The notes beneath the pieces were generated by a model. The model saw only the letters and a list, made by a program, of their open reading frames with translations. It made no database searches and was not told the DNA's origin. Of a stretch of 64,000 bases of DNA, positions 1 through 64,000 are shown piece after piece. How positions within the stretch are numbered: the stretch's first letter is position 1; each line of letters begins with the position of its first letter. The translations under genes and the position numbers were made by a program. The DNA comes from an uncultured Bellilinea sp. (GTDB lineage Bacteria; Chloroflexota; Anaerolineae; Anaerolineales; Anaerolineaceae), in assembly GCA_938040735.1 (NCBI GenBank), contig CALHYE010000001.1:62001-126000 (forward strand), given 5' to 3'.

Positions 1-549
1 CATGTTGATGAACGCGCCCAGCGTTCCAAACGGGCTGAGCGGGAAGGGCAGCGGCAGAAAATAGGGCAGGCTGACGGCTGCGCCGTGCCGTCTGCCGACC
101 AGATAATGCCCAAATTCGTGGGCAGTCAGAATCGCCAGCATGCTGATGGCAAACGGCCAGCCGCCGCTGATGACGGCCCAAATAAATTCGGCCGCATTCG
201 CCGGCATCTGCTCCAGACTCAGCATGCCGCCGGTAAACCACACGCTGATCAGCGTTAGAATGAAGAAGATCAGGTTGGTGCGGGGATTGGATGGACGCGG
301 GGCCTGCCGGCTGGTCACAAAAATCACGGTTTGGCGGTTGTTTTCATATCGAAACAGCGGGGTCAAGCCCAATGGCGCCGCCGCTTCGGCCAGACGGTCA
401 TAGGCTTCGGCCGTATCCGGCAAGATGATCCGCCCGTGGTATTTGATCATGAAGCCTTTGCGTTCATCCCCATAGGTAGTATCTTCGATGAAGAAGACTC
501 GACGCACGGCCAGTTCGATTCGTTCATACAGTAAAGGTTGATCTTCCAT
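1..549 (-). CDS. Site-2 protease family zinc metalloprotease (peptidase M50), 3' end missing
   Basis: The gene reads leftward and runs off the window edge, leaving 183 codons. After about 90 soluble N-terminal residues come hydrophobic segments and the zinc-protease motif HEFGH (His144, Glu145, His148), the catalytic signature of intramembrane M50 proteases. The soluble N-terminus followed by the membrane core resembles EGY1-like site-2 proteases. The family cleaves membrane-embedded substrates, often anti-sigma factors or signal peptide remnants; the substrate here is unknown. The start at 549 is chosen because a purine-rich AGGGA lies just upstream. The C-terminal zinc-ligand motif lies outside the window. 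The gene is followed on the other side by tRNA-Sec on the same strand. Confidence 0.88.
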   Translation of the reverse strand, partial: MEDQPLLYERIELAVRRVFFIEDTTYGDERKGFMIKYHGRIILPDTAEAYDRLAEAAAPLGLTPLFRYENNRQTVIFVTSRQAPRPSNPRTNLIFFILTLISVWFTGGMLSLEQMPANAAEFIWAVISGGWPFAISMLAILTAHEFGHYLVGRRHGAAVSLPYFLPLPFPLSPFGTLGAFINM

Positions 550-592
550 CAGTCCCTGTTTCCCTGTTGAGAATACCGGCAATTTGGTCAGG

Positions 593-686
593 CGGGAATG
601 GATGGGAGTCGAACCCACCGCGGCCCGCAACGCGGCCCGCCACCGGTTTTGAAGACCGGGGAGCCCACCGGGACCCTACCACTCCC
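593..686 (-). tRNA. selC: tRNA-Sec (anticodon UCA), selC
   Basis: The 94-nt sequence folds into the bacterial selenocysteine tRNA form. It has an 8-bp acceptor (GGGAGTGG with CCATTCCC), a 6-bp D stem with a CGGT loop, a 5-bp anticodon stem CCGGT/ACCGG around loop CTTCAAA (anticodon TCA), a long GC-rich variable arm, and a 5-bp T stem around TTCGACT. The discriminator is G, as in E. coli selC. The genome continues CC then T, so the full CCA is not encoded. It implies that the organism decodes UGA as selenocysteine. No selA, selB or selD gene lies in this window. Confidence 0.93.
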
Positions 687-731
687 GCCTTTAAGCATAC
701 CCCAGCGCGCCGTATTCGTCAATTTTTCTGT

Positions 732-1310
732 TCAGGGTGAGATGACCCACTCATACGAATTGCTCAGATTGACCCCTCGAATTTCCGCAATCACATTCAT
801 CTCACAATCCAACACCCGGGCATGAACCAGGGCGGGCGGCAGAAAGAATACCCGCTTATTGCCGGGCAGGATGCTCTCAACCTCACCCAAGCGGTCATTT
901 CCCCATTCTTCGGTGGTTGAAATGTAAAGGTAGCAAATTTCCTGAGCGGTTTGGTTGGTCACCCGAAAAAGAGCGTTCCCCTCGCCGCCGATGATGATGT
1001 GGCGGTTTTGGGAGATTTTGGCTTCGGAATAAAGCGTGTCCTCTGAGCATGAGCGGATAAGCAGGTCGTATTCGCCCGCTTCAAGCATAAAGGTGTGACT
1101 GCCGCGGCTGGGGATTAATTCACCTTCGCCTAGTTGATTTTCTCCAAAATCTGCTTGCTGCGGTGGAGAAAAGTAAACCTCGCAAACAGGCAGGCTGCTG
1201 TGATTATCCACCTGAATTTCCAGCGGAGAGGTTTGACAGGCGCAAACAAGAAAGAACCATAAGCCGAATGTGATCCAGCCGTGTAAGGATCGTACCCCCC
1301 GCCTGATCAT
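732..1310 (-). CDS. Putative lipoprotein with two tandem homologous domains, unknown function
   Basis: A 192-residue protein with a hydrophobic N-terminal segment ending in a lipobox-like VCAC, which predicts lipidation at about Cys25 and an extracytoplasmic location. The rest seems to be two copies of one beta-rich unit of about 70 residues. Both contain an N-x-(S/T) start, a Cys-x-x-Y pattern, an acidic GENQLGE / GNDRLGE stretch and a late Cys. It resembles no family I can name. It lies downstream of a PAP2 phosphatase on the same strand with about 10 bases between them, so the two are probably co-transcribed. Confidence 0.7.
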   Translation of the reverse strand: MIRRGVRSLHGWITFGLWFFLVCACQTSPLEIQVDNHSSLPVCEVYFSPPQQADFGENQLGEGELIPSRGSHTFMLEAGEYDLLIRSCSEDTLYSEAKISQNRHIIIGGEGNALFRVTNQTAQEICYLYISTTEEWGNDRLGEVESILPGNKRVFFLPPALVHARVLDCEMNVIAEIRGVNLSNSYEWVISP

Positions 1311-1319
1311 GGATTGGAA

Positions 1320-1862
1320 TTACCCGAAAAGGAAAGGCAGAATGGTTTGCATCCATTCTCGCGCGGAGAGGAAAACCCCTCCGCTCAGCAAACCCAGAGT
1401 CATGCCAGCCAGCACATCCGATAAATAGTGCATACCGGTGAAGATGCGCGAAAGGCTGACCAGCGCTGCCCAAATGATCACGCATGCCGCTACCCAAAAG
1501 GGAGCATTGGCTGCCACCACCGAGGCAATCATAACCGCACGGGCAGCATGACCGGAGGGGAATGAGTGCGGGTCGGTGTTGCGGTAAATGCTGCCCCATT
1601 CTCCCGGCGGGCGGCTGCGGCGGACAAGGAACTTAATGCTCATCACCAGTGCGGCAAGCAGAAGAATATCCACCATCAAAAAAGCCGAAAACCCCCTCCA
1701 CGCCTTGGAAACGAGCCAGAGGATCCCCAAACCCAGTAACCAAAACCACGAATCGCCGGAGTGAGCCAGAAAAGCCACCAATTTCCACCGGAAGGACTCG
1801 TCCACTTCCATCCTCATACGATTGGACAGGTTGACGTCCCATTGGATCAATTTTTGCATCAT
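1320..1862 (-). CDS. PAP2-family membrane phosphatase
   Basis: A 180-residue integral membrane protein carrying the three PAP2 signature blocks in order: a K-x6-RP block (KFLVRRSRP), PSGH, and SR-x5-H-x3-D (SRIFTGMHYLSD). These form the catalytic site of lipid phosphate and undecaprenyl-pyrophosphate phosphatases. About five membrane helices surround them. Such proteins dephosphorylate lipid phosphates on the outer face of the membrane; the exact substrate cannot be read from sequence. Two adjacent ATG codons (1862 and 1859) are possible starts. It is probably co-transcribed with the lipoprotein gene that follows. Confidence 0.88.
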   Translation of the reverse strand: MMQKLIQWDVNLSNRMRMEVDESFRWKLVAFLAHSGDSWFWLLGLGILWLVSKAWRGFSAFLMVDILLLAALVMSIKFLVRRSRPPGEWGSIYRNTDPHSFPSGHAARAVMIASVVAANAPFWVAACVIIWAALVSLSRIFTGMHYLSDVLAGMTLGLLSGGVFLSAREWMQTILPFLFG

Positions 1863-2077
1863 TCAAGAACACCCCATAAACTGCATTCTGAAAACCCAAG
1901 CGGAGTATACCTTGATTGATAAAAGTTGACCAGCAGCCACCTTACTGATTTGTCAATTCCAATGCCCTGTACTTCTCGTATAATTACCTTGGATGCAGTC
2001 CTCAATGGTTCAAAATTGGTGCCAAAGGGGATTGTGTTAGGGAATTTCCAGCCTTTCATAAGGGAGCCGGGCGACTC

Positions 2078-3742
2078 ATGAAGCGTTCACCTACGACCCT
2101 CATCAGGAAAAGTTCACTTGGATTAAGCGTTTTTCTTCTAACAATCAGTCTCCTAATGACCGCCTGTCAGCCGCTATCCTTGCAGGTTGAACAGGTGCAG
2201 GCCTCGGTTAATTTACAACGGGTGCGGGCTCAGGATTGTTCGTATGGCGGAGCAATTCGGGCGGTTGAAGCAGTGGATGATTACACGGTGCGCTTTACTC
2301 TGTGTAACCCGGATCCGGCTTTTCCAGCCAAACTGGCTTTTCCAATCTTTGCCATTCAGGATGATGAGTACCTGAACGAACATCGGGGCAACTCTAAGGA
2401 GATGAGCCGCCAGCCCAATGGCAGCGGACCCTATCAGGTGGTGGAGTATGTGCCGGGAGTGCGTTTGGTCCTCCAACCCAATCCGAATTATTGGGGGATA
2501 CCACCGCGGATCGAATCGCTCACCTTCCGGTGGGCGACTACCTCGTTATCGCGGCTGGTTGAGGTCAGCACCGAAAAAGCCCACGCAATGGACTCGCCCG
2601 ATCCCAATTCCTATTACAGCATCCATCAGGATCATTCGTTGAATCTGGTCTATCGCCCTGCGCTCAATTTGGCATTTATTGGGATGAACAACCGCTTTAC
2701 GCCCTTCAATGATGCGCGTGTGCGTCAGGCGATCAGCATGCTGATTGACCGGGAGAAAATTATCAGCACGATTTACCCATCCGGTACGGAAGTGGCCGAA
2801 CAATTCCTTTCTCCCGTGTTTCAGGTTGGGTACACCCCACTTTATCGGTGGCATCCGTATGATCCCCAGCAAGCGCTGGATTTGCTGCGGCGGGCCGACT
2901 TTGATTTTGAACAGGAGTTAACCCTTTCATACCCTTCGCAAGGCAATGAACTGTTGCCCGACCCGCACCGGATTGCCCAGACGATTCGCTCGCAGTTATT
3001 GCCATACGGCATCAATGTGCGCCTGAACCGAATGGATACCGCCGAATTTGAACAATCCGTTCAGGCCGGAAATGAGGCTTTCTTCCTGTACTCGTGGGTT
3101 GCCGATTATCCAGACCCCAACAGCCTGTATTCAACCGTCTTTTCGTCCAAATCTCAATTGCTGGGGAATGTCTATCCGGATGTGCAGTTCATGGCGAATG
3201 AAGCCGGGCGCACCAGCGATCCCGACCAGCGCCAAAACCGTTATAACCGAATCAACGAGATGCTGCGGATCCACACGCCGGCAATCCCGCTCGCCCATGT
3301 GCGGACCGCTGTTGTTTTTCGCCGGGAAGTCCAGGGCGCTGCAGTTAACTCGTATCTGGAAAATTTGCCGGAAGTGATCACGCCGGACCGAACGCTGGTG
3401 TTTCTCCAATCGGCTGAGCCGGAATCGCTTTGGCCGGCAGACGCCGCCCAGTGGACGACCTTCCGCGTGACCAACTTGTTGTACTCCACACTGGTCGAAA
3501 ACGATTTTGACAGAGTCGCTTTACGGCCGGGGCTGGCGGAATCGTGGTCGGCCAATCCAAACGCAACCGAATGGACCTTTAACCTGCGCTACGGGGTGCG
3601 TTTTACGAATGGAGCATTGTTGAATGCCAATGATGTGGTTGCATCGTTTGCGGCAATTTGGGACGCTAACAACCCCAATCATACCGGCGACAGCGGCCAG
3701 TTCCAATTCTTCCAGCGCTTTTTTGGCTCATTTCTCAATTAA
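2078..3742 (+). CDS. Circularly permuted peptide/oligopeptide ABC transporter substrate-binding lipoprotein (SBP_bac_5)
   Basis: A 554-residue lipoprotein (signal peptide with LMTAC, Cys30). Its segments are those of DppA/OppA-type binding proteins but in swapped order. Residues about 55-433 begin at the strand normally found in mid-domain (IRAVEAVDDYTVRFTL) and run to the usual C-terminal end. Residues 435-554 then contain what is normally the N-terminal start (TLVFLQSAEPESL, GLAESW, NANDVV) and stop at FFGSFLN, exactly where residue 55 would follow in a normal protein. Together they cover the whole fold once. Start ATG has AAGGGAG upstream. No permease or ATPase genes are adjacent, and a terminator follows. 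It probably binds peptides or similar ligands at the cell surface. Confidence 0.85.
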   Translation: MKRSPTTLIRKSSLGLSVFLLTISLLMTACQPLSLQVEQVQASVNLQRVRAQDCSYGGAIRAVEAVDDYTVRFTLCNPDPAFPAKLAFPIFAIQDDEYLNEHRGNSKEMSRQPNGSGPYQVVEYVPGVRLVLQPNPNYWGIPPRIESLTFRWATTSLSRLVEVSTEKAHAMDSPDPNSYYSIHQDHSLNLVYRPALNLAFIGMNNRFTPFNDARVRQAISMLIDREKIISTIYPSGTEVAEQFLSPVFQVGYTPLYRWHPYDPQQALDLLRRADFDFEQELTLSYPSQGNELLPDPHRIAQTIRSQLLPYGINVRLNRMDTAEFEQSVQAGNEAFFLYSWVADYPDPNSLYSTVFSSKSQLLGNVYPDVQFMANEAGRTSDPDQRQNRYNRINEMLRIHTPAIPLAHVRTAVVFRREVQGAAVNSYLENLPEVITPDRTLVFLQSAEPESLWPADAAQWTTFRVTNLLYSTLVENDFDRVALRPGLAESWSANPNATEWTFNLRYGVRFTNGALLNANDVVASFAAIWDANNPNHTGDSGQFQFFQRFFGSFLN

Positions 3743-3773
3743 CCTTGATTGACGGCTAGACCCGGGAAACCAG

Positions 3774-3803
3774 GGCTGCCTCCAAAAGGGGCAGCCTTTT
3801 TTT
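3774..3803 (+). terminator. Rho-independent terminator after the substrate-binding protein
   Basis: A perfect 7-bp stem GGCTGCC/GGCAGCC with a 9-nt loop is followed directly by seven T. It lies 31 bases after the stop codon and separates this gene from the macroglobulin gene. Confidence 0.88.
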
Positions 3804-3949
3804 GGAACTTTTACGGCTTGGAAGGCGTCTGTTGGCTAAATTCCAAAAGCCCCTCATGAATTGACTCCGATGGATTTTTTTCCACTCGAATTGTGGTAAA
3901 GTAAAGTTGGTTCGCCAGAGGATTGAATGAGATTTACGGAGGCGCCTCC

Positions 3950-6900
3950 ATGAGAAACCATACTCAACCGGGCTTGTTTCGGATGATCATGACCCTGTTT
4001 GGGTTGTTTGGGATGGTTGGTCTATCCTGCAATTTGCCGTTTGGAGGAGGGACAAATCAGCCCCTGCCGACTCAAACGATCGCCCAGCCTACTCGTCTGC
4101 CTGTGCTGCAGGAGGAACCGCCCCCGACTGTTTTAGAGGTTCAACCCGAACCGGGCAGTATACTCAATTCGAGCGAAGGGGTGGTTGTGATTTTTGATCA
4201 GCCAATGGATCGCCTTTCCGTAGAAGGCGCCGTGGAAGTCCAGCCGGTCACCGCCGGCCGTTTTCAGTGGCTGGACGATACTTCGGTGCGTTTTGTGCCG
4301 GATCAACCCCTGCCGTTGAATACTCCGATTACATTGACCTTGCAAACCACCGCAAAAGATCAAAGTGGAAAGAGTCTGACCCGCTCATTTTCTTATACTT
4401 TTCGTACGGCGGGGGAATTGCGAATTACCGAACGACTTCCTCAACCGGATGTTGAAGACATAGACCCCACGACAGCGGTTGCGGTTACCTTTAATCGTCC
4501 GGTGGTTGAGCTGGGCGAGGTTGGTTCCTCCGAACCGGCTGCGTTTTCCTTGCAGCCAGCCGCCGATGGGCAAGGACGCTGGTTGAATACCAGCACGTAT
4601 GTGTTTACCCCTCAGCCAGCTCTTGAAGGCGGCAAGACTTACCAAGTGGTGATCAACGCAGACCTAACGGGCGTTGATGGAGCGCCTTTAGCGAACCCGG
4701 ATTGGATGAACTGGCAGTTTCGTACCGCCAAACCGGCGCTAATCGGCATTGAACCCTCGTTGGATGGCGCTCAGCCGCTGGATGTGGCGATTCGCTTGAC
4801 TTTTAATCAACCCATGAACCGACGCAGTGTTGAACAAGGCTTGCGCTTACGGGGTCAGGATGGCAGCCCGGTTAACCTGATCTACGAGTGGAGCGAGCGG
4901 GATAGGATTGTCACGATTAAGCCGCAGGAATTGCTGGAACGTAATCGGGAATATGTGGTCGAGATGGATGCGGTTGAAGCGCTGGGCGGGGTGAACATCG
5001 AGGAAATTGTGCGCCAATCTTTCCGAACGGTGGGACAATTTCAGGTTATTTCCACCTCCCCGGCAGCCGGGGAAGACCTGGAAGTCTATGGGGATTATGC
5101 CTCGGCGCTGGTAGAATTTTCGGCGCCCCTGGCACCCGCTCAAAATTTGAATGATCGGGTAATCCTTGAACCCAAAGTCAGCAACTTCTACATTTTCAGC
5201 GATGAGCAGGCCGGTTTCCTGTATCTTTCTGGCTTCTTCAAAAGCGGTCAAACCTACCGCTTGACCCTGAAAGCGGAACTCCAAGATCGCTGGGGGCAAA
5301 CGCTCGGCCGGGATTACATCTTCACTTTTAGAGCCGCTAATCAACTACCCACCCTGAATATTCCCATTCAAAACACCTACAGCGCTATTTATTACGCTCT
5401 TCCGGGAGATGCCTTTCTACCGGCTTATGCCGCCAATCTGGAGGTGTTGAATATCCGCCGGGCGCGAATGACCTTGATGGATGTCATTCGCGCGGTCGAA
5501 CGTATTCCCGCTTTTGATTCGTTGCCGCTTGAGGAAAACTGGCAGATGGAATTAAATTTACCGCAGAATGTCAGTCAGGGAATTGAAATTCCGCTAAAAG
5601 CCGATAAAAGCGGTCTGGAAACGGGTTTATATGCGTTTCAGATCGCCTCTCCGCAGTTTACTGAAACCTATCAAACGGTTAATTTGCTGATGGCGGTCAG
5701 TCCGGTTCAACTGACCATCAAAGAAAGCCAGCGAGAGGTCTTGGTTTGGGCGGTTAGCGCCTTGAACCACCGTCCGGTGAGCGGGCGGGAAGTTAGAGTA
5801 TATCAGGCTGGGAGCGGATTGGAGTTGGGTAAGGCCCAAACCGATGAGCAGGGCGTCGCTCGAATCTCCCTGACCGAAAGTCAGCTTTACCGCACGCTGG
5901 TGATCACCCTGGGGAAGGAGGGCGACCCGGATTTTTCGCTGGCAACCACCCAATGGAATGCCGGAATTTCGCCGTGGAACTTTGGGATCAGCAGTAATTT
6001 CGACCAGCCCAAGATCAAAACCTACGGTTACACCGACCGTCCCATCTATCAGCCCGGGCAAACCGTTTACTACCGCTACGTCGTCCGTCAGTGGGATGAC
6101 GCACGCTACCCGCCCGCGGACTTGAAAGAAATTACGGTTAGGGTTTACGGCGGCTACTCCCCCGAACAGGGGACGCCCTTGCTGGAGACCCAAAAATTGA
6201 CTCTGTCGCCGTATGGAACGGCTTACGGGCAGGTGGAATTGTCGCCGGATGCGCCGACCGGGATTTATTCCATTCAGATTGACAATCAACCTGATTCGGT
6301 GATTGAGTTTCAGGTGGCGGCCTATCGCAAGCCGGAGATTGATTTGCAGGTGACTTTCTCCAAATCCGATTACCGGCTGGGGGAGGATATGCGGGCGGAG
6401 GTTGGAGCAAATTATTTCTTTGGGGCGCCGGCTGCCGGTGTCAACGTCAGCTGGTCTTTGTATGCCCGTAACGCCGAAACCGACTTGCCGGGCGGGTATG
6501 TTTCGGGACGGCTGGATACCTTCTGGCTTGAGCCGGACTGGTGGATGCGAATGGATTTACCCCTGGGGGATTATGTAATGGGCGGCAGCGGGGTTACCGG
6601 TGCGGACGGGCGCTTCCCGTTGACCTTTCTCGGCCAAAGTCTCAGCGCTCTCCTTGAAGAAAACCGCCAGAAAATTCTGACTCTCGAAGTCACCATGACG
6701 GATGAAAGCGGTTTTCCTGTGTCACAACGGGCGCAAACGGTTCTTCATCCTTCAAATTTCATCATCGGTATTCGGCCGGAAAGCTGGGTGCAATCGGCCG
6801 GCAGCCCGTTTGTCTTTTCCATCCTGACGGTGGATTGGCAGAAACAACCGCTTGGAGCCCGCCCGCTGAGCGCAACCTTTGATCGAATCGAGTGGGTGCA

Positions 6901-9871
6901 GGAATGGAGTGAGGTTGAAACCGGGGCCGTATCCTACCGCGAGGTGGTTACTCCGGTCAGCGGGGCCGACCTGCGCACCGGAAATAACGGTTTGGCAACC
7001 CTGGAATTTACACCCCCAGAAGCGGGTGTGTACCGTTTGGAAGTGCGGGGTGAAGGGGCGCTCTCCCAGGTTTTGGTTTGGGTAGGGGGGGCGGGGGCTG
7101 TTCCCTGGCCGCCTTTGCCAAATCAGCAGATTCGGCTGGAAGCCGACCAGAAGGGATATGTTGCGGGTGATACCGCCCAAATCTTCATTCCTAACCCGTT
7201 GAAGGGTAACACGCTGGCATGGCTCAGCGTTGAACGGCGCGGGGTAATCACCTATCAGGTGCTTTCCATTGGCGAGGGTGGCGAAACGGTGAGTCTGCCC
7301 CTTGCAGAAACCTTTGCTCCGAATGTTTTTGTTTCGGTTACACTCTTGGGGGTTGATGAAACCGGTAAGCCGGATTTCCGGCAGGGTTATCTTGAATTGA
7401 GAGTGAAACCCGAGGCGTTTCAACTGGATGTGCGGCTGGTTTCTCCACAAGATCGTTTTGAACCGCGCCAGACCGTCCGGCTCGATTTGCTGGTCAAGGA
7501 TTGGCGCGGCAATCCGCTTCAAGGCGAGTTCTCGGTAGCGGTGGTGGATAAGGCAATTTTTGCTTTGAGCAAGCCAAATGCCCCCGATATTTTCAGCGCT
7601 TTTTACGGCGATCAGCCGTTGGGGGTGTTCACCAGTTGTTCGCTGGCGGCTTATATTGAGCGGATACCGCTGCTGCCGCGGGGTTTGGGCGGCGGCGGAG
7701 GGGGAGATGCGGCCCAAGTCACCTTGCGCAGCGACTTTCGGGATACAGCCTACTGGTTAGGGGCGCTGGAGACCGATTCGAGCGGTTTTGCGCAAATCGA
7801 ATTTCCCTTGCCGGACAATTTGACAACCTGGGTGGTACTGGTGCGCGGGCTGACGCGCGATGCTCGGGTGGGTGAAGCATCCAGCGAAATTGTGGTCAGC
7901 AAGGATTTGCTGATTCGGCCGGTAGTTCCGCGCTTTGCAGTGGCGGGCGACCGGGTCGAAATTGGAGCCGTTGTTCAAAACAATACGGACGTCCCTCTGG
8001 ATGTCACCGTTCGTCTGCAAAGCAGCGGTTTGGCGCTGGAAAATCCGGCTTTGGAGCGTCAAGCGCTTCAACTGGCTGCCAGAGAACGTCAGCGGGTGAA
8101 CTGGTGGGTCAAGGCGGAGGATGTCGCCGCGGCTTCGTTGATTTTCAGTGTGGAAGGCGGCGGTCTGAAGGATGCGGTCAGCCTTTCCGGTGAGGATTTG
8201 CCCATCCGCCGGTACAGCGCCCCGCAATCGTTTGTAACCGGTGGAATTCTTGATCGTGGGGGCGAGGTGTTAGAAGTGATTAGTCTGCCGCGATCGTTTA
8301 CTCCAACCGGGGGCGGCTTGCAGGTTGAACTTTCTCCCAATTTGGCGGCAAGCGTATTTTCCGGTTTGCCGGTTTTGGAAGATTACCCGGACGAATTTGT
8401 CGAGGTTCTCCTCTCGCGTCTTTTAGCCAATTTGAATGGGTATCTGCTGAGCCGGCAGATCAATTTTTCCGCACCTGACCTGAACGATCGCTTGCAGCAA
8501 TTCATCCGGCGAGACCTGAACCGTCTGCTCGAAAAGAAGCAAGCCGACGGCGGCTGGGGCTGGATTGCCGGTGAGCCCAGTGACTTTTTCCTGAGCGCTT
8601 ATGGTTTGTGGGTGCTCGATCAGGCCAATGCGGCCGGTTTTGTCGTTGAACCTTTCCATGTTTTGGATGCCAACCGTTTTGTGATGGGCGGTCTTTACAC
8701 GCCGGAAATGGTGCAGGAAACCACAAAACTGGATCAACTGGCCTTTGCGTACTTTGTGCTGAATCAGCATGGCCGCCAAAATCCAGTCCCGCCGGAATTA
8801 TTCCGCTTGCGCGGGCGGTTGAATCCATGGGGACAGGCATTTCTGGCAATGGCACTCAACAGCAGCGGCGATACCCAATCGGCTGAAACCATTTTGGCCG
8901 ATTTGCAGGGCAGCGCCATCCGCTCGGCAAGCGGGGCTTTCTGGCAGGAAGAGGATGATTCTCTGTTCCGTTTTTCGAATACGTATGCTTCGACGGCGAT
9001 CGTTTTGATGGCGCTGCTTGAACTTGATCCGGCTTCATCGCTGGTTGCTGATGGGGTGCGTTATCTAACCCTCCAGCGCGGGGCGCAAGGATGGCTGAAT
9101 AGTTATGGCAGCGGATGGGCGCTGGCAGCCCTCAGCCGGGCTGTGCGGGCAACCGGCGAGTTGCAGGGTAATTACTCCTTCGCTGCCACTTTGAACGGGG
9201 CTGCCATTGCCAGCGGAGAAGCGGGCGGAGCGCAATCTTTCAACCCGGTTCGGGCAGATGTGAACATCGCTCAATTCCCCTCCAGCCGCAATGCCCTGCG
9301 GATTCAGCGCACGGATGGCAGCGGGCGCTTATATTACCGGGCGATCCTGGAAGTCGGCCAGCCTGTGGAAACCGTGCCAGCCATGGACGGCGGAATTGTA
9401 ATCAGCCGGGAATATTATCTGGAAGGGGCTGTTTGCGGGGTAGACATCTGTCCGCCGGTTGCCAAAGTCAACCGTGCGATGAGCAATCCGGTCGTGCAGG
9501 CGCGCCTATCTATCACCGTAGCGCAGGATCTCACCTATCTGGTGGTGGAAGATTACCTACCAGCCGGAGCGGAAATTGTGAATACGACCCTGCAAACCAC
9601 CCGGCAGGCCGCTGAAAGCGAACAGATTGGCGTGGTGGAGCAAAATCGTCTCGACCGCGGTTGGGGATGGTGGTACTTTGGCGAACCGCGAATTTTTAGC
9701 GATCATATCCGCTGGGTTGGGGCGTATGTCCCGGCCGGGACATACATACTGACTTACCGATTAATGCCTTTGCAGGCCGGCGAATTCCGCGTGCTGCCGA
9801 CGCGTGCCTATGCCTATTACTTCCCGGATATTCAAGGAAGGACGGGCGGGATGGTATTCAAGATCGAATAA
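3950..9871 (+). CDS. Alpha-2-macroglobulin family lipoprotein lacking the thioester
   Basis: A 1973-residue lipoprotein (lipobox GLSC) built from repeated Ig-like domains (several domains with D/N-QPM and FRTA repeats in the first 500 residues), macroglobulin domains, and an alpha-alpha toroid-like region near residues 1450-1750 with GGWGW. The ATG at 3950 is preferred over one at 3923 because GGAGG lies 8-12 bases upstream. In the family, a CxEQ thioester traps proteases covalently. Here the equivalent place reads DYPDEFVEVLLSR, so Cys is Phe1483 and Gln is Val1486. It may act as a non-covalent protease trap or surface scaffold. No penicillin-binding protein PbpC neighbours it, unlike enterobacterial yfaS. 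Confidence 0.9.
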   Translation: MRNHTQPGLFRMIMTLFGLFGMVGLSCNLPFGGGTNQPLPTQTIAQPTRLPVLQEEPPPTVLEVQPEPGSILNSSEGVVVIFDQPMDRLSVEGAVEVQPVTAGRFQWLDDTSVRFVPDQPLPLNTPITLTLQTTAKDQSGKSLTRSFSYTFRTAGELRITERLPQPDVEDIDPTTAVAVTFNRPVVELGEVGSSEPAAFSLQPAADGQGRWLNTSTYVFTPQPALEGGKTYQVVINADLTGVDGAPLANPDWMNWQFRTAKPALIGIEPSLDGAQPLDVAIRLTFNQPMNRRSVEQGLRLRGQDGSPVNLIYEWSERDRIVTIKPQELLERNREYVVEMDAVEALGGVNIEEIVRQSFRTVGQFQVISTSPAAGEDLEVYGDYASALVEFSAPLAPAQNLNDRVILEPKVSNFYIFSDEQAGFLYLSGFFKSGQTYRLTLKAELQDRWGQTLGRDYIFTFRAANQLPTLNIPIQNTYSAIYYALPGDAFLPAYAANLEVLNIRRARMTLMDVIRAVERIPAFDSLPLEENWQMELNLPQNVSQGIEIPLKADKSGLETGLYAFQIASPQFTETYQTVNLLMAVSPVQLTIKESQREVLVWAVSALNHRPVSGREVRVYQAGSGLELGKAQTDEQGVARISLTESQLYRTLVITLGKEGDPDFSLATTQWNAGISPWNFGISSNFDQPKIKTYGYTDRPIYQPGQTVYYRYVVRQWDDARYPPADLKEITVRVYGGYSPEQGTPLLETQKLTLSPYGTAYGQVELSPDAPTGIYSIQIDNQPDSVIEFQVAAYRKPEIDLQVTFSKSDYRLGEDMRAEVGANYFFGAPAAGVNVSWSLYARNAETDLPGGYVSGRLDTFWLEPDWWMRMDLPLGDYVMGGSGVTGADGRFPLTFLGQSLSALLEENRQKILTLEVTMTDESGFPVSQRAQTVLHPSNFIIGIRPESWVQSAGSPFVFSILTVDWQKQPLGARPLSATFDRIEWVQEWSEVETGAVSYREVVTPVSGADLRTGNNGLATLEFTPPEAGVYRLEVRGEGALSQVLVWVGGAGAVPWPPLPNQQIRLEADQKGYVAGDTAQIFIPNPLKGNTLAWLSVERRGVITYQVLSIGEGGETVSLPLAETFAPNVFVSVTLLGVDETGKPDFRQGYLELRVKPEAFQLDVRLVSPQDRFEPRQTVRLDLLVKDWRGNPLQGEFSVAVVDKAIFALSKPNAPDIFSAFYGDQPLGVFTSCSLAAYIERIPLLPRGLGGGGGGDAAQVTLRSDFRDTAYWLGALETDSSGFAQIEFPLPDNLTTWVVLVRGLTRDARVGEASSEIVVSKDLLIRPVVPRFAVAGDRVEIGAVVQNNTDVPLDVTVRLQSSGLALENPALERQALQLAARERQRVNWWVKAEDVAAASLIFSVEGGGLKDAVSLSGEDLPIRRYSAPQSFVTGGILDRGGEVLEVISLPRSFTPTGGGLQVELSPNLAASVFSGLPVLEDYPDEFVEVLLSRLLANLNGYLLSRQINFSAPDLNDRLQQFIRRDLNRLLEKKQADGGWGWIAGEPSDFFLSAYGLWVLDQANAAGFVVEPFHVLDANRFVMGGLYTPEMVQETTKLDQLAFAYFVLNQHGRQNPVPPELFRLRGRLNPWGQAFLAMALNSSGDTQSAETILADLQGSAIRSASGAFWQEEDDSLFRFSNTYASTAIVLMALLELDPASSLVADGVRYLTLQRGAQGWLNSYGSGWALAALSRAVRATGELQGNYSFAATLNGAAIASGEAGGAQSFNPVRADVNIAQFPSSRNALRIQRTDGSGRLYYRAILEVGQPVETVPAMDGGIVISREYYLEGAVCGVDICPPVAKVNRAMSNPVVQARLSITVAQDLTYLVVEDYLPAGAEIVNTTLQTTRQAAESEQIGVVEQNRLDRGWGWWYFGEPRIFSDHIRWVGAYVPAGTYILTYRLMPLQAGEFRVLPTRAYAYYFPDIQGRTGGMVFKIE

Positions 9872-9882
9872 GAGCGGCGAAC

Positions 9883-10404
9883 TTAATCGGCTGGCGGTTT
9901 GGAGAATTCGTCCAGAATGGCGGAAAGGCGTTCGAGGTCAGCCAGCAAATTGTCCAGCGTTTCGCGCCGGACGGTTTGGGGCATTTCAGCCTCAACCGGC
10001 TGCGAAATTGACCTGATCAGCAGGCTGCCGAGCCGCTCGGCTTCCTCCGGCATCAGTTGACCATCGCTGACCAGTTGCTCCAGCCGCTGAGAGATCTCCT
10101 GATTGACCAGTTGGTCGAAATCAGACCGGCCGAATAAAGTGGTCAGCAGGGTTTTAAGGTTTTTCTCTCCGATATCCAGCCAACGGCCAAACGGGTTGGG
10201 CGGCAGCCACCCGCCCAACCGCTTTTCGGCGCTGAAGAGAGCCTGCAGCATTACGAGGGTGGTCAGGTCAACGCCGCTGTCATGGTCATTGACCTGAATT
10301 TCCTCCCCTTCGCGTAATAATTGAGCAATCTCGGGCAGGGTGATGTAACGCCGGTTGTCGGTATCATACAGCTTGCGGTTGCTGTAACGTTTGATTCTCA
10401 GCAT
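9883..10404 (-). CDS. phaR: PhaR-type polyhydroxyalkanoate accumulation regulator
   Basis: A 173-residue protein whose N-terminus matches the PHB/PHA accumulation regulator DNA-binding domain (RIKRYSNRKLYDTDNRRYIT, then a leucine-rich segment and LVMLQALF). Family members bind PHA granules and DNA and repress phasin genes until granules form. The C-terminal part is helical and charged and has no motif I recognise. It follows the phasin-like gene by 11 bases in the same operon, which is the expected partner. The operon promoter contains two palindromes that are plausible autoregulatory operators. No PHA synthase lies in the window. Confidence 0.85.
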   Translation of the reverse strand: MLRIKRYSNRKLYDTDNRRYITLPEIAQLLREGEEIQVNDHDSGVDLTTLVMLQALFSAEKRLGGWLPPNPFGRWLDIGEKNLKTLLTTLFGRSDFDQLVNQEISQRLEQLVSDGQLMPEEAERLGSLLIRSISQPVEAEMPQTVRRETLDNLLADLERLSAILDEFSKPPAD

Positions 10405-10415
10405 TGAGAAGGGAT

Positions 10416-10769
10416 TTACTCACCGCGTTCTTTGCGCAGTTCTTCGATCTTTTTGCTCAATTCAGCAATCTTGGCGCTTAGGGCTTCAATATCCGCCTGA
10501 GTGACCGCAGCCGGCCGGCTTTTCTGGGCAGCCGCGCGGCGCTCTTGTTCCAGCTTCTCGCGTTTCTCCATGATCTCTTGAATCATTTTGCGGGCGTCTT
10601 TCTCAGCCAATTCGCCTTTTTCCACCAGACGGTTGACAAACCGCTCAATTTCTTCTTGAGCCAGAACAGCGGCGCCAATTCCTGCCAGCAGGATTTTACG
10701 GGACAGTTCGGTAAATCCGCCGCGATTGATGACCTCTTCTACCGATTCGTGTTCGATTCGTTTAGCCAT
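10416..10769 (-). CDS. Phasin-like / PhaF-type granule-associated protein
   Basis: A 117-residue, highly charged helical protein. A short hydrophobic stretch near residues 26-37 (LLAGIGAAVLAQ) is followed by a long coiled coil ending in a Lys/Glu heptad region. This is typical of small phasin and PhaI/PhaF-like proteins that coat storage granules. The context (upstream of phaR, shared promoter) supports a role in PHA granule biology. Start ATG has a perfect AGGAGG 5 bases upstream. Without a PHA synthase in the window, a general membrane-stress coiled-coil function cannot be excluded. Confidence 0.72.
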   Translation of the reverse strand: MAKRIEHESVEEVINRGGFTELSRKILLAGIGAAVLAQEEIERFVNRLVEKGELAEKDARKMIQEIMEKREKLEQERRAAAQKSRPAAVTQADIEALSAKIAELSKKIEELRKERGE

Positions 10770-10783
10770 TTTAGCCTCCTGAT

Positions 10784-10833
10784 ATAACGCATTGCGTTAT
10801 TTACAATATAACGCGTTGCGTTAGACTTGTCAA
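10784..10833 (-). promoter_or_regulatory. Sigma70-type promoter with two palindromic operators for the phasin-phaR operon
   Basis: On the minus strand TTGACA (10833-10828), a 17-bp spacer and TATATT (10810-10805) form a near-consensus promoter. A near-palindrome, ATAACGCG-T-TGCGTTAG (10808-10824), fills the spacer. A perfect 17-bp palindrome, ATAACGCA-T-TGCGTTAT (10784-10800), sits at the start of the transcript. The two sites are 24 bp apart. This is the geometry of a repressor that blocks RNA polymerase; PhaR is the obvious candidate, which is an inference. Confidence 0.82.
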
Positions 10834-10910
10834 CGGTTATCTTAACCTCATGCTTAAGGACGAAATCAAACGAAATTTTCTGCCGGGACGCTGTTTTAAT
10901 ATTTTCTTGA

Positions 10911-11164
10911 TTGACTTTTTGTTTGGAGGGAATATAATCGAGATATTGATAAAAAAGGTATACATTATCATATACAAAATAAAGTTCTTATTGCCAACTT
11001 CCTCAAAGGACATCAATTCCTTTGATTTTACAAGGTGGGATGAAAGTCCTTCTGGTTGTAAAGTGAATTTGCTTTATTACGGAGGGTTTATGAATAGAGA
11101 TCACTAACCTAGGCCAAGCCTGGCCTGTTATGTATTCGAATTAAATTGGGTACAGGAGTGTTTT
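10911..11164 (+). promoter_or_regulatory. Strong promoter and about 220-nt leader of the 694-residue protein gene
   Basis: TTGACT (10911-10916), a 16-bp spacer and TATAAT (10933-10938) make a strong promoter. The AT-rich leader contains an 8-bp inverted repeat TCAAAGGA/TCCTTTGA (11003-11025) and a second one, TTTACAA/TTGTAAA, around 11029-11062. A five-codon ATG...TAA frame at 11090-11107 sits behind a perfect GGAGGG. No known riboswitch class was recognised. The remaining bases between 10834 and 10910 show nothing further. Confidence 0.6.
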
Positions 11165-13249
11165 ATGAAATCGCAGGGCAGAAAAGAAGAAGAACCATCG
11201 CGGGAGGAGCCAACCAATCAACATCCTTCCCGAGAGGAAGAAGTCCGCGAAGAAATCTCACCTGAAAATCCGTGTTTACCGCCAAGTGGGGAAGCAGCCA
11301 ATCCCAGAGCCGATTGTCAATGTGGGGGACGTTCCCGAAAGACCAAAGAAAAAGAGCAGATTACAGAAATTTTGAAACGGGTACCGGGAGTCAAGGTGGA
11401 TGATTTCCGCAAGCCGAAACAACGGCCCGGAACAAAAGCAGATTGCCTCTGCTGTGATTTGCCAACCGTAGATGCCATTATCCCCATGATGGCAGAACTT
11501 TTTTACCGTTATAGCAAAGGGGAGAATCCTCGCGCCGGCTATGAAGAGGTAATCTTTGATGGGCTTTCGCGTCTCAACAAAAAGCAGCTCAAAGCGTTGG
11601 GAAAAGGATTTGAAGGCTATGAAAACCTCTCACCCCGTCTGCGGAATTGTTTGTTCGATGAGCGATTGGCCGATAAAGTCCGCGGTGATGGAGTTCAACC
11701 AGCCGATGTAATCGAAGCCTTTATTCTTGAAGGGCTGGCTTATACTGCCCAAAGCCTGATGTCGCATTCAAAAGGCATAAAAGGCCCCGGCCAGGTCAGA
11801 ATCTGGGATGCAGTTCTACCGCCCACTCCCAATGGTTCTCAACAGCCGCGCATTTTCAGCGGACCGTGGCCATGGCTGACGGCTATCCGGCCAGATATTG
11901 GCGATTATAAGGAATATGGCAGTGTGGCGAGTTACCGCTCTTCGATGGAAAATGTTTACACCTTCCAACCCTATCAAATTGCCAAAGATTGTCAGGTTAA
12001 GGTAAATACCAATAAACCGGGTGAGTTGATCGCCAATTGTACGCCCAAAACGCCACCTCCGCCTCCGCCGGGGGCATTGTTCCCTAATTTTTGTGAGGGC
12101 GGACAGGATTATACTTTCAATGGACAATGTCTTCAGTTTCCAGTGGTCGAACCGGGGGCTACTATTTGCCTGAGAGGGTTCAATTTTATAACCGATACCA
12201 TCAAAGTAACCTTCCAAAACCGCGATACCGGCTTGAAAATTTCCCTCGACGCACCGGTTTTTGGCGATCTGGAAACACCGGTTAAGGATGAGAATGGTCA
12301 CACCATTCATGATTGGCGGGTTTTCGATTCGATTGTGATCAATGTTCCAAAAGAACATCCACAGCAGCCCGGTGCGCCTCTACCGCCCGGGCTTTACGAT
12401 GTCTGGATTGAGGTAAATAATGTGCTCTCGGCGGTATACTCCGGCGGAGTTGCCCCACGGTTGAAGTCGAACACGTTGATTCTACAAATTGAACCGGACC
12501 CCAATATCGCCTTCCATTTTTGGAGCGAAAACGGCCGCTGTTATGAAGAAACCGATGGTCTGGGTTCGGACGAGATCTGGTTCGACGCGTGGGTAGCCCA
12601 CTTGATTCCGGCTTCGATGCCATCCGGAAAACACACTCTTGCTCCGGTGAAGCATGTTGAGTTTAATCGGGATGCGTGGGATGACATGGATTCGGGTGAG
12701 GATTCCGGGGCATACAGCGCTGATTTTTGGAATGGTTCTTTCAATCGTGGTTTGATGGCAGCCGGCCTGATTGGCTTTGAAGTGGACAGCGAATCGGCCG
12801 CCAGAGAACAATTACGGGATTTTGGATCCGCCTTTGTTCATTATCTTGAAAACATCTGGCAGGGAGCGGTTGCGATGGAAGGCACCGCCGCATCCATTGC
12901 AAAGATGATTTCGCTGACATTGACACAGGGGTTAATTGTACTGGCGGTAGTTGCTGCTCTGATCCTGATTGTGGGGCTGTTCTGGGCTGCGTGGGCACCG
13001 GCCGATCGCATCGCTGTGGATTTGATCACGCTGGATGCACGCAAAGCCTGGAATTTGACCAGTCCGAAAGGACAACTTCCGCCCGTTGAACGCTACAAAT
13101 TTGAGGAAGTTTCCACCAGTCATAATCCTAAACCCAAAGCGCCGGATACTCCGGCGACTGTACGATATGTTGTAGAACATCGGTATGTGACTCCTGAAGA
13201 CGGGGAGGATTCGGACTACGGCGTCACCTTCCAACTGACTCGCATGTAA
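11165..13249 (+). CDS. Large hypothetical protein with an IPT/TIG-like domain and a late membrane segment
   Basis: A 694-residue protein of no family I can name. The first 85 residues are charged and disordered and contain two Cys clusters (CQCGG, CLCC). A helical region follows (about 85-200). A proline run near 298-304 introduces a beta domain that looks like an IPT/TIG unit (GATICLRGFNF, about 325-440). A single strong membrane segment lies at about 582-606 (LIVLAVVAALILIVGLFWAA), followed by an 85-residue soluble tail. There is no signal peptide. It is a single-gene unit with its own strong promoter, a long leader and a terminator-like hairpin. Orphan status is from inspection only. Confidence 0.75.
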   Translation: MKSQGRKEEEPSREEPTNQHPSREEEVREEISPENPCLPPSGEAANPRADCQCGGRSRKTKEKEQITEILKRVPGVKVDDFRKPKQRPGTKADCLCCDLPTVDAIIPMMAELFYRYSKGENPRAGYEEVIFDGLSRLNKKQLKALGKGFEGYENLSPRLRNCLFDERLADKVRGDGVQPADVIEAFILEGLAYTAQSLMSHSKGIKGPGQVRIWDAVLPPTPNGSQQPRIFSGPWPWLTAIRPDIGDYKEYGSVASYRSSMENVYTFQPYQIAKDCQVKVNTNKPGELIANCTPKTPPPPPPGALFPNFCEGGQDYTFNGQCLQFPVVEPGATICLRGFNFITDTIKVTFQNRDTGLKISLDAPVFGDLETPVKDENGHTIHDWRVFDSIVINVPKEHPQQPGAPLPPGLYDVWIEVNNVLSAVYSGGVAPRLKSNTLILQIEPDPNIAFHFWSENGRCYEETDGLGSDEIWFDAWVAHLIPASMPSGKHTLAPVKHVEFNRDAWDDMDSGEDSGAYSADFWNGSFNRGLMAAGLIGFEVDSESAAREQLRDFGSAFVHYLENIWQGAVAMEGTAASIAKMISLTLTQGLIVLAVVAALILIVGLFWAAWAPADRIAVDLITLDARKAWNLTSPKGQLPPVERYKFEEVSTSHNPKPKAPDTPATVRYVVEHRYVTPEDGEDSDYGVTFQLTRM

Positions 13250-13272
13250 ATCGGGTTTCGGTTTTCAAACAC

Positions 13273-13310
13273 AGCGGCTTTGACCTTTGGCTAATTAAGG
13301 CAAAGCCGCT
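13273..13310 (+). terminator. Terminator-like hairpin after the 694-residue protein gene
   Basis: A perfect 10-bp stem AGCGGCTTTG/CAAAGCCGCT with an 18-nt loop starts 24 bases after the stop codon. The T tract is weak (TTGTAG), so termination may be partial. Confidence 0.6.
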
Positions 13311-13354
13311 TTGTAGTTAAAAACTGGGGGGCAGGAATATTTTTAAGTAAATTT

Positions 13355-13398
13355 TGTGATGAAATTCACATGACATTTGTTAAAAATAATGATATACC
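13355..13398 (+). promoter_or_regulatory. CRP-type palindrome and promoter of the hydrogenase operon
   Basis: TGTGA-TGAAAT-TCACA (13355-13370) is a perfect match to the CRP half-site pair with a 6-bp spacer. It is followed by ATGACA (13370-13375), a 17-bp spacer and TATACC (13393-13398). The palindrome centre would lie about 42 bases before the predicted start, the position of class II activators. The leader to 13524 holds a run of ten T (13485-13494) without a convincing stem, then GGAGG before the first gene. The regulator's identity in this phylum is unknown. Confidence 0.6.
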
Positions 13399-13524
13399 TA
13401 TACCAGTGATCGGGTTCACCTTGGGTTTATCGGTATAAGAGATGTGGGTATGTAAGGGTTGATCGCTGTCTAGGCAGGCATTTCTTTTTTTTTTGAGACC
13501 CATTTCACCGGAGGAAAAATCATC

Positions 13525-14025
13525 ATGCTGCATCTCTTGACAGCGGTCGGGATTCTGGTGTGTGCCATTCAGGCCATCCGTTCCCGGCGCTTGATTGTTT
13601 CGGCGTTGTGGCTGGCCGGCACCAGCGCTCTGGTTGCCTTGGAATTGTACCTGCTTGGAGCGCCTGAAATCGGCGTAATTGAATTAAGCGTGGGCGCCGG
13701 CCTGGTAACGGTTTTGTTTGTTTTTGCCATCAACCTGACCGGTGAGGAAGCCGCTGACCTGAAAGGACTGATTAAAGAACCTCTGGCTGTGGTGGTTAGT
13801 GTGCTTTCCATCGTCTTGTTGGGGATTTTACTGGTGCCGGGGGTTGATCGCGCCGCTCCATCGTTTGGAGAAGCCAGCCTGAAAGCAGTTTTATGGGGAA
13901 ACCGGCAGCTGGATGTGATCTTGCAGGCGGCGCTGGTGTTTTGCGGCGTGCTGGGGGTTTTAGGCTTGTTGGGCGAGCGTGAATCCGCCGCGGCAGAACC
14001 CGGCCATTCGGAGGATAGCGAATGA
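13525..14025 (+). CDS. Hydrogenase membrane subunit, NuoJ/MbhD (DUF4040)-like
   Basis: First gene of the hydrogenase operon: a 166-residue protein with about five membrane helices. The second and third helices contain the ELSVGAGLVTVLFVFAI stretch typical of the DUF4040/MbhD domain and related to NuoJ. In energy-converting hydrogenases this subunit belongs to the proton/sodium-translocating membrane arm beside the K-like subunit. The tail is short and acidic. GGAGG lies nine bases before ATG, and the stop overlaps the start of the next gene (ATGA), so the genes are translationally coupled. It could equally be named NuoJ-like; the two families blur. Confidence 0.8.
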   Translation: MLHLLTAVGILVCAIQAIRSRRLIVSALWLAGTSALVALELYLLGAPEIGVIELSVGAGLVTVLFVFAINLTGEEAADLKGLIKEPLAVVVSVLSIVLLGILLVPGVDRAAPSFGEASLKAVLWGNRQLDVILQAALVFCGVLGVLGLLGERESAAAEPGHSEDSE

Positions 14026-14333
14026 ACTTGTCCGTTCCAAATATCGTGATTTTGATCGTGATCGGTTTGCTGGGGGTGGGCGCTTATGCGCTGCTGACCG
14101 TCCGCAATTTGATTAAAGTCGTCGTTGCGCTGCAAATCATGGTCAAGGCTGCCATGCTGGCGCTGGTCCTCGCTGGCCGCCTGCAGGGCCAGGAAAACCT
14201 TGGGCAGAGTCTGGCGCTGACCGTGATTGTTGCCGATACGATTGTGGCGGTTGTCGGCTTGGCGCTGGCGGTGGAGGTGCGGCGGGTGGTTGGCAGTCTG
14301 GACTTGAAAGCCTTGACCACGCTGCGGAGGTAG
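14022..14333 (+). CDS. Hydrogenase membrane subunit, NuoK/MnhC-like
   Basis: A 103-residue protein with three membrane helices. Its pattern (short loop, VRNLIKVVVALQIMVKAAML, then ADTIVAVVGLALAVEVRR) is that of NuoK/MnhC/HyfE-type subunits. These line part of the ion path between the quinone-side module and the antiporter-like subunits. The ATG overlaps the stop of the preceding gene by four bases. The next gene begins 3 bases after its stop. Confidence 0.85.
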   Translation: MNLSVPNIVILIVIGLLGVGAYALLTVRNLIKVVVALQIMVKAAMLALVLAGRLQGQENLGQSLALTVIVADTIVAVVGLALAVEVRRVVGSLDLKALTTLRR

Positions 14334-14336
14334 CCC

Positions 14337-16088
14337 ATGGGGATGACCTGGCTATCGCTGACAATTGGCTTACCCTGGTTGGGGGCGCTGGTCGTTTGGT
14401 TGGTTGGTGATCGGGACGAGAAGATCACCCACACCTTGGCAGTGGCTTTTTCGCTTGCCGCAGGTGTGGCTGCCGTTCTCCTTTTGCCCTTTGGCAAAGA
14501 ACGCCTGGTTTATTCCATCCCCATAGGTGGTGTGTTTGGCGATTTCACCTTTGTAGTGGATGGTTTGGGGGTGTTCCTGGCGGCGATTGCTACGGTAGTT
14601 GGCTCACTGGCGGTCATTTTCTCGGTGGATTATATGCACGGCGAACAGCAGCTGACCCGCTATTACGCCTTTGTGCTATTTTTCATTGGCGGTATGGCCG
14701 GTCTGGTGTTAACCAGTAATTTGCTGCTGATGTTCTTCTTCTGGGAAATTACGGCTTTATGTTCTTATGCGCTGATTTCCTTCCACAACGACGACCCGAA
14801 GGCCGTCGCCGGCGGCATCAAAGCCTTGATTATCACCCAATTAGGCGGGATTGGTCTGCTGGCGGGGGCTTTGCTTTTGTATACCTACACCGGCAGTAAT
14901 GATTTTCAGGCTTTTCTTGAAAATCCGGCGCTCCTGCCGGCGGGAGCGTTAGCGTGGATGGGGTTTGGTTGTTTGATAGCGGCTGCAGCGAAATCGGCGC
15001 AGTTTCCCTTCCAAACCTGGTTACCGGACGCCATGGAAGCCCCTACGCCCATCAGTGCGTTGATTCATGCAGCCACGATGGTCAATGCGGGGGTGTATCT
15101 GCTGGCGCGATTTTACCCGGCTTTTGCTGAAGTGCCCGGCTGGCGCGAAGCGGTGATGATCTGCGGAATGCTCTCCGCCTTGCTGGCGGCTATCATGGCG
15201 ATGGTGGCTACCGACTTGAAACGGGTTCTGGCTTATTCCACCATTTCTCAATTGGGCTTCATGGTTTATGCTGTGGGGGCAGGCGGCGTGTTTGCCAGCC
15301 AGTTTCATTTGCTCAGCCATTCGGTTTTCAAAGCCCTGTTGTTCCTGGCTGCCGGCGCTGTGATTCACTCGGTCGGGACGCGCGACATGCGTCAAATGGG
15401 TGGGCTGGGTAAGGATATGCCGTTGACCCGCGCGGTGTTTGTGGTGGGCGGTTTGGCGTTAGCCGGTATCCCCATCTTCAACGGTTTTTGGAGCAAAGAG
15501 TTAATTCTGGAAGCGGGTTTGCATGACAACCCGCTCTGGCTGTACGGTTTGATGCTGCTGGTCGCCGGACTGACGGCTTTTTACACGCTTCGCATGATGA
15601 GTATGGTCTTTTACGGTGAGGCTCGTGCCGGCCGGCATGTTCATGATGCCGGCAATGCGATGAAAGCAGCCCTGCTCCCATTGGCGGTGGGCAGCCTGAC
15701 CACCTGGCTGCTGGCGGGGCCGTTCGGTCACCTGCTGGCAGAAAGTTTACCAGCCCATCACCTGAAAGCGCACGGCACGCTGGCAATCGTTGAAGAAGTC
15801 ATCACTGCCCCGGCAACTTATCTTGCGCTGGGGGTGGTGGCGGTCGGCTTGTTGGCCGGCTGGCAGCGCCAGCGTTTAAGTGCCCTAGGGCAGGCCCTCA
15901 GCGGGGTGAGCAAGGCGGCCGCCGAGAGTTTCGGGTTTGAGGCGATCAACCGTGGGGTGGTCAATGCCGCTCAAAAACTCGCTGAGTGGCTGCGGGTCAC
16001 TCAACCCGGGCTGCTAAACTGGAATGTGTTCGCCATTCTTTGCGCATTGCTGATTTTGCTGGCGAGTCTCGCTGTGGGAGGTCGTTGA
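14337..16088 (+). CDS. Hydrogenase antiporter-like subunit, NuoL/HyfB/MrpA-type
   Basis: A 583-residue protein with about 15 membrane helices and the proton_antipo_M core (HNDDPKAVAGGIKALIITQ, KSAQFPFQTWLPDAMEAPTP, SALIHAATMV, LKRVLAYSTISQLGFM). The conserved Lys in the KSAQFPF block and the His-containing ALIHAATMV block are the residues linked to ion translocation in complex I. It is one of two antiporter-like subunits in this operon. A long C-terminal helical stretch follows the core. GCGGAGG before the ATG supports the start. It should pump H+ or Na+ coupled to H2 formation. Confidence 0.92.
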   Translation: MGMTWLSLTIGLPWLGALVVWLVGDRDEKITHTLAVAFSLAAGVAAVLLLPFGKERLVYSIPIGGVFGDFTFVVDGLGVFLAAIATVVGSLAVIFSVDYMHGEQQLTRYYAFVLFFIGGMAGLVLTSNLLLMFFFWEITALCSYALISFHNDDPKAVAGGIKALIITQLGGIGLLAGALLLYTYTGSNDFQAFLENPALLPAGALAWMGFGCLIAAAAKSAQFPFQTWLPDAMEAPTPISALIHAATMVNAGVYLLARFYPAFAEVPGWREAVMICGMLSALLAAIMAMVATDLKRVLAYSTISQLGFMVYAVGAGGVFASQFHLLSHSVFKALLFLAAGAVIHSVGTRDMRQMGGLGKDMPLTRAVFVVGGLALAGIPIFNGFWSKELILEAGLHDNPLWLYGLMLLVAGLTAFYTLRMMSMVFYGEARAGRHVHDAGNAMKAALLPLAVGSLTTWLLAGPFGHLLAESLPAHHLKAHGTLAIVEEVITAPATYLALGVVAVGLLAGWQRQRLSALGQALSGVSKAAAESFGFEAINRGVVNAAQKLAEWLRVTQPGLLNWNVFAILCALLILLASLAVGGR

Positions 16089-16089
16089 C

Positions 16090-17595
16090 ATGGAAGCGGG
16101 CTTTGCATTTCTTTTGGTGGTGGGGATACCCCTGCTGGGCGCACCGCTGATCTATCTGATTGGCAGGCTGGTGGAGCGGCGACAACCGGGTTTAAATCCT
16201 GCCCGCTGGGTTGCCTTGCTGGCGCTGCTGGCGGCTTTTTATCCGCTTGGGATTGCCCTGCAAACCGTTTTGAATCAGGGCATGCCGGTTTCGTTTTCAC
16301 TGGGTGTCATTCGGCTGCAAATGGATGGGGTTGGCGCACTGCTTGCCGCGCTGGCGCTGGTATTGGGAGCGCTGGTAACCTTGTTTTCCGGGCCGTATCT
16401 GAGCAGGGAGGATCATCAAGAAAAATATTATGCCCTGCTGGTGGCGATGATCGGCGGGATGATCGGTTTGGGCTGCACCACCGACCTGTTCAACTTGTGG
16501 GTCTGGTTCGAGTTGATGGCGATTGCCTCATACCCGCTGGTTGCTTTTCACCGCCATGCTCCGGCAGCCCTCGAAGCGGGTGTCAAATATCTGGTGCAGA
16601 GTGCGGTTGGCTCAGCCTTTGTGCTGATTGGGATTGCGCTGGTTTTTGGGCAAACCGGCACGTTGACTCTGGCGAGCATCCGTGCCAATGCGCCGCTGAC
16701 TCCGGTCATGCTGGCGGCGGGGGCTTTGTTCCTGATCGGTTTTGGGGTTAAAGCAGCGTTGGTGCCGTTGCATACCTGGCTGCCGGATGCCCACTCGCAG
16801 GCGCCGAGCGGTATCAGCGCCATGCTTTCAGGGGTAGTGATTGAAGCCGGGTTGATTGCCCTCCTGCGTGCGCTGGGAGCGGTCTTCGCAGTCAGCGACC
16901 TGTGGGGCGTCTTCCTGCTGGGCTTTGCCGCCTTGAATATGCTGCTGGGTAACTTGATGGCGCTCCGTCAGACCCAGGTTAAACGCATGCTGGCTTTTTC
17001 CAGCCTCAGTCACATGGGTTATATTGTGCTGGGAATTGGCTGTGCCTTTGCGTTTGGGGCGCCGAATGCGGCGGCGGGCGGTTTTTTCCACATCCTCACC
17101 CATGGATTGATGAAAGGACTGGCCTTTCTTGCGGCCGGCGCCCTGCTTTACGCGCTGTATATTGCCAACGGCCAGCATCAGCCGTTGATGGTTGATGATT
17201 TGGACGGGGCCGCAACCCGCTACCCGCTGGCAGCATTCACCTTAAGTGTCGCGCTGCTGGGATTGGGCGGCATTCCGCCGCTGGCGGGTTTTATGTCCAA
17301 ATGGCAAATCTTTGTGGGCGGATTTGAAACGCGTCAGACGTGGGCGATGGCGCTGGTGATTTTTGCCGCCCTCAACAGTGTGCTCTCGCTTGGTTACTAT
17401 GCTCCCCTGATCAACCGTATGTACCGCCATCAGCCTTCCAAGCGGATGGAAAGCGGTCAACCGGTTTCAGGTTGGATGAATGTGGTCTTGCTCATCCTCA
17501 CCCTCGGTGTGGTCGGATTGGGCTTTTATCCCACGCTGGCGAGCTGGTTGACCCAACCGGCCGCCCAAAGTTTGCTGGCGGCGTTAGGCGGTTAA
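16090..17595 (+). CDS. Hydrogenase antiporter-like subunit, NuoM/NuoN/MrpD-type
   Basis: A 501-residue protein with about 14 membrane helices, the second antiporter-like subunit. Conserved features are WFELMAIASYPLVAFHRH (the family Glu in helix 5), KAALVPLHTWLPDAHSQAPS with the key Lys, and QVKRMLAFSSLSHMGYI. The presence of two such subunits suggests more pumping sites than in Hyc- or Ech-type enzymes with one. It begins one base after the preceding stop and is followed by a GGAGG-led gene 14 bases downstream. Confidence 0.92.
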   Translation: MEAGFAFLLVVGIPLLGAPLIYLIGRLVERRQPGLNPARWVALLALLAAFYPLGIALQTVLNQGMPVSFSLGVIRLQMDGVGALLAALALVLGALVTLFSGPYLSREDHQEKYYALLVAMIGGMIGLGCTTDLFNLWVWFELMAIASYPLVAFHRHAPAALEAGVKYLVQSAVGSAFVLIGIALVFGQTGTLTLASIRANAPLTPVMLAAGALFLIGFGVKAALVPLHTWLPDAHSQAPSGISAMLSGVVIEAGLIALLRALGAVFAVSDLWGVFLLGFAALNMLLGNLMALRQTQVKRMLAFSSLSHMGYIVLGIGCAFAFGAPNAAAGGFFHILTHGLMKGLAFLAAGALLYALYIANGQHQPLMVDDLDGAATRYPLAAFTLSVALLGLGGIPPLAGFMSKWQIFVGGFETRQTWAMALVIFAALNSVLSLGYYAPLINRMYRHQPSKRMESGQPVSGWMNVVLLILTLGVVGLGFYPTLASWLTQPAAQSLLAALGG

Positions 17596-17609
17596 GGAGG
17601 TCGTTCTTT

Positions 17610-17921
17610 ATGGAAATTCTGCTCTCTCCCCCAGTAGCATTCTTACTGTATATTCCACTGGTATTGATCATTGAACGATTGGGCAAATTGCTGGCCGGCC
17701 CGGAGAATCCTTCCCCAATTAAAGAAAGCGCTTATGGAAGCGGCGAGGAAGCCCCCATAACCGCTGCGGCGCCGGGCTACCGCCCGTTTTTCTTGATCGC
17801 GTTCTTCTTTGCCATTTTGCATTTAGGAATGCTGGTTTTAGGAACGGGTGAGTTCAGCGCCAGCATTTTGCCCTTTTTGTTGGGGTTGATTTTGGCGCTG
17901 GTTGCATTATTATTAGGATAG
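17610..17921 (+). CDS. Hydrogenase membrane subunit, NuoA-like
   Basis: A 103-residue protein with three membrane helices. The first helix is followed by a soluble loop with KESAYGSGEE, like the conserved Y-E-x-G loop of NuoA. Two further helices end the protein (FFLIAFFFAILHLGMLVLGTG and the C-terminal helix). The ATG at 17610 is chosen because AAGGAGG lies 9 bases upstream. NuoA-type subunits are absent from many simple group 4 hydrogenases, so its presence makes this complex unusually like complex I. Confidence 0.72.
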   Translation: MEILLSPPVAFLLYIPLVLIIERLGKLLAGPENPSPIKESAYGSGEEAPITAAAPGYRPFFLIAFFFAILHLGMLVLGTGEFSASILPFLLGLILALVALLLG

Positions 17922-17955
17922 GTTGAATCGGATTTGGGATTCGGAGGAGGTTGGA

Positions 17956-18489
17956 ATGGGTCTTGAGGTGAGCAAACCATGGCAACAGGCACTGGATAAG
18001 ATTCGTACGTGGGCGCGGGTCAATTCCCCGTGGGCGATTCACTTCAACAGTGGTTCGTGCAACGGCTGCGATATTGAAATTCTGGCAACCCTGACTCCGC
18101 GTTATGATGTGGAACGATTTGGGATTAAGTTGCAGGGTTCTCCGCGCCATGCCGATGTGCTGATTTGCACCGGGCCGGTTTCTTTGCAGGCAAAAGACCG
18201 TCTGCTGCGGATTTACTGGCAAATGCCGGAGCCAAAATTTGTCATTGCGGTTGGTTCCTGCGGTCTTTCCGGCGGTGTGTTCCACGGCTGTTACAATATT
18301 GTTAAGGGCATTGATGAAGTGCTGCCGGTGGATGTTTTTGTGCCGGGTTGTCCGCCGCGTCCGGAGGCCATCATTTATGGCGTTGCGGTGCTGCTGGAAG
18401 CGCTGAAAAGCGGCAAGCGTCCGGAACGCACCATGACGGTCGAGTTGCCGGCCGGTTTTGAGAAACCACAGGCGGAGGTGCGCCAATGA
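17956..18489 (+). CDS. [NiFe] hydrogenase small subunit, NuoB/HycG-like
   Basis: A 177-residue protein with all ligands of the proximal [4Fe-4S] cluster: SCNGCD (Cys35, Cys38), GSCG and PGCPPRPE. This is the electron-transfer subunit that faces the NiFe site in group 4 hydrogenases and corresponds to NuoB of complex I. There is no twin-arginine signal, as expected for a cytoplasm-facing complex. The start at 17956 is supported by GGAGGAGG upstream, and its stop overlaps the next ATG (ATGA). Confidence 0.93.
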   Translation: MGLEVSKPWQQALDKIRTWARVNSPWAIHFNSGSCNGCDIEILATLTPRYDVERFGIKLQGSPRHADVLICTGPVSLQAKDRLLRIYWQMPEPKFVIAVGSCGLSGGVFHGCYNIVKGIDEVLPVDVFVPGCPPRPEAIIYGVAVLLEALKSGKRPERTMTVELPAGFEKPQAEVRQ

Positions 18490-18992
18490 GCTCATTGGAA
18501 GAAACTCTTCAAAGGGCAGAAAATCTGCTTCAACCCTATGGGCAAAGTTTCAACCGTCCAGAGTTGAACCGGCTGGATGTTTACCTCCAGCGCGAGAATT
18601 TGCTTGCGGCGGTTCAGGCGCTGTTGGAGGCGCGCTGGGGCTACCTTTCGACCATAACGGGCATTGACCGTCCTTCCGCGGCGGTTGAAGAAGGGCAGAC
18701 GCCGACGGAAGGTGAAATTGAAGTGTTGTATAGTTTTTGTTCCGGCGCGGCGGTAGTCAGTTTGCGGGTGAGAGCGCCCTATTCCGATGCAGCGCTGCCG
18801 AGCATTTGTCCGCTGATTCCTTCCGCTACGTTGGGAGAGCGGGAATTGATGGAAATGTTTGGGGTCAAAGTGGAAGGTACACCCGATACCAGCCGGTTGA
18901 TTTTGGCGGATAGCTGGCCCGAAGGCGTTTATCCGCTGCGTAAATCGTTTGTTCCCGCCGCCAGGTTTAGCGGTGAAGCGAAAGGAGGGTGA
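18486..18992 (+). CDS. Hydrogenase subunit, NuoC-like (30-kDa subunit domain)
   Basis: A 168-residue soluble protein. Its second half has the NuoC pattern: a strand-rich core, then PSATLGERELMEMFGVKVEGTPD, a Tyr-Pro-Leu-Arg-Lys-Ser end and WPEGVYPLRK. In Hyc and Hyf the NuoC and NuoD domains are fused; here they are separate genes, as in complex I of many bacteria. It probably stabilises the large subunit at the peripheral arm. The ATG overlaps the upstream stop; the large subunit starts 1 base after its own stop. Confidence 0.85.
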   Translation: MSSLEETLQRAENLLQPYGQSFNRPELNRLDVYLQRENLLAAVQALLEARWGYLSTITGIDRPSAAVEEGQTPTEGEIEVLYSFCSGAAVVSLRVRAPYSDAALPSICPLIPSATLGERELMEMFGVKVEGTPDTSRLILADSWPEGVYPLRKSFVPAARFSGEAKGG

Positions 18993-18993
18993 A

Positions 18994-20181
18994 ATGTCGT
19001 TTGAACCGTTGGGTGAAAACCGTTTTATTGTGCCGATTGGACCGCAGCACCCGGCGTTGAAGGAACCGGGTCACTTTGAATTTGTGGTAGATGGCGAAAT
19101 TGTCACCGGCGCCAGCGTGCGTCTGGGCTATGTTCATCGCGGCATTGAAAAAGGAGCGGAGGATCGCACCTGGATCCAAAACCTGTATTTGATGGAAAGA
19201 ATTTGCGGAATCTGCTCGCACATCCATGCTACTGCCTTTGTGCAGGGAGTTGAAAAACTGGCCGGCGTTGAAGCTCCGCCGCGGGCGCGCGCCATTCGCG
19301 AAGTATTTGCCGAACTGGAGCGGATTCACAGCCACATGTTATGGTTGGGAGTGGCTGCTCATGAAGGCGGCTTCGATGCGCTATTCATGTATTCGTGGCG
19401 CGACCGAGAAGTGGTGATGGATATGCTGGAAATGCTGAGCGGAAATCGTGTCCATTATTCGGCTAATCTAATTGGCGGGGTGAAGTACGATCTCAATCCT
19501 GAGATGATGGATAAAATCCGCGATGGCTTGAATTATCTGGAAGAGCGGCTGGCGCATTATCTGGATGTGGTAAACCATGATGAAACCTTCATCGGCCGCA
19601 CGCGCGGCATTGGTACGATGACGCGCGAGCAAGCTCAGTTGTTGGGCGCAGTTGGCCCGACGGCGCGCGCCTCTAATTTTGCTTTTGATGTCCGTGTAGA
19701 TGCTCCTTATGCCGCCTATGCTGAATTTCCGGTGGAAATGGTGGTTGCCCAGGAAGGCGACCTGCATGCCCGCTTTGTGGTGCGCATTTTGGAAACGATG
19801 GAAAGCATCCGTGTGCTGCGGCGTATTTTTGACAACCTGCCGGAAAGCGAACTGGTCACCCGCGTGCCGCGCCGCATTCCGGCCGGTGAAACCATCAGCC
19901 GGGTTGAAGCGCCGCGCGGCGAACTGTTTTACTTCATTGCCAGCAGCGGCGGAGAAAAGCCAGAACGGGTCAAGGTGCGCACCCCCAGCCTGTGTAACTG
20001 GGGAACCGTCATCACCCTGGCTGTTGGGCATAAACTGGCGGATATGCCGATGATTCTTGCTGGTATTGACCCGTGTTTTTCCTGCAATGACCGGCTGGTG
20101 ATGGTCAAGCGCAATCACCAAGACCCGCAAGTGTGGACGTGGGCAGATTTGAGAAATTATGGGATAGAGTACTACCGATGA
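18994..20181 (+). CDS. [NiFe] hydrogenase large (catalytic) subunit, group 4
   Basis: A 395-residue subunit homologous to NuoD and HycE. Both nickel-binding motifs are intact: RICGIC (Cys71, Cys74) near the N-terminus and DPCFSC (Cys361, Cys364) near the C-terminus. Therefore it is a real hydrogenase, not a complex I subunit or a ligand-less relative. After CxxC come N-D-R and 28 more residues, consistent with a C-terminal peptide removed by the maturation protease encoded two genes downstream. The start at 18994 fits AAAGGAGGG upstream; a start at 18949 lacks such a site. It probably makes H2 from reduced ferredoxin. Confidence 0.95.
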   Translation: MSFEPLGENRFIVPIGPQHPALKEPGHFEFVVDGEIVTGASVRLGYVHRGIEKGAEDRTWIQNLYLMERICGICSHIHATAFVQGVEKLAGVEAPPRARAIREVFAELERIHSHMLWLGVAAHEGGFDALFMYSWRDREVVMDMLEMLSGNRVHYSANLIGGVKYDLNPEMMDKIRDGLNYLEERLAHYLDVVNHDETFIGRTRGIGTMTREQAQLLGAVGPTARASNFAFDVRVDAPYAAYAEFPVEMVVAQEGDLHARFVVRILETMESIRVLRRIFDNLPESELVTRVPRRIPAGETISRVEAPRGELFYFIASSGGEKPERVKVRTPSLCNWGTVITLAVGHKLADMPMILAGIDPCFSCNDRLVMVKRNHQDPQVWTWADLRNYGIEYYR

Positions 20182-21116
20182 ATTTGGCGATCCATCCCCT
20201 CATTGTTTTGTTGTTCTTTCCGGGCGGTTTGTTTTTACTGGCCAGCGGGCTGGTCTTTCAGTGGGCTGACCGCAAACTGGTGGCTCGTTTCCAGAATCGG
20301 GTCGGCCCGCGCTTCTTTCAACCGCTGGCCGATGTGCTGAAACTGCTGGCGAAGGAAGAGATCATCCCGCAAGGCGCTCATCGCGGTCTGTTCATTGCCC
20401 TGCCGATTATCGCGCTGGCAGCCGCTCTGACAGCGGCATTGTATGTGCCGATGTTCGGCGTTCAGCCTTTCTTTTCGTTTCAGGGCGACCTGATCGTTAC
20501 GATTTACCTGCTGAGCGCCTTGACGATTTCGCTGGGTCTGGCGGGGGCTAATTCGGTGGATCGTTTCTCGCTGGTGGGAGCAACCCGCACGCTGACCCAG
20601 TTGTTTTCGTACGAAGCGCCCTTCCTGCTGGCGATGATCGGCCCGGCGCTGGCGGCCCAAACATGGCAGATCAGCAAAATCAACGCTTTTGTCGGTGAAA
20701 CGACCTGGTTTATTGTCGCCCAGCCGATTGGTTTTCTGGTGGCATTGGTTGGGCTGATGGGCAAGCTGGAACTGCCGCCTTTTGATGCCCCCGAAGCGGA
20801 AACCGAAATTGTTGCCGGGGCGTTGACGGAATACAGCGGCCGCGGGTTTGCTTTGTTCCGGTTGAGCAAAGATATTGAACTGGTGATCGGTTTGACGCTG
20901 GTGGCCGCTTTTTATCTGGGCGGAATTGCCAACCCGCTGGAATTTCTGCTGAAGACCGGTGGACTGCTGCTGGTGATGGCTTTACTCCAAACCGCCTTTG
21001 CCCGCCTGCGGATTGATCAGACGGTTGGGATGTGGTGGCGGGTTGGCGCCTTATTGGGGCTGGTGCAGATTTTGGCGATTCTGGCCGGCATTTACATCCG
21101 TCAGTGGTGGTTGTGA
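20178..21116 (+). CDS. Hydrogenase membrane subunit, NuoH/HycD-like
   Basis: A 312-residue protein with eight or so membrane helices and NuoH signatures: FQNRVGPRFFQPLADVLKLLAKE near the N-terminus and ELPPFDAPEAETEIVAG, with the acidic residues at the junction to the hydrophilic arm. It anchors the catalytic module and starts the ion-translocation path. The start at 20178 gives an ATGA overlap with the large-subunit stop, which is preferred to the upstream in-frame ATG at 20133 that would overlap far into the preceding gene. Confidence 0.92.
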   Translation: MNLAIHPLIVLLFFPGGLFLLASGLVFQWADRKLVARFQNRVGPRFFQPLADVLKLLAKEEIIPQGAHRGLFIALPIIALAAALTAALYVPMFGVQPFFSFQGDLIVTIYLLSALTISLGLAGANSVDRFSLVGATRTLTQLFSYEAPFLLAMIGPALAAQTWQISKINAFVGETTWFIVAQPIGFLVALVGLMGKLELPPFDAPEAETEIVAGALTEYSGRGFALFRLSKDIELVIGLTLVAAFYLGGIANPLEFLLKTGGLLLVMALLQTAFARLRIDQTVGMWWRVGALLGLVQILAILAGIYIRQWWL

Positions 21117-21126
21117 GGGTGAAGCG

Positions 21127-21549
21127 ATGAGCATTGGTTCGATGATTGAAGACCTGATCAAATCGTTATTCAAAAAACCGGTAACCCGTCAGTATCCGTT
21201 TGAGCGTCAGCCGGCGCCGGAACGCTTTCGGGGCAAACTGCACTGGGACCCGGAAAAATGTACCGGCTGTCAGTTGTGTGTCAAGGACTGCCCGGCCAAC
21301 GCGATTGAATTGATCGTCATTGACAAGGTCAATAAACGCTTTGTGATGCGGTATCATCAAGACCGCTGCATCTACTGTTCTCAGTGCGTGGTTTCGTGCC
21401 GGTTCAAATGCCTTGAATTGAGCGATGAAGAGTGGGAGCAAGCGGTAACCAATAAAGAAACCTTGGAAGTTTATTATGGGAAAGACGAGGATATCCGCTT
21501 CCTCCTGGAGCGCGCCGCTGCGCAGCCTGTTGAATCGCCTTGCGAGTGA
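21127..21549 (+). CDS. Hydrogenase [4Fe-4S] subunit, NuoI/HycF-like
   Basis: A 140-residue ferredoxin-like subunit with two 4Fe-4S motifs: CTGCQLCVKDCP and CIYCSQCVVSCRFKC. It bridges the external donor, most likely ferredoxin, and the small subunit. The second cluster has Arg/Phe in place of the usual Pro after its last Cys. The start ATG at 21127 lies 11 bases after the H-subunit stop; upstream GTGAGGGTGAAG gives a modest ribosome-binding site. Its 3' end appears to overlap the maturation protease gene in another frame. Confidence 0.92.
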   Translation: MSIGSMIEDLIKSLFKKPVTRQYPFERQPAPERFRGKLHWDPEKCTGCQLCVKDCPANAIELIVIDKVNKRFVMRYHQDRCIYCSQCVVSCRFKCLELSDEEWEQAVTNKETLEVYYGKDEDIRFLLERAAAQPVESPCE

Positions 21550-22012
21550 GGCTGGAGAACCGCTGCGGATTGCCGTTATCGGTATTGGCAACCCGTTTAA
21601 TGGAGATGATGCAGCCGGGGTGATGGTCGTGCGCACCCTGCAGAAAAAACTAGACCGGGCGGATCATCTCCTGCTGATTGAAGGCGGCACAGCGCCGGAA
21701 AACACAACCGGAATGCTGCGCCGCTTTCATCCGCAGGTGGTGATTATGGTGGACTGCGCTGAAATGGGCCGCCCGCCCGGCAGTGTGGGATTGGTGGAAA
21801 TTGAACAATTGGATGGGATGAGCGCCTCGACCCATACCCTGCCGCCCTCTGTGCTGGCAGAATTTTTACAGCGAGAATTGGGTTGCCGGATTGTGTTCGT
21901 CGGCATACAACCTTTCACCCTGGAATTCGATGCACCCCTCAGCCCGCCGGTTAGGCAGGCTGTCAGCCGGGTAAGCCGCGCCTTGCACCGCATCCTGAGA
22001 TCATCCTCGTGA
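21476..22012 (+). CDS. Hydrogenase maturation protease, HycI-like
   Basis: The protein matches the HycI/HoxW fold: a GIGNPFNGDDAAG strand-turn near the start of the domain, an Asp in the middle block (VMVDCAEMG), STHTLPPSVL, and FVGIQPFTLEF. Members bind nickel and clip the C-terminal tail of the large subunit once NiFe(CN)2CO is inserted. The start is uncertain: the ATG at 21476 overlaps the preceding gene by 74 bases, and the conserved domain begins near 21568, so a TTG or other alternative start between them is possible. It is the last operon gene with a hydrogenase role. Confidence 0.9.
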   Translation: MGKTRISASSWSAPLRSLLNRLASEAGEPLRIAVIGIGNPFNGDDAAGVMVVRTLQKKLDRADHLLLIEGGTAPENTTGMLRRFHPQVVIMVDCAEMGRPPGSVGLVEIEQLDGMSASTHTLPPSVLAEFLQRELGCRIVFVGIQPFTLEFDAPLSPPVRQAVSRVSRALHRILRSSS

Positions 22013-22025
22013 TACAATTTGGAAT

Positions 22026-23735
22026 ATGGAGAGAACGGTTCCACGCACAGCTTCAGAAGAAATTGACCTGTACCTTCGCACCATTTACTCGTTGCTGCGC
22101 ACCTCGGCGGAAGTGCAAATCCGTTCGCTGGAAGAGGTTCACGCTGCAACCAACTCATCCCTGCACCCGGATGCTCGGAGGGTCAGCCCGGATATTTCAG
22201 CGCTGATTTACAGCGCCCTGCGCCTGCCCGATTGCATGCCTGAGGTTCGGTCGGTGGTCTTGGGTCAGAGCGCCAGCGTCTTTCACCAGCACGGCTATGA
22301 TCAGGTGGAAAGCTGGCAGCCGGTTTCGGCGCGCGCCCGCCGCCGGCGCGTTTTTTTTAACGGGAAAGATACGCTGGCTTGCTACATCGCCAGCCGTTCG
22401 GATATTGATGATATTATCCCAACCCTGACGGCCTACCAGATTGAGTGGAACAAACTGCATCACTTATTGCAGCGCTGGCAGCGCCCGCTCAATGCCCGGA
22501 CGTTTGAAAAAAGTGATCAAGCCTTCCGGGAACTGGCAAATACCTTAGAAATGAGCGTAGAGGACCTCGAACGGCTGCGAACCGTTTGGGGCAGAGAGTT
22601 CTACACCAATTTACAGCGGATTGCTCACAAGCGTTGCCGGATTGGGGTGCGTCTCTTGAGCGGTTCTCTGGCGGATTACCGTCGCGCTACGCGGGCCTGG
22701 TGGGGTAACATTGAGCGGTGCAGTCCACAATTGGGCAGCCGACCGGTTTACTTCGTTTCCAGTAATACCCACTCCTTAATCAATCTGCTAACCGGTTTTG
22801 CGCTCCTTCATCGCGAGGATTTAATGCGTTTTCTGGATCGCAAAGAAAACCAGGAATTGAGGCGCGAATGGGAAAGCATTTGTAACGGACAAGTCCCTTC
22901 CAGTCAGGAAAATTTTCTTTATTATGTGTTGAAGAAGTATCAGCAGACCAACGAAGGCCGTGCGCTGATACATGCGCAGGCGATGGATGAAGCCAATTTG
23001 GGGATTGTGCGCATTCCCAGCGAGCATTATTTTGACGTTGAGGCGCAGGTCATCGAACTGCGCCGCTTAAATCCCGCGCGGATGGACCCGCGCATCAAGC
23101 GCGGCGAATTCGGTTGGCTGGAACGCAGCGATGCCTTGATTTTGAACATAGATTACCCGCTGGGGGTGGCAGCCTACAACTTGTTGGTCAAAATTGCTGA
23201 GCATGTTCATCCTATTTTGGGGGTGTATATCATGGGTAAAGCGGCAACCCTCAACGGCCGGTTGGGGGATGTGATGATTCCCAATGTGGTGCAGGATGAG
23301 CATTCTGAAAATACGTTTTTGTTCCAAAATGCTTTCAATGCTTCGCATGTGGCACCGTATTTGTTGTACGGCACGGTACTGGATAATCAAAAAGCGGTCA
23401 GCGTGTACGGCACCTTTTTGCAAAATGCGCGCATCATGGACGTAATTTACCGCGAAGGATATACCGATATTGAGATGGAAGCCGGTCCTTACCTTTCGGC
23501 GGTGTATGAAATGTTCCGCCCCAAACGGCATCCGATTAACGAAGTCGTTAACCTGTACGAAATCCCTTTTGATTTGGGAATTTTGCACTATGCTTCGGAT
23601 ACGCCGTTGAGCAAAGGTAAAAATTTGGGAGCTGGCGCCCTTTCCTATTTTGGGATGGATTCCACGTATGCCGCCAGCATTGCCATTCTCAGACGCATTT
23701 TTGAAAAGGAACAGAGCCGGCTGGCGAAGAAGTAG
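22026..23735 (+). CDS. Large protein with a C-terminal nucleoside phosphorylase-like domain
   Basis: A 569-residue soluble protein. Residues 1-330 are mostly helical and match nothing I can name. Residues about 360-560 resemble the phosphorylase/MTAN fold, with ILGVYIMGKAATLNG and DVMIPNVVQ, then DIEMEAGPYLSAVYE, like the M-E-(S/T/A) ribose-contact block of purine nucleoside phosphorylases. A purine nucleoside or nucleotide hydrolase role is possible but unproven. TACAAT ends seven bases before the ATG, so the mRNA is probably leaderless. It follows the hydrogenase operon by 13 bases, but the promoter suggests separate transcription. Confidence 0.65.
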   Translation: MERTVPRTASEEIDLYLRTIYSLLRTSAEVQIRSLEEVHAATNSSLHPDARRVSPDISALIYSALRLPDCMPEVRSVVLGQSASVFHQHGYDQVESWQPVSARARRRRVFFNGKDTLACYIASRSDIDDIIPTLTAYQIEWNKLHHLLQRWQRPLNARTFEKSDQAFRELANTLEMSVEDLERLRTVWGREFYTNLQRIAHKRCRIGVRLLSGSLADYRRATRAWWGNIERCSPQLGSRPVYFVSSNTHSLINLLTGFALLHREDLMRFLDRKENQELRREWESICNGQVPSSQENFLYYVLKKYQQTNEGRALIHAQAMDEANLGIVRIPSEHYFDVEAQVIELRRLNPARMDPRIKRGEFGWLERSDALILNIDYPLGVAAYNLLVKIAEHVHPILGVYIMGKAATLNGRLGDVMIPNVVQDEHSENTFLFQNAFNASHVAPYLLYGTVLDNQKAVSVYGTFLQNARIMDVIYREGYTDIEMEAGPYLSAVYEMFRPKRHPINEVVNLYEIPFDLGILHYASDTPLSKGKNLGAGALSYFGMDSTYAASIAILRRIFEKEQSRLAKK

Positions 23736-23759
23736 CCATTTTCGTATATACTTAGATTT

Positions 23760-25427
23760 ATGGAAGTCAATCGCAACGATGTGATGGAGTTGTTGCGCGG
23801 GTCGCATCTGTTCATCAGCCTGAGTCCGGAGCAGATTGAAGAACTGACCGGCCGGGTGGAGGCTTTTCTCTATCAGGAAAAGCAGGTTATTTTTGAACAG
23901 GATGCGCCGGTGGAGAGCTTTTATTTCCTGCTGAGCGGGCGGGTTGAGCTGGCGCGTCAGGATAAGGATGAGCAAATCAAAGTCATTCTCAGCGAACAGG
24001 ATTATTTTGGGGAAGAAGCGCTGGCCGATACACCGCCGCCGCGCCTTGCCACTGCAACTGCTCTGACGAATGTGATTGTGTTGCGCTTTAACGGTGAACT
24101 GATTGACGAACTGAGAAACGAATACCCCAAGGTGGATGCCGCTTTTCGGCTGGTGGCTGCCAGTTATCAACTGGCCATGCGGATACGGATGCCGTGGCGC
24201 GGGCCGCGCGAGGTGGTTCACTACATCGGCAGGCATCACCCTATCTTTCTGGTGTTGCGCCTGATTTTACCGACACTGCTGGCGTTAATGACCACGATTG
24301 TGACTTCCTATCTGGACGTGGTGCTGTTTCGAGGGTCGGCGTTGGGGATGGGGCTGCTGCTGTTGGTGGTGCTGGTCAATATCGGCTGGCTGGCGTGGGT
24401 GGTGATTGATTTTTACAACGATTACTCGGTGGTCACAAACCGCCGGGTGGCTTATTTGCGAAAAATTTTATTAATCTACGACAGCCGGCAGGAAGTTCCA
24501 TTGGATGCCGTGCTGGCTGATGACGTGCGCACTACTCAACTGGGGCGAATCATCGGTTATGGGGATATCATCGTGCGCACCTACACCGGCGAGCTGATTC
24601 TTTCCCGGTTGGCTCAACCTTACTTGATTGTTAATTTGATCAACGAAATGCGTGAAAAAGCCAAAGCCAGCCGCAAACGCGCCCGGCTCGAGTCGATTGA
24701 TCAGATCATCCGCCGCCGCTTAAATCTCGGCGCGGATGAACCGCTTCCTCCACCGCCGGCGCAAGAGGTTAAACCGGTTGTAAAAAGTGGAAAATTGACC
24801 CGGTTCCTTTCCGATTTATTCATGTTAAGGGTGGAAAAGGATGGCGCGATTATTTACCGCACCCACTGGTTTATCCTGCTCAAAAAAACTCTTCTGCCTT
24901 CTATGTTGACCCTGGTTGTTCTGGCAGCCGTGATCTCGATTTTTTTAGGCGCAATCCCGCTGCCGCCGGTGCTGGGGCTGGTGATTGGGGTGTTGTTCCT
25001 GCCGATCACATTACTCTGGCTGGTATATAACTATGTGGATTGGCGCAACGACCGGTACATTATCACCCGTGATACGATCATTGATGTGTATAAAAAGCCG
25101 TTGGGCACCGAACAAAAACGTTCTGCGCCGCTCAAGAATATCCTGAGTATAGATTTTGAACGGTTGGGTTTGATCGGCTTAATTTTGAATTTTGGCACGG
25201 TTTACATCCGTGTTGGCGACTCGACCCTGACCTTCAACAATGTGATGGCGCCCTCGGAAGTGCAGCGTGAATTGTTCCAGCGCTTTATGGAATTCAAGCA
25301 GCGCGAAGAAGAACGGGCGGAAGCATCCATCAACGAGCAGCTGGCGGATTGGATCGAAGAATATCACCGTGTGGTACAGGGGAAGAGCAACGGTAAAAAT
25401 CCGACTCGATTGGGCGAAAATTCGTAG
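23760..25427 (+). CDS. Cyclic nucleotide-binding domain fused to two membrane/PH-domain modules
   Basis: A 555-residue protein. Residues 1-125 form a CRP-like cyclic nucleotide-binding beta barrel (FLLSGRVELARQDKD, then YFGEEALADTPPPRLATA, close to the phosphate-binding cassette). Then come two copies of a unit made of a pair of membrane helices and a bacterial PH domain (about 165-300 and 365-520; DFYNDYSVVTNRRVAYL and YVDWRNDRYIITRDTIIDVY). It may sense cyclic nucleotide or another ligand and act at the membrane. TATACT ends seven bases before ATG, a leaderless arrangement. No DNA-binding domain is present. Confidence 0.82.
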   Translation: MEVNRNDVMELLRGSHLFISLSPEQIEELTGRVEAFLYQEKQVIFEQDAPVESFYFLLSGRVELARQDKDEQIKVILSEQDYFGEEALADTPPPRLATATALTNVIVLRFNGELIDELRNEYPKVDAAFRLVAASYQLAMRIRMPWRGPREVVHYIGRHHPIFLVLRLILPTLLALMTTIVTSYLDVVLFRGSALGMGLLLLVVLVNIGWLAWVVIDFYNDYSVVTNRRVAYLRKILLIYDSRQEVPLDAVLADDVRTTQLGRIIGYGDIIVRTYTGELILSRLAQPYLIVNLINEMREKAKASRKRARLESIDQIIRRRLNLGADEPLPPPPAQEVKPVVKSGKLTRFLSDLFMLRVEKDGAIIYRTHWFILLKKTLLPSMLTLVVLAAVISIFLGAIPLPPVLGLVIGVLFLPITLLWLVYNYVDWRNDRYIITRDTIIDVYKKPLGTEQKRSAPLKNILSIDFERLGLIGLILNFGTVYIRVGDSTLTFNNVMAPSEVQRELFQRFMEFKQREEERAEASINEQLADWIEEYHRVVQGKSNGKNPTRLGENS

Positions 25428-25475
25428 TACAATTTACAGGCTAGTCAATAATTCTGAAGTGCAGGGTAAAAATTT

Positions 25476-25988
25476 ATGGCTGTTCGAGAAATTGTGACCG
25501 TTCCCGATGAGGTACTGCGCCGAAAAGCCCGCAAAGTAACGGTTTTTGATGCGAATTTACAAAAATTAGTTGATGACATGGTAGAAACCATGCGACAAGC
25601 GCCGGGTGTTGGCCTGGCCGCTCCGCAAGTGGGCATCTCTGAGCGGTTGATTGTGGTGGAATACGCTGAAACCGATGAGGATGAAGACGCGCCTAAAAAA
25701 CTGTTCGTGGTTGCCAACCCTGAAATTGTCAAAGTATCCACAGAGACGGAGCAGGGCATTGAGGGTTGTCTTTCCATACCCGGTCTGGTTGGGGAAGTGG
25801 AGCGCCCGCTTCAGGTGGTGATTCGCGGTCAGAATCGGCGCGGCCAGCCGGTGCGCATCAAAGCAAAAGGCTGGCTGGCGCGGATTTTCCAGCACGAAAT
25901 TGATCATCTCGAAGGCATTCTGTTTACCGACCGCGCCACGCGGGTTTGGAAGCCGACCCCCGAAGAAGAAGCCACTGTGCTTGATTAA
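25476..25988 (+). CDS. def: Peptide deformylase
   Basis: A 170-residue enzyme that removes the formyl group from the initiator methionine of new proteins. All three motifs are present: GVGLAAPQVG, EGCLSIPG (Cys98) and HEIDH (His140, Glu141, His144), which bind the catalytic metal. The length is normal for the family. An acidic insert (ETDEDEDAPKK, about residues 65-75) is slightly longer than in many homologues. It is followed 30 bases later by recF. Confidence 0.96.
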   Translation: MAVREIVTVPDEVLRRKARKVTVFDANLQKLVDDMVETMRQAPGVGLAAPQVGISERLIVVEYAETDEDEDAPKKLFVVANPEIVKVSTETEQGIEGCLSIPGLVGEVERPLQVVIRGQNRRGQPVRIKAKGWLARIFQHEIDHLEGILFTDRATRVWKPTPEEEATVLD

Positions 25989-26018
25989 ACCGCTCACCGG
26001 GCTTACTGATTTGCATTC

Positions 26019-27233
26019 ATGCACCTGACCCACCTTTCACTGACCAATTTCCGAGCCTTCAGCCGACTGGATATGGAGGTGCCGCGTCACATCCTGTTGC
26101 TGGTGGGGGATAATGCGCAGGGTAAAACCACCCTGCTGGAAGCCGTTTACTTTCTGGCAACTTTTACTTCTTTTCATGCCGCTCACGATCGGCAGTTAAT
26201 CAACTTTTTGGCGGAGGAAGAAACCCTGCCGTTTGCAAGGCTGGTAGCCGATTTTCAGCGCGGCGGGAAGATGCGCCGATTGGAGATTCGCCTGGTTCAA
26301 GATGCGGTTGGGGCGAATGGCGCCCGCCTGCGCAAAGAAATATTGGTAGATGGGGTCAAACGCTCCATGCAGGAGGCGATGGGCAGTTTCAACGCGGTAT
26401 TGTTCCTGCCGCAGATGACCCAAATTCTGGAAGGCGGCCCGGAAGAACGCCGCCGTTACCTGAACCTGACTCTTTCTCAGATTATACCGGGTTATGCGCA
26501 GGCGTTGACCGAGTATGTTCAGGTGGTAACCCAACGCAATGCGTTGTTGAAGCAACTGGCCGAGCGCGGGGGAGATAGCGAGCAATTGACTTACTGGGAT
26601 ACTCTGCTGGTACAACGCGGCGCTTTCCTGATTCAGGCGCGTATTCGGGCTTTGTCCGAATTGGAGCGGCTTTCAACCCGCATCCATGACCGCCTGACCG
26701 AGGGTAAAGAAGTGCTGCGTTTGGTTTACCGCCCGGGTTATGACCCGGCGACGATCAGCCGACCGCAGTACAGCCTGCCCATCGAAACGACGGTTGACCG
26801 CAGCGGATTTACCGAGGAACAGATTCGTGAGGGCTTCTTTGCCCGTTTGCGGACGCTGCGGGCTGAAGAGATTCAGCGCGGCGTGACCACAATCGGCCCC
26901 CACCGCGACGAGGTTCGTTTCACGGCAAACGGGATTGATCTGGGAGATTTTGGCTCGCGCGGTCAGGTGCGCACGGCTCTGATGGCGTTGAAACTGGCCG
27001 AAGTGGCCTGGATGCGGGAAAAAATTGGGGAATGGCCGGTACTGCTGCTGGATGAAACCCTCGCTGAGCTGGACATTCAGCGGCGCGCCGATTTGCTGAA
27101 CGCGCTGGGGGAATGCGATCAGGCATTGTTAACCACCACCGATCTGAATCTGTTCAACGAGGCTTTTGTGCGTCAATGCGCTGTCTGGCAGGTGCAGGCC
27201 GGCTGCGTCCAGCGGGTTGATCAGCTGGTCTGA
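26019..27233 (+). CDS. recF: DNA replication and repair protein RecF
   Basis: A 404-residue SMC-like ATPase that loads RecA at single-strand gaps. It has the Walker A motif GDNAQGKTT (residues 30-38), the RecF signature FLPQMTQILEGGPEERRRYLN, the GPHRDE motif and a Walker B LLLDETLAELD. The length matches the family. It lies downstream of def rather than near dnaA/dnaN/gyrB as in many bacteria. No clear ribosome-binding site precedes the ATG, which may depend on coupling with def or a leaderless mRNA. It converges on rsmG with no gap. Confidence 0.95.
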   Translation: MHLTHLSLTNFRAFSRLDMEVPRHILLLVGDNAQGKTTLLEAVYFLATFTSFHAAHDRQLINFLAEEETLPFARLVADFQRGGKMRRLEIRLVQDAVGANGARLRKEILVDGVKRSMQEAMGSFNAVLFLPQMTQILEGGPEERRRYLNLTLSQIIPGYAQALTEYVQVVTQRNALLKQLAERGGDSEQLTYWDTLLVQRGAFLIQARIRALSELERLSTRIHDRLTEGKEVLRLVYRPGYDPATISRPQYSLPIETTVDRSGFTEEQIREGFFARLRTLRAEEIQRGVTTIGPHRDEVRFTANGIDLGDFGSRGQVRTALMALKLAEVAWMREKIGEWPVLLLDETLAELDIQRRADLLNALGECDQALLTTTDLNLFNEAFVRQCAVWQVQAGCVQRVDQLV

Positions 27234-27947
27234 TCATTGGATGGGGCGGCGGGCCGGCAAACCAACCCGGCGGGGATACCCCGGCGGGGTGGAAGCGATC
27301 TTGTCCACGACCACTAAATAACGTTCTTCCGCAATTCCGGGAACCAGAACGGGGATGATTTGTTGCAGCTCACCCCCCAGTAAACGAATGGCTTTTTCCG
27401 CGGCGACGGCTTCCGCATGAGCGCTTTCCCCCTTTTGGGCCAGCATTTTACCGCCCAACGCAACCAGCGGAAGCAGATATTCGGCTAAGACCGGCAGGTT
27501 GGCGACCGCCCGCGCAACTGCCCAGTCGTATCTTTCACGGTAGGCGCGATTTTGCCCCAGGTCTTCCGCCCGCGCTTGCAGCAGGGTTACATCTTCCAGT
27601 TCGAGGGTTTGAACGATGTGGCGGCAAAAATCCAGTTTTTTGCCAACCGATTCGACCAGCGTCAACTTCATGCGGGGGTAGACGATCTTTAGGGGAATGC
27701 CCGGAAAACCGGCTCCGGTGCCAATGTCTATTAATTGTTCGGGCGGATGTTCACGAAAAGCAAGGATGCAACTGAGCGAATCGAGAAAGTGTTTGGTGCG
27801 GATTCCCTCGCGATCGCGAATGGCGGTCAGATTCATGCGGCTGTTCCACTCCAGCAGTTCGTCCTCGTAACGCTGAAAAGCGGCAATTTGCCGGGCAGTC
27901 AGTTGAATCCCCACCAGCGTTTTCAGGTCTTTGACCCATTTTTCCAT
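27234..27947 (-). CDS. rsmG: 16S rRNA (guanine527-N7)-methyltransferase RsmG
   Basis: A 237-residue SAM-dependent methyltransferase that modifies G527 in the 530 loop of 16S rRNA. The SAM motif I reads DIGTGAGFPGIPLKI and is preceded by LTAIRDREGIRTKHFLDSL, typical of RsmG/GidB. TATAAT (27962-27957) ends nine bases before the ATG, so the transcript is predicted to be leaderless. Its stop codon directly abuts that of recF on the other strand. In other bacteria, loss of the gene gives low-level streptomycin resistance. Confidence 0.95.
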   Translation of the reverse strand: MEKWVKDLKTLVGIQLTARQIAAFQRYEDELLEWNSRMNLTAIRDREGIRTKHFLDSLSCILAFREHPPEQLIDIGTGAGFPGIPLKIVYPRMKLTLVESVGKKLDFCRHIVQTLELEDVTLLQARAEDLGQNRAYRERYDWAVARAVANLPVLAEYLLPLVALGGKMLAQKGESAHAEAVAAEKAIRLLGGELQQIIPVLVPGIAEERYLVVVDKIASTPPGYPRRVGLPARRPIQ

Positions 27948-28004
27948 ACCGCGCCAATTATACCGGATGGCGTGCCACTTGGGTTAATTTCGGCGCGGAG
28001 CGGA

Positions 28005-28808
28005 TCAGGCTGGTTGATGGGGCGGTTTTTGCAAAGATAGAACAAATGCAGTCAGGGAGACGAAAAACAACGGCAGATGCAGCACACCCATCCAGAAGTT
28101 GGCCGGTACAAGGACGAAATGGGTCATTAAATTGAAGAAGGCAATCAACGCCCCAATGAAACCGCTCAGGCGCAGCAACACGCGGTTAACCCCGGGATAA
28201 AAAACCACCAGCAAACCGGTATACACCGGCAACATCATGCAGCCCGTCAATCCTGCTCCGTTAGTAAAAAATAAGAACGGATCGGGATTCAAACTCATTG
28301 TTTCGGTTTGAATCGGCATCCAGAAGGCTAACAGCATCAATGGCAATAAGATGAAAAACCGGGTGGGGAGGGGACGGGCTGAAAAATCCGAACGCGGCTT
28401 AATCGCCTCCGCAAGCCATGCTGCGCCGATTGCGCCAAAAAGGATAACATTGCCGCTGATGATCACCAATCCATACTGGCTGGTGATTGCGCTGTTTTGA
28501 AAGAATGCGACCCCAAACAGATTGAGAGCGGCATAGAGCGCAAACCAGCGCTGCGCCTTCGCCGGTTGAAAAAAGAGCCATACGGTCAAAGCAATCGGGA
28601 TGAGTTTGAACAGCGGAAAAAGCGCCGGCAGGGAGTAGATCAGCGGATTTGCCAGCGCTGTACTGATGACTTCGGAGGTTTGGCGCGGGTCATAGGGCTT
28701 TTGGGTATAAAGCGGCAGGAAACTGATCAGCAAAATGATCAGCAGGAACCACCAGCGGCCAGTCAACTTTTCCAATCGGCCTGAGTTGCTCAATGTAGTT
28801 TCGTTCAT
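28005..28808 (-). CDS. Hypothetical multi-pass membrane protein
   Basis: A 267-residue protein with about eight predicted membrane helices spaced evenly through its length, a short cytoplasmic N-terminus and a proline-rich C-terminus. I do not recognise its family and see no catalytic motif. It stands between rsmG and rsmE as a single gene on the minus strand. Rightward of it, 28809-28961 holds the promoter of rsmE. Codon use and GC content resemble the neighbours. Confidence 0.65.
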   Translation of the reverse strand: MNETTLSNSGRLEKLTGRWWFLLIILLISFLPLYTQKPYDPRQTSEVISTALANPLIYSLPALFPLFKLIPIALTVWLFFQPAKAQRWFALYAALNLFGVAFFQNSAITSQYGLVIISGNVILFGAIGAAWLAEAIKPRSDFSARPLPTRFFILLPLMLLAFWMPIQTETMSLNPDPFLFFTNGAGLTGCMMLPVYTGLLVVFYPGVNRVLLRLSGFIGALIAFFNLMTHFVLVPANFWMGVLHLPLFFVSLTAFVLSLQKPPHQPA

Positions 28809-28961
28809 CCGAAAATCTCCCTGAAAATTTCTTTAATTCTAAAGAATTACCCACCAAATACGAACCGATAAATGACATGCCTTGAAGATTACGATTTTCA
28901 TCAAAATTAATTTGGAGGGATGAAAACCCAAAAAGCCCATCCAATCAGGTACAATTGGGGT

Positions 28962-29696
28962 ATGCACCGTTTTTTCGTACCTCCGTCAGCCTTTCAGGGG
29001 AGGGTTGTTCAGTTTCCGCCGGAATGCGTCCGTCAGATGGTGCGGGTGTTACGGCTTGAGCCGGGCTGCAAGGTGATTGCGCTGGATGGTTCAGGCGGCG
29101 AGGCGGTGGTTGAATTAACCGTCCTCACGTCCCAGCAGGCAGCCGGCAATGTGCTGGGCTGGCAGAATAACCAAAGAGAACCTTTCTTAAAATTGACCCT
29201 TGGGCTGGCTTTGACCCAGCGGGAAAAATTTGAATGGACTCTCCAAAAAGTTACTGAAGTCGGGGTGAGCAGCATTGTGCCACTGGTCACCCGGCGCAGT
29301 CTGATCCAGCAGCCAGCGCTGGCGCTGGAAAAGTACCCCCGCTGGCAGCGGATTTTGCGCGAGTCTGCCGAACAGTCGGGCCGGGGGATTGTGCCGCGCC
29401 TGGATGAGCCGCGCCGGCTGCCCGACTTTATTCCGCTTAGAGAGGATTTTGAAATGGCGCTGATGGCGTGGGAGGGTGAAAGCCGACGGCTGATCAGCGC
29501 TGTTGATTTACCGCCGAATGGCGCCACAAAAGCCGGCTTGTTGATTGGGCCTGAAGGCGGCTGGGAAGACGAGGAAGTTCAAGCAGCCGAACAAGCCGGC
29601 TGGCTGCCAGTTAGTTTGGGGAGGCGCATTCTGCGCACCGAAACGGCCGCCATTGTTGGGACGGCGTTGCTGTTATCCCGGTTTGAGAAGATTTAA
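28962..29696 (+). CDS. rsmE: 16S rRNA (uracil1498-N3)-methyltransferase RsmE
   Basis: A 244-residue SPOUT-class methyltransferase that modifies U1498 of 16S rRNA. It shows the family start HRFFVPPS, the middle block ALTQREKFEWTLQKVTEVG, and the knot motif LLIGPEGGWEDEEV followed by LGRRILRTETA. The start at 28962 fits the conserved N-terminus. TACAAT ends six bases before ATG, placing the predicted transcript start at the A of ATG, a leaderless mRNA. Homologues often start with M-x-R-F-F. Confidence 0.95.
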   Translation: MHRFFVPPSAFQGRVVQFPPECVRQMVRVLRLEPGCKVIALDGSGGEAVVELTVLTSQQAAGNVLGWQNNQREPFLKLTLGLALTQREKFEWTLQKVTEVGVSSIVPLVTRRSLIQQPALALEKYPRWQRILRESAEQSGRGIVPRLDEPRRLPDFIPLREDFEMALMAWEGESRRLISAVDLPPNGATKAGLLIGPEGGWEDEEVQAAEQAGWLPVSLGRRILRTETAAIVGTALLLSRFEKI

Positions 29697-29709
29697 CGAG
29701 GAGAGAGTC

Positions 29710-30678
29710 ATGACCAAGTGGCTGCGTAATCTGGTCTGGATAGGAGTGGGGATAGGCATGGCGGCTTGTTCAACCACTACCCCCGCTCTTCCGACGGCAG
29801 TCATTCGGCCTCCGCTGGTATCGCCAACCCCGGCAGTTGAATTTCAGCTTGCGGCAACTCTACCGCCCCCGCAAACCGATACCGTTCAACCTGCTTTGAC
29901 CCCCGCTCCTGTCACGCCAAAAACGACCCATGAGGATTGGTTTTATACCTCGTCGGATGGTCAATGGACGGTGCAGGTCAGCGCGATTTTTCCGGTCGCA
30001 GCCGACGGTTCGGTGAGCGGGGAACGTTACCGTCTTGCGCTGGCGGTGTTCCGCAAGGATGGAGGCGCGCGCTGGCAGATTCTCGATGAAGAGCGACCCT
30101 TTGGGCTGGGATATACCCTGCCGGCTCAGTTCCACTGGAGCCGGGATGGAAGTCAATTATTTTACACCGAACACGGCAATCCGGATGGAAGCCCTACCAT
30201 CGTCGGATTTGATTGCGGTTTGTACCGCGTCGATCTGCAAAACGGCGAAAAACTCCAATTGACGGATGAATGCGGTTTGCTGCGGGCAGCAGCGGACGGT
30301 GAGACCTATGCCGTTTTGCAGGGCAGCCGTCTGGTCATTCATAACCTGTCGGGGCAGGTTCTCCGTGAATTTGCTTTCGCCACTCTCTTGAAATTGGATC
30401 AAGACAGTAACTGGCAGGCCGGAGGATTGGTTTGGTCGCCCGACAATGGAAGACTGGCTTTCAGTATTTTGAACAATATCCAGCAGCCCGCAGAAATTCA
30501 AACCTCGTTCGTATTGGTGGACCTGATCAGCGGCATGGTGCGGTATGTTTTGGAAAATCGGCAGGGCCAATACTTGCCGATTTTGTGGGATGAAGGGGAA
30601 ACTCTGCTGATTCAGGATGGATTTGGTTTGCGTTACCGGCTGAATATCCGCACCGCTGAAATTACTCTGGCCGATTGA
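29710..30678 (+). CDS. Lipoprotein with WD40-like/TolB-type beta-propeller repeats
   Basis: A 322-residue lipoprotein with signal peptide and lipobox GMAAC. A Pro/Thr-rich linker (about 23-75) leads to propeller blades with repeated S-x-D-G and W-S-x-D phrases (YTSSDGQWTVQV, HWSRDGSQLFY, VWSPDNGRLAF), like those in TolB and other surface proteins. It follows rsmE by 13 bases and has its own GAGGAGAG site, so co-transcription is likely. The role is unknown; it probably binds a protein or carbohydrate at the cell surface. Confidence 0.75.
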   Translation: MTKWLRNLVWIGVGIGMAACSTTTPALPTAVIRPPLVSPTPAVEFQLAATLPPPQTDTVQPALTPAPVTPKTTHEDWFYTSSDGQWTVQVSAIFPVAADGSVSGERYRLALAVFRKDGGARWQILDEERPFGLGYTLPAQFHWSRDGSQLFYTEHGNPDGSPTIVGFDCGLYRVDLQNGEKLQLTDECGLLRAAADGETYAVLQGSRLVIHNLSGQVLREFAFATLLKLDQDSNWQAGGLVWSPDNGRLAFSILNNIQQPAEIQTSFVLVDLISGMVRYVLENRQGQYLPILWDEGETLLIQDGFGLRYRLNIRTAEITLAD

Positions 30679-30686
30679 AGCGCTGC

Positions 30687-32180
30687 TTACCCTATTCCAC
30701 GGCGCGGGAGCAGGTTTTTCAACCAGATACCGCTGGAGCGTCCCCTGCCGATAAAGCGATTGCGTTCATCAAAAACAATCCATACCGGGGGGGGATTACC
30801 TGCGGAGCGGGGCATGGGGACATCTTTGCCTTTCAGCCATTCGTCCAGCATTTCGTCCGGCAGGGATAAGCAGCCCGATTGGAAATGATGGGCAAAACGG
30901 TTGACCCATTCGTGGGCTGGCTGCCAGCCCTGGGGGGTATCTTCCAGAACTTTGAGTCCCAGCATTTGACATGGCAGCCCGTCAAAAGTTTCCAGAAAGG
31001 CGGTGGGAACTGCAAAAATGGAGGCCTGGCTGCGCCACAATTCCAAACGATAGGTTTCCAGCACGCTGGTCAGGTCGAAGTGGTAGGTGTTTTTCAACCA
31101 TTCGGCAATCTCTTGCGCCATTGGACGGTTGAGCGGTTCCTGACCGGTTTCGCGCAACGGACGGGCGGGATGCGGCTCGGTGGGCAGATCCATTTCATCG
31201 GTGCGGGTCAGGCGGGCGGCAAAAAACCCGGAGGTCGAAAAGCGATGCGGCCAGAGCCGCAGGGCATTTTGCACTTGCGGGTGAAAGGTTTGCCCAAAGG
31301 CGGTGGTCAGCGCCGGGGCGGGTTGAGGAAGTCGGTTTGAAACCGAATCCACCTGAACAGCGTTTGGCAAGCGTCTCAATACCTCGTCCAGCACGGCTTC
31401 ATCTTCCTGCGGAGCGAGAGTGCAGGTGGAATAGACCACCTGTCCGCCGGGTTTGACGGCTGCCAGGGCGGACATGAGCATGGCGGTTTGGCGGCGCGCC
31501 AGATGAGATTGCTCCCGTGGAGAGATTGGGCGCATCGGATGAGATTCGGTCGGCCGCAGCGATTGCATGCTGCAGGGGGCATCCAGCAGCGCCCAATCGA
31601 ACACCCCCGGAAACCAGCGACCGAACTTTTCGGCTGGGAAACGGGTAACGGCGGTATTGACCGTTCCCCAATTTTGAAGCACCAAGCGCAAGGGGGTGAT
31701 GCGCTCAAGGCCGGCATCGTTGGCCAGCGTCAGCCCGCGGTCGAGTGTACGGCTGATCAGGTGGGTGGTTTTTCCGCCCGGCGAGGCCGCCATATCAAGG
31801 ATCAAGGGGTGGGGAGAAGCCGGCAAGTCGAACAGTTCGGCGGGCAGCATCGAAGCCGCATCCTGGATGTAGTAATGCCCAAAGCGGTGTTCCAGCGTCT
31901 GGCTGAGGGGTGTGCGCGCCTGTCGAACCTGCCAGCCGGTAGAACAAAAAGCCACCGGTTGAACCTGCCAGCCGTACCATTCGCACCAATCCGCCACGGC
32001 TTGCGATGTGGTTTTGAGCGGATTGATGCGAAACGCCGGTAACAGCGGGCGCTCTAATTCTTCCAACAAAGCCAGAAATTCATCCGGCGGCAGCAGGACG
32101 CGGAATTGTTCCAGCGCAGTTTGTTGGGCTGAAAGGCTTGGGACAGGGGTAGGTGGGGAAATTTTTTTACGGCGGCTCAT
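30687..32180 (-). CDS. RsmF/NOP2-type rRNA (cytosine-C5)-methyltransferase
   Basis: A 497-residue RNA m5C methyltransferase. SAM motif I is DMAASPGGKTTHLI; the catalytic motifs are LLDAPCSMQS (motif IV Pro-Cys) and STCTLAPQEDE (motif VI Thr-Cys), giving the two Cys used in the reaction. The C-terminal third looks like the RNA-binding extension of RsmF/YebU-type enzymes, including a PUA-like tail (GRGRSSGIWLKN). The start at 32180 is inferred from the ATGA overlap with the preceding gene. The exact target cytosine cannot be read from the sequence. Confidence 0.9.
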   Translation of the reverse strand: MSRRKKISPPTPVPSLSAQQTALEQFRVLLPPDEFLALLEELERPLLPAFRINPLKTTSQAVADWCEWYGWQVQPVAFCSTGWQVRQARTPLSQTLEHRFGHYYIQDAASMLPAELFDLPASPHPLILDMAASPGGKTTHLISRTLDRGLTLANDAGLERITPLRLVLQNWGTVNTAVTRFPAEKFGRWFPGVFDWALLDAPCSMQSLRPTESHPMRPISPREQSHLARRQTAMLMSALAAVKPGGQVVYSTCTLAPQEDEAVLDEVLRRLPNAVQVDSVSNRLPQPAPALTTAFGQTFHPQVQNALRLWPHRFSTSGFFAARLTRTDEMDLPTEPHPARPLRETGQEPLNRPMAQEIAEWLKNTYHFDLTSVLETYRLELWRSQASIFAVPTAFLETFDGLPCQMLGLKVLEDTPQGWQPAHEWVNRFAHHFQSGCLSLPDEMLDEWLKGKDVPMPRSAGNPPPVWIVFDERNRFIGRGRSSGIWLKNLLPRRGIG

Positions 32181-33004
32181 GTTTTTTGAATGCAAAACAC
32201 CAGTTCGTTTTCAAAACGAATTTCTTTGACTTGCCACGATTGACCGGCGAGGATGGTTTCCATCAAATGGCGCTGGCGATCTTCTAAATTGCGCGTGCCT
32301 GTCAGGCTGCTGATGGGCAGTGAAACCAGCAGCCAGCGCACCCGCAAAGCCCGAAAGAAAGGCAAACAGGCTCCGCGCCGGCGCTGCTCAAAACGGTGGG
32401 CTTCCTTGAAAAATAAGGCTACATCGGCTTCCACTGGCGGCGGGGTGACCAGAATATCCTGATGATAGCCCCGGCAGGGATACCCACCCAGTTCAAAAAA
32501 CCGATTGATCAATTCGATCCGCGGGCGGTGTAAGTCATAGGCATCATAACGGGTCGTTGCGGGCAACCCCATCCACGGTAAGGCAAACGGCTGCATACCG
32601 CATGCCAGGTCAAGGATTGTCTGAGGAAGGCCGGTAATTTGCCACAAGCGGTTATAAAACTCATCGAGGAGAGGGATGCGTTCGCGGGTGGAGGCGTGAC
32701 TGGCCAGCATGGACAGGCAAAATTCCCGAACAGCTTGCGGATTGCCGCTGGCAAAAGCGGCTTGCATGGCTGTTTGCGCGGTGGGATAATCCGGGTCGCC
32801 GAGGTAAGGGGCAACGATATTGTGGAGTTTCTGACGGACTGCTTGAAACACCACGTTCGGGTTATTGTGGCGTGCCGATTCCTCAATGATCAAATCCCGC
32901 AGCAATGTTTCCGGCAAATCCAGTAAACGGTACTTCCGCATTGCCCGTAATTTTGCAATCCAGGTTTGGATCTCCTCTTCGGAAATAGGCGGAAGTTTAT
33001 TCAT
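32177..33004 (-). CDS. Rmt/FmrO-like rRNA methyltransferase paralogue, divergent
   Basis: A 275-residue protein homologous to 16S rRNA G1405 N7-methyltransferases. It has a helical N-terminal domain (FQAVRQKLHNIVAPYL), SHASTRERIPLLDEFYN, SAM motif TILDLACGMQPFALPWMG and DAYDLHRPRIELINRF. The family block S-F-P-x-x-S-L-G-G-R-G-K-G-M is changed to SLPISSLTGTRNLEDRQ, so activity or target may differ. It overlaps the response-regulator gene by eight bases and the m5C methyltransferase by four, forming one operon with a two-component system. It could be a catalytically altered or new-target paralogue. Confidence 0.8.
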   Translation of the reverse strand: MNKLPPISEEEIQTWIAKLRAMRKYRLLDLPETLLRDLIIEESARHNNPNVVFQAVRQKLHNIVAPYLGDPDYPTAQTAMQAAFASGNPQAVREFCLSMLASHASTRERIPLLDEFYNRLWQITGLPQTILDLACGMQPFALPWMGLPATTRYDAYDLHRPRIELINRFFELGGYPCRGYHQDILVTPPPVEADVALFFKEAHRFEQRRRGACLPFFRALRVRWLLVSLPISSLTGTRNLEDRQRHLMETILAGQSWQVKEIRFENELVFCIQKT

Positions 33005-33662
33005 CCCGTCTGACGATTCCCTGATTCCAGGCGTATACGGCAGCCTGGGTGCGGTCTGCCAGATGAAGTTTGGAGAGAATATTGCTGACGTGGCTCTTGA
33101 CCGTCTTTTCGCTGATGACCAAAGTTTCAGCAATCTCCCGGTTGGAATTGCCGCCGGCAATCAGGCGCAGAATTTCCATCTCGCGGTCACTCAATTCGGA
33201 AAATGGGTTAATCGCTTCGCCTCGGCTGCCCTGCACTTCCTGAACAAGGCGCGCGGCAACCCGAGGATGAAGAACAGCCTCGCCCCGCGAGGCTTTGCGA
33301 ATGGCATCAACCAATTCGGCAGGTTTTGAGTCTTTCAAAACATAGGAAAGCGCGCCGGCCCGAACAGCGGGGAAAATATGTTCATCCTTATAATAAGAGG
33401 TGAAAATGATCACCTGAGTATGCGGGCTAATGGCCTTAACGCGGCGAGTTGCCTCCACCCCATCCATGTCCGGCATGATCAAATCCATCAGTAAAACATC
33501 CGGCACACTGTTGGGGAGTAACTCGAGCAACTGTGCGCCGTTTTCAGCCTCACCGATGACTTCAATATCGGCCTGGGTTTGCAAGAAGGCCATAAGACCC
33601 TGCCGGACGACGGCATGGTCGTCCACAATAATCACCGTGATCGGGTTGGGGGTTTTATCCAT
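32997..33662 (-). CDS. NarL/LuxR-family response regulator
   Basis: A 221-residue protein. The receiver domain has the acidic pair Asp14/Asp15 and phosphoacceptor Asp60 (LLMDLIMPDMDG). A LuxR-type helix-turn-helix follows (LSDREMEILRLIAGGNSNREIAETLVISEKTVK, split across about residues 155-190). The start at 33662 overlaps the end of the kinase gene by eight bases, and an upstream extension would enter the kinase frame. It should bind DNA after phosphorylation by the adjacent kinase. Its targets may include the methyltransferase operon it belongs to, which is an inference. Confidence 0.92.
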   Translation of the reverse strand: MDKTPNPITVIIVDDHAVVRQGLMAFLQTQADIEVIGEAENGAQLLELLPNSVPDVLLMDLIMPDMDGVEATRRVKAISPHTQVIIFTSYYKDEHIFPAVRAGALSYVLKDSKPAELVDAIRKASRGEAVLHPRVAARLVQEVQGSRGEAINPFSELSDREMEILRLIAGGNSNREIAETLVISEKTVKSHVSNILSKLHLADRTQAAVYAWNQGIVRRDE

Positions 33663-34755
33663 GGAGGATTTCCTCGTTGCGCGGTTCAAATTTGATCGGC
33701 ACAAAAGCGCTGACCTTAGTTCCATGTCCAATGTTGCTTTCAATCTCCAGCCGGCCGCCAATTTCATCCAATCGGTCGCGCATGCTTTTAAGACCAAAAC
33801 CGGAAGTTCCTGACCGGGTCAGATCGAAGCCGCGCCCGTTGTCATGGATACTCAGGATAACCTTATTGGGGTAGTGATGAAGCGAGACCTTTACATGGGT
33901 TGCGCCGCTATGGCGAATGACATTGGCGAGGGCTTCCTGCACCATTCGGAAGAGGGTCAATTCCTGACTGAAAGTCAGGTTCAGGTTTTCGGCGGGAGTG
34001 AAATCAACCACGATTTGATTTTGCTGCTGCCACTGATGCAGGTAATCTTCCAATGCGCCGCTCAGGTTCTTTTCGTGGAGCATTGCCGGGCGGAGTTCTA
34101 AAATCACATTGGTAAGTTCCTGTTGAGCCTGCACGGCAAGACCCTCGGCGCGTTGAAGGGCTTGTTGGGCAGCCTGAGGTTGGTTTTCAATCAAAATAGC
34201 GGCGGTGTTCAACTGGAGGATGGCTGCGGTAAGGTTTTGCTTGACCGAATCGTGCAGATCGCGGGCAAGCTGATTGCGTTCTTCAATAGCCGCCAGTTGC
34301 TGGCGGGTCATCAACAGGGTTTCCAGTTCTGATGCCATCTGATTCAGCTGTTTGCCAAAACGGGAAATCTCATCCTGCGCCGGATCGTGAATACGCGGCT
34401 TGAAGTTGCCGTTTGCCCAGGCTTCGGTGGTTTCACGGAGGTGGTCAAGGCGGCTTTCCAACCAACGGGCGGTCAAAAAACCGAATAATGTGCCTACCAC
34501 CACAGCCGGGATAATCAGCACCAGCAATGCTTGACCGGCTAGTGGAATCAAGCCGGGCAGCATCCGGCTGCTCGTTGAGCCGGCGAATAAATCCGGCATG
34601 GCGCGGGAAAGATAGAAATTGAGCGCTAGAAAACTCCACCAGGCCGCCATTAAGATTGCCGCCAGGGTTACCAGAGTAAAACTCAAGGTCAGCCGCCAGC
34701 GCAAACGGTTAAGAAAACGATTTACAGATTGCCGCCAGCGGATAGAAGGATTCAT
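33655..34755 (-). CDS. NarL-type sensor histidine kinase with two membrane helices and HAMP
   Basis: A 366-residue kinase. Two membrane helices (about 22-48 and 70-96) flank a short extracytoplasmic loop of only 25 residues. HAMP (to about 150) follows, then a HisKA_3 dimerisation domain with phosphoacceptor His168 in ARDLHDSVKQNL, and an HATPase domain with NGRGF. The small sensory loop suggests that the stimulus is felt in the membrane or via partner proteins, possibly the two small DUF4190 proteins encoded just upstream. Its ATG overlaps the stop of one of them. Confidence 0.92.
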   Translation of the reverse strand: MNPSIRWRQSVNRFLNRLRWRLTLSFTLVTLAAILMAAWWSFLALNFYLSRAMPDLFAGSTSSRMLPGLIPLAGQALLVLIIPAVVVGTLFGFLTARWLESRLDHLRETTEAWANGNFKPRIHDPAQDEISRFGKQLNQMASELETLLMTRQQLAAIEERNQLARDLHDSVKQNLTAAILQLNTAAILIENQPQAAQQALQRAEGLAVQAQQELTNVILELRPAMLHEKNLSGALEDYLHQWQQQNQIVVDFTPAENLNLTFSQELTLFRMVQEALANVIRHSGATHVKVSLHHYPNKVILSIHDNGRGFDLTRSGTSGFGLKSMRDRLDEIGGRLEIESNIGHGTKVSAFVPIKFEPRNEEILHG

Positions 34756-35063
34756 GGCAGGTTAGGGAAAGTTTGAATGCCAACCGGCATGAAGAAGAGA
34801 AATGCAACCGCCACCAACACACAAATGGCAAGCCCAAGCGCTATTCCTATCCATCCCATAATAATGCCGGCTCGGGCAAGATTCTCTCCGGCATAAAATT
34901 CTGGTTTTTGTAAGATTTCTTTTTGCGCCATTTTGCCGGCAATGACTGCGCCAATTGAGCCAACCAAAGGCAATACACCGATGAGGCCTAAAATTCCAAG
35001 CACCAATCCTACAATTGCGAGAGGATGAGAAGAAGATGACTGACGAAGAGGGGAATTATCCAT
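34752..35063 (-). CDS. DUF4190-type small membrane protein, copy 2
   Basis: A 103-residue protein with two membrane-helix pairs in the DUF4190 pattern: SHPLAIVGLVLGILGL, a GSIGAVIAGKMAQKEI loop and ARAGIIMGWIGIALGL. Its stop codon overlaps the start of the histidine kinase (ATGA), and it is a paralogue of the next gene upstream at 35219-35518. Tight coupling to the kinase makes an accessory sensing role plausible. Function is unknown. Confidence 0.8.
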   Translation of the reverse strand: MDNSPLRQSSSSHPLAIVGLVLGILGLIGVLPLVGSIGAVIAGKMAQKEILQKPEFYAGENLARAGIIMGWIGIALGLAICVLVAVAFLFFMPVGIQTFPNLP

Positions 35064-35140
35064 TAGATTTACTCTATTTCTAAAAGGTTGCGTCGAATTA
35101 ATTTTATCCTTGAAATGGACGGATGTCCTGAATTAAATTG

Positions 35141-35202
35141 AGGAATGGGTTATCGAAAAGGGCTCAAAGGATGACAGTGACGAGCCTTCCTAACCCATTC
35201 CT
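35141..35202 (-). other. Long structured inverted repeat between the DUF4190 genes
   Basis: AGGAATGGGTTA (35141-35152) pairs with TAACCCATTCCT (35191-35202), a perfect 12-bp outer stem. An inner GGCTC/GAGCC stem (35161-35165, 35182-35186) gives a branched hairpin. There is no T tract on either strand at its foot. It lies in the transcript between two paralogous genes; it might be a partial terminator, an mRNA processing or stability element, or a dispersed repeat. Confidence 0.65.
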
Positions 35203-35218
35203 TGTTCGGTTGGGGTTG

Positions 35219-35518
35219 TTAGCGGATGATTCCCGGCAAGGGCATAAAGAACAGGACAGCCAGGATGATTAAGATAGTGATTGCGGCTACAAACCCTATC
35301 CCAATCCAGCCGAGAATCATGCCGGCCTTTGCAATGGTCTCTCCGTTGTAGAGGCTCGCTTGGTCGCGGATGTTTCGTCGGGCCACATGTCCGGTTATGA
35401 TGCCGGCAATACTCCCGAACAGGGGCAAAAAGCTGAATCCTCCAACGGATAAAATCAGACTGACGACGGCTAACGGATGGGTTCTCACGGCTGGTTTGAT
35501 CTCTATTGGGTTTTCCAT
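35219..35518 (-). CDS. DUF4190-type small membrane protein, copy 1
   Basis: A 99-residue membrane protein, a paralogue of the gene at 34752-35063. It shares the THPLAVVSLILSVGG start, the GSIAGIITGHVARRNI loop, the Y-x-G-E-T/N motif and the AKAGMILGWIGIG block. An AAAGGAG ribosome-binding site supports the start. It is first in the probable operon DUF4190-DUF4190-kinase-regulator-methyltransferase-methyltransferase, although the hairpin that follows may reduce read-through. Function unknown. Confidence 0.8.
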   Translation of the reverse strand: MENPIEIKPAVRTHPLAVVSLILSVGGFSFLPLFGSIAGIITGHVARRNIRDQASLYNGETIAKAGMILGWIGIGFVAAITILIILAVLFFMPLPGIIR

Positions 35519-35616
35519 GGTAGTTTCTCCTTTTCATTGGATGACTCCATCATAGCCTCCTCTTTTCGTAAAGGCATCCGTCCGGGTATGGATTATCGGT
35601 AAGACTGAAGACCGAA

Positions 35617-36429
35617 TCAGGCAGGAGAAAGCAGGAAAACCAGTTCTCCGGGAAAGTCAAAAATCTCTACACGGACTTGCCAGCCTTGAATGATTTCTTC
35701 AAAACGCTGACGGTAGCGCTGGCGCATCCCTTTGCCGCGCCCGCCCAAACTGTGGGCCGGAAAGGATACCAGCCAGTGGGTTGCCGGAATTTCCCGCAGC
35801 AGGCGGACGGCTATATTCTTGTCTAACTGCTCCAGACAGGGGATGGATTTGAGCAGCAAAGCCACCTGAACCGGTCGGTTGGGCAGTTCGTGTGTGAGAT
35901 CGCAAAGCGATGCTTTGCCGTTGATACCCAAATGATCAAAAAATTGCTGCAAGAAGGCAATCTGGTCGCTGTAAATGTCGCAAACCTGAATTTGGGTTTG
36001 GGGGGTGATCGGCATCCAGGGCAGGGCTAACGGATTGAGACCGCATGCCAGATCAAGGATGGAATGAAGGGGCTGCAGCCTGGTCAGGGGTTCGGCATAA
36101 AACCGCTCGAGGATTGGCAAGCGTTCGCGGGTGGAAGCGTGGAGTGACATCATCTGGCTGCAAAACTCTTTGACCTGCGGGTGGCGCAAGTCGTGGGGCA
36201 GGTGATCTAAACGGCTTTTCCATTGCGCGTAGTCTATGGGTTTGTCCAGATAAGCCCCGCCAACCTGATGGAGTTTATTGCGCACGGCCTTGATCAGTTC
36301 ACGCGGCTGACGGATGCTGCCTTGGTAGCGTTCAATCAAGCCACGAATCAAGTTGGGGGATATGGCGGCGTAGCGCGGGTTGGCCTGTACAGCGCGGATC
36401 AGGGAGTCAATATCAATCGGTTCAGGCAT
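35617..36429 (-). CDS. RmtB-like 16S rRNA (guanine1405-N7)-methyltransferase homologue
   Basis: A 270-residue protein with the full Rmt/ArmA-family layout: an N-terminal helical domain (LIKAVRNKLHQVGGAYLD), the LHASTRERLPILERFY linker, SAM motif ILDLACGLNPLALPWM, a VCDIYSD acidic loop, VALLLKSIPCLEQ and the signature SFPAHSLGGRGKGM. In known members these bind the 30S subunit and methylate G1405, giving high-level resistance to 4,6-disubstituted aminoglycosides. It overlaps the tgt-like gene by eight bases. Whether it acts as a resistance enzyme or as an intrinsic rRNA modifier is not shown by sequence. Confidence 0.9.
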   Translation of the reverse strand: MPEPIDIDSLIRAVQANPRYAAISPNLIRGLIERYQGSIRQPRELIKAVRNKLHQVGGAYLDKPIDYAQWKSRLDHLPHDLRHPQVKEFCSQMMSLHASTRERLPILERFYAEPLTRLQPLHSILDLACGLNPLALPWMPITPQTQIQVCDIYSDQIAFLQQFFDHLGINGKASLCDLTHELPNRPVQVALLLKSIPCLEQLDKNIAVRLLREIPATHWLVSFPAHSLGGRGKGMRQRYRQRFEEIIQGWQVRVEIFDFPGELVFLLSPA

Positions 36430-37513
36430 GCGAATTCAGGCGGATGCGCTCGGTCAATTGGGTCATGAAGCGCAAATTGTGGATGGTTGCCAGCCGTAAA
36501 AACAGGCTGTCGTTGATTTTAAACAGATGGCGTAAATAGCCAAGGCTGTACTGCTGGCAAGTTGGGCAGTCGCACCATTCGGAGACTGGGCGGTTGGTTC
36601 GGATGTGGCGTTCATCGTTGATGTAAAGGTATTCCAGCCAGTTACCGCTCAACCCTCCGTCTTGCCCGGGGGGGTTGGCAAAGGTGTACAAACGGCCATG
36701 ACGGGCATCACGGGTGGGCATGGCGCAGTCAAAAATGCCGTACCCCAGCCGCCAGCCTGTCACCACATTGTGGGGGTGTCCAATCCCAAGGGCATGGAGA
36801 GGGTATTGGGGCGGGACTAATTGGCGGGTGAATTCAAGTATTTCAGTCAGCAGACCGCCTGTAGAATCGAGCGGCCAGCCGCCGAAGCCGTATCCGTCAA
36901 AGCCAATTTCCAGCAGGGCTTCGGCGCATCGGCGGCGCAAATCCAGTTCGCCGCCGCCCTGAATGACCGCAAAGATCAGCGGTTTCTGACCGTTGGTCAG
37001 TTTTTTCTGGTTAATCAGCCGATCATATTCCCGGCGGGCGCGTTTAGCCCAGGCAATAGTGCGCTGAACGGATAGTTCCTGCTCGGAGCGGGGCGCTTCC
37101 ACGTGGGTGCAGTCATCCAGACAGATGACTACATCTGCGCCATAATTGATCTGCAATTGAATGCTTTTTTCCGGCGTGAGCAAGAATTTACGCTGGTTAC
37201 CCTCTGGCTGAAAGGTGATGCCGCGTTCGTCCATTTTGCCGAAGCGCGGATTTTGACGGATGAGGGAATAAGCCTGAAAACCGCCCGAATCGGTGAAGAT
37301 TGGACGCTCCCAATTGCTCATGCGGTGCAGGCCGCCCAATGCCTGAATCACGCTTGAACCGGGTTTTTGCATCAGGTGAAAGGCGTTCATCATCAGGGCT
37401 TGAATGCCGCAGGCGCGCAGGTCGTTAGAGTCAACCGTGCGCACAACGGCCAGGGTCGCATCGGGCAGGAAGACGGGAAAATCCAGGCGGCCGTGGGGAA
37501 GGTGAAGGTTCAT
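36422..37513 (-). CDS. tRNA-guanine transglycosylase-like protein
   Basis: A 363-residue TGT-family protein. It keeps the DSGGFQ motif with the first catalytic Asp, FDCAMPTRDARHG with the second, and a zinc site (CDCPTCQQYS plus a later His). The base-recognition loop, GGLAVGE in queuosine-inserting enzymes, reads GFGGWPLDS here, which may change the substrate. Bacterial TGT exchanges guanine 34 of four tRNAs for preQ1. The gene heads an operon with the Rmt-like methyltransferase. It could be an ordinary divergent TGT or a paralogue with another base or RNA target. Confidence 0.85.
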   Translation of the reverse strand: MNLHLPHGRLDFPVFLPDATLAVVRTVDSNDLRACGIQALMMNAFHLMQKPGSSVIQALGGLHRMSNWERPIFTDSGGFQAYSLIRQNPRFGKMDERGITFQPEGNQRKFLLTPEKSIQLQINYGADVVICLDDCTHVEAPRSEQELSVQRTIAWAKRARREYDRLINQKKLTNGQKPLIFAVIQGGGELDLRRRCAEALLEIGFDGYGFGGWPLDSTGGLLTEILEFTRQLVPPQYPLHALGIGHPHNVVTGWRLGYGIFDCAMPTRDARHGRLYTFANPPGQDGGLSGNWLEYLYINDERHIRTNRPVSEWCDCPTCQQYSLGYLRHLFKINDSLFLRLATIHNLRFMTQLTERIRLNSHA

Positions 37514-37607
37514 TTAAGAGTTGGTTATCTTTGTGCTAACAAAAGGATATGTCTTGACACGTGAAGTATAATCCATGATACCATTAGTTGAAGTGGAGGA
37601 TTTACGA

Positions 37608-37943
37608 ATGAAAGCCATTGAAACCATCAAAGAACAGGATTTTGAACAAAGAGTTCTCGGAGCGGAACAACCGGTCTTGCTTGAGTTCGGGGCGGTTTGG
37701 TGCGGCCCGTGTAAGCGGCTGGAGCCTGAACTGGCCCAACTCAGTCAGGAATGGGGAGACCGGCTGCAAGTTTTATCGGTAGATGTGGATGAGGCTTCCG
37801 ACCTTGCGATGCAGTTCATGGTGCTGAGCGTGCCAACCCTGATCCTGTTCCATAACGGCGAGGCCGTCAAACGGGTGAGCGGTTTTCAGCCCTTGCAGCG
37901 CTTGAAAGAGACCTTTGAACCCTATCTTGTCGTCCATCATTAG
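37608..37943 (+). CDS. Thioredoxin
   Basis: A 111-residue thioredoxin with the active site WCGPCKR and the conserved cis-Pro (LSVPTLILF). It reduces cytoplasmic disulfides. The ATG at 37608 is chosen because GTGGAGG lies 10 bases upstream; the in-frame ATG at 37575 immediately follows a TATAAT and would have no room. The protein is single-domain and normal in length. A terminator follows, so it forms a unit of its own. Confidence 0.93.
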   Translation: MKAIETIKEQDFEQRVLGAEQPVLLEFGAVWCGPCKRLEPELAQLSQEWGDRLQVLSVDVDEASDLAMQFMVLSVPTLILFHNGEAVKRVSGFQPLQRLKETFEPYLVVHH

Positions 37944-37964
37944 TCCTGTAATCGTTTGAACGCA

Positions 37965-38004
37965 AAAGGGCTGCCCTCTCGCGGAGCAGTCCTTTTTGTT
38001 TTTT
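37965..38004 (+). terminator. Rho-independent terminator after thioredoxin
   Basis: AAAGGGCTGC (37965-37974) pairs with GCAGTCCTTT (37986-37995) with one G-T pair. It is followed by a run of T interrupted by one G (to 38004). Confidence 0.8.
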
Positions 38005-38049
38005 AGGGGGTTTTTCCGGTAGAATTAAACCATCGGGAGGATGAAGAAA

Positions 38050-39924
38050 ATGAGTGTTACAAAACGCAGGCAACCCTATGGATTTTGGCCCAGTATGATC
38101 AGCGCGCGGCGCATGGCCCAGCGTGCCCGTCTGGAGGAAGTTCAGTTTGCTGGAGATGGTCTGGTCTGGCTGGAAAGCCGCGGCAAACAGGGTCAACTGG
38201 TTTACCAGCCAAAGGATGGCGCGCGGCGCGAGTTGCTGTTCGAGCATTCAGCACGAGGCGGAGTGGGATACGGCGGTGGCGAATTTGCAGCCGGTGAACG
38301 GTGCCTTTTTTTTGTCCATCAGGGCCGCCAGATCATGCGCTATGATTTTGAAACGGGAGTTGTTCGGGCTGTCACCCCGGCATGGGGTTGGTTCAGTGCG
38401 CCCATGCCTTCACCGGATGGCCGCTGGCTGGCTTTCGTCCACGAGGACGGCGATCAGGCTGGGTTGGGCCTGGTCGAGTCGAACGGCGGCTGGTTGATTC
38501 GGTTGGACGGCCGGGCGGATTTCTACATGCAGCCGGTCTGGTCGCCGGATGGGAAAGCGCTGGCGTGGGTGGAATGGGACAACCCGAATATGCCATGGGA
38601 CGCCACCCGGCTGGCGCTGGCGCGGTTGGGGGGAGAGCCGCCGCAGACTGCGGAAAAGATGATCATTGCCGGCGGGCAGGAGGAGGGCGTTTTTACCCAG
38701 CCCTGCTTTTCGCCGGATGGAAAGCGGCTGGCGTATCTGGCCGCCCAGGGCGAATGGGATGAGCTGATGTTGTTCGATTTGGAAAGCGGCGAGCGGCAGG
38801 TGATTTATTCCACGCAGGGCTATCACCTCAGCACGCCGGCCTGGGTGCAGGGGCAGCGTACCCTGGCGTGGTTACCGGACGGGAAACGGCTGCTGGTAAT
38901 CCGCAACCGCGCCGGGCTGGCCGAACTGTGTGAGGTGGAGATTGAAAGCGGAGCGGTTCGGGTGATTCCTGCCGCGCCTTATACGTGGCTGCGTCAATTG
39001 AGCGTTCACCCCCGCAGCGGTGAAATTGCCCTGCTGGCGTCCTCGCCGCGCCTGGCTGAGCGCATCTTGCGTTGGGACGGGGCGCGCTGGAACGAAATCG
39101 CCTGCACAGATGCGTGGCTGCTGCCCGAAGAATGGTTTGCCGAGCCTCAAGCGGTGGAATGGAAACTGCCGGATGGCGAGGCTGTGTATGGCTGGTTTTA
39201 CCCGCCGCAGAACCCGCAGGCGGAAGGAGAAGGACTGCCGCCGCTCATCGTTCATGTTCACGGCGGGCCGACCTCGGCGGTGGTGCTGGATTTTCCGCGC
39301 GAGGCGGCTTACTTCACCAGCCGCGGCTATGGGTGGTTGGAAGTCAATCACCGCGGCAGCAGCGGTTACGGGCGGGCTTATCAGCAGGCCCTCAACGGCA
39401 ATTGGGGCGAGGCGGACGTAGTGGATACGGTCGGCGGGGCGCGGTTTCTGGCCCAGCAAGGTTGGGTGGATGAAAACCGGATGGCCGTGATGGGCGGCAG
39501 CGCCGGCGGCTACACCGTGCTGAACTGTCTGGTGCGCTACCCGGGCGTGTTCAAAGCCGGGGTCGCGCTCTACCCGGTAGCCGACCTGATTGCGCTGGCG
39601 CGGGAAACCCACCGTTTTGAACGCTACTACACCGACCGCTTGATTGCGCCTTTCCCGCAGGCAGCGGCGCTCTATCGCAAGCGATCGCCGCTTTATCAGG
39701 CCAGTCAAATTCGGGATGCGCTGGCAATTTTTCAAGGTGAAGAAGATAAGGCCGTGCCGCCTTCCCAGAACAAGGCGCTGGTGGAGCAACTGCGCAGCCT
39801 GGGCGTGCCGCACCTTTTCCGTCTGTACCCCGGCGAAGGGCATGGCTTTCGCGCCCCGGAGACGATTGAGGATTTCTACCAGCAAACCGAGCGCTTTTTG
39901 CAGGATTATATGTTGTTTGGCTGA
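38050..39924 (+). CDS. S9 family prolyl oligopeptidase / acylaminoacyl-peptidase-like
   Basis: A 624-residue cytoplasmic peptidase. The N-terminal two thirds form a seven-blade-type propeller with S-P-D-G-(K/R) repeats (MPSPDGRWLAF, WSPDGKALAW, FSPDGKRLAYL). The C-terminal alpha/beta hydrolase has the oxyanion block HVHGGPTS, nucleophile Ser484 in GGSAGG, Asp566 (GEEDKAVPP) and His598 (GEGHGF). It probably cleaves short peptides. The start at 38050 lies nine bases after GGGAGG; the ATG at 38041 is too close to that site. Confidence 0.92.
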   Translation: MSVTKRRQPYGFWPSMISARRMAQRARLEEVQFAGDGLVWLESRGKQGQLVYQPKDGARRELLFEHSARGGVGYGGGEFAAGERCLFFVHQGRQIMRYDFETGVVRAVTPAWGWFSAPMPSPDGRWLAFVHEDGDQAGLGLVESNGGWLIRLDGRADFYMQPVWSPDGKALAWVEWDNPNMPWDATRLALARLGGEPPQTAEKMIIAGGQEEGVFTQPCFSPDGKRLAYLAAQGEWDELMLFDLESGERQVIYSTQGYHLSTPAWVQGQRTLAWLPDGKRLLVIRNRAGLAELCEVEIESGAVRVIPAAPYTWLRQLSVHPRSGEIALLASSPRLAERILRWDGARWNEIACTDAWLLPEEWFAEPQAVEWKLPDGEAVYGWFYPPQNPQAEGEGLPPLIVHVHGGPTSAVVLDFPREAAYFTSRGYGWLEVNHRGSSGYGRAYQQALNGNWGEADVVDTVGGARFLAQQGWVDENRMAVMGGSAGGYTVLNCLVRYPGVFKAGVALYPVADLIALARETHRFERYYTDRLIAPFPQAAALYRKRSPLYQASQIRDALAIFQGEEDKAVPPSQNKALVEQLRSLGVPHLFRLYPGEGHGFRAPETIEDFYQQTERFLQDYMLFG

Positions 39925-40480
39925 AAATTCCCTTTCCTCCACCTTGCAAGCCGGGCAAATCGTTCAATCGGTCTCTTACATTGCTATCAGCGACGAAGAC
40001 ATGGCGCGAAAAAGCCAGTGGATCGTGGTTGGGAAGGTTGACGAGGTATCCGTCACGCGCTGGAATCAGGACAGCGGCGAGGAATGGAAAAACGACCCGG
40101 ACAAGCCGGGCGAGCCGGGCGAGCCGGCTGCCTTGCAGATTCATCAAATCAGGCTGCTCTGCGAACAGAACCTGATCGGCGGAGAATGCCCCGCCAGAGA
40201 ACTGACGGTGACGGTTATCGGGGCGAGTCCGCTTGAACCGGACGCCGATTACGCCTTGCGGTCCGGTGACAGCGTGGTTGCTTTCTTGCAGGAAACCGAT
40301 CTGGCTTGGCGCGAGGGCAACAGCAAGCGGGTTTTGTACTTTGCCGCCGCGCCCTATCAGGCTGTTTATGTGCAGGGCGCGGATGGTCTGTTCCGCCGCG
40401 CGCAAGATGAAGGACAACAGGCATATTCGTTGGAGCAGTTGAGAGAAACCATCATCTCACCGCGGCAGACGGCTGACTGA
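39917..40480 (+). CDS. Hypothetical protein, start codon uncertain
   Basis: A coding frame of about 187 residues that overlaps the end of the S9 peptidase gene. No ATG lies at the expected place: candidate starts are TTG at 39917 or 39944, or ATG at 40001. The core alternates hydrophobic strands (WIVVGKVDEVSV, ELTVTVIGASPL, DSVVAFLQETD), suggesting a beta-sandwich, and ends in an acidic stretch. No signal peptide is seen. The repeated motif KPGEPGEPAA may be a linker. I cannot assign a function. Confidence 0.6.
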   Translation: MAENSLSSTLQAGQIVQSVSYIAISDEDMARKSQWIVVGKVDEVSVTRWNQDSGEEWKNDPDKPGEPGEPAALQIHQIRLLCEQNLIGGECPARELTVTVIGASPLEPDADYALRSGDSVVAFLQETDLAWREGNSKRVLYFAAAPYQAVYVQGADGLFRRAQDEGQQAYSLEQLRETIISPRQTAD

Positions 40481-40517
40481 TTCACTGGCATAACCTGCCT
40501 GCGTATCTGGAAGGAGT

Positions 40518-42257
40518 CTATGTTACGCCGAGAAGGCGCTTGATTTCCTCGTGCAGGCGGGGGATGGCTTCCTCTAACGGCAAAGTCAGACGCTCTTCCT
40601 GATGGCGGCGTTTGAGTTCCACCGTCCCATTTTCAAGCGTGCGTTTGGAAACCGTGACGCGCAGGGGAATGCCGATCAGATCAGCGTCGTTGAATTTGAC
40701 GCCGGGGCTTTCTTCGCGGTCATCATAAAGGACTTCCAGACCGGCTGCCTGCATCTGCTCGTAGAGCCGGCCGGCCGTTTGCCGGGCCGCTTCGCCATCC
40801 TTACCGCTGAGCAATACGAGGTGAACCTGAAACGGGGCGATCACCGCCGGCAGTTGGAGACCTTTGTCGTCGTGATAGGCTTCTGCCAGGCAGCCAATCA
40901 GCCGCCCGATGCCGATGCCGTAGGATCCCATCACCACTGGCTTGATTTCCCCAACTTCATCTTGAAAGGTGCAGCCTAGCGCCTCTGAATAAGCCGTGCC
41001 GAGCTGGAAAATGTGACCCACCTCGATGCCGCGTTCGGCGCGCAGGGGCGCCTGACACTGCGGGCAGGGATCGCCCTCTCGCGCAGCGGTCAGGTCGGCC
41101 ACCAGCGGGGTGGTGTAGTCCCTGCCGAAGTTGACATTGCGCAGGTGGTAATCTTGCTCATTAGCGCCGGCAACCAGATTAGGGGAGAGGGGGATCAGAT
41201 CGTCCGCCGCTACCAGCAAATCACGCAAACCGACCGGAGAGGCAAAACCCGGCACCGCGCCGCTGGCGCAAATTTCCTCTTCAGTAGCCGGGCGCAGGTC
41301 AATTGCGCCGATCAGGCTGGCCAGTTTGGTCTCGTTGAGTTCCATATCCCCGCGCAGGATGGCCATCACCAGCCGTTCGTAAGGCTGGTTGTTTTCCAGC
41401 AGGGTGGCGGTCAGAAAAACGGCTTTGGCGGTTTGGGATTCTGGAATGCCTAAAAAACGCGCCAGCGATTCGATGGTGCGCGTCTGGGGGGTGTGGACTT
41501 TTTCCAAAGACAGAGCCTCTTCTTGCGGCGGCTGCGGTTTAGCAAAACGGGCCACCTGCCGGTTGGCTGCGTAGCCGCAGGCATCGCATATCATCACCGT
41601 ATCTTCCCCAATCGGGTTGAGGTACACGAATTCGTGGGAGCGTTTACCGCCCATCATGCCGCTGTCGGAAGCCACAGGGATAACCGGCAAACCCAGCCGG
41701 CGAAAGATGCGCAAATACGCCTCGTAATGGGCCTGATACTGCTTTTCCAGCCCCGCCCAATCGGCATCCAGCGAGTAGGAGTCCTTCATGATGAACTCGC
41801 GCACGCGGATCAGCCCGGCGCGTGGGCGGGGATCATCGCGGAACTTGGTCTGAATCTGATAGAGCAGGCGCGGCAGGTGACGGTGGGAACGCACCTCGCG
41901 CCGCACCAGATCGGCGACCGCTTCATCGTGAGTCATCGCCAGGACCAGGTCTCGCCCGGCGCGGTCTTTCAAACGCATCATCTCAGCGCCAATGCGGTAG
42001 TAACGGCCGCTTTCTTTCCAGATTTCGGCGGGCAGCGCTACCGGCAGGCTGACTTCCTGCCCGCCAATGGCTTCCATTTCCTCGCGCAGGATGCGCTCAA
42101 TTTTGCGCTGAACGCGCAATCCCAGCGGCAGGGCGGCAAAGATGCCGGCCGCCACCTGCCGAAAGTAACCGGCGCGCAGCAGAAAGGTAAAGCCGGGCGA
42201 TTGGGCTTCAGCGGGGGTTTCCCGCAGGGTCTGATTGAAAAGAGCGGACATGCGCAT
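40518..42257 (-). CDS. proS: Prolyl-tRNA synthetase, bacterial type with editing insertion
   Basis: A 579-residue class II synthetase. Motif 1 (LPLGLRVQRKIERILREEM), motif 2 (FRDDPRPRAGLIRVREFIMKD) and motif 3 (GSYGIGIGRLIG) are present. Between them lies a YbaK-like editing insert (about 225-390) that clears mischarged Ala-tRNA. The C-terminal anticodon-binding domain starts at about residue 465. The start at 42257 is chosen over upstream codons because the conserved MSALFNQTL begins there. It is 23 bases downstream of the CDF transporter and shares its leader. Confidence 0.96.
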   Translation of the reverse strand: MRMSALFNQTLRETPAEAQSPGFTFLLRAGYFRQVAAGIFAALPLGLRVQRKIERILREEMEAIGGQEVSLPVALPAEIWKESGRYYRIGAEMMRLKDRAGRDLVLAMTHDEAVADLVRREVRSHRHLPRLLYQIQTKFRDDPRPRAGLIRVREFIMKDSYSLDADWAGLEKQYQAHYEAYLRIFRRLGLPVIPVASDSGMMGGKRSHEFVYLNPIGEDTVMICDACGYAANRQVARFAKPQPPQEEALSLEKVHTPQTRTIESLARFLGIPESQTAKAVFLTATLLENNQPYERLVMAILRGDMELNETKLASLIGAIDLRPATEEEICASGAVPGFASPVGLRDLLVAADDLIPLSPNLVAGANEQDYHLRNVNFGRDYTTPLVADLTAAREGDPCPQCQAPLRAERGIEVGHIFQLGTAYSEALGCTFQDEVGEIKPVVMGSYGIGIGRLIGCLAEAYHDDKGLQLPAVIAPFQVHLVLLSGKDGEAARQTAGRLYEQMQAAGLEVLYDDREESPGVKFNDADLIGIPLRVTVSKRTLENGTVELKRRHQEERLTLPLEEAIPRLHEEIKRLLGVT

Positions 42258-42280
42258 GGCAGAGGGATTCCTTTCGGGGT

Positions 42281-43177
42281 TTATTCCCAATCGTCCGGTT
42301 CAAGATGGACGTAAGCGCGGTCAATTTCGGGCATGGCTTCCAGCCGGGCGATGATCTCATCGGTGATGCGGTGCGTCTCCGTCAGGGTGGTGTTCCCGTC
42401 TACGTTGACATGCAGGTCGGCAATCAGGCGCGGGCCGGAATAATCGGTCATCAGGTGATGGACGCGCAGCACGCCCGGCACGGAGGAGGCTTCCTGAATA
42501 ATGCGCTGGCGCAGTTCTTCGGATGCGCCAGCGCCGGTCAGGAAATTGAGGTTTTCGCGGGCGGCCAGAAATGCGGCTCGAAAGATCCAAATGGACACGG
42601 CAAAACCGGCAATCGGGTCGGTGACGGGGTGAATGAGTTTTGAACCAAAGGCTCCAACAAAAGCCGCCGTGGAGGTGAGTACATCGCTCAGGTTGTCCTT
42701 GGCGGCGGTGTTGAGGGTTGGGCTGGTCAGTTTTCTGGCGGTGTTGCGGATGAAGAGGTACATGCCCACTTTAACCGCCGCGCTGAAGAGCAGGACGAGG
42801 GTGGGCAGGCCGGGGTCAATGGCCAGGCCGCCCTGTTGAAATCGGACAAAAGAGGCGCGCAGGGCTTCGTATCCGGCGAACGCCATGGAGAAGGAGATGA
42901 GTGAGCCGACCAGCGGCTCAAATCGGCTGTGGCCCTGCGGGTGAGAGAGGTCGGGCGGGCGTTGGGCAAGGTAGAGACCCAGCACCATCATGACGGAATA
43001 CAAGACGTCCGAGATGGAGTTGGCCGCATCCGAATACAGGGCGACCGAACCGGAAAGGTAGGCCGCCAAACTCTTGACGACTGCCAGCAGGACGTTTCCG
43101 CTGATGGTGACCAGTAAAGCCGAACGGTACAGGGCGTTTTCTGCCGGTTGAGGTGTGTAATCGCGTACCCAGCGCAT
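42281..43177 (-). CDS. Cation diffusion facilitator (CDF) metal transporter
   Basis: A 298-residue transporter with six membrane helices and a cytoplasmic C-terminal domain. The metal site block in helix 2 reads SDAANSISD, with Asn where zinc exporters often have His; helix 5 has NTAAKDNLSDVL. This points to Mn, Fe, Co or other divalent metal rather than clear Zn preference, but it is not decisive. GGAGG lies seven bases before the ATG at 43177. It precedes proS in one operon and has a hairpin plus T tract in its leader. Confidence 0.9.
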   Translation of the reverse strand: MRWVRDYTPQPAENALYRSALLVTISGNVLLAVVKSLAAYLSGSVALYSDAANSISDVLYSVMMVLGLYLAQRPPDLSHPQGHSRFEPLVGSLISFSMAFAGYEALRASFVRFQQGGLAIDPGLPTLVLLFSAAVKVGMYLFIRNTARKLTSPTLNTAAKDNLSDVLTSTAAFVGAFGSKLIHPVTDPIAGFAVSIWIFRAAFLAARENLNFLTGAGASEELRQRIIQEASSVPGVLRVHHLMTDYSGPRLIADLHVNVDGNTTLTETHRITDEIIARLEAMPEIDRAYVHLEPDDWE

Positions 43178-43190
43178 CAATCCTCCGTAT

Positions 43191-43248
43191 AAAAAAACCC
43201 CAAAGATGCGGTTGCCCCTGCCGAAGAAACCGGCTTGCACCTTTGAGG
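43191..43248 (-). promoter_or_regulatory. Attenuator-like leader hairpin of the CDF-proS operon
   Basis: On the minus strand a 12-bp stem pairs CCTCAAAGGTGC (43248-43237) with GCATCTTTGGGG (43209-43198), encloses a GCCG/CGGC mini-stem and is followed by seven T (43197-43191). This intrinsic terminator sits 14 bases upstream of the translation start. Further upstream is CTCCGC/GCGGAG. Such placement implies conditional read-through, by a metal or tRNA-sensing element. It does not match a T-box or riboswitch that I can name with confidence. Confidence 0.65.
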
Positions 43249-43362
43249 CTGTTGACTGTGGATTTTTTGGAAGGCTGTGTGCTCCGCCAGCGGAGTTTAG
43301 TTTACCACAAAAAATTATGGAACTGAGGTTATCTTACAATGACAAATGTAATAAAAATTTGG

Positions 43363-44361
43363 CTACTTCAACAGAACGGTTGTAAACGCCTGTTCCGCAT
43401 CAACCGATGGAATAATCCCTTCCCGGATCAACAGGTCGGCCAGGGATGACCACTGCTCGAGGGTTTGCCAGCCGTAGCCGTACTGGTCGGTGAGCGGGCT
43501 TTTGGCGTCGCGCAGTTCGGTTTCCAGCATAAAGCGCATGTGCTGGGGGTCAGCCTGCGGGCCGGCGTATTTCAGCACAATCTCCACCGCCTCATCGGGG
43601 TTCTGTTCGGCATAGCGGATGCCCTCCAAGGCGGCTTTGAGAAAGCGGCGCAGGGCTTCGGGCTGTTCCTGTAAAATGCTTTCGCTGGTCACATAGGTCA
43701 GGCCGAGAGTCGGCACGCCGTAATCAGCGGCATCCCAAAGGGTTAATTCATATCCCCACGAGCGAATCAGGTACGGCTCATTGGATTTGAAAACCGGATA
43801 GACATCCACTTTGCCTTCGGTGAGGATGCGCGGGTCAAAACCGACGTTAACCAGCGAGACTTTGTCCGCATCCGCGCCGGCGGCTTTGAGCAGGGCAAAC
43901 AGATCGGGCGGGGGAGCGCCTTTGTAGCCGACCGTTCGTCCTTCCCATTCTTTCGGCGTTTGAATGCCGGCAGAAGCCAGAGCCGCATAAGCCTGCTGAC
44001 CGCGCTGACCGATCAGGGCTATGGAAACCAGCGGCAGCCCGGGATCGGCGCGGCGCTGAAGCAGCACGGCGGCATCCTGGGTGGTCACCTGAATTTTGCC
44101 GGCGGTCAGCAATTGGAGGTGCTCCCCTTGCCCGGCGGAATGTTCGATGGTCACTTCCAACCCCTCGCGTTCGAAGAAACCTTTTTCCTTGGCAACATAA
44201 GCCCCCACAAAGGGTAAGTTGGCTTGCGGTTTGTAACCAGCCATAAAGGTCAGGGAAAGCGGTTCGGGCGATGGGGGGACTTGCAGCGGCGCAGCCGGGG
44301 TACAGGCGGAGACCAATAGAAAGAGGACGAGGAACAAGGGTATGGGAAGAAAGCGTTTCAT
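43363..44361 (-). CDS. NMT1/THI5-like ABC transporter substrate-binding lipoprotein
   Basis: A 332-residue lipoprotein (lipobox LVSAC). It has the NMT1/SsuA-like fold: VGAYVAKEKGFFEREGLEV, GQGEHLQLLTAGKIQVTTQDAA, and a hinge with GRTVGYKGAPPPD. This family binds thiamine pyrimidine precursors, riboflavin, nitrate, sulfonates and similar ligands. The start at 44361 has GAGAGGTG upstream. It is the last gene in an operon with its permease, ATPase and regulator. The ligand is unknown; a pyrimidine- or flavin-like compound is an inference. Confidence 0.88.
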   Translation of the reverse strand: MKRFLPIPLFLVLFLLVSACTPAAPLQVPPSPEPLSLTFMAGYKPQANLPFVGAYVAKEKGFFEREGLEVTIEHSAGQGEHLQLLTAGKIQVTTQDAAVLLQRRADPGLPLVSIALIGQRGQQAYAALASAGIQTPKEWEGRTVGYKGAPPPDLFALLKAAGADADKVSLVNVGFDPRILTEGKVDVYPVFKSNEPYLIRSWGYELTLWDAADYGVPTLGLTYVTSESILQEQPEALRRFLKAALEGIRYAEQNPDEAVEIVLKYAGPQADPQHMRFMLETELRDAKSPLTDQYGYGWQTLEQWSSLADLLIREGIIPSVDAEQAFTTVLLK

Positions 44362-44370
44362 GTTCACCTC

Positions 44371-45135
44371 TCAGGGTTCGGGATGGGATTGCCAAAAGAT
44401 GACCTGCCGTTCCAGCCAGACGGTCAGGCGGTAAAGCGCCATGCCGGCCGCGGCAAGGATGAAAATGGCGGCAAACAAGAAGGGCAGATTGAGGTTGGTG
44501 TAGGCCAGCCACATGACCCGTCCCAAGCCGCCGGACGCGCCGGTCCACTCGGCGACAACCGCGCCGATCAGCGCCAGCGGAGCAGAGATTTTCAAGGCGG
44601 CAAACAGGTAGGGGAGAGCATTGGGGGCGCGCAGGTGGCGAAAGACCTCGCGGCGCGAGGCGTGCCACGAGTGGAATAATTCCAGATGATGGGAATCGGT
44701 TTTTTGTAAACCGCTGAGAACGTTAACCAGCACCGGGAAAAAGGTCAGCAGGGCGGTGATGAGGATTTTGGGCAGGATGCCAAACCCCAGCCAGATGGTC
44801 AGCAGGGGGGCAATCGCAACCAGCGGGGTGGATTTGAGCAGAATCGCCAGCGTCATCACTCCCTCTTCCAAACCGGGCAGCAAGGTGAGCAGGGCGGCGA
44901 TCATCACCCCGGCTAGCAAACCGATCAGCAGTCCGGCAAAAGCCTCAGCCAGCGTCAGCAGGCTGGCCTGGGCGTAGAGGGCAGGGTGTTCAATCAGGGT
45001 GCGCAGAATGCGGCTGGGCGCAGGCAGCAGATAAACCGGAATGGTCAAAAGCCTGACGGCGGCTTCCCACGCCAGCAGGAAAACGGTAACGATTAGCACG
45101 GCAATCTGCCCGCCGCTCAGGCGGAATGGGTTCAT
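44371..45135 (-). CDS. NitT/TauT-type ABC transporter permease
   Basis: A 254-residue permease with six helices and the ATPase-contact loop VLSGLQKTDSHHLELFHSWHASRREVF, followed by RAPNALPYLFAALKISAPLALIGAVVAEWTG. It is the membrane part of the importer. The start at 45135 overlaps the stop of the ATPase gene (ATGA); the frame open further upstream lies inside the ATPase gene and is not used. The binding protein follows nine bases after its stop. Confidence 0.92.
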   Translation of the reverse strand: MNPFRLSGGQIAVLIVTVFLLAWEAAVRLLTIPVYLLPAPSRILRTLIEHPALYAQASLLTLAEAFAGLLIGLLAGVMIAALLTLLPGLEEGVMTLAILLKSTPLVAIAPLLTIWLGFGILPKILITALLTFFPVLVNVLSGLQKTDSHHLELFHSWHASRREVFRHLRAPNALPYLFAALKISAPLALIGAVVAEWTGASGGLGRVMWLAYTNLNLPFLFAAIFILAAAGMALYRLTVWLERQVIFWQSHPEP

Positions 45136-45890
45136 ACGGTTGCCTCCACAGCCTGATTGAGGGCAGTCCGCACCTCGCCCAGCAGGTCTTGAAAGTCGGC
45201 CCGATCTTCGCGGCGCGGGTGGGGCAGGTCTATTCTGAAATCGGCGACGATTTGACCGGGCGCGGATGAGAGGACAATCACCCGCTCGGCTAATCGCAGG
45301 GCTTCGTAGATATTGTGAGTTACCCACAAAACGGTGGGCTGGGCCGGCTGCCACAGGTCTAACAGCATGGAAGCCAGTTGCTCACGGGTGATTTCGTCCA
45401 GGGCGGCGAAGGGTTCGTCCATCAGCCACAGGCCGGCATTTTGGATCAACAAACGCGCCAGCGCCAGCCGTTGCTGCATCCCCCCGGACAGAGTAAAGGG
45501 ATAGGCGCCGGCAAACTGTTCCAGTCCAACCCGCGCTAAGGCCTGCCGCACGCTCATCTGATGATTGAGTTGGGTAGCCAGCAGTTTGCGCGCCAGGGCA
45601 ATGTTGCCTTCCACCGTTAGCCACGGGAGAAGCGCCGGACTTTGTGCCAGCCAGGCCACCTGCCGGGCGGCGTTGGCTTCGGCGGGAGTTTTGCCGTCCA
45701 GCCGGATGCTCCCGCTGGTTGGCTGAAGCAGGCTGGCAATCAGCCGCAATAAGGTGGACTTGCCGCAGCCGCTCGGCCCAATGATCGCAACGAACTGCCC
45801 GCTGGGAATGTACAAATTGAGGTTTTGCAGCGCCGGGAGCGGCTGGGGGGTAAAAAAAATGTGACTGAGAGCGGTGATTTCGACCTTCAT
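45132..45890 (-). CDS. NitT/TauT-type ABC transporter ATPase
   Basis: A 252-residue ATPase with Walker A GPSGCGKSTLL, the signature LSGGMQQRLALARLLI, Walker B LWLMDEPFAALD and the H-loop THNIYEALRLA. It is closest in style to SsuB/TauB/ThiZ-type subunits. The ATG overlaps the stop of the IclR-type regulator by four bases, so regulator and importer are translationally coupled. Confidence 0.94.
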   Translation of the reverse strand: MKVEITALSHIFFTPQPLPALQNLNLYIPSGQFVAIIGPSGCGKSTLLRLIASLLQPTSGSIRLDGKTPAEANAARQVAWLAQSPALLPWLTVEGNIALARKLLATQLNHQMSVRQALARVGLEQFAGAYPFTLSGGMQQRLALARLLIQNAGLWLMDEPFAALDEITREQLASMLLDLWQPAQPTVLWVTHNIYEALRLAERVIVLSSAPGQIVADFRIDLPHPRREDRADFQDLLGEVRTALNQAVEATV

Positions 45891-47053
45891 GGGATTGAAA
45901 CTTCACCTTTTGGCGAATGGGCGGTCAACAGACCTTTCCAGCCGCGCACGCTTTCGGGGATGATTTGAAAGACCTGTTGAATCTGATCGCCGGAAGGAGC
46001 AAGAGCCGCTTCGCCAAGGTAACGTTCAGAAAGGCGGCGCAGCAGTTCGTTCAGTCGTGGATCGTCCTTTGCAAGCGGGAGAGGCAAAGCCTTGCCGCGG
46101 GCAGAAACACGGCGCAAGGGCGGCCACGGTTCGTCAATCGTCAGAGAGGCTTCCGGGTTGCTGAGCAGGTATTCGGCCCACAACGAACCCCGCCAGGCAA
46201 TCAGGTAAAAGGCTTTTCCGTCCCATTCCTGCCAGACCGGGATGACATGCGGTTTGCCATCCGGACGCAGGCAGGCCAGACGTGCCGTCCACGGGCCTTG
46301 TAAAAAGCGGCGGATTTCCTGAGGATTTAGTTGGGCTTCCGCGGGCAGCTGGCCGGGCGGCTGAACCTGATAAGGAGCATAGAAGGTGGCTCCTAACCGG
46401 TAAGAGAGCCTGGCGGCGAGGGCGCGTAATTCCGTCAGCCATTGCTGGACGAGCGTTTGTTCCGTCCAGCGGAAGGACGGCGCGCTGAGCAGCAAAGCGG
46501 CCTGCGGGTGAACCCCATCCGGACAAACAGGCAGAGCCAGTTCGATGATTTCATTTGAGAGTCGGAGCGAGTAGCCGTTGCGAATGATGGAGGCGGCCGG
46601 GGGGGATTGGAATAAATCCTCGGCTGCGCTGCCGGCAGGGAGCGCTTCACCCACCGGATAGGCGCTACGGACGGTTTGGCGGCTTTCCACTTGAGCCAGC
46701 GTCAGAACGCCTTGAGCCGCCGGAACGACAATCAGCAGCGTTTCCGGACAAAGATGCTGGCGGGCTTCCTGATAAAATGCGTCCATCAGGTTTTGGTGAA
46801 ACTCGCTGCTGGTGGCGCGCCAGGCGGTCAGCCGCGGGCCGGCGCGGTAACGTCCGCGCCGTTCGCTTTGTTCAAGGTAACCGGCATTTTTAAGGGTGCG
46901 CAACAAGAGGAATAATGCCCCGCGCGAAATTCCGAATTGGGGCAAAATTTCTTGCGGCGTCAGACCTTCGGGGTGGCTGAGGAACAGTTCCACCAGTTTG
47001 AGGGTGCGTTCGGCTGTGGATACCAACGAATCTTTTTGCATTTTATTGTTCAT
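45887..47053 (-). CDS. IclR-type regulator fused to a pyridoxamine 5'-phosphate oxidase-like split-barrel domain
   Basis: A 388-residue fusion. Residues about 10-70 are an IclR winged helix (ISRGALFLLLRTLKNAGYLE). Residues 75-235 are the IclR ligand domain, although its usual motifs are weak. Residues about 245-380 are a PNPOx-like flavin/F420-binding split barrel (WTARLACLRPDGKPHVIPVWQEWDG, split at several points, and LIAWRGSLWAEYLL). The first gene of the ABC importer operon, it presumably senses the transported ligand or a flavin. Start could be 47053 or the Met at 47041. An inverted repeat overlaps the first start. Confidence 0.85.
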   Translation of the reverse strand: MNNKMQKDSLVSTAERTLKLVELFLSHPEGLTPQEILPQFGISRGALFLLLRTLKNAGYLEQSERRGRYRAGPRLTAWRATSSEFHQNLMDAFYQEARQHLCPETLLIVVPAAQGVLTLAQVESRQTVRSAYPVGEALPAGSAAEDLFQSPPAASIIRNGYSLRLSNEIIELALPVCPDGVHPQAALLLSAPSFRWTEQTLVQQWLTELRALAARLSYRLGATFYAPYQVQPPGQLPAEAQLNPQEIRRFLQGPWTARLACLRPDGKPHVIPVWQEWDGKAFYLIAWRGSLWAEYLLSNPEASLTIDEPWPPLRRVSARGKALPLPLAKDDPRLNELLRRLSERYLGEAALAPSGDQIQQVFQIIPESVRGWKGLLTAHSPKGEVSIP

Positions 47054-47100
47054 AAATATAGACTTAGGTATAATTTTATGAACCTTTGTTGAATTGTCAA
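47048..47100 (-). promoter_or_regulatory. Promoter and inverted-repeat operator of the regulator-ABC operon
   Basis: On the minus strand TTGACA (47100-47095), a 16-bp spacer and TAAAAT (47078-47073) form a promoter. A 9-bp inverted repeat GTTCATAAA/TTTATGAAC (47048-47056 and 47075-47083, 18 bases between) covers the -10 box and the first start codon. It is a likely autorepressor site of the IclR-type protein. Confidence 0.62.
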
Positions 47101-47175
47101 TAGCGAATTAGTAAGAAAATGCCTCTTTGAAACCTCTAATCAAAAAATCACGATGATGTTTTACGGAGAAATCCC

Positions 47176-47817
47176 ATGTCCCTCAGATTATTAGAACACT
47201 TCAAGAACCGCCCGGCAGTTTCCGTTTTGGTTTTAATCGCCGCTTTGCTGGCTCTGGTTCTTCTTTTGCCTGCGCCAAAATACCCGGAGGTGACGGAGCA
47301 GCGGTTGATGGATGACCCGATGTTGGGCAACCCGGATGCGCCGATTGTTTTGATCGAATATGGGGATTACGCCTGTGAAGTCTGCCGTTTATGGCATCGC
47401 GCTCAGGTGCGGGAGGGGTTACTCCAGCGTTATCCCGATCAGGTGCTGTTTATCTGGCGGGATAACGCCAGACGCAGCACGGCTTCCGTCAAGGCCGCTG
47501 AGGCGGGTCAGTGCGCCCATAACCAGGGGCGATTTTGGGAATATAACGCTTTGCTGTTCGAGCAGGAGTTGGGTTTGGGGGTAGAGGCATTGAAAACTTA
47601 TGCCTCCCGTTTGGGTTTGGATATGCCAACCTTCAACCAATGTCTGGATGAGAATACTATGCGCCGCAAGGTGGAGTTTGATATGCGGCGGGCGGGCGAA
47701 AACGGCTTCAGCGTCACCCCGGCATTCTGGCTGAACGGGGAAAAAATCATCGGCCCGCCGTCATTGGCTTATTTGAGTGAAATCATCGAGGGGCAACTGG
47801 CCGGCCGCCAGCCTTGA
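47176..47817 (+). CDS. DsbA/thioredoxin-like exported oxidoreductase
   Basis: A 213-residue protein with an N-terminal membrane anchor (about 14-33) and a DsbA-like thioredoxin fold. The active site reads CEVC (Cys67, Cys70), preceded by GNPDAPIVLIEYGDYA, and the cis-Pro is in SVTPAFWLNGEKIIG. It should form or isomerise disulfides outside the membrane. GGAG lies nine bases before the ATG. It is divergent from the ABC operon and precedes the catabolic locus, but a strong promoter and leader separate it from the next gene. Confidence 0.9.
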   Translation: MSLRLLEHFKNRPAVSVLVLIAALLALVLLLPAPKYPEVTEQRLMDDPMLGNPDAPIVLIEYGDYACEVCRLWHRAQVREGLLQRYPDQVLFIWRDNARRSTASVKAAEAGQCAHNQGRFWEYNALLFEQELGLGVEALKTYASRLGLDMPTFNQCLDENTMRRKVEFDMRRAGENGFSVTPAFWLNGEKIIGPPSLAYLSEIIEGQLAGRQP

Positions 47818-47877
47818 GACCAGCTGATAGCCGACAATTTGTATGACAATTATCCGCCGCTATAATTACAAGTGTTA

Positions 47878-47906
47878 TTGACTGAGTTTTTTGGTTTGAT
47901 TATAAT
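47878..47906 (+). promoter_or_regulatory. Strong sigma70-type promoter at the head of the catabolic locus
   Basis: TTGACT (47878-47883), 17-bp spacer and TATAAT (47901-47906). A second possible -10 (TATAAT, 47861-47866) lies just upstream with a poor -35. The predicted leader before the gene at 48096 is about 180 nt. Confidence 0.82.
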
Positions 47907-47971
47907 AAAAATACTTCACCCTACAGTTTCATAAAGAAGCGCTATCATTACCCCCACAATTCATTCGTGAG

Positions 47972-48011
47972 ACCCGTCCAGCAAGCGTAAAAGCCTTGCG
48001 GGTTCTTTTGT
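47972..48011 (+). terminator. Attenuator-like hairpin in the leader of the catabolic locus
   Basis: ACCC/GGGT (47972-47975, 48000-48003) and GCAAG/CTTGC (47981-47985, 47995-47999) form a bulged stem that is followed by a T-rich run (TTCTTTTGTTT). It lies between the promoter and the first gene, so it may control read-through. No known riboswitch core was recognised upstream. Confidence 0.45.
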
Positions 48012-48095
48012 TTCCATTCCTCTCAACCGCAACACCCCTACCCGGAGGATTGGAAACCTTCCGTTAATCCCAATTCTTAATAAGGAGCAAACCAG

Positions 48096-48821
48096 ATGAA
48101 ACTTACCCCCCCAACTCCCGTATCCGTGGATACTCTGACGATTGACATTGGCGAAGTTGAGGCGATTTTGCAGGGCTATCCCATGCAATTGCCGCCCTGG
48201 CCGGAAGCCACCTTCCTGCTGAAAGACGGCCGCACGCTTTACTTGCGCTCAATGACTGAAGATGACATTCCTACCCTGCTCGGCTTCATGGAGCGGGTGA
48301 TGAAGGTTGAGAAAGATTTTTACGATATTGTCGGTGTGCGCGTTTATGGTGAAATTCTGGCGGTCAAACGCAAGCGGATTAAGGATGCCTTTACGATTTT
48401 GGGCTTAATTGACGGCGAATTTGTTGGCTTTGCCAACGGGCGTTTCTGGAATAAAGATCTGGCAATCAGCCTGCATACCATGGCTTTTTCGCGGCGCGGG
48501 CGGGTAGGCTGGGCGATGTACTACGCCAAAACCTACTATGCCATGGAAATTTGCAAAGCCAAGGAGTGGTGGTCAACGTTTGAAAGTTACAACGGCTGGC
48601 GCATGGCCGGTCTGGCGATGGCGCAGCCGACCAAGCCGTGGCCGGAATATCAGCATGAACTGGGCGGCGCTAAGGTCTTCTATGTCAATCAGGATCATTG
48701 GAACATCCAGCTCAAACAATATCTGGTGGATGCGGTCGGCAATGACCTGAACTTCGATGTGCCGGAAGAAGTGCGCAAAGCCAACGCCGTGCTGCGAGTT
48801 CCGGAAAATCTTGAACTTTAA
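48096..48821 (+). CDS. GNAT-like N-acetyltransferase domain protein at the head of the catabolic locus
   Basis: A 241-residue soluble protein. Residues about 40-160 resemble a GNAT acetyltransferase start (LKDGRTLYLRSMTEDDIPTLLGFMERV, split), then AVKRKRIKDAFTILGLIDGEFVGFANG and a later AMEICKAKEWWSTFE helix. The acetyl-CoA loop (Q/R-x-x-G-x-G/A) is not clear, so enzymatic activity is uncertain. AAGGAG lies nine bases before the ATG. It has its own promoter, and a hairpin follows it. Its position next to fdrA suggests a link to the same pathway but no function can be assigned. Confidence 0.7.
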   Translation: MKLTPPTPVSVDTLTIDIGEVEAILQGYPMQLPPWPEATFLLKDGRTLYLRSMTEDDIPTLLGFMERVMKVEKDFYDIVGVRVYGEILAVKRKRIKDAFTILGLIDGEFVGFANGRFWNKDLAISLHTMAFSRRGRVGWAMYYAKTYYAMEICKAKEWWSTFESYNGWRMAGLAMAQPTKPWPEYQHELGGAKVFYVNQDHWNIQLKQYLVDAVGNDLNFDVPEEVRKANAVLRVPENLEL

Positions 48822-48842
48822 GGCGAATGGATGGTGTGTCCC

Positions 48843-48873
48843 GGTCTGACCTGTTTCAAAGACAGGTCAGACC
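48843..48873 (+). repeat. Perfect 12-bp hairpin, REP-like
   Basis: GGTCTGACCTGT and ACAGGTCAGACC form an exact inverted repeat with a 7-nt loop, 21 bases after the preceding stop. There is no T tract. It may be a transcript-stability element or one copy of a dispersed repeat. Confidence 0.7.
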
Positions 48874-48907
48874 CGCTGATCAGAAGGTGGTACTGGAACT
48901 GTCCCGA

Positions 48908-48936
48908 TTGACTCGAATATCCTAAAGTGCTATACT
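48908..48936 (+). promoter_or_regulatory. Strong promoter and leader of the fdrA operon
   Basis: TTGACT (48908-48913), 17-bp spacer and TATACT (48931-48936). The leader to 49168 (about 225 nt) is AT-rich and contains no structure I can recognise and no supported gene. AGGAG lies seven bases before the fdrA start. Confidence 0.82.
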
Positions 48937-49168
48937 CAATTTGTCAGTTGTCCAACATTTCATTTATTTACCGGAACTCTAACGAGTTTGTCTCTAACCA
49001 CACCGAATCAGAAAATCAAAATCGAAGCAAAACCCCATACCGGAAGGCAATTCCTTTTCAGACCCTAGCTGAAAATGGATTTTCAAATTTCCTTTTTCTG
49101 CCAAAATCAACCGATGGAACAGCGTTCGATTTCGGTGATTTTGATGATTCCAAGAACAGGAGTGAAAC

Positions 49169-50908
49169 ATGAGCGTGATTAAATCTGAAATTCGTGGCGG
49201 GGTATATTATGACTCGGCAGTATTAATGGCGTTACAGCGTTCGCTGGCTGATTTACCGGGTGTTGAAGATGCCGGTGTGATTATGGGTACTCCCACCAAC
49301 AAAGAACTGCTGGTGCGGGTTAATTTGGTTACACCGGAAGTCGAACAGGCTAAAGAGAACGATCTGGTGATTGTGGTGCGGGCGGGCGATGAACGCGCAG
49401 CCAGCGACGCTCTCCAGCGGGTAGATGAACTGCTTTCGGCGCGCAAGTCCAGCATCCAACAGGATTACCGGCCGCGCAGCCTAGATGGCGCTCAAAGCAT
49501 GATGCCGGATGCCAATTGGGTGTTGGTTTCGGTAGCGGGCCGTTACGCTGCCGGGGTTGCCCGCGAGGCGCTGCGACTCAACAAGCATGTTTTCCTCTTC
49601 AGCGATAATGTGTCCGTTGAAGAGGAAATTTCTTTAAAAGCGGAAGCGGCGCAGAAAGGTTTGCTGGTTATGGGGCCGGATTGCGGCACTGCCATGATCA
49701 ACGGGATTGGTCTGGGATTTGCCAATAAAGTCCGTCGCGGGCCAATTGGTGTGGTGGCAGCCGCCGGCACCGGTTTGCAGCAAGTCGCTTCGCGGATTGA
49801 CCAGTTGGGCGGCGGTATGACTTTTGGGATTGGCACCGGTGGGCGGGATCTTTCCGAAAAGGTGGGCGGCGTGACCTTTTTGATGGGGCTGGATGCTCTC
49901 AGCCGCGATCCGGATACCAAAGTGATTGTGCTGGTTTCCAAACCCCCTTCTCCAAAAGTGGCCGATCAGGTGTTGCGCGTGGCGCGCAAAGCCGGTAAAC
50001 CGGTAGTGGTGAACTTTATCGGACGCACGCCCATTTCTCGGCGGGTGGGCAATCTGTTCTTTGCTTCCGGGCTGGATGATGCGGCTGCCCTCGCGGTTGA
50101 ATTGGTTAAGAATCCGCCGGTGTTGGAAGGCGAGCCGGAACTGCCGATTGCCCGCTTTGCCCCTGGTCAAAAATACCTGCGTGGTTTGTTCTCCGGTGGA
50201 ACGCTGGCCTATGAAGCGCAGCACCTGTTGACCGAATATGTACCCAAAGTATATGCCAATGCGCCGATCAATAAAGAAAATAAATTAAAAGATTCGCTGG
50301 TCAGTGTGGAACATACCATCGTGGATCTGGGTGAGGATGAATTTACCGTAGGGCGTCTGCACCCGATGATGGACAACGACCTGCGCATCCGTCGTATGAT
50401 GGAAGAAGCGGAAGATCCGGAAGTTGCGGTGATCTTCCTGGATGTGGTGATTGGGTTTGGTTCTCATCCCGACCCAGCCAGTGAATTGGGCCCTGCGATT
50501 GCTGAGGCCAAAGCCAAAGCCGAAAAGGCCGGTCGTTATCTGGAAGTGGTGGCAGTCTGCACCGGCACGGAGGAAGACCCGCAAAAGCTCAGCCATCAAA
50601 TCCGTCAGTTGAAACAAGGCGGGGCGTGGGTCGAAACCAGCAATGAAGTTGCCGTGCGTTATGCCGGTCAAATCCTGCAGGCTCTGAACCAGCCCAGCGA
50701 AGAAACTCAACTCATCGCTGCGCCGGTGGATTTAGAAACGCTCAAAAAGCCGGTCAAAGCGTTAAATGTGGGCCTGGAATCATTTGCCGAAAACTTGACC
50801 GCTCAAGGAGCGCCTGTTTTACAGGTGGACTGGCAGCCTCCGGCGGCTGGCAATGAAAAATTGGCCAGCATTCTGGAACGGATGAAGAAACTTTCATCCG
50901 CGGAATAA
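49169..50908 (+). CDS. fdrA: FdrA family protein (acyl-CoA synthetase-like; carbamoyltransferase subunit candidate)
   Basis: A 579-residue protein related to succinyl-CoA synthetase folds. It shows the FdrA start (IRGGVYYDSAVLMALQRSL), LVMGPDCGTAMINGIGLGFAN and GPIGVVAAAGTGLQQVAS (nucleotide- or CoA-type loops), plus a second Rossmann-like half (KYLRGLFSGGTLAYEAQ). E. coli FdrA, with YlbE and YlbF, has been reported to form the oxamate carbamoyltransferase of anaerobic allantoin breakdown. Here the YlbE homologue follows 34 bases downstream, but no YlbF-type DUF2877 gene is present. The substrate is therefore open. Confidence 0.92.
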   Translation: MSVIKSEIRGGVYYDSAVLMALQRSLADLPGVEDAGVIMGTPTNKELLVRVNLVTPEVEQAKENDLVIVVRAGDERAASDALQRVDELLSARKSSIQQDYRPRSLDGAQSMMPDANWVLVSVAGRYAAGVAREALRLNKHVFLFSDNVSVEEEISLKAEAAQKGLLVMGPDCGTAMINGIGLGFANKVRRGPIGVVAAAGTGLQQVASRIDQLGGGMTFGIGTGGRDLSEKVGGVTFLMGLDALSRDPDTKVIVLVSKPPSPKVADQVLRVARKAGKPVVVNFIGRTPISRRVGNLFFASGLDDAAALAVELVKNPPVLEGEPELPIARFAPGQKYLRGLFSGGTLAYEAQHLLTEYVPKVYANAPINKENKLKDSLVSVEHTIVDLGEDEFTVGRLHPMMDNDLRIRRMMEEAEDPEVAVIFLDVVIGFGSHPDPASELGPAIAEAKAKAEKAGRYLEVVAVCTGTEEDPQKLSHQIRQLKQGGAWVETSNEVAVRYAGQILQALNQPSEETQLIAAPVDLETLKKPVKALNVGLESFAENLTAQGAPVLQVDWQPPAAGNEKLASILERMKKLSSAE

Positions 50909-50942
50909 TTCATCCGGTTTGAAAAAACATTTGGAGGAAAAA

Positions 50943-52187
50943 ATGATCAATATTGAGGAAGCCAACAAAAAAGCTGTTGAAAACATGATGGAAGCCCGGC
51001 CGGTGGTGGTTGGGGTGGCTCCGGCGATTGAGGTGATTCCGGGTATGAAGGATAATCTCCTGCTCCATGCAGGTCCTCCGGTAACATGGGAGCGGATGTG
51101 CGGCCCAATGAAAGGAAACATGATCGGCGCGTTGCTGTTTGAGGGTGTGACGAAAGATGCACAGGAAGCCGAAGCCATGCTGGCTTCCGGAAAGTATCAG
51201 TTTGCGGCCTGTCATGATTTTGCCTCGGTCGGGCCGATGGCGGGGGTGATTTCCCCCAAGATGATGGTTTTTATCGTCGAGGATCAGGTCTTTGGCAACA
51301 AAGCCTATTCCGGCTTGAACGAGGGGCGCGGCAAAGTAATTCGCATGGGATACTACGGGCAGGATGCGATCGAGAGAATGCTTTGGTTGAACGAGGTATT
51401 TGGCCCAACGGTAGATGCGGCCCTAAAATCCAGCGGCGGGGTTGACCTGCGTTCCCTGTTAGGTAAAGCGCTGCACATGGGCGATGACGGCCACAACCGG
51501 CTTGATGCGGCTTCAATTTTGTTTACGACTGTGCTGGCGCCGCATGTCTCGAAAGTTGCCAAGAACTCTGACATTGCCTTCGATGTGTTGAAGTTCATGG
51601 GCGAAAATGCGCTCACCATCTTGAACCCCGTGATGGCCGGCTGTAAAACCGCTTCCATGGCCGCCCATGGCGTCGAAGGCAGTACGGTTGTGTCGGTTAT
51701 GGGACGCAACGGTACCGATTTCGGTCTGAAAGTCAGCGGTTTGGGCGACCGCTGGTTTACCGCTCCTGCGCCGCATGTCAAGGCGTTGTACTTCGCCGGG
51801 TTCACCGAAAAAGACGCCAACCCCGACATTGGCGATAGTGTGATCACTGAAACAACCGGTATCGGCGGTTTTGCCATGGCAGCAGCCCCGGCGATTGTGA
51901 CTTTCATTGGAGGAAGAGCTCAGGACGCCATTCGCAACACTCTGGATATGTACGAGATCACCACCGCTGAGCATAAATATTACACCATCCCCTATCTGGA
52001 TTTCCGCGGGACGCCGACGGGCGTGGATATCCGCAAAGTGGTGGAAAAACAACTCGCGCCGCGGGTCAACACGGGTGTCGCTCACAAGGACCCGGGCGTC
52101 GGACAGGTTGGGGCAGGTGTGGTCAGTATGCCGATGTCGGCTTTTGAAGATGCCTTGATTGCTTTTGCCGATAAGTACGGCATTTAA
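50943..52187 (+). CDS. DUF1116 / YlbE family protein, partner of FdrA
   Basis: A 414-residue protein that matches E. coli YlbE along its length: LLHAGPPVTWERMCGPMKG, ALLFEGVTKD, FAACHDFASVGPMAGV, SGLNEGRGKVIRMGYYG, NPDIGDSVITETTGIGG, and NTGVAHKDPGVGQVGAG. These blocks are long and conserved, so function is probably kept. The family works with FdrA in carbamoyl transfer to give carbamoyl phosphate or the reverse. ATG 50943 has GGAGG at the right distance. No carbamate kinase is seen in the window. Confidence 0.92.
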   Translation: MINIEEANKKAVENMMEARPVVVGVAPAIEVIPGMKDNLLLHAGPPVTWERMCGPMKGNMIGALLFEGVTKDAQEAEAMLASGKYQFAACHDFASVGPMAGVISPKMMVFIVEDQVFGNKAYSGLNEGRGKVIRMGYYGQDAIERMLWLNEVFGPTVDAALKSSGGVDLRSLLGKALHMGDDGHNRLDAASILFTTVLAPHVSKVAKNSDIAFDVLKFMGENALTILNPVMAGCKTASMAAHGVEGSTVVSVMGRNGTDFGLKVSGLGDRWFTAPAPHVKALYFAGFTEKDANPDIGDSVITETTGIGGFAMAAAPAIVTFIGGRAQDAIRNTLDMYEITTAEHKYYTIPYLDFRGTPTGVDIRKVVEKQLAPRVNTGVAHKDPGVGQVGAGVVSMPMSAFEDALIAFADKYGI

Positions 52188-52214
52188 TCGCTTCGATCAG
52201 ACTGGAGGGAAAAA

Positions 52215-53885
52215 ATGGATCGTGAAAAGTTTATTAAGATGATGGCAGAAGCCAGGTTGTATGACCTGACTCAGGGATGCAGCATCTTCACGCCGCCCTT
52301 TCCCGGCGATAAAGCCCTGGAAGTACACTTCTTCAAGCGGGTAACCGGCGCTTACGGCGGCGGCGCCGGCGCTAACGGCCAGATTTTGAACTGGTCGAAT
52401 ACGGTGGGTACCCATCTGGTCGGTGAAACGGCGTTTCACTCCGGCGGGCGGGCAATCTCCGATATTCCCTTGAGCGACCTGTGCGGTCAGGGGGTGGTGG
52501 TAGATATTTCCGACATGGTTTCGGATTACAGCCTCTACACCCCGGAAATGATCATGAAGAAAGCCGATGTGCGAAAAGGCGATATCCTGATCATCAACAC
52601 CGGTTACCACCGCTATTCCTGGGATCAGCCGGATGTGTACAACCCCAATGCGCAAGGCGGCGTGGAATCGAAGGAATTTGGCTTTCTGGTGCGTCATCCC
52701 GGCCCTTCGCCGGAGTTCTTCCAGTGGGCGCTGGACATGCAGTTGAAATGGATCGGAGTGGATTGCGGTTGCGCCGAACACCCGATGAACACTCCGATTC
52801 GCCGGTTGCATGAAAACGAGTTTAAGAAAGCCGAAGCCAAGTTAATCAAAGAATACGGCAAGACCTGGGATGAGATGTTCCCGCAGGACTGGTACTATGA
52901 GATGACTCATGTCACCCTGCCCAAGAATCATCTCCTCTTCGTCGAGTCAATCGTCGGTGAGATTGACAAACTCAAAAATCAACGGGCTTGGATTGCGGTG
53001 ATGCCGATTCCCTTCATGGAAGTGGAAACGGCTTGGGCGCGGGTGGTGGCGTATCAGCCGCCGGAGTGGATGGATGAGAAAGAATTCTACGAAGCGATGG
53101 ACCGCGCTCAGATGATTGACCTGACCGTGCCGTTCTCGGTGCGTTCGCCGCAGTGGGCAAACTATGAGCCATTGACGGTCAAGTACTTTAAGCGGGTGGG
53201 CGGCGCTCATTACGGCATGGCGCGCAACGGTTCGATCTGCAACGCCTCGATCCATTTGGCCACCCACATGGACGGTGAAAAACACTTCTATCCGAACGGA
53301 CGCACAATTGGCGAGGTGCCGCTGGAAGAGTGGGTTGGTCCCGGCGTCATTGCCGATATTTCCGGCATGGTCAGCAATTCCAGCGTGTATTCCCCCGAAA
53401 TGATTGAAAAGGTCGTAGAAGTGCGCGAAGGCGATATTCTGATCATCAAGACTGGCTGGTACAAATACGGCTGGATCAGCCCGGATTCGGACGAATTTCG
53501 CTACATGATCAAGCACCCGGGGCCGTCCGCCGATTTTGCCCAGTGGGCAGCCGATAAAAAGATTAAGTGGATTGGCGTGGACTGCGTGGCTGCTGATCAC
53601 CCGATGAATACCATCCAGCGTATCTGGCATCCCAAGACCTTTGAAGAAGCCAACGAAAAACTCAAACGAGATTTTGGAAAGTCCTGGGATGAAATGTTCC
53701 CGCTGGATCAGTATTATCAGGATATGCACCTCAATCTCTTCCCGAAGAAGATCGTGCATGCCGAAAATCTGGGTTACCAGATTGCGGATGCCCCCAGCGG
53801 ACGCTACTACATCGGTTGTTTTGTCCAAAAAGCCATGGAAGCCGAATCGATGTGGGGCCGCTTTGTAGCCTTCAAGGAAGGATAA
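52215..53885 (+). CDS. Fused double cyclase/kynurenine formamidase-like hydrolase
   Basis: A 556-residue protein made of two homologous cyclase-family domains (about 1-275 and 285-556). The second has the metal motif H-x3-H-x-D-x3-H (His347, His351, Asp353, His357), as in kynurenine formamidase and isatin hydrolase. In the first, the same positions read Thr63, His67, Val69, Ala73, so three of four ligands are lost. Both domains keep HPMNT and KWIGVDC. Family members hydrolyse cyclic or aryl amides using Mn or Zn. Within this locus it probably opens a ring or cleaves a formamide. Confidence 0.9.
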   Translation: MDREKFIKMMAEARLYDLTQGCSIFTPPFPGDKALEVHFFKRVTGAYGGGAGANGQILNWSNTVGTHLVGETAFHSGGRAISDIPLSDLCGQGVVVDISDMVSDYSLYTPEMIMKKADVRKGDILIINTGYHRYSWDQPDVYNPNAQGGVESKEFGFLVRHPGPSPEFFQWALDMQLKWIGVDCGCAEHPMNTPIRRLHENEFKKAEAKLIKEYGKTWDEMFPQDWYYEMTHVTLPKNHLLFVESIVGEIDKLKNQRAWIAVMPIPFMEVETAWARVVAYQPPEWMDEKEFYEAMDRAQMIDLTVPFSVRSPQWANYEPLTVKYFKRVGGAHYGMARNGSICNASIHLATHMDGEKHFYPNGRTIGEVPLEEWVGPGVIADISGMVSNSSVYSPEMIEKVVEVREGDILIIKTGWYKYGWISPDSDEFRYMIKHPGPSADFAQWAADKKIKWIGVDCVAADHPMNTIQRIWHPKTFEEANEKLKRDFGKSWDEMFPLDQYYQDMHLNLFPKKIVHAENLGYQIADAPSGRYYIGCFVQKAMEAESMWGRFVAFKEG

Positions 53886-53896
53886 AACGGAAAATT

Positions 53897-53933
53897 GGCA
53901 GCCCTCAAAAAGTTGCAATTTTTGAGGGCTGCC
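53897..53933 (+). terminator. Strong hairpin after the cyclase-like gene
   Basis: A perfect 15-bp stem (GGCAGCCCTCAAAAA with its exact complement) with loop GTTGCAA begins 11 bases after the stop. The A-run and T-run inside the stem could act as a bidirectional terminator. No T tract follows the stem, so the molybdenum hydroxylase genes downstream may be partly co-transcribed. Confidence 0.65.
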
Positions 53934-54050
53934 GCCATAATATTAATCTCCGATTAATTAATGGTAGTGGACAGACAGGATCTTTTCCCCTTTTCATTCT
54001 CAAACTTTACAAAGGACTTTGAATAGCCCTCTCGAGGAGGTAATCGTTTT

Positions 54051-54923
54051 ATGAAACCGGCACCTTTTGAGTATTATGCACCGACCAGCGTGGAAGAGGC
54101 GCTCGCTACCCTGCAAAATCTTGGGTACGACGGGAAGGTGCTAGCCGGCGGTCAAAGTTTGATCCCGGCAATGAACTTCCGCATGGCGCGCCCGGCAGCG
54201 CTGGTTGACTTGAACAAAATCAAAGAATTGTTTTATATCAAGCCCACCGATGACGGCGGTCTGGCAATTGGCACCATGACTCGCGACAGCGTGGTGGAAA
54301 AAGACCCGCTGGTGGCCGAGCGTTTCCCGATTGTTCCTTATGTGGTTAAGCATATCGCCCATCCGCAAATTCGCAATCGGGGTACCTTTGGCGGGGCAAT
54401 TGCCCACGCCGACCCGGCCGCCCAAATTCCGGCTTTATCGGTAGCCCTGCAGGCTCGTTTTTTGGTGCGCAAACAAGGCGGTGAACGGTGGGTGAATGCC
54501 GAGGAATTCTTTATGGGGCCGTTCATGACCGTGCTGGAACCGGAAGAAATGCTGGCGGAGGTAGCGCTCCCGCCCATGGCAAAAGGCAGCGGGGCTTCGT
54601 ATCAGCAGGTTTCCCGCCAAAAGGGAGGTTATGCCCAGGCGGCTGTGATCAGTGTGGTGGTGGTGGACGAGAATAAACGCTGCAAGGATGCCCGGGTTGT
54701 CCTGTTTAGTGTTGGCGAAACTCCCATTCTCTCTCAGGCAGCCCGAAAGATTCTGATGGGCAATTTGCCGACACCGGAAGCGATTGCCGAGGTGGCCGAG
54801 AAAATCTCCAAAGAAGAGGTTGATCCCGGCACGGATATTCACGGCACGGCAGAATACCGCCGCCATCTGGTCAAAGTGCTGGTGAGACGCGGCCTGACCG
54901 AAGCCTTTGAACGAGCAAAGTAA
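54051..54923 (+). CDS. Molybdenum hydroxylase FAD-binding subunit (CoxM/XdhB-like)
   Basis: A 290-residue medium subunit of the xanthine dehydrogenase superfamily. It shows the N-terminal FAD-binding domain with LAGGQSLIPAMNFRMARP, the second FAD loop NRGTFGGAIAHADPAAQIP, and a CO_deh_flav_C domain after about residue 175. It passes electrons from the iron-sulfur subunit to an acceptor. GAGGAGGTAATCG lies before the ATG. The stop is followed 12 bases later by the small subunit. The lack of an obvious NAD-binding site is normal for CoxM types. Confidence 0.93.
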   Translation: MKPAPFEYYAPTSVEEALATLQNLGYDGKVLAGGQSLIPAMNFRMARPAALVDLNKIKELFYIKPTDDGGLAIGTMTRDSVVEKDPLVAERFPIVPYVVKHIAHPQIRNRGTFGGAIAHADPAAQIPALSVALQARFLVRKQGGERWVNAEEFFMGPFMTVLEPEEMLAEVALPPMAKGSGASYQQVSRQKGGYAQAAVISVVVVDENKRCKDARVVLFSVGETPILSQAARKILMGNLPTPEAIAEVAEKISKEEVDPGTDIHGTAEYRRHLVKVLVRRGLTEAFERAK

Positions 54924-54935
54924 AAGGAGGATGAT

Positions 54936-55415
54936 ATGGCTCAAACAGTCAAAATTAATGTTACCGTGAACGGCGAGCAGGTTGAGCGCGAGGTTGAGCC
55001 CCGTCTTCTGCTGAGCGATTTCATTCGCCACGATCTTGGTTTGACCGGCACACACGTCGGCTGCGAACACGGGTTGTGCGGCGCCTGTACCATTCTGATG
55101 GATGGCGAAGCGGTGCGGTCTTGTACCATCTTTGCCGTGCAGGCAGACGGTCACGAACTTCAGACGGTCGAATCATTGGGTACGCCGGATAACCTGCATC
55201 CAATCCAGCAAGCCTTCATCGAAAAACATGCCTTGCAATGCGGTTTTTGTACACCGGGGTTCTTGATGACGCTGGTGGATTATCTGGGAGATAACCCCAA
55301 TCCGACCGAGGAGGAGATTCGTGAGGCGATTGATGGCAACTTCTGCCGCTGTACCGGCTATTTCAACATCATCGAGGCGGTCAAGCTGGCTGCCGAAAAG
55401 ATGGCGTCTCATTAG
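54936..55415 (+). CDS. Molybdenum hydroxylase [2Fe-2S] subunit (CoxS/XdhC-like)
   Basis: A 159-residue small subunit. It carries a plant-type [2Fe-2S] motif (CEHGLCGACTILMDGE...C) and a C-terminal four-helix-bundle [2Fe-2S] site (CGFCTPGF and CRCTGYFN). It relays electrons from the molybdenum centre to FAD. The length is normal. AAAGGAGG lies just upstream. Confidence 0.95.
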   Translation: MAQTVKINVTVNGEQVEREVEPRLLLSDFIRHDLGLTGTHVGCEHGLCGACTILMDGEAVRSCTIFAVQADGHELQTVESLGTPDNLHPIQQAFIEKHALQCGFCTPGFLMTLVDYLGDNPNPTEEEIREAIDGNFCRCTGYFNIIEAVKLAAEKMASH

Positions 55416-55436
55416 TGGATGAAAGGAGAAGCAACC

Positions 55437-57785
55437 GTGGCAGGAAAATACGTTCATCAATCCATTTTACGGCTTGAAGACCCGGAATTGATCACCGCGA
55501 GGGTGCAATTTCTCGATGATATCAAACTTCCGGATATGCTTCATGCCGCTTTCAAACGTTCGGATTACGCTCATGCCCGCATCAAGAGCATTGATGTCAG
55601 TGAAGCCCGCAAACTTCCGGGCGTAATTGGGGTTTACACCGCCGAGGATTTCGGCGATTATGTCAAACCCGGCCCCTTGCAGGTGCCGCCGCCGACGGCC
55701 ATCAAAGGCGCAACCTATGTAGCGCGCACAACGATGCCGATTGCTAAGGATAAAGTGCGATACGCGGGTGAGCCGGTCGCCATTGTGATTGCCGAATCGC
55801 GCTATATTGCCGAAGACGCCTGCGACCTGATCTACGTGGATTACGAACCGTTAGAAGCTGTGGTTGATCTGGAAAAGGCTCTTCAACCCGGTTCGCCGCT
55901 GGTGCATGAAGATTTGCCTTCCAATGAAGCCGGTCATGTGCGGCAGGAACGCGGTTCGTGGGAACAGGCTGTCAAAGAGGCGGATTTGGTGATCAAGCGA
56001 AAATTTTTCATCAACCGCAACGCCGGCGCTGCCCTGGAAAACCGCGGCATCATCGTCCAATGGGATAAGCACGCCAAGCAAATGACCATTTGGTGCGGCA
56101 CCCAATCGGTGATTGCGCTGCGTAATCAAACCGCTGCGCGGTTAGGGTTGTTTGAAAGTCAAGTAAGAGTAATCACCCCCAATATGGGCGGCGGCTTTGG
56201 TCCAAAAATCAATACCTCTTTGCCGGATGATGCCCTTATCACCTATCTGGCAATGAAATTAGAGCGGCCGATCAAGTGGGTGGAAGACCGGCGTGAAAAC
56301 TTTTTAGCCACCACCTCGGAACGCGATCAAGTACACTATTGCGAAATTGCAGTCAAGCGGGATGGGACGATTGTCGGGTTAAAGGACTTTTTCTACCACA
56401 ACAGCGGCGCTTACAATCCTTATATGATGACGGTTCCGCTCAACAGTCAGTCCCACACCGTCACCAATTACCGTGTCCCGAACTTCCTGACCGAGTTTTA
56501 TATGGTCTTCACCAATCAGATGATTGTTACTCCGGTGCGGGGCGCAGGTCGTCAGTATGGGGTCTTCGTAATGGAGCGCATGTTGGATGCGGCAGCCCGG
56601 GAATTAGGTATGAGCCCGGTTGAAATCCGCCGTAAAAATTTGCTGCCAGCCAATGCTTACCCTTACTACACCAACATTATCGGGCAGGACTTTGTGGAAG
56701 GCGTACTGGATAGCGGGGATTATCCTTCAGCTTTTGAAAAGACGCTTGAATTGATCGAGTACGATCGCTTTGTTAACGAAGTGCAGCCCAAACTGCGCGC
56801 GCAAGGTAAGAAAGTGGGGATCGGCGTAGCTTGTTTCAGTGAAGGCACCGGCGTCGGCCCTTATGAAGGCGCACGGGTGACCGTTGGCGGGAATGGGAAA
56901 GTTGTGGCCAGTACCGGTTACACTTCTCAAGGACAAGCCCATTACACCACTTTTGCCCAAATTGTGGCTGATCAATTGGGTGTGGATGTTAAGGATGTAA
57001 AGATTATTACCGGCGATACGGGCTATTTTGGTTGGGGCGCCGGCACTTTCGCCAGCCGCGGTATCACGGTGGCCGGTACCGCAACTTATATGGCTGCTCA
57101 AAAAGTACGCCAAAAGGCGCTCAAATTAGCCAGCAAGATTTTGGAAGCGCCGGAAGAAGAACTGGAACTGGCGGATGGCGTGGTGCGGGTTGCCGATATT
57201 CCCTCTAAATTCATCGCCTTGGGCGATCTGGCAAATCTGGCTAACCCGATGCGGGGAACGATGGAACCCGGCACCGAACCGGGTCTGGAAGCGGTGGCCT
57301 ATTACGGCCCCCCCTACGGTGCAACGGGAGCCGGCTGCATGGCAATCATTCTGGAAGTAGACCCGGAGACAATGCAGGTCAGCATGGAAAAGATGGCTAT
57401 GGTGCATGACTGCGGCACGCCGGTTAACCCGATGGTGGTGGATGGTCAGATCCATGGCGGTATTCAAATGGGCATTGGCGATGCGTTTTATGAAGAGTTA
57501 ATTTACGACGAAAACGGTCAGTTACTGACCGCCTCGTTTATGGATTATCTCTTCCCGCAGGCAACCGATATGCCCAAGAAATTGGTGTTGGGTCACATGG
57601 AGACTCCCTCACCGCTCAATCCGCTGGGAATTAAGGGCGTAGGCGAAGCCGGCGCGATCCCCGTGCCTTCCGCCTTTGCGCAGGCGGTCGAAAACGCTTT
57701 GCAGGATACCGGTGTTGAATTTGACCGCGATACCCTCTCACCCAGCCGAATCTTTACCTACGTTCAAATGGCGAAGGGCGCTTAA
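55437..57785 (+). CDS. Molybdenum hydroxylase large catalytic subunit (xanthine dehydrogenase family)
   Basis: A 782-residue molybdopterin-binding subunit. The GTG at 55437 is preferred: AAGGAG lies eight bases upstream, and the ATG at 55419 has none. It has MGGGFG (residues 250-255), the PVRGAGRQYG substrate-side block, and the catalytic-type GVGEAGAI with Glu737. The Cys-containing active loop AYxCSFR of aerobic CO dehydrogenase is absent, so this is not a classical CO oxidiser. Members hydroxylate purines, pyrimidines, nicotinate, aldehydes and similar. The neighbours suggest an N-heterocycle. Confidence 0.92.
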   Translation: MAGKYVHQSILRLEDPELITARVQFLDDIKLPDMLHAAFKRSDYAHARIKSIDVSEARKLPGVIGVYTAEDFGDYVKPGPLQVPPPTAIKGATYVARTTMPIAKDKVRYAGEPVAIVIAESRYIAEDACDLIYVDYEPLEAVVDLEKALQPGSPLVHEDLPSNEAGHVRQERGSWEQAVKEADLVIKRKFFINRNAGAALENRGIIVQWDKHAKQMTIWCGTQSVIALRNQTAARLGLFESQVRVITPNMGGGFGPKINTSLPDDALITYLAMKLERPIKWVEDRRENFLATTSERDQVHYCEIAVKRDGTIVGLKDFFYHNSGAYNPYMMTVPLNSQSHTVTNYRVPNFLTEFYMVFTNQMIVTPVRGAGRQYGVFVMERMLDAAARELGMSPVEIRRKNLLPANAYPYYTNIIGQDFVEGVLDSGDYPSAFEKTLELIEYDRFVNEVQPKLRAQGKKVGIGVACFSEGTGVGPYEGARVTVGGNGKVVASTGYTSQGQAHYTTFAQIVADQLGVDVKDVKIITGDTGYFGWGAGTFASRGITVAGTATYMAAQKVRQKALKLASKILEAPEEELELADGVVRVADIPSKFIALGDLANLANPMRGTMEPGTEPGLEAVAYYGPPYGATGAGCMAIILEVDPETMQVSMEKMAMVHDCGTPVNPMVVDGQIHGGIQMGIGDAFYEELIYDENGQLLTASFMDYLFPQATDMPKKLVLGHMETPSPLNPLGIKGVGEAGAIPVPSAFAQAVENALQDTGVEFDRDTLSPSRIFTYVQMAKGA

Positions 57786-57856
57786 AGCCCTTCGCCTTGA
57801 ATGGATCATTGAGTCCAAAGCCCTATTCTCAAACTTATGATGGAGGATTATTTATA

Positions 57857-58492
57857 ATGAAACTGGAAGGCGAGCACGTTTTTAAAGGTCCCCGCGAAGC
57901 AGTCTGGGAAATGTTCTACGATCCTGAAGTGCTGGCCAGCGCTTTACCGGGAACACAGAAGCTGGAAATGGTTGCCGAAAATGAATACGAAGGCGCCATG
58001 AACGTCCGAATTGGCCCGGTTTCCGGCTCTTTTACCGGAAAATTAGTTATTTCCGATGTGGTTGAACCCGAATCTTGCACGCTGACGGTAGACGGGCGCG
58101 GTACGCCCGGTTTTGCTAAAGGGGTCGGCCGAGTGCAATTCATTGATCAAGGTGATGGCACTACCCTGCTGAAATATGAAGGGGATATGAACATCGGCGG
58201 CGCGCTGGCGAGCGTCGGCCAGCGAATGATCGACTCGGTTGCCAAGACCATGATCCGCCAGGCGTTCGAAGTGCTGGATAAAGCTCTGGAAGCCCGCCTT
58301 GCTGCCAAAGCCAGCGGCAGTGAGGTTGTTGACTTCAAACCCCCGTCTGAAACGGAATTTGCCGCTGCCGTAGCCAAAGACATGGCGGGGGGTTTAACTA
58401 AAGTGCCAGAGATCCGATTGCTGATGTACATCATTCCTCTGGTTGCTGTTTTAGTCCTTCTGGCTGTTTTATTCCGTGGTTGCAGCGGTTGA
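57857..58492 (+). CDS. CoxG-like SRPBCC protein with a C-terminal membrane anchor
   Basis: A 211-residue protein. Residues 1-150 are a CoxG/SRPBCC domain (EHVFKGPREAVWEMFYDPEVLASALPGTQKLE, split, and GTPGFAKGVGRVQF). A linker follows and then a single C-terminal hydrophobic segment (YIIPLVAVLVLLAVLFRG). CoxG docks Mo-containing CO dehydrogenase to the membrane and helps quinone reach it in aerobic bacteria. Here it suggests that the Mo hydroxylase delivers electrons to membrane quinone. The ATG at 57857 has GGAGG at a slightly long distance. Confidence 0.88.
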   Translation: MKLEGEHVFKGPREAVWEMFYDPEVLASALPGTQKLEMVAENEYEGAMNVRIGPVSGSFTGKLVISDVVEPESCTLTVDGRGTPGFAKGVGRVQFIDQGDGTTLLKYEGDMNIGGALASVGQRMIDSVAKTMIRQAFEVLDKALEARLAAKASGSEVVDFKPPSETEFAAAVAKDMAGGLTKVPEIRLLMYIIPLVAVLVLLAVLFRGCSG

Positions 58493-58690
58493 TGCCGCTG
58501 AGATGAGAAAGGAGGCGCCTATCGAGGTATTCCGATCATACACCCAATACATGGTTCGGATGTCCGCTTAAATCCGCAAGGAGGAGAGGATGTTCCCGAA
58601 CAAATAAGGACAGTTGTTCCGGACCCAATTCCCAACCCCCAGTTTTCAATTTATTCTATCCATTTCTTTCTTCAAGGGAGGAAGACTTCA

Positions 58691-60097
58691 ATGGCAACTG
58701 ATGTTCAAAAACCAGCGATTCTGGGTTACCTGCCGCAGGATACCCCGCCGGTTGGACGTATGATTCTGCTGGGTTTCCAGCACGTGATCACGATGTTCCC
58801 GGCGACGGTGCTGTGCGCGCTGCTGATGGGTTTCCCGGTCAGCACGGTGTTGACGGTAACCGGCTTTGGGACAGTGGTGGCGTTGATTGCCTCCAAACTG
58901 GCGATCGGCAATTACATTCCACTGTACTACGGTTCGTCCTTCAGCTACATTGCTGCCGTTACCGCCATCACCAAACCGACCTTCGGCGTGCCGGCTGATC
59001 CGGCGCTGCTGTCCATCGTTCAAACCGGTTTCATCGCTACCGGCGTGATCAACATCATCGTTGGGTTGATCATCCGGATTTCCGGCGGTAAGGAAGCCCT
59101 CGATAAAGTTCTGCCGCCTGTGGTAACCGGCTCGGTGGCCTGCACCATCGGTATTGGTCTTGGGAAGGCTGCTTTGGATATGTCCTCCGGTGTGGCAGGC
59201 GGCATCCTGACCGGCGACATGACCTGGTGGACGGTTTCTCTGATTACCTTGCTGGCCGCCTTCATCTTCTCGGTTTATCTGCAAGGTAAGGGTTTCATCG
59301 GCATGCTGCCGATTTTGCTGGCGGCCATTGTCGGCTACATCGTGGCCATTCCCTTTGGTCTGGTCAACTTCTCGCTGCTCGGTCAGTCGGCGCTGTTCCG
59401 CGCCCCGCAGTTCACCTTCCCCAACTTTGCCAGCGACCTGACCCTGACGGTGATCTTTGGCGTGGGCGTAATGGCTATCGCCACCATTCCCGAATCCACC
59501 GCGCACCTGTACCAGATCAGCCTGTATGTGGACCACCTTGCCGAAGAACAAGGCCGCGAGAAACTGCGCCTGAACCGCTACATCGGCATCAACCTGATGA
59601 TTGACGGCTTGAACGACCTTGTCAACGGCATCTTTGGTTCGACCGCCGGTACCAACTACGGCGAGAACAATTCGCTGATGGTGATCACCCGCAACTACTC
59701 CGGCCCGGTGCTGATCACGGCAGGTTTTATTTCGGTGCTGCTGGGTTTCATCGGTCCGCTGGCGGATCTGGTCTCAACCATTCCGACCGCGGTATCCGGC
59801 GGTTTGTCCATCTACCTGTTTGGCGTCATCGGCATGCAGGGTATTGCGCTGATGCTGGCGGAAAAGGTCAACCTGTTTGATCCCAAGCAGCTGGCGATCG
59901 GCGCAACCATCCTGATTGTGGGTATTGGCGGCAACATCGGCTACGAGGGCGGTTTCCTGCCGATCCCGATCCTCAAGGGTCTGTTCCCCTTCGGCTGGCC
60001 TGCCATTGCGACCGGCGCCGTCATTGGTATTCTTTTGAACCTGATCACCAGTTTCTGGAAACCGCCAGTGGAACGGCTGAATATTCTTAATAACTAG
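58691..60097 (+). CDS. NCS2 family nucleobase permease, uracil-type (UraA-like)
   Basis: A 468-residue permease with 14 predicted helices. The substrate-contact blocks are IPESTAHLYQIS and GTNYGENNSLMVITR. The YGEN signature is that of uracil-type transporters; xanthine and urate permeases usually have a Gln-Asn at this position. It should import a pyrimidine or similar base with H+ or Na+. AGGGAGGA lies before the ATG. The 198 bases upstream contain weak hairpins and a five-codon ATG...TAA frame behind AAGGAGGAG, but no supported gene. A clear terminator follows. Confidence 0.92.
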   Translation: MATDVQKPAILGYLPQDTPPVGRMILLGFQHVITMFPATVLCALLMGFPVSTVLTVTGFGTVVALIASKLAIGNYIPLYYGSSFSYIAAVTAITKPTFGVPADPALLSIVQTGFIATGVINIIVGLIIRISGGKEALDKVLPPVVTGSVACTIGIGLGKAALDMSSGVAGGILTGDMTWWTVSLITLLAAFIFSVYLQGKGFIGMLPILLAAIVGYIVAIPFGLVNFSLLGQSALFRAPQFTFPNFASDLTLTVIFGVGVMAIATIPESTAHLYQISLYVDHLAEEQGREKLRLNRYIGINLMIDGLNDLVNGIFGSTAGTNYGENNSLMVITRNYSGPVLITAGFISVLLGFIGPLADLVSTIPTAVSGGLSIYLFGVIGMQGIALMLAEKVNLFDPKQLAIGATILIVGIGGNIGYEGGFLPIPILKGLFPFGWPAIATGAVIGILLNLITSFWKPPVERLNILNN

Positions 60098-60158
60098 GGA
60101 AGCTGCAAAGGATTGCAACAGCCGTTCAGAATTCAACTGACGTAATCTTTCCTGGAAA

Positions 60159-60196
60159 GCTCCCGGTGTCTGTTGGCTGACATCGGGAGCCTTTTT
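60159..60196 (+). terminator. Rho-independent terminator closing the catabolic locus
   Basis: GCTCCCGGTGTC (60159-60170) pairs with GACATCGGGAGC (60179-60190) through 12 bp with one G-T, and the stem is followed by CTTTTT. Confidence 0.9.
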
Positions 60197-60206
60197 AGAA
60201 TATAAT
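60177..60206 (+). promoter_or_regulatory. Promoter of the NmrA-like operon, overlapping the terminator
   Basis: CTGACA (60177-60182), 18-bp spacer and TATAAT (60201-60206). The -35 box lies within the 3' arm of the preceding terminator. The start codon is only 13 bases after the -10 box, leaving a very short leader. Confidence 0.65.
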
Positions 60207-60218
60207 ACACCGGAAAAG

Positions 60219-61100
60219 ATGATGGACAGAAAAATTTTGATAACCGGCGCTGGCGGCAAGACTGGTATAGCGGTGTGCCAAGCGCTGACCAAAAAAGGCT
60301 TTAAAATTCGAGCCTGGGTGCGTCAGGATGCTTATACGCCGCCTCTCCGTCAGATCGGAATTGATGATTTCATCGTTGGCGATCTTCTCGAGTATTTGCT
60401 GGCGGAGAGGGCTATGCGGGGAGTCGGGGCTGTTTACCACATTCCACCCAATATGAATCCGAACGAATTGAGCATAGCCGAGAATCTAATCGAAAGTGCG
60501 CAGCGGGAGGGTGTGGAACGGTTGGTTTATCATTCGGTGCTGCACCCCCAAGTGGAGGAAATGCCGCATCACTGGCAAAAAATGCGGGTTGAAGAACGTT
60601 TGTTCGCCAGCGGTCTGGCGTTTACTATTCTCCAGCCCGCGGTTTATATGCAGAATCTTCTTGGGTACAGTCAGTCCATTCAGCAGGATGGGGTGTATGC
60701 TATCCCTTACTCGCTGGATGCGCCGCTCAGTCAGGTTCATCTGGGAGATGTAGCCGAAGCGGCGATGAAAGTTCTGGTCGAAGATAACCATGCGTATGCC
60801 ATTTACGAATTGTGCGGCTCGGAGGTTCTCACGGCCAGAGAGATTGCTCATCGGCTTTCTACACACCTTGCAAGACCGGTCGAAGCTATACCAATTGACC
60901 GTGACGAATGGCAAAGAAAAATGCTGGCAGAGGGCATGCCTGAGTATGCGGTCAATACGTTATTGAAAATGTTTCTTTATTACGAAAAATACGGTATGCG
61001 CGGCAACCCGAACGTATTAAGGATGCTGTTGGGGAGAAGTCCTACCACCTTTGATGAATTTCTGGCTGAAAATTTCAAGCGAGGAGCGGAGCATGGATAA
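60219..61100 (+). CDS. NmrA/SDR-like NAD(P)-binding protein
   Basis: A 293-residue atypical short-chain dehydrogenase. The nucleotide motif is ITGAGGKTG near the N-terminus. It shows the NmrA-like phrase VYHIPPNMN and VYHSVLHPQVEEMPHHWQK, as in the NAD(P)H-sensing/quinone oxidoreductase QorB group. No YxxxK catalytic pair is obvious, so it may sense redox state. It is first in an overlapping operon of four genes. Two ATG codons (60219, 60222) are possible. Confidence 0.82.
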   Translation: MMDRKILITGAGGKTGIAVCQALTKKGFKIRAWVRQDAYTPPLRQIGIDDFIVGDLLEYLLAERAMRGVGAVYHIPPNMNPNELSIAENLIESAQREGVERLVYHSVLHPQVEEMPHHWQKMRVEERLFASGLAFTILQPAVYMQNLLGYSQSIQQDGVYAIPYSLDAPLSQVHLGDVAEAAMKVLVEDNHAYAIYELCGSEVLTAREIAHRLSTHLARPVEAIPIDRDEWQRKMLAEGMPEYAVNTLLKMFLYYEKYGMRGNPNVLRMLLGRSPTTFDEFLAENFKRGAEHG

Positions 61101-61602
61101 GAACAAGAGCCAGCACTACAACTTCTGCCACGAAGCCCTGCCGACTCTGTTTCACTCCCAAACTAAAGGATTTATGGAGTATCTGGAACGGGATGGATTG
61201 AAGTTTCTTAAGTTCTGGTGGGATCACGTTGGGGAACGTTTGGATGACTCTAAATGTTCCTCCTTTTCCGGCGCTCAGTTTGAAGTCCGCGAGGTTGCGC
61301 AAAAAAAGTCGCGGGTGGTTTTGGTGCGCTTGCCAACTCCAGCCGTCAATTATGAGTTTTACCTGATGGCGCTGGTGCAAACGCCCGAAAAACGTCTGCC
61401 GATGGTGCGGCTGCCCAATACCCGCGTGTTTGCGCTTGAAAAAGTTCCAACCGAAATGAGCGAAAGCGGGACAATGTTTGTGGAAATTACGCCGCGCTGC
61501 AGAATGCTCAGGGTTAAGGAAGGCCCAAAACCTTCGATGCAGAGCTTTTATAACGCCGTTCTCAAATATGTATGGAAGAAAGACTTTGGAGGCTTGGAAT
61601 GA
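61093..61602 (+). CDS. Hypothetical soluble protein
   Basis: A 169-residue protein of a family I do not know. It is alpha-beta mixed, with strands such as RVVLVRLPTPAVNYEFYLMALV and FVEITPRCRMLRV, and one late Cys. It starts eight bases within the NmrA-like gene and ends in an ATGA overlap with the next, so it is translationally coupled to both. The start at 61093 is backed by GAGGAGCGG. Confidence 0.72.
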   Translation: MDKNKSQHYNFCHEALPTLFHSQTKGFMEYLERDGLKFLKFWWDHVGERLDDSKCSSFSGAQFEVREVAQKKSRVVLVRLPTPAVNYEFYLMALVQTPEKRLPMVRLPNTRVFALEKVPTEMSESGTMFVEITPRCRMLRVKEGPKPSMQSFYNAVLKYVWKKDFGGLE

Positions 61603-61928
61603 AATTCGATATTGGACTGGCAATTACGGCTGTGGCGATGTTATTCTTTTATCTGCGCCTAGCCATGCTGCGCGGCAGAAAACGCCGCCTGGAACGCGAG
61701 CAAGCCCTCAAAGCCAAAAAAAGCGGCAAAGGCGCCAAAATTTCCCTGCCCGATCCGAACAAGCCGAGATATGAAATTCGCAGCTGGGTGTTGGTCGGTG
61801 TTGCCGTTGGTTTGATGTTGATGGGATTAGCTGCCCGTCAGACAGCTTCTTTCCCCCAAATCCTGCAGGATTACTGGTGGGTAGGAACTTCGCTGGGAGC
61901 TGTCTTGTTCTCTTTCTGTTTTAAGTGA
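61599..61928 (+). CDS. Small membrane protein, two helices
   Basis: A 109-residue protein with one membrane helix at each end (about 5-25 and 68-85 plus a final segment) and a Lys/Arg-rich cytoplasmic linker. The function is unknown. Its ATG overlaps the upstream stop and its stop overlaps the MoaD-like gene. Confidence 0.7.
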   Translation: MKFDIGLAITAVAMLFFYLRLAMLRGRKRRLEREQALKAKKSGKGAKISLPDPNKPRYEIRSWVLVGVAVGLMLMGLAARQTASFPQILQDYWWVGTSLGAVLFSFCFK

Positions 61929-62239
61929 TGAGTAAGTCAGTGCAGCCGGAAACCATTCGAATTACAATTGAATTTACCAATCTCGCAAAATATATCGCTG
62001 GCGCGCCGGCGATTGAGATAGAATTTCCGCGCGGGATTACTTTCGGTCAAATAGTCGAATGGCTGGCAGAGCGGTATCCCGATATGGTCGGCATCATCAT
62101 TCAAGATGACAGAAAGGCTTTAATGAATTCCAACCTTTTCATCATCAACGGGGAAATGGCTCAGCCAGCCTTTTTGATGAATGATTCACCCAAGGATGGC
62201 GACCGCTTGACTCTGGTTGCAGTTGCAACCGGCGGTTAG
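61928..62239 (+). CDS. MoaD/ThiS-like sulfur carrier protein
   Basis: A 103-residue beta-grasp protein ending in Gly-Gly, the adenylation and thiocarboxylation site of MoaD/ThiS carriers (GDRLTLVAVATGG). It may supply sulfur for molybdopterin, thiamine, or another metabolite. Being 1.8 kb after a molybdenum-enzyme locus suggests molybdopterin, but no MoaE or MoeB neighbour is present. The ATG at 61928 overlaps the previous stop (TGATG); a GTG at 61925 is also possible. Confidence 0.82.
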   Translation: MSKSVQPETIRITIEFTNLAKYIAGAPAIEIEFPRGITFGQIVEWLAERYPDMVGIIIQDDRKALMNSNLFIINGEMAQPAFLMNDSPKDGDRLTLVAVATGG

Positions 62240-62251
62240 AGTCCTGGGTAG

Positions 62252-62464
62252 TTAGCGCAGGAAGAAAGATAAAATAATCAAAACCGCAAAAAAAGAACCA
62301 GCCAGAATTCCAATCCGCTTTAAGTCTTTAATGATCGGGGTGTAATCGGGGTTGAATTCGGCGCTGCCAGAATAACGGCCGGTGGGAGCCGGGCTGCTTT
62401 TCGCAGAACTTTCACGGCTGATTGATTCGCTGGATGAAACGCGGCGTTTTTGTTTCTTGCTCAT
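62252..62464 (-). CDS. Small single-helix membrane protein
   Basis: A 70-residue protein with a Ser/Lys-rich soluble N-terminus and one C-terminal membrane helix (GILAGSFFAVLIILSFFLR). It lies 20 bases downstream of the sortase on the same strand and has a GAGGAG site. The arrangement suggests co-transcription with the sortase. Function unknown. Confidence 0.6.
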   Translation of the reverse strand: MSKKQKRRVSSSESISRESSAKSSPAPTGRYSGSAEFNPDYTPIIKDLKRIGILAGSFFAVLIILSFFLR

Positions 62465-62484
62465 TCAGAACTCCTCATTAGAAG

Positions 62485-63393
62485 TTATCTTTGTTCAACG
62501 AAATTGGCGGTTACTACTATGCGCTGGGTGTCCACCATGTATGGGTAACAGGAAATCAAGGTGACCACCGCCTCGCGGGTGGGCGCAAGCACCTCAACCC
62601 GGGTTGGCTCGACAATTTGCGATTGCTGGACCACATAGACAAAGGCGCGCTGGCTGGTGTAGATGATGATTTCGTCGCCTTTTTTCAGTTTGTCCAAATC
62701 GCGGAAGATTTCACCGAACACATCATTATGGGCTGAAAGCACCAGGTTGCCTTTCTGCCCCGGATTGGGCGAGCCAATCATTGTGCCAACCCCTTTTTTA
62801 AGCTGTTCCCAGCCATCCCCCTGTACGACTGGCGCATCTACCCCGATGGCCGGGATTTGGATGCGGACGGCTTGTTCCGGGCTGGGGGTGGGGATGGGCA
62901 GGCTGGCAAAGGTTTGCACCAGGGGACGCAGATGTTCGGGGATTTCGGCATCGTTGGGGCGCACGCCGCCCGGTGAGTTGGGCGGGGTGTGTCCGGAAGG
63001 CAGCACCACTGCTTGAATGAGCGGGGTGGGGGTGAAGGTTGGCTGCTGCAAGGCGGCGGCCACTTCCTGGTTCAGGCTGCGAATCAGGTTCATGCCATTC
63101 AGCAACACAAATGCCAGACCGAGCACCGCAGCAATTTCGACAAACAGCAGCAAGCGGTCTAACCAGCGGTTGGTTTTGCGGCGGGGAGAGAACCGTTCAA
63201 GGTCAGTTTCGACCTCGCCAAGCGGCTGAACGGCCTGGAATGCCGAAACATTCGGTTGAGGTTCTACCTGGACAACCCTGCCGGTACGGCGAAAGCGCTC
63301 CAGCCGTTGTTCACGTTCAGCCCGGCGCTTTTCCACCAGAATTTGCCTCAACTCTTCGACGGTAAGTTCTTCAACAGATCGTCTGCGGCGCAA
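62485..63393 (-). CDS. Sortase with long cytoplasmic N-terminus
   Basis: A 302-residue transpeptidase. A charged N-terminus (about 1-75), one membrane helix (about 78-100) and a linker precede the sortase barrel. The barrel has the catalytic His in SAHND, Cys in TLISCYP and Arg in TQRIVV. It probably anchors surface proteins or builds polymers by cutting a sorting motif. The sequence is closest to class D/E-type sortases. The start at 63393 is TTG with AGGAAAGGA upstream. No LPxTG-type substrate is visible in the window. Confidence 0.9.
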   Translation of the reverse strand: MRRRRSVEELTVEELRQILVEKRRAEREQRLERFRRTGRVVQVEPQPNVSAFQAVQPLGEVETDLERFSPRRKTNRWLDRLLLFVEIAAVLGLAFVLLNGMNLIRSLNQEVAAALQQPTFTPTPLIQAVVLPSGHTPPNSPGGVRPNDAEIPEHLRPLVQTFASLPIPTPSPEQAVRIQIPAIGVDAPVVQGDGWEQLKKGVGTMIGSPNPGQKGNLVLSAHNDVFGEIFRDLDKLKKGDEIIIYTSQRAFVYVVQQSQIVEPTRVEVLAPTREAVVTLISCYPYMVDTQRIVVTANFVEQR

Positions 63394-63514
63394 GAGACTT
63401 GCTTCCTTTCCTGTCCAATCCTCAAAATTATACCCGATTTTGGCGATGCCGCGATTTCAAAAAAGAACCGGATTATGGTAAGATAATCCGTAATCAAAAA
63501 TAGGAATGGGTGTC

Positions 63515-64000
63515 ATGTCCGCGCTGCGCAAGGGTATTCTCATCATCGTGTTATTGGGTTTATGGATCGCTCCACCTGTTCGGGCGCAGATCGACATACC
63601 CCTCGAAAGTCTGGTGGTGCAAATTCTGCCGGAGTTTGACCGGCCGGATGTGCTGGTAATTTACCGAATCAGTCTGGCGGCCAGTGTCAATCTGCCGGCT
63701 CAAATCAGTTTGCGCATCCCCCGCGCCGCCGGCGCGCCGTATAACGTGGCCTGGGAGGATGTGGACGGCCTGCTGTATAACCTGACTTACACAACCGAAG
63801 TGCGCGGGGATTGGCTTCAAATCACCTTCACCACCCCCTCGGCGAATTTGCAGGTGGAGTACTACGATCCTCGTTTGGAACGCGAAGACAACTTGAGAAA
63901 ATTTACCTATGAATGGAATGGGGATTTCAGCGTTCAAAATCTGGTGGTTTCGGTTCAGCAACCCGCCAACGCCGAAAAAATGCAAGCCTACCCCGGTTTC
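63515..64000 (+). CDS. Exported protein of unknown function, 3' end missing
   Basis: The frame is open to the right edge (162 codons). A signal peptide (ILIIVLLGLWIAPPVRAQ) precedes a beta-rich region with alternating strands (VLVIYRISLAASVNLPAQI, LQITFTTPS, LQVEYYDP). The start at 63515 has AGGA nine bases upstream. It may be a cell-surface domain protein; the rest is outside the window. Confidence 0.7.
   Translation, partial: MSALRKGILIIVLLGLWIAPPVRAQIDIPLESLVVQILPEFDRPDVLVIYRISLAASVNLPAQISLRIPRAAGAPYNVAWEDVDGLLYNLTYTTEVRGDWLQITFTTPSANLQVEYYDPRLEREDNLRKFTYEWNGDFSVQNLVVSVQQPANAEKMQAYPGF

Follow-up and report, generated by a model that had tools for sequence, protein, structure and literature searches.

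An open reading frame on the forward strand of the analysed stretch of DNA (64,000 nucleotides; the window) starts with ATG, spans positions 2078–3742 and encodes a 554-residue DppA/SBP_bac_5 protein (the window protein) whose segments occur in swapped order. The window protein is very likely (probability of about 0.9) a naturally circularly permuted solute-binding lipoprotein of cluster C (SBP_bac_5, DppA-like). In domain I, the old N- and C-termini of DppA lie next to each other, and the permuted chain connects them directly. The new termini are located in a domain I loop at approximately DppA residue 120, and the new N-terminus carries a lipoprotein signal and a tether. The two-lobed fold is predicted by modelling to be kept despite the permutation.

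Segment order of the window protein

In a phmmer search of PDB sequences, the window protein aligned with E. coli DppA in two stretches of reversed order. Window protein residues 60–424 match DppA residues 152–522 (E value of 3.5e-42), and residues 437–546 match DppA residues 28–144 (E value of 2.4e-10). E values of 1e-42 and 1e-10 rule out a chance match as the explanation of the swapped order. In the structure-based match, residues 57–436 correspond to mature DppA residues 121–507 and residues 438–554 to mature DppA residues 1–125, and the two segments together cover DppA once without a gap. The cut point lies at approximately residues 120–125 of mature DppA. After in silico rotation, the window protein is 28% identical to E. 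coli DppA over 492 aligned positions, and its permuted part is 34% identical to the canonical counterpart.

The Pfam family PF00496 matches the window protein in two stretches with 256.5 bits (cut-off of 32.4), which satisfies membership in SBP_bac_5, and NCBIfam likewise matches in two stretches. In the scan of the genome to which the window belongs, PF00496 profile positions 56–364 precede positions 2–57, and the canonical segment order is not met. The window protein scores 188 bits against the DppA equivalog NF043070, below the curated cut-off of 1005. The coordinates of the gene features are listed in Table 1. The region that tethers the lipidated cysteine to the core is replaced by a longer P/T/E/A-rich linker in most aligned relatives.

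Table 1. Features of the window gene and its 3' flank (window coordinates)
Feature	Position	Strand	Basis
Lipoprotein signal peptide, residues 1–29, lipobox LMTAC	2078..2164	+	sequence
Lipidated Cys30 and short tether to the core, residues 30–56	2165..2245	+	sequence; low pLDDT at 30–41; alignment
Cys54, candidate disulphide partner at the new N-terminus	2237..2239	+	alignment
First-in-order segment, residues 57–436 (rest of domain I, domain II, C-terminal strand)	2246..3385	+	phmmer, fold search
Cys76, invariant in type A	2303..2305	+	alignment
Asn290 at the DppA Arg383 position	2945..2947	+	alignment
Asp343 at the DppA Asp436 position	3104..3106	+	alignment
Junction of old C-terminus and old N-terminus, essentially no added linker	3350..3391	+	alignment to in silico rotated DppA
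Second-in-order segment, residues 438–554 (DppA mature 1–125)	3389..3739	+	phmmer; Z of 7.3 to 1dpp_A 1..125
Stop codon	3740..3742	+	sequence
Terminator-like hairpin, then T run	3772..3798	+	sequence; not above chance for the whole region

An earlier note, made from the sequence alone, had claimed that the segments of a DppA-type protein occur once each in swapped order, that the C-terminal end is the point at which the N-terminal segment resumes, and that a lipoprotein signal is located at the new N-terminus. All three claims held, given the two significant reversed stretches, the gap-free tiling of DppA and the export signal read from the sequence (lipobox LMTAC, Cys30). Its placement of the resumption point at residue 55 held with a nuance: the homologous core begins at residue 55, and the tether and a new cysteine make up residues 30–54.

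Predicted fold

The AlphaFold2 model of the window protein, generated with 58 relatives, has a pLDDT of 89.9 and a pTM of 0.85. In the fold search, residues 57–436 matched 1dpp_A with a Z score of 31.2 (379 residues aligned, 3.9 Å) and DppA of the transporter complex 8z1z at 2.2 Å. When the full model was used as the query, order-dependent fold searches covered no more than residues 48–437, and the C-terminal part was therefore folded and searched separately. Residues 432–554 folded alone matched DppA residues 1–125 with a Z score of 7.3 (115 residues), and all 50 listed rows of this search were N-terminal parts of cluster C proteins. The two-lobed cluster C fold is thus met in the model by both segments (Z of 31 for residues 57–436 and 7.3 for residues 438–554). 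A check set beforehand, namely whether the C-terminal segment folds like DppA residues 1–125, did not refute the permutation.

The pLDDT of the C-terminal segment is ∼78 alone versus ∼92 within the whole protein; that is, the piece is predicted to be better defined when the rest of the protein is present. The packing of this segment in domain I was judged from pTM and pLDDT and not from atomic coordinates. A pTM of 0.85 is hard to reach with a fifth of the chain unplaced, from which we infer that the segment is placed.

Distribution and authenticity of the permuted order

An assembly or binning rearrangement that scrambled a normal gene in this contig could produce the same order, and the draft assembly of the window genome is fragmented (29 contigs, 77% complete). 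However, the same permuted order is observed in a 90% identical gene of Bellilinea caldifistulae (G104), in an 86% identical gene of another MAG, in the closed chromosomes G208 and G005 and in the complete genome AP024710.1. Of the three SBP_bac_5 proteins in the window genome itself, two are permuted and one has the normal order. In the second permuted copy (G000:C7, L002), which is 32% identical to the window copy and is encoded directly upstream of a DppB-type permease gene, profile positions 61–365 come before positions 1–52. Long colinear alignments extend across the whole family. A rearrangement is therefore all but excluded.

Proteins with this order are referred to as type A. A phylum-wide search (E≤1e-60) detected type A matches in 38 of 301 Chloroflexota genomes, and the re-aligned permuted loci are colinear over about residues 45–554, except for L012 (apparent frameshift or edge). 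In GTDB species genomes, at least 516 candidate stretches were confirmed by a scan; the best 80 were aligned as named relatives, and all 80 are colinear in the permuted order. They include proteins from Leptolinea tardivitalis, Leptolinea sp. HRD-7 (complete genome), Ilumatobacter nonamiensis and two Allorhizobium species, and 71 belong to Chloroflexota. Only 1 of 289 Alphaproteobacteria genomes and 4 of 296 Actinomycetota genomes (the Ilumatobacter phylum) contain type A, and this rarity outside Chloroflexota suggests horizontal transfer; a plasmid search for the Allorhizobium member gave no match. In a tree of in silico rotated and normal sequences, type A forms one clade (support of 100).

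Several lines of evidence thus support the circular permutation proposed in the earlier note: the sequence, the predicted fold, the colinearity of more than 80 relatives, the closed genomes and the clade test. The local assembly rearrangement that the note had named as a refutation is excluded because isolates and closed chromosomes show the same order. The large family, the orphan nature of the window copy with its changed ligand pocket and the further permutations described below go beyond that note.

Two side observations concern gene and domain arrangement. In three genomes (G909:C220, G890:C8 and G897:C453), type A-like permuted and normal-order SBP_bac_5 matches are located ∼4–5 kb apart on one contig. 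In seven relatives (L049, L054, L056, L061, L077, L080 and L110), a complete SBP_bac_3 domain, of the amino-acid-binding type, is fused to the new N-terminus of the permuted peptide-binding domain, and in an eighth (L060), Peripla_BP_6 is fused ahead of the permuted SBP_bac_5; these fusions represent two receptors in one lipoprotein.

Operons, ligand anchors, cysteines and tethering of type A proteins

A DppB-type permease gene is the next gene in 71 of the 80 type A loci, and three loci are too short to judge. DppC follows DppB in most loci, and DppD/DppF are found in many. The operon of Allorhizobium taibaishanense contains an M24 prolidase-type peptidase gene further on, which fits peptide uptake. 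In DppA, Asp436 and Arg383, which are named as mutated residues in the 8z1z PDB title, are the ligand anchors. Asp436 binds the ligand amine, and Arg383 binds the ligand carboxylate. The Asp436 equivalent is kept in 59 of 59 permuted rows and the Arg383 equivalent in 57 of 59. Held at the membrane by the domain I loop, type A receptors would bind ligand through the usual closure of both lobes, and most would hand it to the DppB/DppC permease encoded next door; both steps are inferred.

Two cysteines distinguish type A from normal-order proteins. Cys76 is present in 26 of 26 type A rows versus 0 of 66 normal-order rows, and Cys54 in 22 of 26 versus 2 of 66 (within three columns). Cys54 and Cys76 flank the first hairpin after the new N-terminus, which makes a staple plausible. 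The pair is specific to type A and probably pins the new N-terminus, with the disulphide itself being inferred. A second cysteine pair (453/465) is found in 24 of 26 type A rows.

The permutation might have evolved as an adaptation that serves tethering to the membrane, an explanation put forward for TpMglB-2 of Treponema pallidum. In favour of this idea, a simple pattern detects a lipobox in at least 55 of the 80 type A proteins, usually with a long linker, and the other permuted types (B, C and D, see below) also begin with a lipobox and linker. However, about a dozen type A members, periplasmic Allorhizobium proteins among them, carry ordinary secretion signals without a cysteine, and the normal-order binding proteins of the same genomes are also lipoproteins. 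Membrane tethering is thus common but not universal in type A, and its role as the driver of permutation is unlikely.

The window copy as an inferred orphan receptor

No permease or ATPase genes adjoin the window copy at its locus. Downstream, the terminator-like hairpin is followed by an alpha-2-macroglobulin-like gene and no permease. The hairpin may point to a single-gene transcript, a tentative reading as it is not above chance for the region. The downstream gene (3923–9871) would encode a very large lipoprotein and was assigned from sequence appearance only. Elsewhere in the window, the halves of a 556-residue open reading frame (52215–53885) resemble, by eye only, a repeat of one cyclase-like domain with two motifs of the THMDGE/THLVGE type.

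In the window copy, the aspartate anchor of DppA is kept (Asp343) and the arginine is replaced by Asn290, and the requirement for both is not met. The 453/465 cysteine pair is also absent, as in the relative L033. The ratio dN/dS is 0.06–0.07 against two relatives (three genomes), which indicates strong purifying selection and rejects a pseudogene. If the window copy were a paralogue of a permuted transporter receptor that had degenerated or lost its function, the orphan gene, the lost carboxylate-binding arginine and the lost cysteine pair would be accounted for. This alternative is nevertheless very unlikely given the dN/dS values, the intact lipobox and the confident predicted fold. We infer instead an orphan receptor whose specificity has changed; ligand binding and transport by the window copy are unproven. 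Since no permease adjoins it, the aspartate is kept and the arginine is changed to asparagine, the protein probably uses a shared permease (e.g. that of the second permuted copy of its genome) or serves as a sensor. Its ligand may have a free amino group and no free carboxylate in the DppA position, an inference without binding data.

Relation to known binding proteins

The window protein resembles E. coli DppA (1dpp, 8z1y; cluster C) in whole-length homology, predicted fold and the amine-binding aspartate, and its type A relatives also share the carboxylate-binding arginine and the DppBC(DF) operon. It differs from DppA in that it is rotated by about 120 residues, is a lipoprotein, has a cysteine pair at the new N-terminus and lacks both the arginine and an adjoining permease. 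In Anaerolineales, unpermuted DppA-like proteins (e.g. L225 of G168) share the family and operon context but retain the canonical order.

A precedent for permutation is known among ABC binding proteins. TpMglB-2 (Tp0684), a cluster B lipoprotein, binds glucose and is functional in a circularly permuted form; its topology was described in 2016 as hitherto unknown for its class (PMC4990184). TpMglB-2 and the window protein share a natural permutation in domain I of an ABC binding lipoprotein and membership in a permuted family of multiple taxa. However, TpMglB-2 adopts the cluster B (type I) sugar-binding fold, whereas all sequence and fold matches shown for the window protein are cluster C, and the permuted part of TpMglB-2 is only 13% identical to its canonical counterpart (PMC4990184) versus 34% for the window protein. 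No natural permuted cluster C protein was found in the literature searched, which left most subscription journals out of scope, and the PDB chains examined contain no solved permuted cluster C structure. The degree of recurrence is unusual.

Further permutations in the superfamily

Four cut points were located in the 561-position profile, at ∼165/172 (type A), ∼322 (type B), ∼399 (type C) and ∼256 (type D). Type B occurs in 28 of 301 Chloroflexota genomes (loci including L152:2-1819 (G104:C7) and L161–L189), the closed chromosomes G118, G134, G166 and G005 among them. A lipobox, a V/E/T-rich linker and '(T)PHPILSDVRVRQA...' come first in type B, and the old N-terminal part comes last, ending in '..WEHIDMNLFxK'. 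The type B gene of B. caldifistulae is located upstream of DppB/DppC permease genes.

Type C is a single case (L237:1471-3231:-, G917:C12) with a normal-order sister (L225:1249-2982:-, G168:C5). The two parts of L237 are 74.6% and 61.9% identical to L225 (74% over 343 residues). Both genes precede an orthologous permease, so the rotation took place in situ, and type C is an apparently recent, in-place circular permutation.

Type D, found in 24 of 301 Chloroflexota genomes, consists of lipoproteins of ∼860 residues (L208:873-3455:+ (G104:C2), L270, L271 and L277–L298) in which domain II comes first, the N-terminal part later and an Ig-like extension at the C-terminus. The N-terminal part is weak by sequence (12–20 bits in most rows; 43–45 columns by profile comparison), and type D is therefore called a probable permutation.

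In the tree of rotated and normal sequences, types B and D, like type A, each form one clade (support of 100), and type C is sister to the normal-order L225 (support of 100). The tree came from a quick search and contains some long branches, and the exact position of type D is unreliable. Permutation has thus occurred independently at least three and probably four times in the superfamily, three of these on strong sequence evidence.

A chimera, in which the C-terminal 120 residues of the window protein were appended to a truncated binding protein from a different one, remains conceivable because the ancestor of the ancient type A is not preserved, and the same possibility was raised for TpMglB-2 by its study (PMC4990184). 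However, the two halves have their closest normal-order matches in common (E. coli DppA and L225), which argues for one rotated protein. Moreover, the pieces tile DppA without overlap or gap, and both halves of type C derive from the same in-place sister. A chimera is thus very unlikely, and a circular permutation is preferred.

All types keep a standard signal peptide and a low-complexity linker at the 5' end with no detectable loss of the mature protein. This pattern would be explained if, in each permuted type, the mature part was first duplicated in tandem and then trimmed from both ends, the linker acting as a putative modular adaptor. A bolder reading, which we consider likely as a whole, treats the Chloroflexota cluster C binding proteins as a hot spot where circular permutation recurs naturally. 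On this reading, at least three and probably four independent events, in different loops of both lobes, each yielded a functional, maintained receptor, and the modular 5' end, made up of signal peptide and low-complexity linker, would allow the mature N-terminus to be set at any internal point.

Natural circular permutants are nearly undocumented among ABC binding proteins, with one structural case, from another cluster, in the literature searched. With several independent permutations in one superfamily, one of which has a closely related unpermuted sister, the origin of permutation becomes directly testable, as does its effect on lobe closure, permease docking and tethering. Permuted receptors also offer nature-tested cut sites for binding-protein biosensors, and order-dependent annotation and fold-search tools recover only part of such proteins.

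Shortened proteins of the superfamily were also observed. Two closed genomes encode stand-alone 'half' SBP_bac_5 lipoproteins (L306:2533-3372:+ in G005 and L307:3739-4578:- in G112) that contain roughly the first half of the profile only and end just after '..NPNYWG..'. A shortened type B-like protein (L308:3431-4675:- in G166) contains the domain II part only, followed by an unrelated C-terminal region.

Follow-up and report, generated by a model that had tools for sequence, protein, structure and literature searches.

Gene A of this uncultured Bellilinea sp. encodes an FmrO/Rmt-family methyltransferase that is probably a chromosomal, vertically inherited enzyme of housekeeping type. As judged from its sequence, this G1405-family enzyme would form m7G1405 constitutively, would not be part of a drug response and would not be a source of the acquired Rmt genes. 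It is encoded beside a second, non-canonical member of the tRNA-guanine-transglycosylase family (TGT2), and all 92 TGT2-bearing genomes found in our two genome samples combined also carry gene A. The window, that is, the whole stretch of 64,000 nucleotides that was analysed, is part of contig 1 of a source genome of 1.7 Mb that is 77% complete, and the features of the locus are listed in Table 1.

Table 1. Features of the gene A locus, in minus-strand gene order (positions in the window)
Feature	Position	Strand	Basis
TGT2: second, non-canonical tRNA-guanine-transglycosylase family protein, 363 aa	36422..37513	minus	PF01702, 319 bits
Gene A: FmrO/Rmt-family methyltransferase, 270 aa	35617..36429	minus	Pfam, NCBIfam, solved-structure homologues
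Two DUF4190 small membrane proteins, in the A-B insert	34752..35518	minus	domain match
NarL-type response regulator and histidine kinase, remainder of the A-B insert	32997..34755	minus	domain match
Gene B: diverged FmrO/Rmt paralogue, 275 aa	32177..33004	minus	PF07091, own clade, AF2 model
RsmF-like m5C methyltransferase (16S C1407-type), 497 aa, last in the series	30687..32180	minus	PF01189, PF17125

Gene A and its paralogue within the Rmt family

A sequence-only reading of this DNA had proposed an RmtB-like G1405 methyltransferase. The open reading frame is real, and its frame is on the minus strand, with three stops in the plus-strand translation of the same interval. Membership of the Rmt/FmrO sequence family was borne out by a match to Pfam FmrO of 140 bits (E = 9e-41; cut-off 27) and a match to the generic NCBIfam Rmt G1405 model NF000466 of 205 bits (E = 9e-61), which does not reach the curated cut-off of 250; the highest score among relatives was 237 bits. 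The two family blocks that had been recognised, SFPAHSLGGRGKGM and DLACGLNPLA, were both found. Among solved structures, the protein matched Sgm (E = 2.5e-40), RmtF, RmtB, ArmA and RmtC. Sgm was the best match, and the label 'RmtB-like' is not supported, since Sgm (32% identity, 142 bits) is nearer than RmtB (30%, 97 bits). Identity to the characterised G1405 enzymes was 25-32%, and to the acquired enzymes 25-31%. The predicted protein fits the Rmt family by sequence and residues, not by the NCBI naming cut-off. The nearest named homologue is from Bellilinea caldifistulae GOMI-1 (80% identity), and the matches are from Anaerolineaceae, Chloroflexota; cultured organisms carrying gene A include Bellilinea, Thermanaerothrix daxensis, Longilinea arvoryzae, Levilinea saccharolytica and Ornatilinea apprima. 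We found no account of Chloroflexi G1405 enzymes or TGT paralogues in the open-access literature.

An alignment was made of 130 A sequences, 81 B sequences and seven references, namely RmtB, RmtC, RmtE, RmtF, RmtG and ArmA, which were taken from plasmid records, and Sgm. The reference-invariant residues kept in A (RmtB numbering) are L49, H50, H81, S83, T84, E86, R87, D109, C112, N115, P116, D131, K174, L179, F203, P204, G214, M215, Y219 and E242. Nearly all invariants of the seven references, including the SAM motif and the GxxKGM substrate loop, were present in at least 114 of the 130 A sequences; at position F203, 108 sequences have F and the other 22 have Y. With these residues retained, A has the appearance of a functional G1405-type enzyme.

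Gene B scored 157 bits against PF07091 (FmrO; cut-off 27) and 155 bits against NF000466, below the cut-off of 250. It retains the SAM-binding motifs, HxSTxER and K174. Residues P177, L179, G214, M215 and Y219 are replaced, and B thus lacks part of the family-invariant set; the P-x-L that follows K174 is lost together with the KGM/Y219 loop, and a block specific to B, FKEAHRFEQRxxG, takes their place. The AF2 model of B (pLDDT 93, pTM 0.88) has the fold of the Sgm/FmrO/Rmt/ArmA family, with Sgm ranking first in the PDB (TM 0.83), followed by RmtC, RmtB and RmtF. Since the SAM motifs are kept and the substrate loops altered, B looks like a SAM-binding paralogue that either has a different target site or serves as a helper. 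Our working model for A and B is a catalytic/non-catalytic pair of homologous proteins, of the eukaryotic QTRT1/QTRT2 type, in which A has the full motif set and B has changed substrate loops; unlike in such pairs, the SAM-binding motifs are kept in B.

Gene order and co-occurrence of A, TGT2 and B

The tgt-like gene that had been noted beside gene A is indeed there, overlapping it by 8 nt (ATGCCTGA). That description of the locus had missed the strand, gene B, the RsmF-like gene and the non-canonical nature of TGT2. Genes on the minus strand follow the order TGT2, A, an insert, B and the RsmF-like gene, with an overlap of 8 nt between the response regulator and B and of 4 nt between B and the RsmF-like gene. 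The insert of about 2.6 kb (32997-35518, minus), which contains a two-component system and two DUF4190 proteins, belongs to the Bellilinea lineage. The DUF4190 pair was also seen in loci L053 and L054 and a single copy in L055, and it is missing from most other loci.

We compared 80 loci that were the best similarity matches to A, a set biased towards close relatives. A same-strand TGT gene lay upstream of A in 78 of these, one of the two exceptions being cut by a contig end, and TGT2 abutted A in 76; downstream of A, B was found in 58 and RsmF in 58. As the earlier reading had stated, gene A is chromosomal, and no antibiotic cluster or mobile element was found among the 29 window proteins that were scanned. 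The scanned proteins of the wider window comprise complex I genes, transporters, metabolic genes and RsmG. The RsmG/GidB gene (16S m7G527 methyltransferase; 27234-27947, minus) is a third 16S-modifying gene, 2.7 kb from the RsmF-like gene. Also present in the window are a selenocysteine tRNA (594-686, minus; Rfam RF01852, 71.7 bits) and a full-length DUF6909 protein (22026-23735, plus; 797 bits).

An FmrO/Rmt-family match was present in 24 of the 25 genomes from the same GTDB family. Most of these genomes have two, one from group A and one from group B, which usually overlap in tandem. The exceptions were G014, with no match, G006, with a single match that is B, and G023, with one divergent A that has lost the KGM loop; G307, from the second sample, is one more family member without A. 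In G023, a single-contig Anaerolineaceae genome that is 99% complete, this very diverged A adjoins RsmF (locus L274, 2451-4766), and TGT2 and B are absent.

Even samples of the class (298 genomes) and of the phylum (301 genomes) were then searched. In the class sample, A was found in 75 genomes, a count that excludes three matches at E of about 1e-4; TGT2 was found in 47, each of which has A. The corresponding numbers for the phylum sample were 58 and 53, again with A in 53 of 53. Fisher tests of the association gave p = 2e-35 and 1e-53, values that ignore shared ancestry; across the two samples, the pattern recurs in about 26 groups at family level. A and TGT2 were also found together in genomes where they lie on different contigs (G369, G416, G507 and G535). 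Genomes with A and without TGT2 belong mainly to two families (f50 and f52), and a TGT2 missed by the threshold was ruled out there for the ten TGT2-less genomes of these families that were searched. Fragments of TGT2 were seen at contig edges in G380 and G533, and a split TGT2 in G177. B-type genes occurred in 19 class-sample genomes (two with split genes counted), 17 of which also have TGT2; assembly gaps may be the cause in the other two, G252 and G290. The three genes form nested sets, B mostly within TGT2 and TGT2 within A, and the TGT gene is a co-occurring partner of A and not a chance neighbour. One TGT2-A pair (L132) lies on a contig labelled Candidatus Poribacteria, with an A that groups with a Caldilineae sequence (96/78), and is either a transfer or a misbinning.

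Candidate substrates of TGT2 and gene A

TGT2 scored 320 bits against TIGR00430, the model for canonical bacterial Tgt, above the cut-off of 307. The possibility that it is the only queuosine TGT of the genome was ruled out, since a canonical copy (G000:C2:57495-58550) and QueA were located elsewhere. A canonical TGT (PF01702, about 500-530 bits) and an operon TGT (about 300-320 bits) were present in all adequately assembled A/B-bearing family members that were searched, and QueA was found in most searched members of the family; G014, which has neither A nor B, has the canonical TGT only. A TGT2 profile separated the two types cleanly, with scores of at least 577 bits for TGT2 and at most 263 for canonical copies.

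Residues D102, D156, D280, C318, C323 and H349 were conserved in 73 of 73 TGT2 sequences and C320 in 71; Q203, R286 and R289 are also retained. The AF2 model (pLDDT 91.5) matched bacterial TGT structures (Z. mobilis TGT, TM 0.87). TGT2 thus shares its fold and its catalytic and zinc residues with bacterial Tgt (Z. mobilis 1EFZ, T. maritima 2ASH), and differs in being a second copy never found without A and in its base pocket. Residues 231-235 read W-P-L-D-x and residue 260 is Leu in all 73 sequences (234 is N in one), whereas 24 of 24 canonical copies from the same and related genomes have L-S/A-V-G-E and Met260. From these residues, TGT2 appears to be a transglycosylase whose catalytic machinery is intact and whose base pocket has been remodelled.

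The 231/232 peptide of Z. mobilis Tgt adopts one orientation for guanine and the flipped one for preQ1, backed by Glu235 as a switch, N7 of the outgoing guanine is contacted by the Ala232 amide through a water molecule, and an Ala232Ser substitution lowers kcat about 100-fold (PMC3660597). Since TGT2 has Pro232 and no Glu235, we infer that it cannot use a switch of this type. Because proline lacks an amide hydrogen, guanine N7 would not be read through that contact at position 232, and such a pocket would suit a base with a blocked N7.

The companions of gene A in different lineages bear on its target. The RsmF-like protein scored 255 bits against NCBIfam RsmF, below the cut-off of 588, and has the catalytic motif DAPCSMQ in place of the DAPCSGEG of RsmF; PCSMQ or PCSME was present in the window and in 18 of 19 relatives, the remaining relative (L115) having DAPCSGET. 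A role for this gene as a strict partner of A was rejected, as most of its occurrences are in Anaerolineaceae and as family f36, which lacks A, has it too (an orthologue is present in G061, G124, G148 and G168). RsmI is the 16S C1402 2'-O-methyltransferase. Among those members of family f50 that lack TGT2, it overlaps or abuts A in five of five examined loci (TIGR00096, 207-232 bits in all five, above the cut-off of 168). Modification by RsmF at C1407 is reportedly blocked by Sgm and RmtC, and that by RsmI at C1402 by ArmA (summarised in PMC12406665). The RsmF-like protein and RsmI, which concern the same few nucleotides, are thus paired with A in different lineages, and this pairing is the best evidence in our analysis that A may act on the decoding centre.

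The 16S genes of relatives read TGTACACACCGCCCGTCACGTC (one reads ...CAAGTC). G1405 is intact with or without A/B, and A-bearing relatives have an unaltered CCCG(1405)TCA target site in those of their 16S genes that were found. No helix 44 base in the 16S genes compared distinguished A-bearing from A-less genomes, and a helix 44 sequence difference tied to the presence of A/B was rejected. The source genome is incomplete, and its own 16S gene was not found.

The tight linkage of A to TGT2, a tRNA-type enzyme, would fit a tRNA target as well. A and B would then be Rmt-fold enzymes redirected to a tRNA guanine, with TGT2 acting on the same tRNAs. The fold of TGT2 is indeed nearest to bacterial tRNA-TGT, and it keeps R286 and R289, which we take to be RNA-binding residues. 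However, A retains the residues common to 30S-specific enzymes, and its other neighbours, RsmF and RsmI, are enzymes of the rRNA decoding centre, so that we hold a tRNA module to be unlikely.

Alternatively, TGT2 may take part in a new pathway, in which A N7-methylates a guanine, TGT2 then swaps the base at that position or at a neighbouring one, and B and RsmF follow later; this would make TGT2 a transglycosylase that inserts a new base, perhaps into rRNA. That A occurs without TGT2 and TGT2 never without A is expected if TGT2 needs the product of A, and the kept catalytic and zinc residues together with the altered loop, Leu260 and a proline that cannot read guanine N7 in the manner of Ala232 (PMC3660597) are consistent with this. 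Pro232 may, however, merely signify a different incoming base, and a shared substrate does not follow from co-occurrence. There is, to our knowledge, no transglycosylase that acts on m7G or on rRNA, and we regard such a pathway as likewise rather improbable. Its most specific form, in which TGT2 would exchange the base of an m7G made by A in the decoding centre and so create a new modified nucleotide in many Chloroflexota, is more doubtful still.

Descent and possible role of gene A

An unrooted tree of 69 sequences was computed with a mixture model; some reference branches are long, and Sgm is the sole actinobacterial sequence. All 44 A sequences fall on one side of a branch supported at 97/95, with RmtB, RmtC, RmtE, RmtF, RmtG, ArmA and Sgm outside, and B forms a separate clade (100/100). 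Because A and B are near-universal in the family and A, present in 58 of the 301 phylum genomes, forms one clade, A appears to be old, vertically inherited and not mobile. Acquisition as a mobile gene was ruled out by the conservation of the operon across the class, by the single clade and by the lack of mobile or antibiotic-cluster genes among the 29 scanned proteins.

Resistance is the known role of the family, and m7G1405 would protect against gentamicin/kanamycin-type drugs (PMC4705659). A could accordingly be an intrinsic-resistance gene kept against environmental aminoglycosides, with incidental operon partners. Its near-universal retention in a family of anaerobes, its co-inheritance with TGT2 across the phylum and its pairing with rRNA modification genes argue against this, and we consider it quite unlikely. 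The sequence-only reading had also proposed a reservoir or ancestor of the acquired genes; A is of the same family, chromosomal and outside an antibiotic producer cluster, but with the acquired Rmt/ArmA genes outside the A branch, without grouping in the tree, at 25-31% identity, and with a conserved operon and no mobile-element linkage in the scanned parts of the window, direct ancestry is not supported and this origin is very improbable.

We therefore return to the reading of A as a housekeeping-type G1405-family enzyme. Besides the linkage to TGT2, the points against m7G1405 as its product are the score below the NF000466 cut-off, the 25-32% identity to characterised enzymes, the lack of a 16S match in the source genome and the lack of a distinguishing helix 44 base. 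A resembles Sgm (PDB 3LCU/3LCV) and the other FmrO/Rmt/ArmA enzymes in full-length homology, in its invariant residues and in its 32% identity to Sgm. Unlike them, it lies outside a producer cluster or mobile element, forms a separate clade, and is encoded with a paralogue in an RNA-modification operon of housekeeping type. RsmF and RsmI, which are housekeeping methyltransferases of the 16S decoding centre, are the other known systems that the locus recalls, the RsmF-like gene following B.

From these features we infer the target nucleotide, the constitutive action and a region of the ribosome shared by TGT2, B and RsmF. With SAM as methyl donor, A would at all times modify G1405 at N7, within helix 44 of the 30S subunit. 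A and TGT2 would be the core of the module, to which Anaerolineaceae would add B and the RsmF-like protein (C1407-type) and the other family RsmI (C1402). B might modify a second site or assist A, TGT2 might act on the same RNA region as A or on a nucleotide that A has prepared, and RsmF or RsmI would act nearby. A predicted side effect is intrinsic resistance to 4,6-disubstituted deoxystreptamines such as gentamicin and kanamycin.

If this is true, there is a housekeeping branch among the m7G1405 'resistance' enzymes, and many Chloroflexota would modify the base at which pan-aminoglycoside resistance acts as part of their normal physiology. This would bear on the origin of the enzyme family and on how cells tolerate the fitness cost of m7G1405, and the module of A and TGT2 hints at an additional modification step on the ribosomes of Chloroflexota.

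Follow-up and report, generated by a model that had tools for sequence, protein, structure and literature searches.

A conserved leader RNA upstream of CDF transporter genes in Anaerolineaceae is a candidate metal-sensing riboswitch

Introduction

The stretch of DNA examined here, 64,000 nucleotides from an uncultured Bellilinea sp. and hereafter referred to as the window, contains a leader that precedes the gene for a CDF transporter and proS, the gene for prolyl-tRNA synthetase. Which of these two genes does the leader serve, and to what does it respond? The initial annotation, which considered a leader shared by these two genes to be odd, offered a metal riboswitch and an unusual tRNA-sensing leader as possible answers. 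The question is of interest because few classes of riboswitch that sense metal ions have been described, and, to our knowledge, only one for Mn2+.

Results

Organization of the Leader in the Window

The gene located directly downstream of the leader (42281..43177, minus strand, ATG at 43177) encodes a CDF transporter with matches to Pfam PF01545/PF16916 and TIGR01297. The A-site residues N53/D57/D161/D165 constitute an ND-DD site, so that the protein is a predicted Mn2+ exporter and its gene the putative target of regulation. The proS gene (40518..42290, minus strand, NCBIfam NF006625) is located downstream and overlaps the end of the CDF gene; the two are probably co-transcribed in this genome. 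The gene identities in the initial annotation were thus confirmed. The leader is flanked on its other side by an NMT1/THI5-like gene on the same strand. It was also noted that a gene for an IclR helix-turn-helix fused to a PNPOx domain (45887-47053, minus strand) is located upstream of the NMT1/THI5-like ABC transporter set, and that a gene for tRNA-Sec is located at 594-686 (minus strand).

As read from the window, the leader is on the minus strand and amounts to more than a terminator. From 5' to 3' it is composed of an extended -10 element, a hairpin, here called P1, with the loop GGAGCACACA, a block, CCUCAAAGGUGC, an intrinsic terminator and a ribosome-binding site, followed by the CDF gene. 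The extended -10 element, TGGTAAACT, is located at 43307-43299. P1, GGC[GGAGCACACA]GCC (43273..43288), is a putative aptamer recognized from 23 homologs and from the covariation described below, and the GCAC in its loop (43279..43282; GCA in 23/23 and the final C in 22/23 of the homologs) is a putative pseudoknot arm. The block CCTCAAAGGTGC (43237..43248), in which CAAAGGTGC is invariant in 23/23, contains the GUGC that may be the partner of this arm. The block also serves as the 5' strand of the terminator (43191..43250), which was identified from the fold, the alignment of homologs and a script, and which consists of a stem of 12 to 14 bp followed by seven U. In this stem, CCTCAAAGGTGC (43248-43237) pairs with GCATCTTTGGGG (43209-43198) over 12 bp, or 14 bp in the fold, and the seven T are located at 43197-43191, ahead of the ribosome-binding site GGAGG (43182..43186).

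The 12-bp hairpin and seven T that had been reported between the promoter and the ribosome-binding site are accordingly present, as is the other stem reported upstream, which corresponds to a CTCCG/CGGAG pairing at about 43295-43282. That description is extended here by P1 (43288-43273) and by the conserved block that may be its partner. The CTCCG/CGGAG pairing represents an alternative hairpin (43282..43295) found only in Bellilinea, and its pairing potential is largely retained across the 4 Bellilinea copies, as judged by eye. Such a hairpin would hide the GGAG of the conserved loop and would in this way compete with the loop. P1 contains only 3 contiguous pairs in the window genome, and is likewise weak across Bellilinea.

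The region of 76 nt that contains the hairpin had a folding energy of -28.6 kcal/mol (z = -4.80), which was equaled by 0 of 200 shuffled sequences, and the z-value for the entire leader of 133 nt was only -1.78 relative to shuffles. A generic scan, the terminator rule of which permits only loops of 3 to 8 nt, did not list this terminator and gave no sigma-70 promoter at its threshold.

Homologs and Their Association with CDF Genes

Among the upstream regions of 30 CDF orthologs, some leaders contained two sequence blocks in common ahead of a terminator. The arrangement shared with the relatives is GRC-GGnGCACnCA-GCC, a spacer of 16 to 30 nt, and then CAAAGGUGC within the 5' strand of the terminator. 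Ten leaders that had been found upstream of CDF genes served to construct a covariance model, R1, with which 147 Anaerolineaceae genomes were searched. The search yielded 23 strong matches, one per genome, with E-values from 4e-18 to 1.7e-8, and these were separated by a gap from the next match at E = 8e-6. A CDF gene was located directly downstream of all 23 strong copies, although in one genome (G006) the gene was truncated by the contig end and recognized from its first 18 residues. Since 13 of the 23 copies had not been used in R1, and all 13 of these preceded CDF genes, the association is not circular. No CDF gene was visible downstream of the 7 next-best matches (L096-L102), and on inspection of these the matches from E = 8e-6 on were classed as chance.

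The carriers span several genera of Anaerolineaceae, including Bellilinea caldifistulae and Leptolinea tardivitalis, and the CDF proteins encoded behind the motif were about 50% to 95% identical to that of the window. When 84,980 species, each represented by one genome, were scanned for the exact pattern, 37 matches were obtained. Of these, 19 were located directly upstream of a CDF gene, and all 19 were in Chloroflexota (Bellilinea, Leptolinea, and other Anaerolineaceae or Chloroflexi). The other 18 were scattered, had neither a CDF gene in the locus nor the rest of the element, and were about as many as expected by chance according to a rough estimate. An exact match in G031 was located where an adenylate-kinase-like frame ends. 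A pattern search in 396 genomes of the class gave matches only in the window genome (G000) and in G002. A second model, R2, gave only 6 weak matches outside the family (E-values from 6e-6 to 4e-5) among 400 genomes of the phylum and 301 of the order, located in or beside unrelated open frames with no CDF gene visible downstream. These searches were run with the strict filters of Infernal, and may therefore miss weak relatives. On the gene tree, the motif required 7 gains or losses compared to 15.1 with shuffled labels, and is thus clustered, though without a clean single origin.

The position of proS could be assessed wherever a locus of a motif-bearing genome extended 1.5 kb or more downstream, as was the case in 16 genomes; the sequence of the other 7 was too short. 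The proS gene was found behind the CDF gene in only 4 of the 16 (the window genome, G002, G005, and G025) and was absent in 12, which indicates that the element goes with the CDF gene and that proS is a passenger.

Another type of leader was identified within the last 110 nt or so before the ATG of the orthologous CDF gene in L036, L037, L038, and L041. It consists of TATAGCTGyGGGTTnnnGnnGCCATTCA followed by a terminator, and was limited to 4 sister genomes of the same genus (4 of 121 genomes of the family), with no Rfam match in the 3 loci scanned.

Conserved Segments, Covariation, and the Terminator

The loop of P1 follows the consensus GGnGCACnCA with few exceptions in the 23 copies and is closed by an invariant C-G pair. 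In the stem, both bases vary in a compensatory manner in pairs 3-26, 4-25, and 6-23. The number of cells with two-sided changes was 20, compared to 9.5 in shuffles, with 0 of 500 shuffles as high, a control that removes relatedness only partly. The covariation score of P1 was 0.240, against 0.147 as the best value obtained when the pairing was slid. No covariation was apparent from pair counts when only the first 10 sequences were used, the signal coming only with the 23 sequences, and the second pair was A-C instead of G-C in 8 of the 23. Covariation among relatives had been proposed in the initial annotation as a check on the leader, and the small hairpin P1 does covary.

The block CAAAGGUGC was invariant across the 23 copies, whereas the partner strand in the terminator varied, which suggests that the block has a second role. 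The GCAC of the loop is complementary to the GUGC of the block, which is located in or against the 5' strand of the terminator, so that aptamer and terminator would exclude each other if the loop pairs with the block. The complementarity suggests an H-type pseudoknot in competition with the terminator, as judged from invariant bases rather than from covariation: both arms are nearly invariant, and the sole change, C to A in G072, is uncompensated. By rough arithmetic, two segments conserved to this degree would share a complementary 4-mer by chance in about one case in five.

A script detected a terminator overlapping the conserved block in 20 of the 23 copies. Of the remaining three, G005 has a plain terminator by eye, G028 has the stem in another register, and G557 is without a proper U-run. 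For comparison, a terminator was found in the last 130 nt of only 5 of 22 CDF leaders that lack the motif, 4 of which belong to the second leader type. An extended -10 element similar to TGnTAnAnT is located shortly before P1, 25 to 32 nt before the GCAC of the loop, in 19 of the 23 copies. Promoter and leader are also kept in G006, where the frame upstream of them resembles a DNA methyltransferase and is on the opposite strand.

The Metal Site of the CDF Proteins and yybP-ykoY-like Leaders

The ND-DD A-site was present in 21 of the 22 readable CDF proteins encoded behind the motif; the exception was G028 with M-D-D-D, and the site in G006 was unreadable due to the contig end. ND-DD is the signature of bacterial CDF clade 1, which has been tied experimentally to Mn (PMC5703985). 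The orthologs without the motif contained ND-DD in 22 of 22 cases, and the site does therefore not separate controlled from uncontrolled genes; it speaks for the metal transported and not directly for the ligand of the RNA. We also noted that several genomes contain HD-HD (zinc-type) CDF paralogs in the vicinity of the CDF gene preceded by the motif, in the upstream part of the locus (L084, L088/L145, L091, L092, and others). These paralogs beside motif loci had no strong motif copy of their own.

Outside the window, the same genome contains a yybP-ykoY-like leader, below the Rfam cut-off, before a P-type ATPase gene (G000:C1:157814-157910; L108 1501-1597). Similar RF00080-like leaders in the genus score 30 to 39 bits, also below the cut-off. 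They precede genes for MntP in G003 and, by frame likeness, in G004 (L103 is a locus of this kind), and genes for P-type ATPases in G000 and, by likeness, in G002, G005, and G006. A second Mn2+ RNA would be redundant in a genome with such a leader, which counts against Mn2+ as the ligand; given these leaders, two Mn2+ RNAs in one cell are possible and not required. In other Chloroflexota, 6 of 301 genomes had yybP-ykoY matches, and no CDF-like start was seen behind the loci inspected.

Discussion

A Proposed Switch

We are highly confident that the element is a structured regulatory leader, an orphan cis-regulatory RNA that belongs to no Rfam family. This orphan riboswitch candidate may represent a new kind of metal-sensing RNA, limited, so far as searched, to Anaerolineaceae. 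Of the two guesses in the initial annotation, the metal riboswitch is the better one and has gained partial support, from a conserved and covarying leader before a CDF gene in 23 of 23 cases. We consider it somewhat probable, from the sequence comparisons, that the leader is a metal-sensing ON switch before the CDF exporter gene, with Mn2+ as the most likely ligand. The more specific proposal, which we advance only tentatively, is that it represents a second natural class of Mn2+ riboswitch of about 50 to 65 nt, unrelated to yybP-ykoY, with an H-type pseudoknot that uses a strand of the terminator itself, and at work in the same cells.

Transcription would start just ahead of P1, and the nascent RNA would form P1, the loop of which, GGAGCACnCA, could pair via GCAC with the GUGC of the downstream block, CUCAAAGGUGC. 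When the metal, most likely Mn2+, is abundant, its binding would stabilize the pseudoknot, the block would be unavailable for the terminator, and the polymerase would read into the exporter gene. At low metal, the block would instead pair with its 3' complement, the terminator would form at the U-run, and transcription would stop. We infer the ON direction from the logic of an exporter gene and from the fact that the block and the terminator overlap.

If true, a second and much smaller Mn2+ class would reveal with how small a number of nucleotides Mn2+ can be sensed selectively, and would provide a compact model for cotranscriptional switching. The element offers a testable regulator of metal homeostasis in Anaerolineaceae, with named carriers at hand.

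Alternative Explanations

The same RNA switch might respond to another ligand, either a different divalent cation (Fe2+, Co2+, Ni2+, Zn2+, or Cd2+) or a metal-linked metabolite. We consider this unlikely, though to be taken seriously, as known metal riboswitches can be promiscuous, the selectivity of the CDF proteins is predicted from 4 residues only, and a cation pump gene of the window genome is already preceded by a yybP-ykoY-like leader. Against it stand the lack of strong motif copies at the zinc-type paralogs beside several motif loci and the placement of ND-DD proteins in the Mn clade (PMC5703985).

The element might also be an attenuator in which a protein or a small RNA, rather than a ligand, binds the conserved hairpin and sets the antiterminated form. 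A hairpin with a conserved loop and an overlapping terminator is also the design used by RNA-binding antiterminators. This is nevertheless improbable, because the conservation resides in two distant segments joined by variable spacers, and one strong copy per genome before one type of gene would be unusual for a protein regulator.

Very unlikely is an arrangement in which MntR or a similar metalloregulator binds the two blocks as half-sites of a DNA operator, followed by an ordinary terminator. In its favor, the conserved blocks are located just downstream of the -10 element, but they are non-palindromic, their spacing varies from 16 to 30 nt, P1 covaries, and the second block is within the terminator in at least 20 of 23 copies.

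Intergenic terminators are common, and the region is located between two genes on the same strand. It is still highly improbable that the element serves only as insulation between genes or terminates the NMT1/THI5-like gene upstream constitutively, since an extended -10 element precedes it in 19 of 23 copies, G006 keeps it despite an upstream frame on the opposite strand, and so few CDF leaders without the motif (5 of 22) have such a terminator.

Finally, proS might be controlled by a sensor of tRNA-Pro, T-box-like or otherwise, in line with the second guess of the initial annotation. The overlap of proS with the CDF gene end in the window genome suggests such a sensor, which is scarcely credible given that 12 of the 16 motif genomes assessed lack proS downstream of the CDF gene and that the T-box covariance model of Rfam had no match in the window leader; it was rejected on these grounds. 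A T-box-like leader that scored 80.8 bits against an Rfam cut-off of 93 was observed in L034 (2567-2803, plus strand), divergent from the CDF gene.

Comparison with Known RNA Systems

With the 4227 families of Rfam 15, the window leader gave only chance matches at E-values up to 10, and a scan of 16 motif loci together with 4 loci without the motif gave none that coincided with the element at E-values up to 5. A known riboswitch was on this basis rejected at lax thresholds for the window leader and the 16 loci. The literature searched, in which subscription journals were thinly covered, contained no description of such a leader that we could find.

The yybP-ykoY RNA is a leader of metal-efflux genes, with a terminator as the expression platform in many of its members. 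The element resembles it in that it also precedes the gene for a metal exporter, here a CDF protein in 23 of 23 cases, and possibly in ligand and in the ON direction. It differs in being much smaller, in the lack of sequence resemblance, and in the absence of a match to RF00080 at E-values up to 5 to 10. The NiCo (czcD) riboswitch, which contains a four-way junction, likewise controls CDF-type metal exporters, but there is no Rfam match to it here and the CDF proteins have a Mn-type site.

The HMP-PP (thiS motif) riboswitch was considered because its design is likewise built into a terminator and because an NMT1/THI5-like gene precedes the leader in the window. It is described as a very small aptamer with a conserved strand inside the terminator stem and a possible pseudoknot, which acts as an ON switch on thi (HET-P branch) genes in classes of Firmicutes and one other phylum (PMC6478431). 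The conserved strand of the element is also part of a terminator stem, a likeness of mechanism only; P1 is located outside the terminator, and the HMP-PP riboswitch was rejected on the genes controlled, which in all 23 strong copies encode a CDF exporter and not a thiamin protein. In the fluoride (crcB) riboswitch, finally, an aptamer with a pseudoknot is in competition with a terminator located downstream (PMC11077080); the genes are different and there is no Rfam match, but the competition between pseudoknot and terminator that we propose for the element would be of the same kind.
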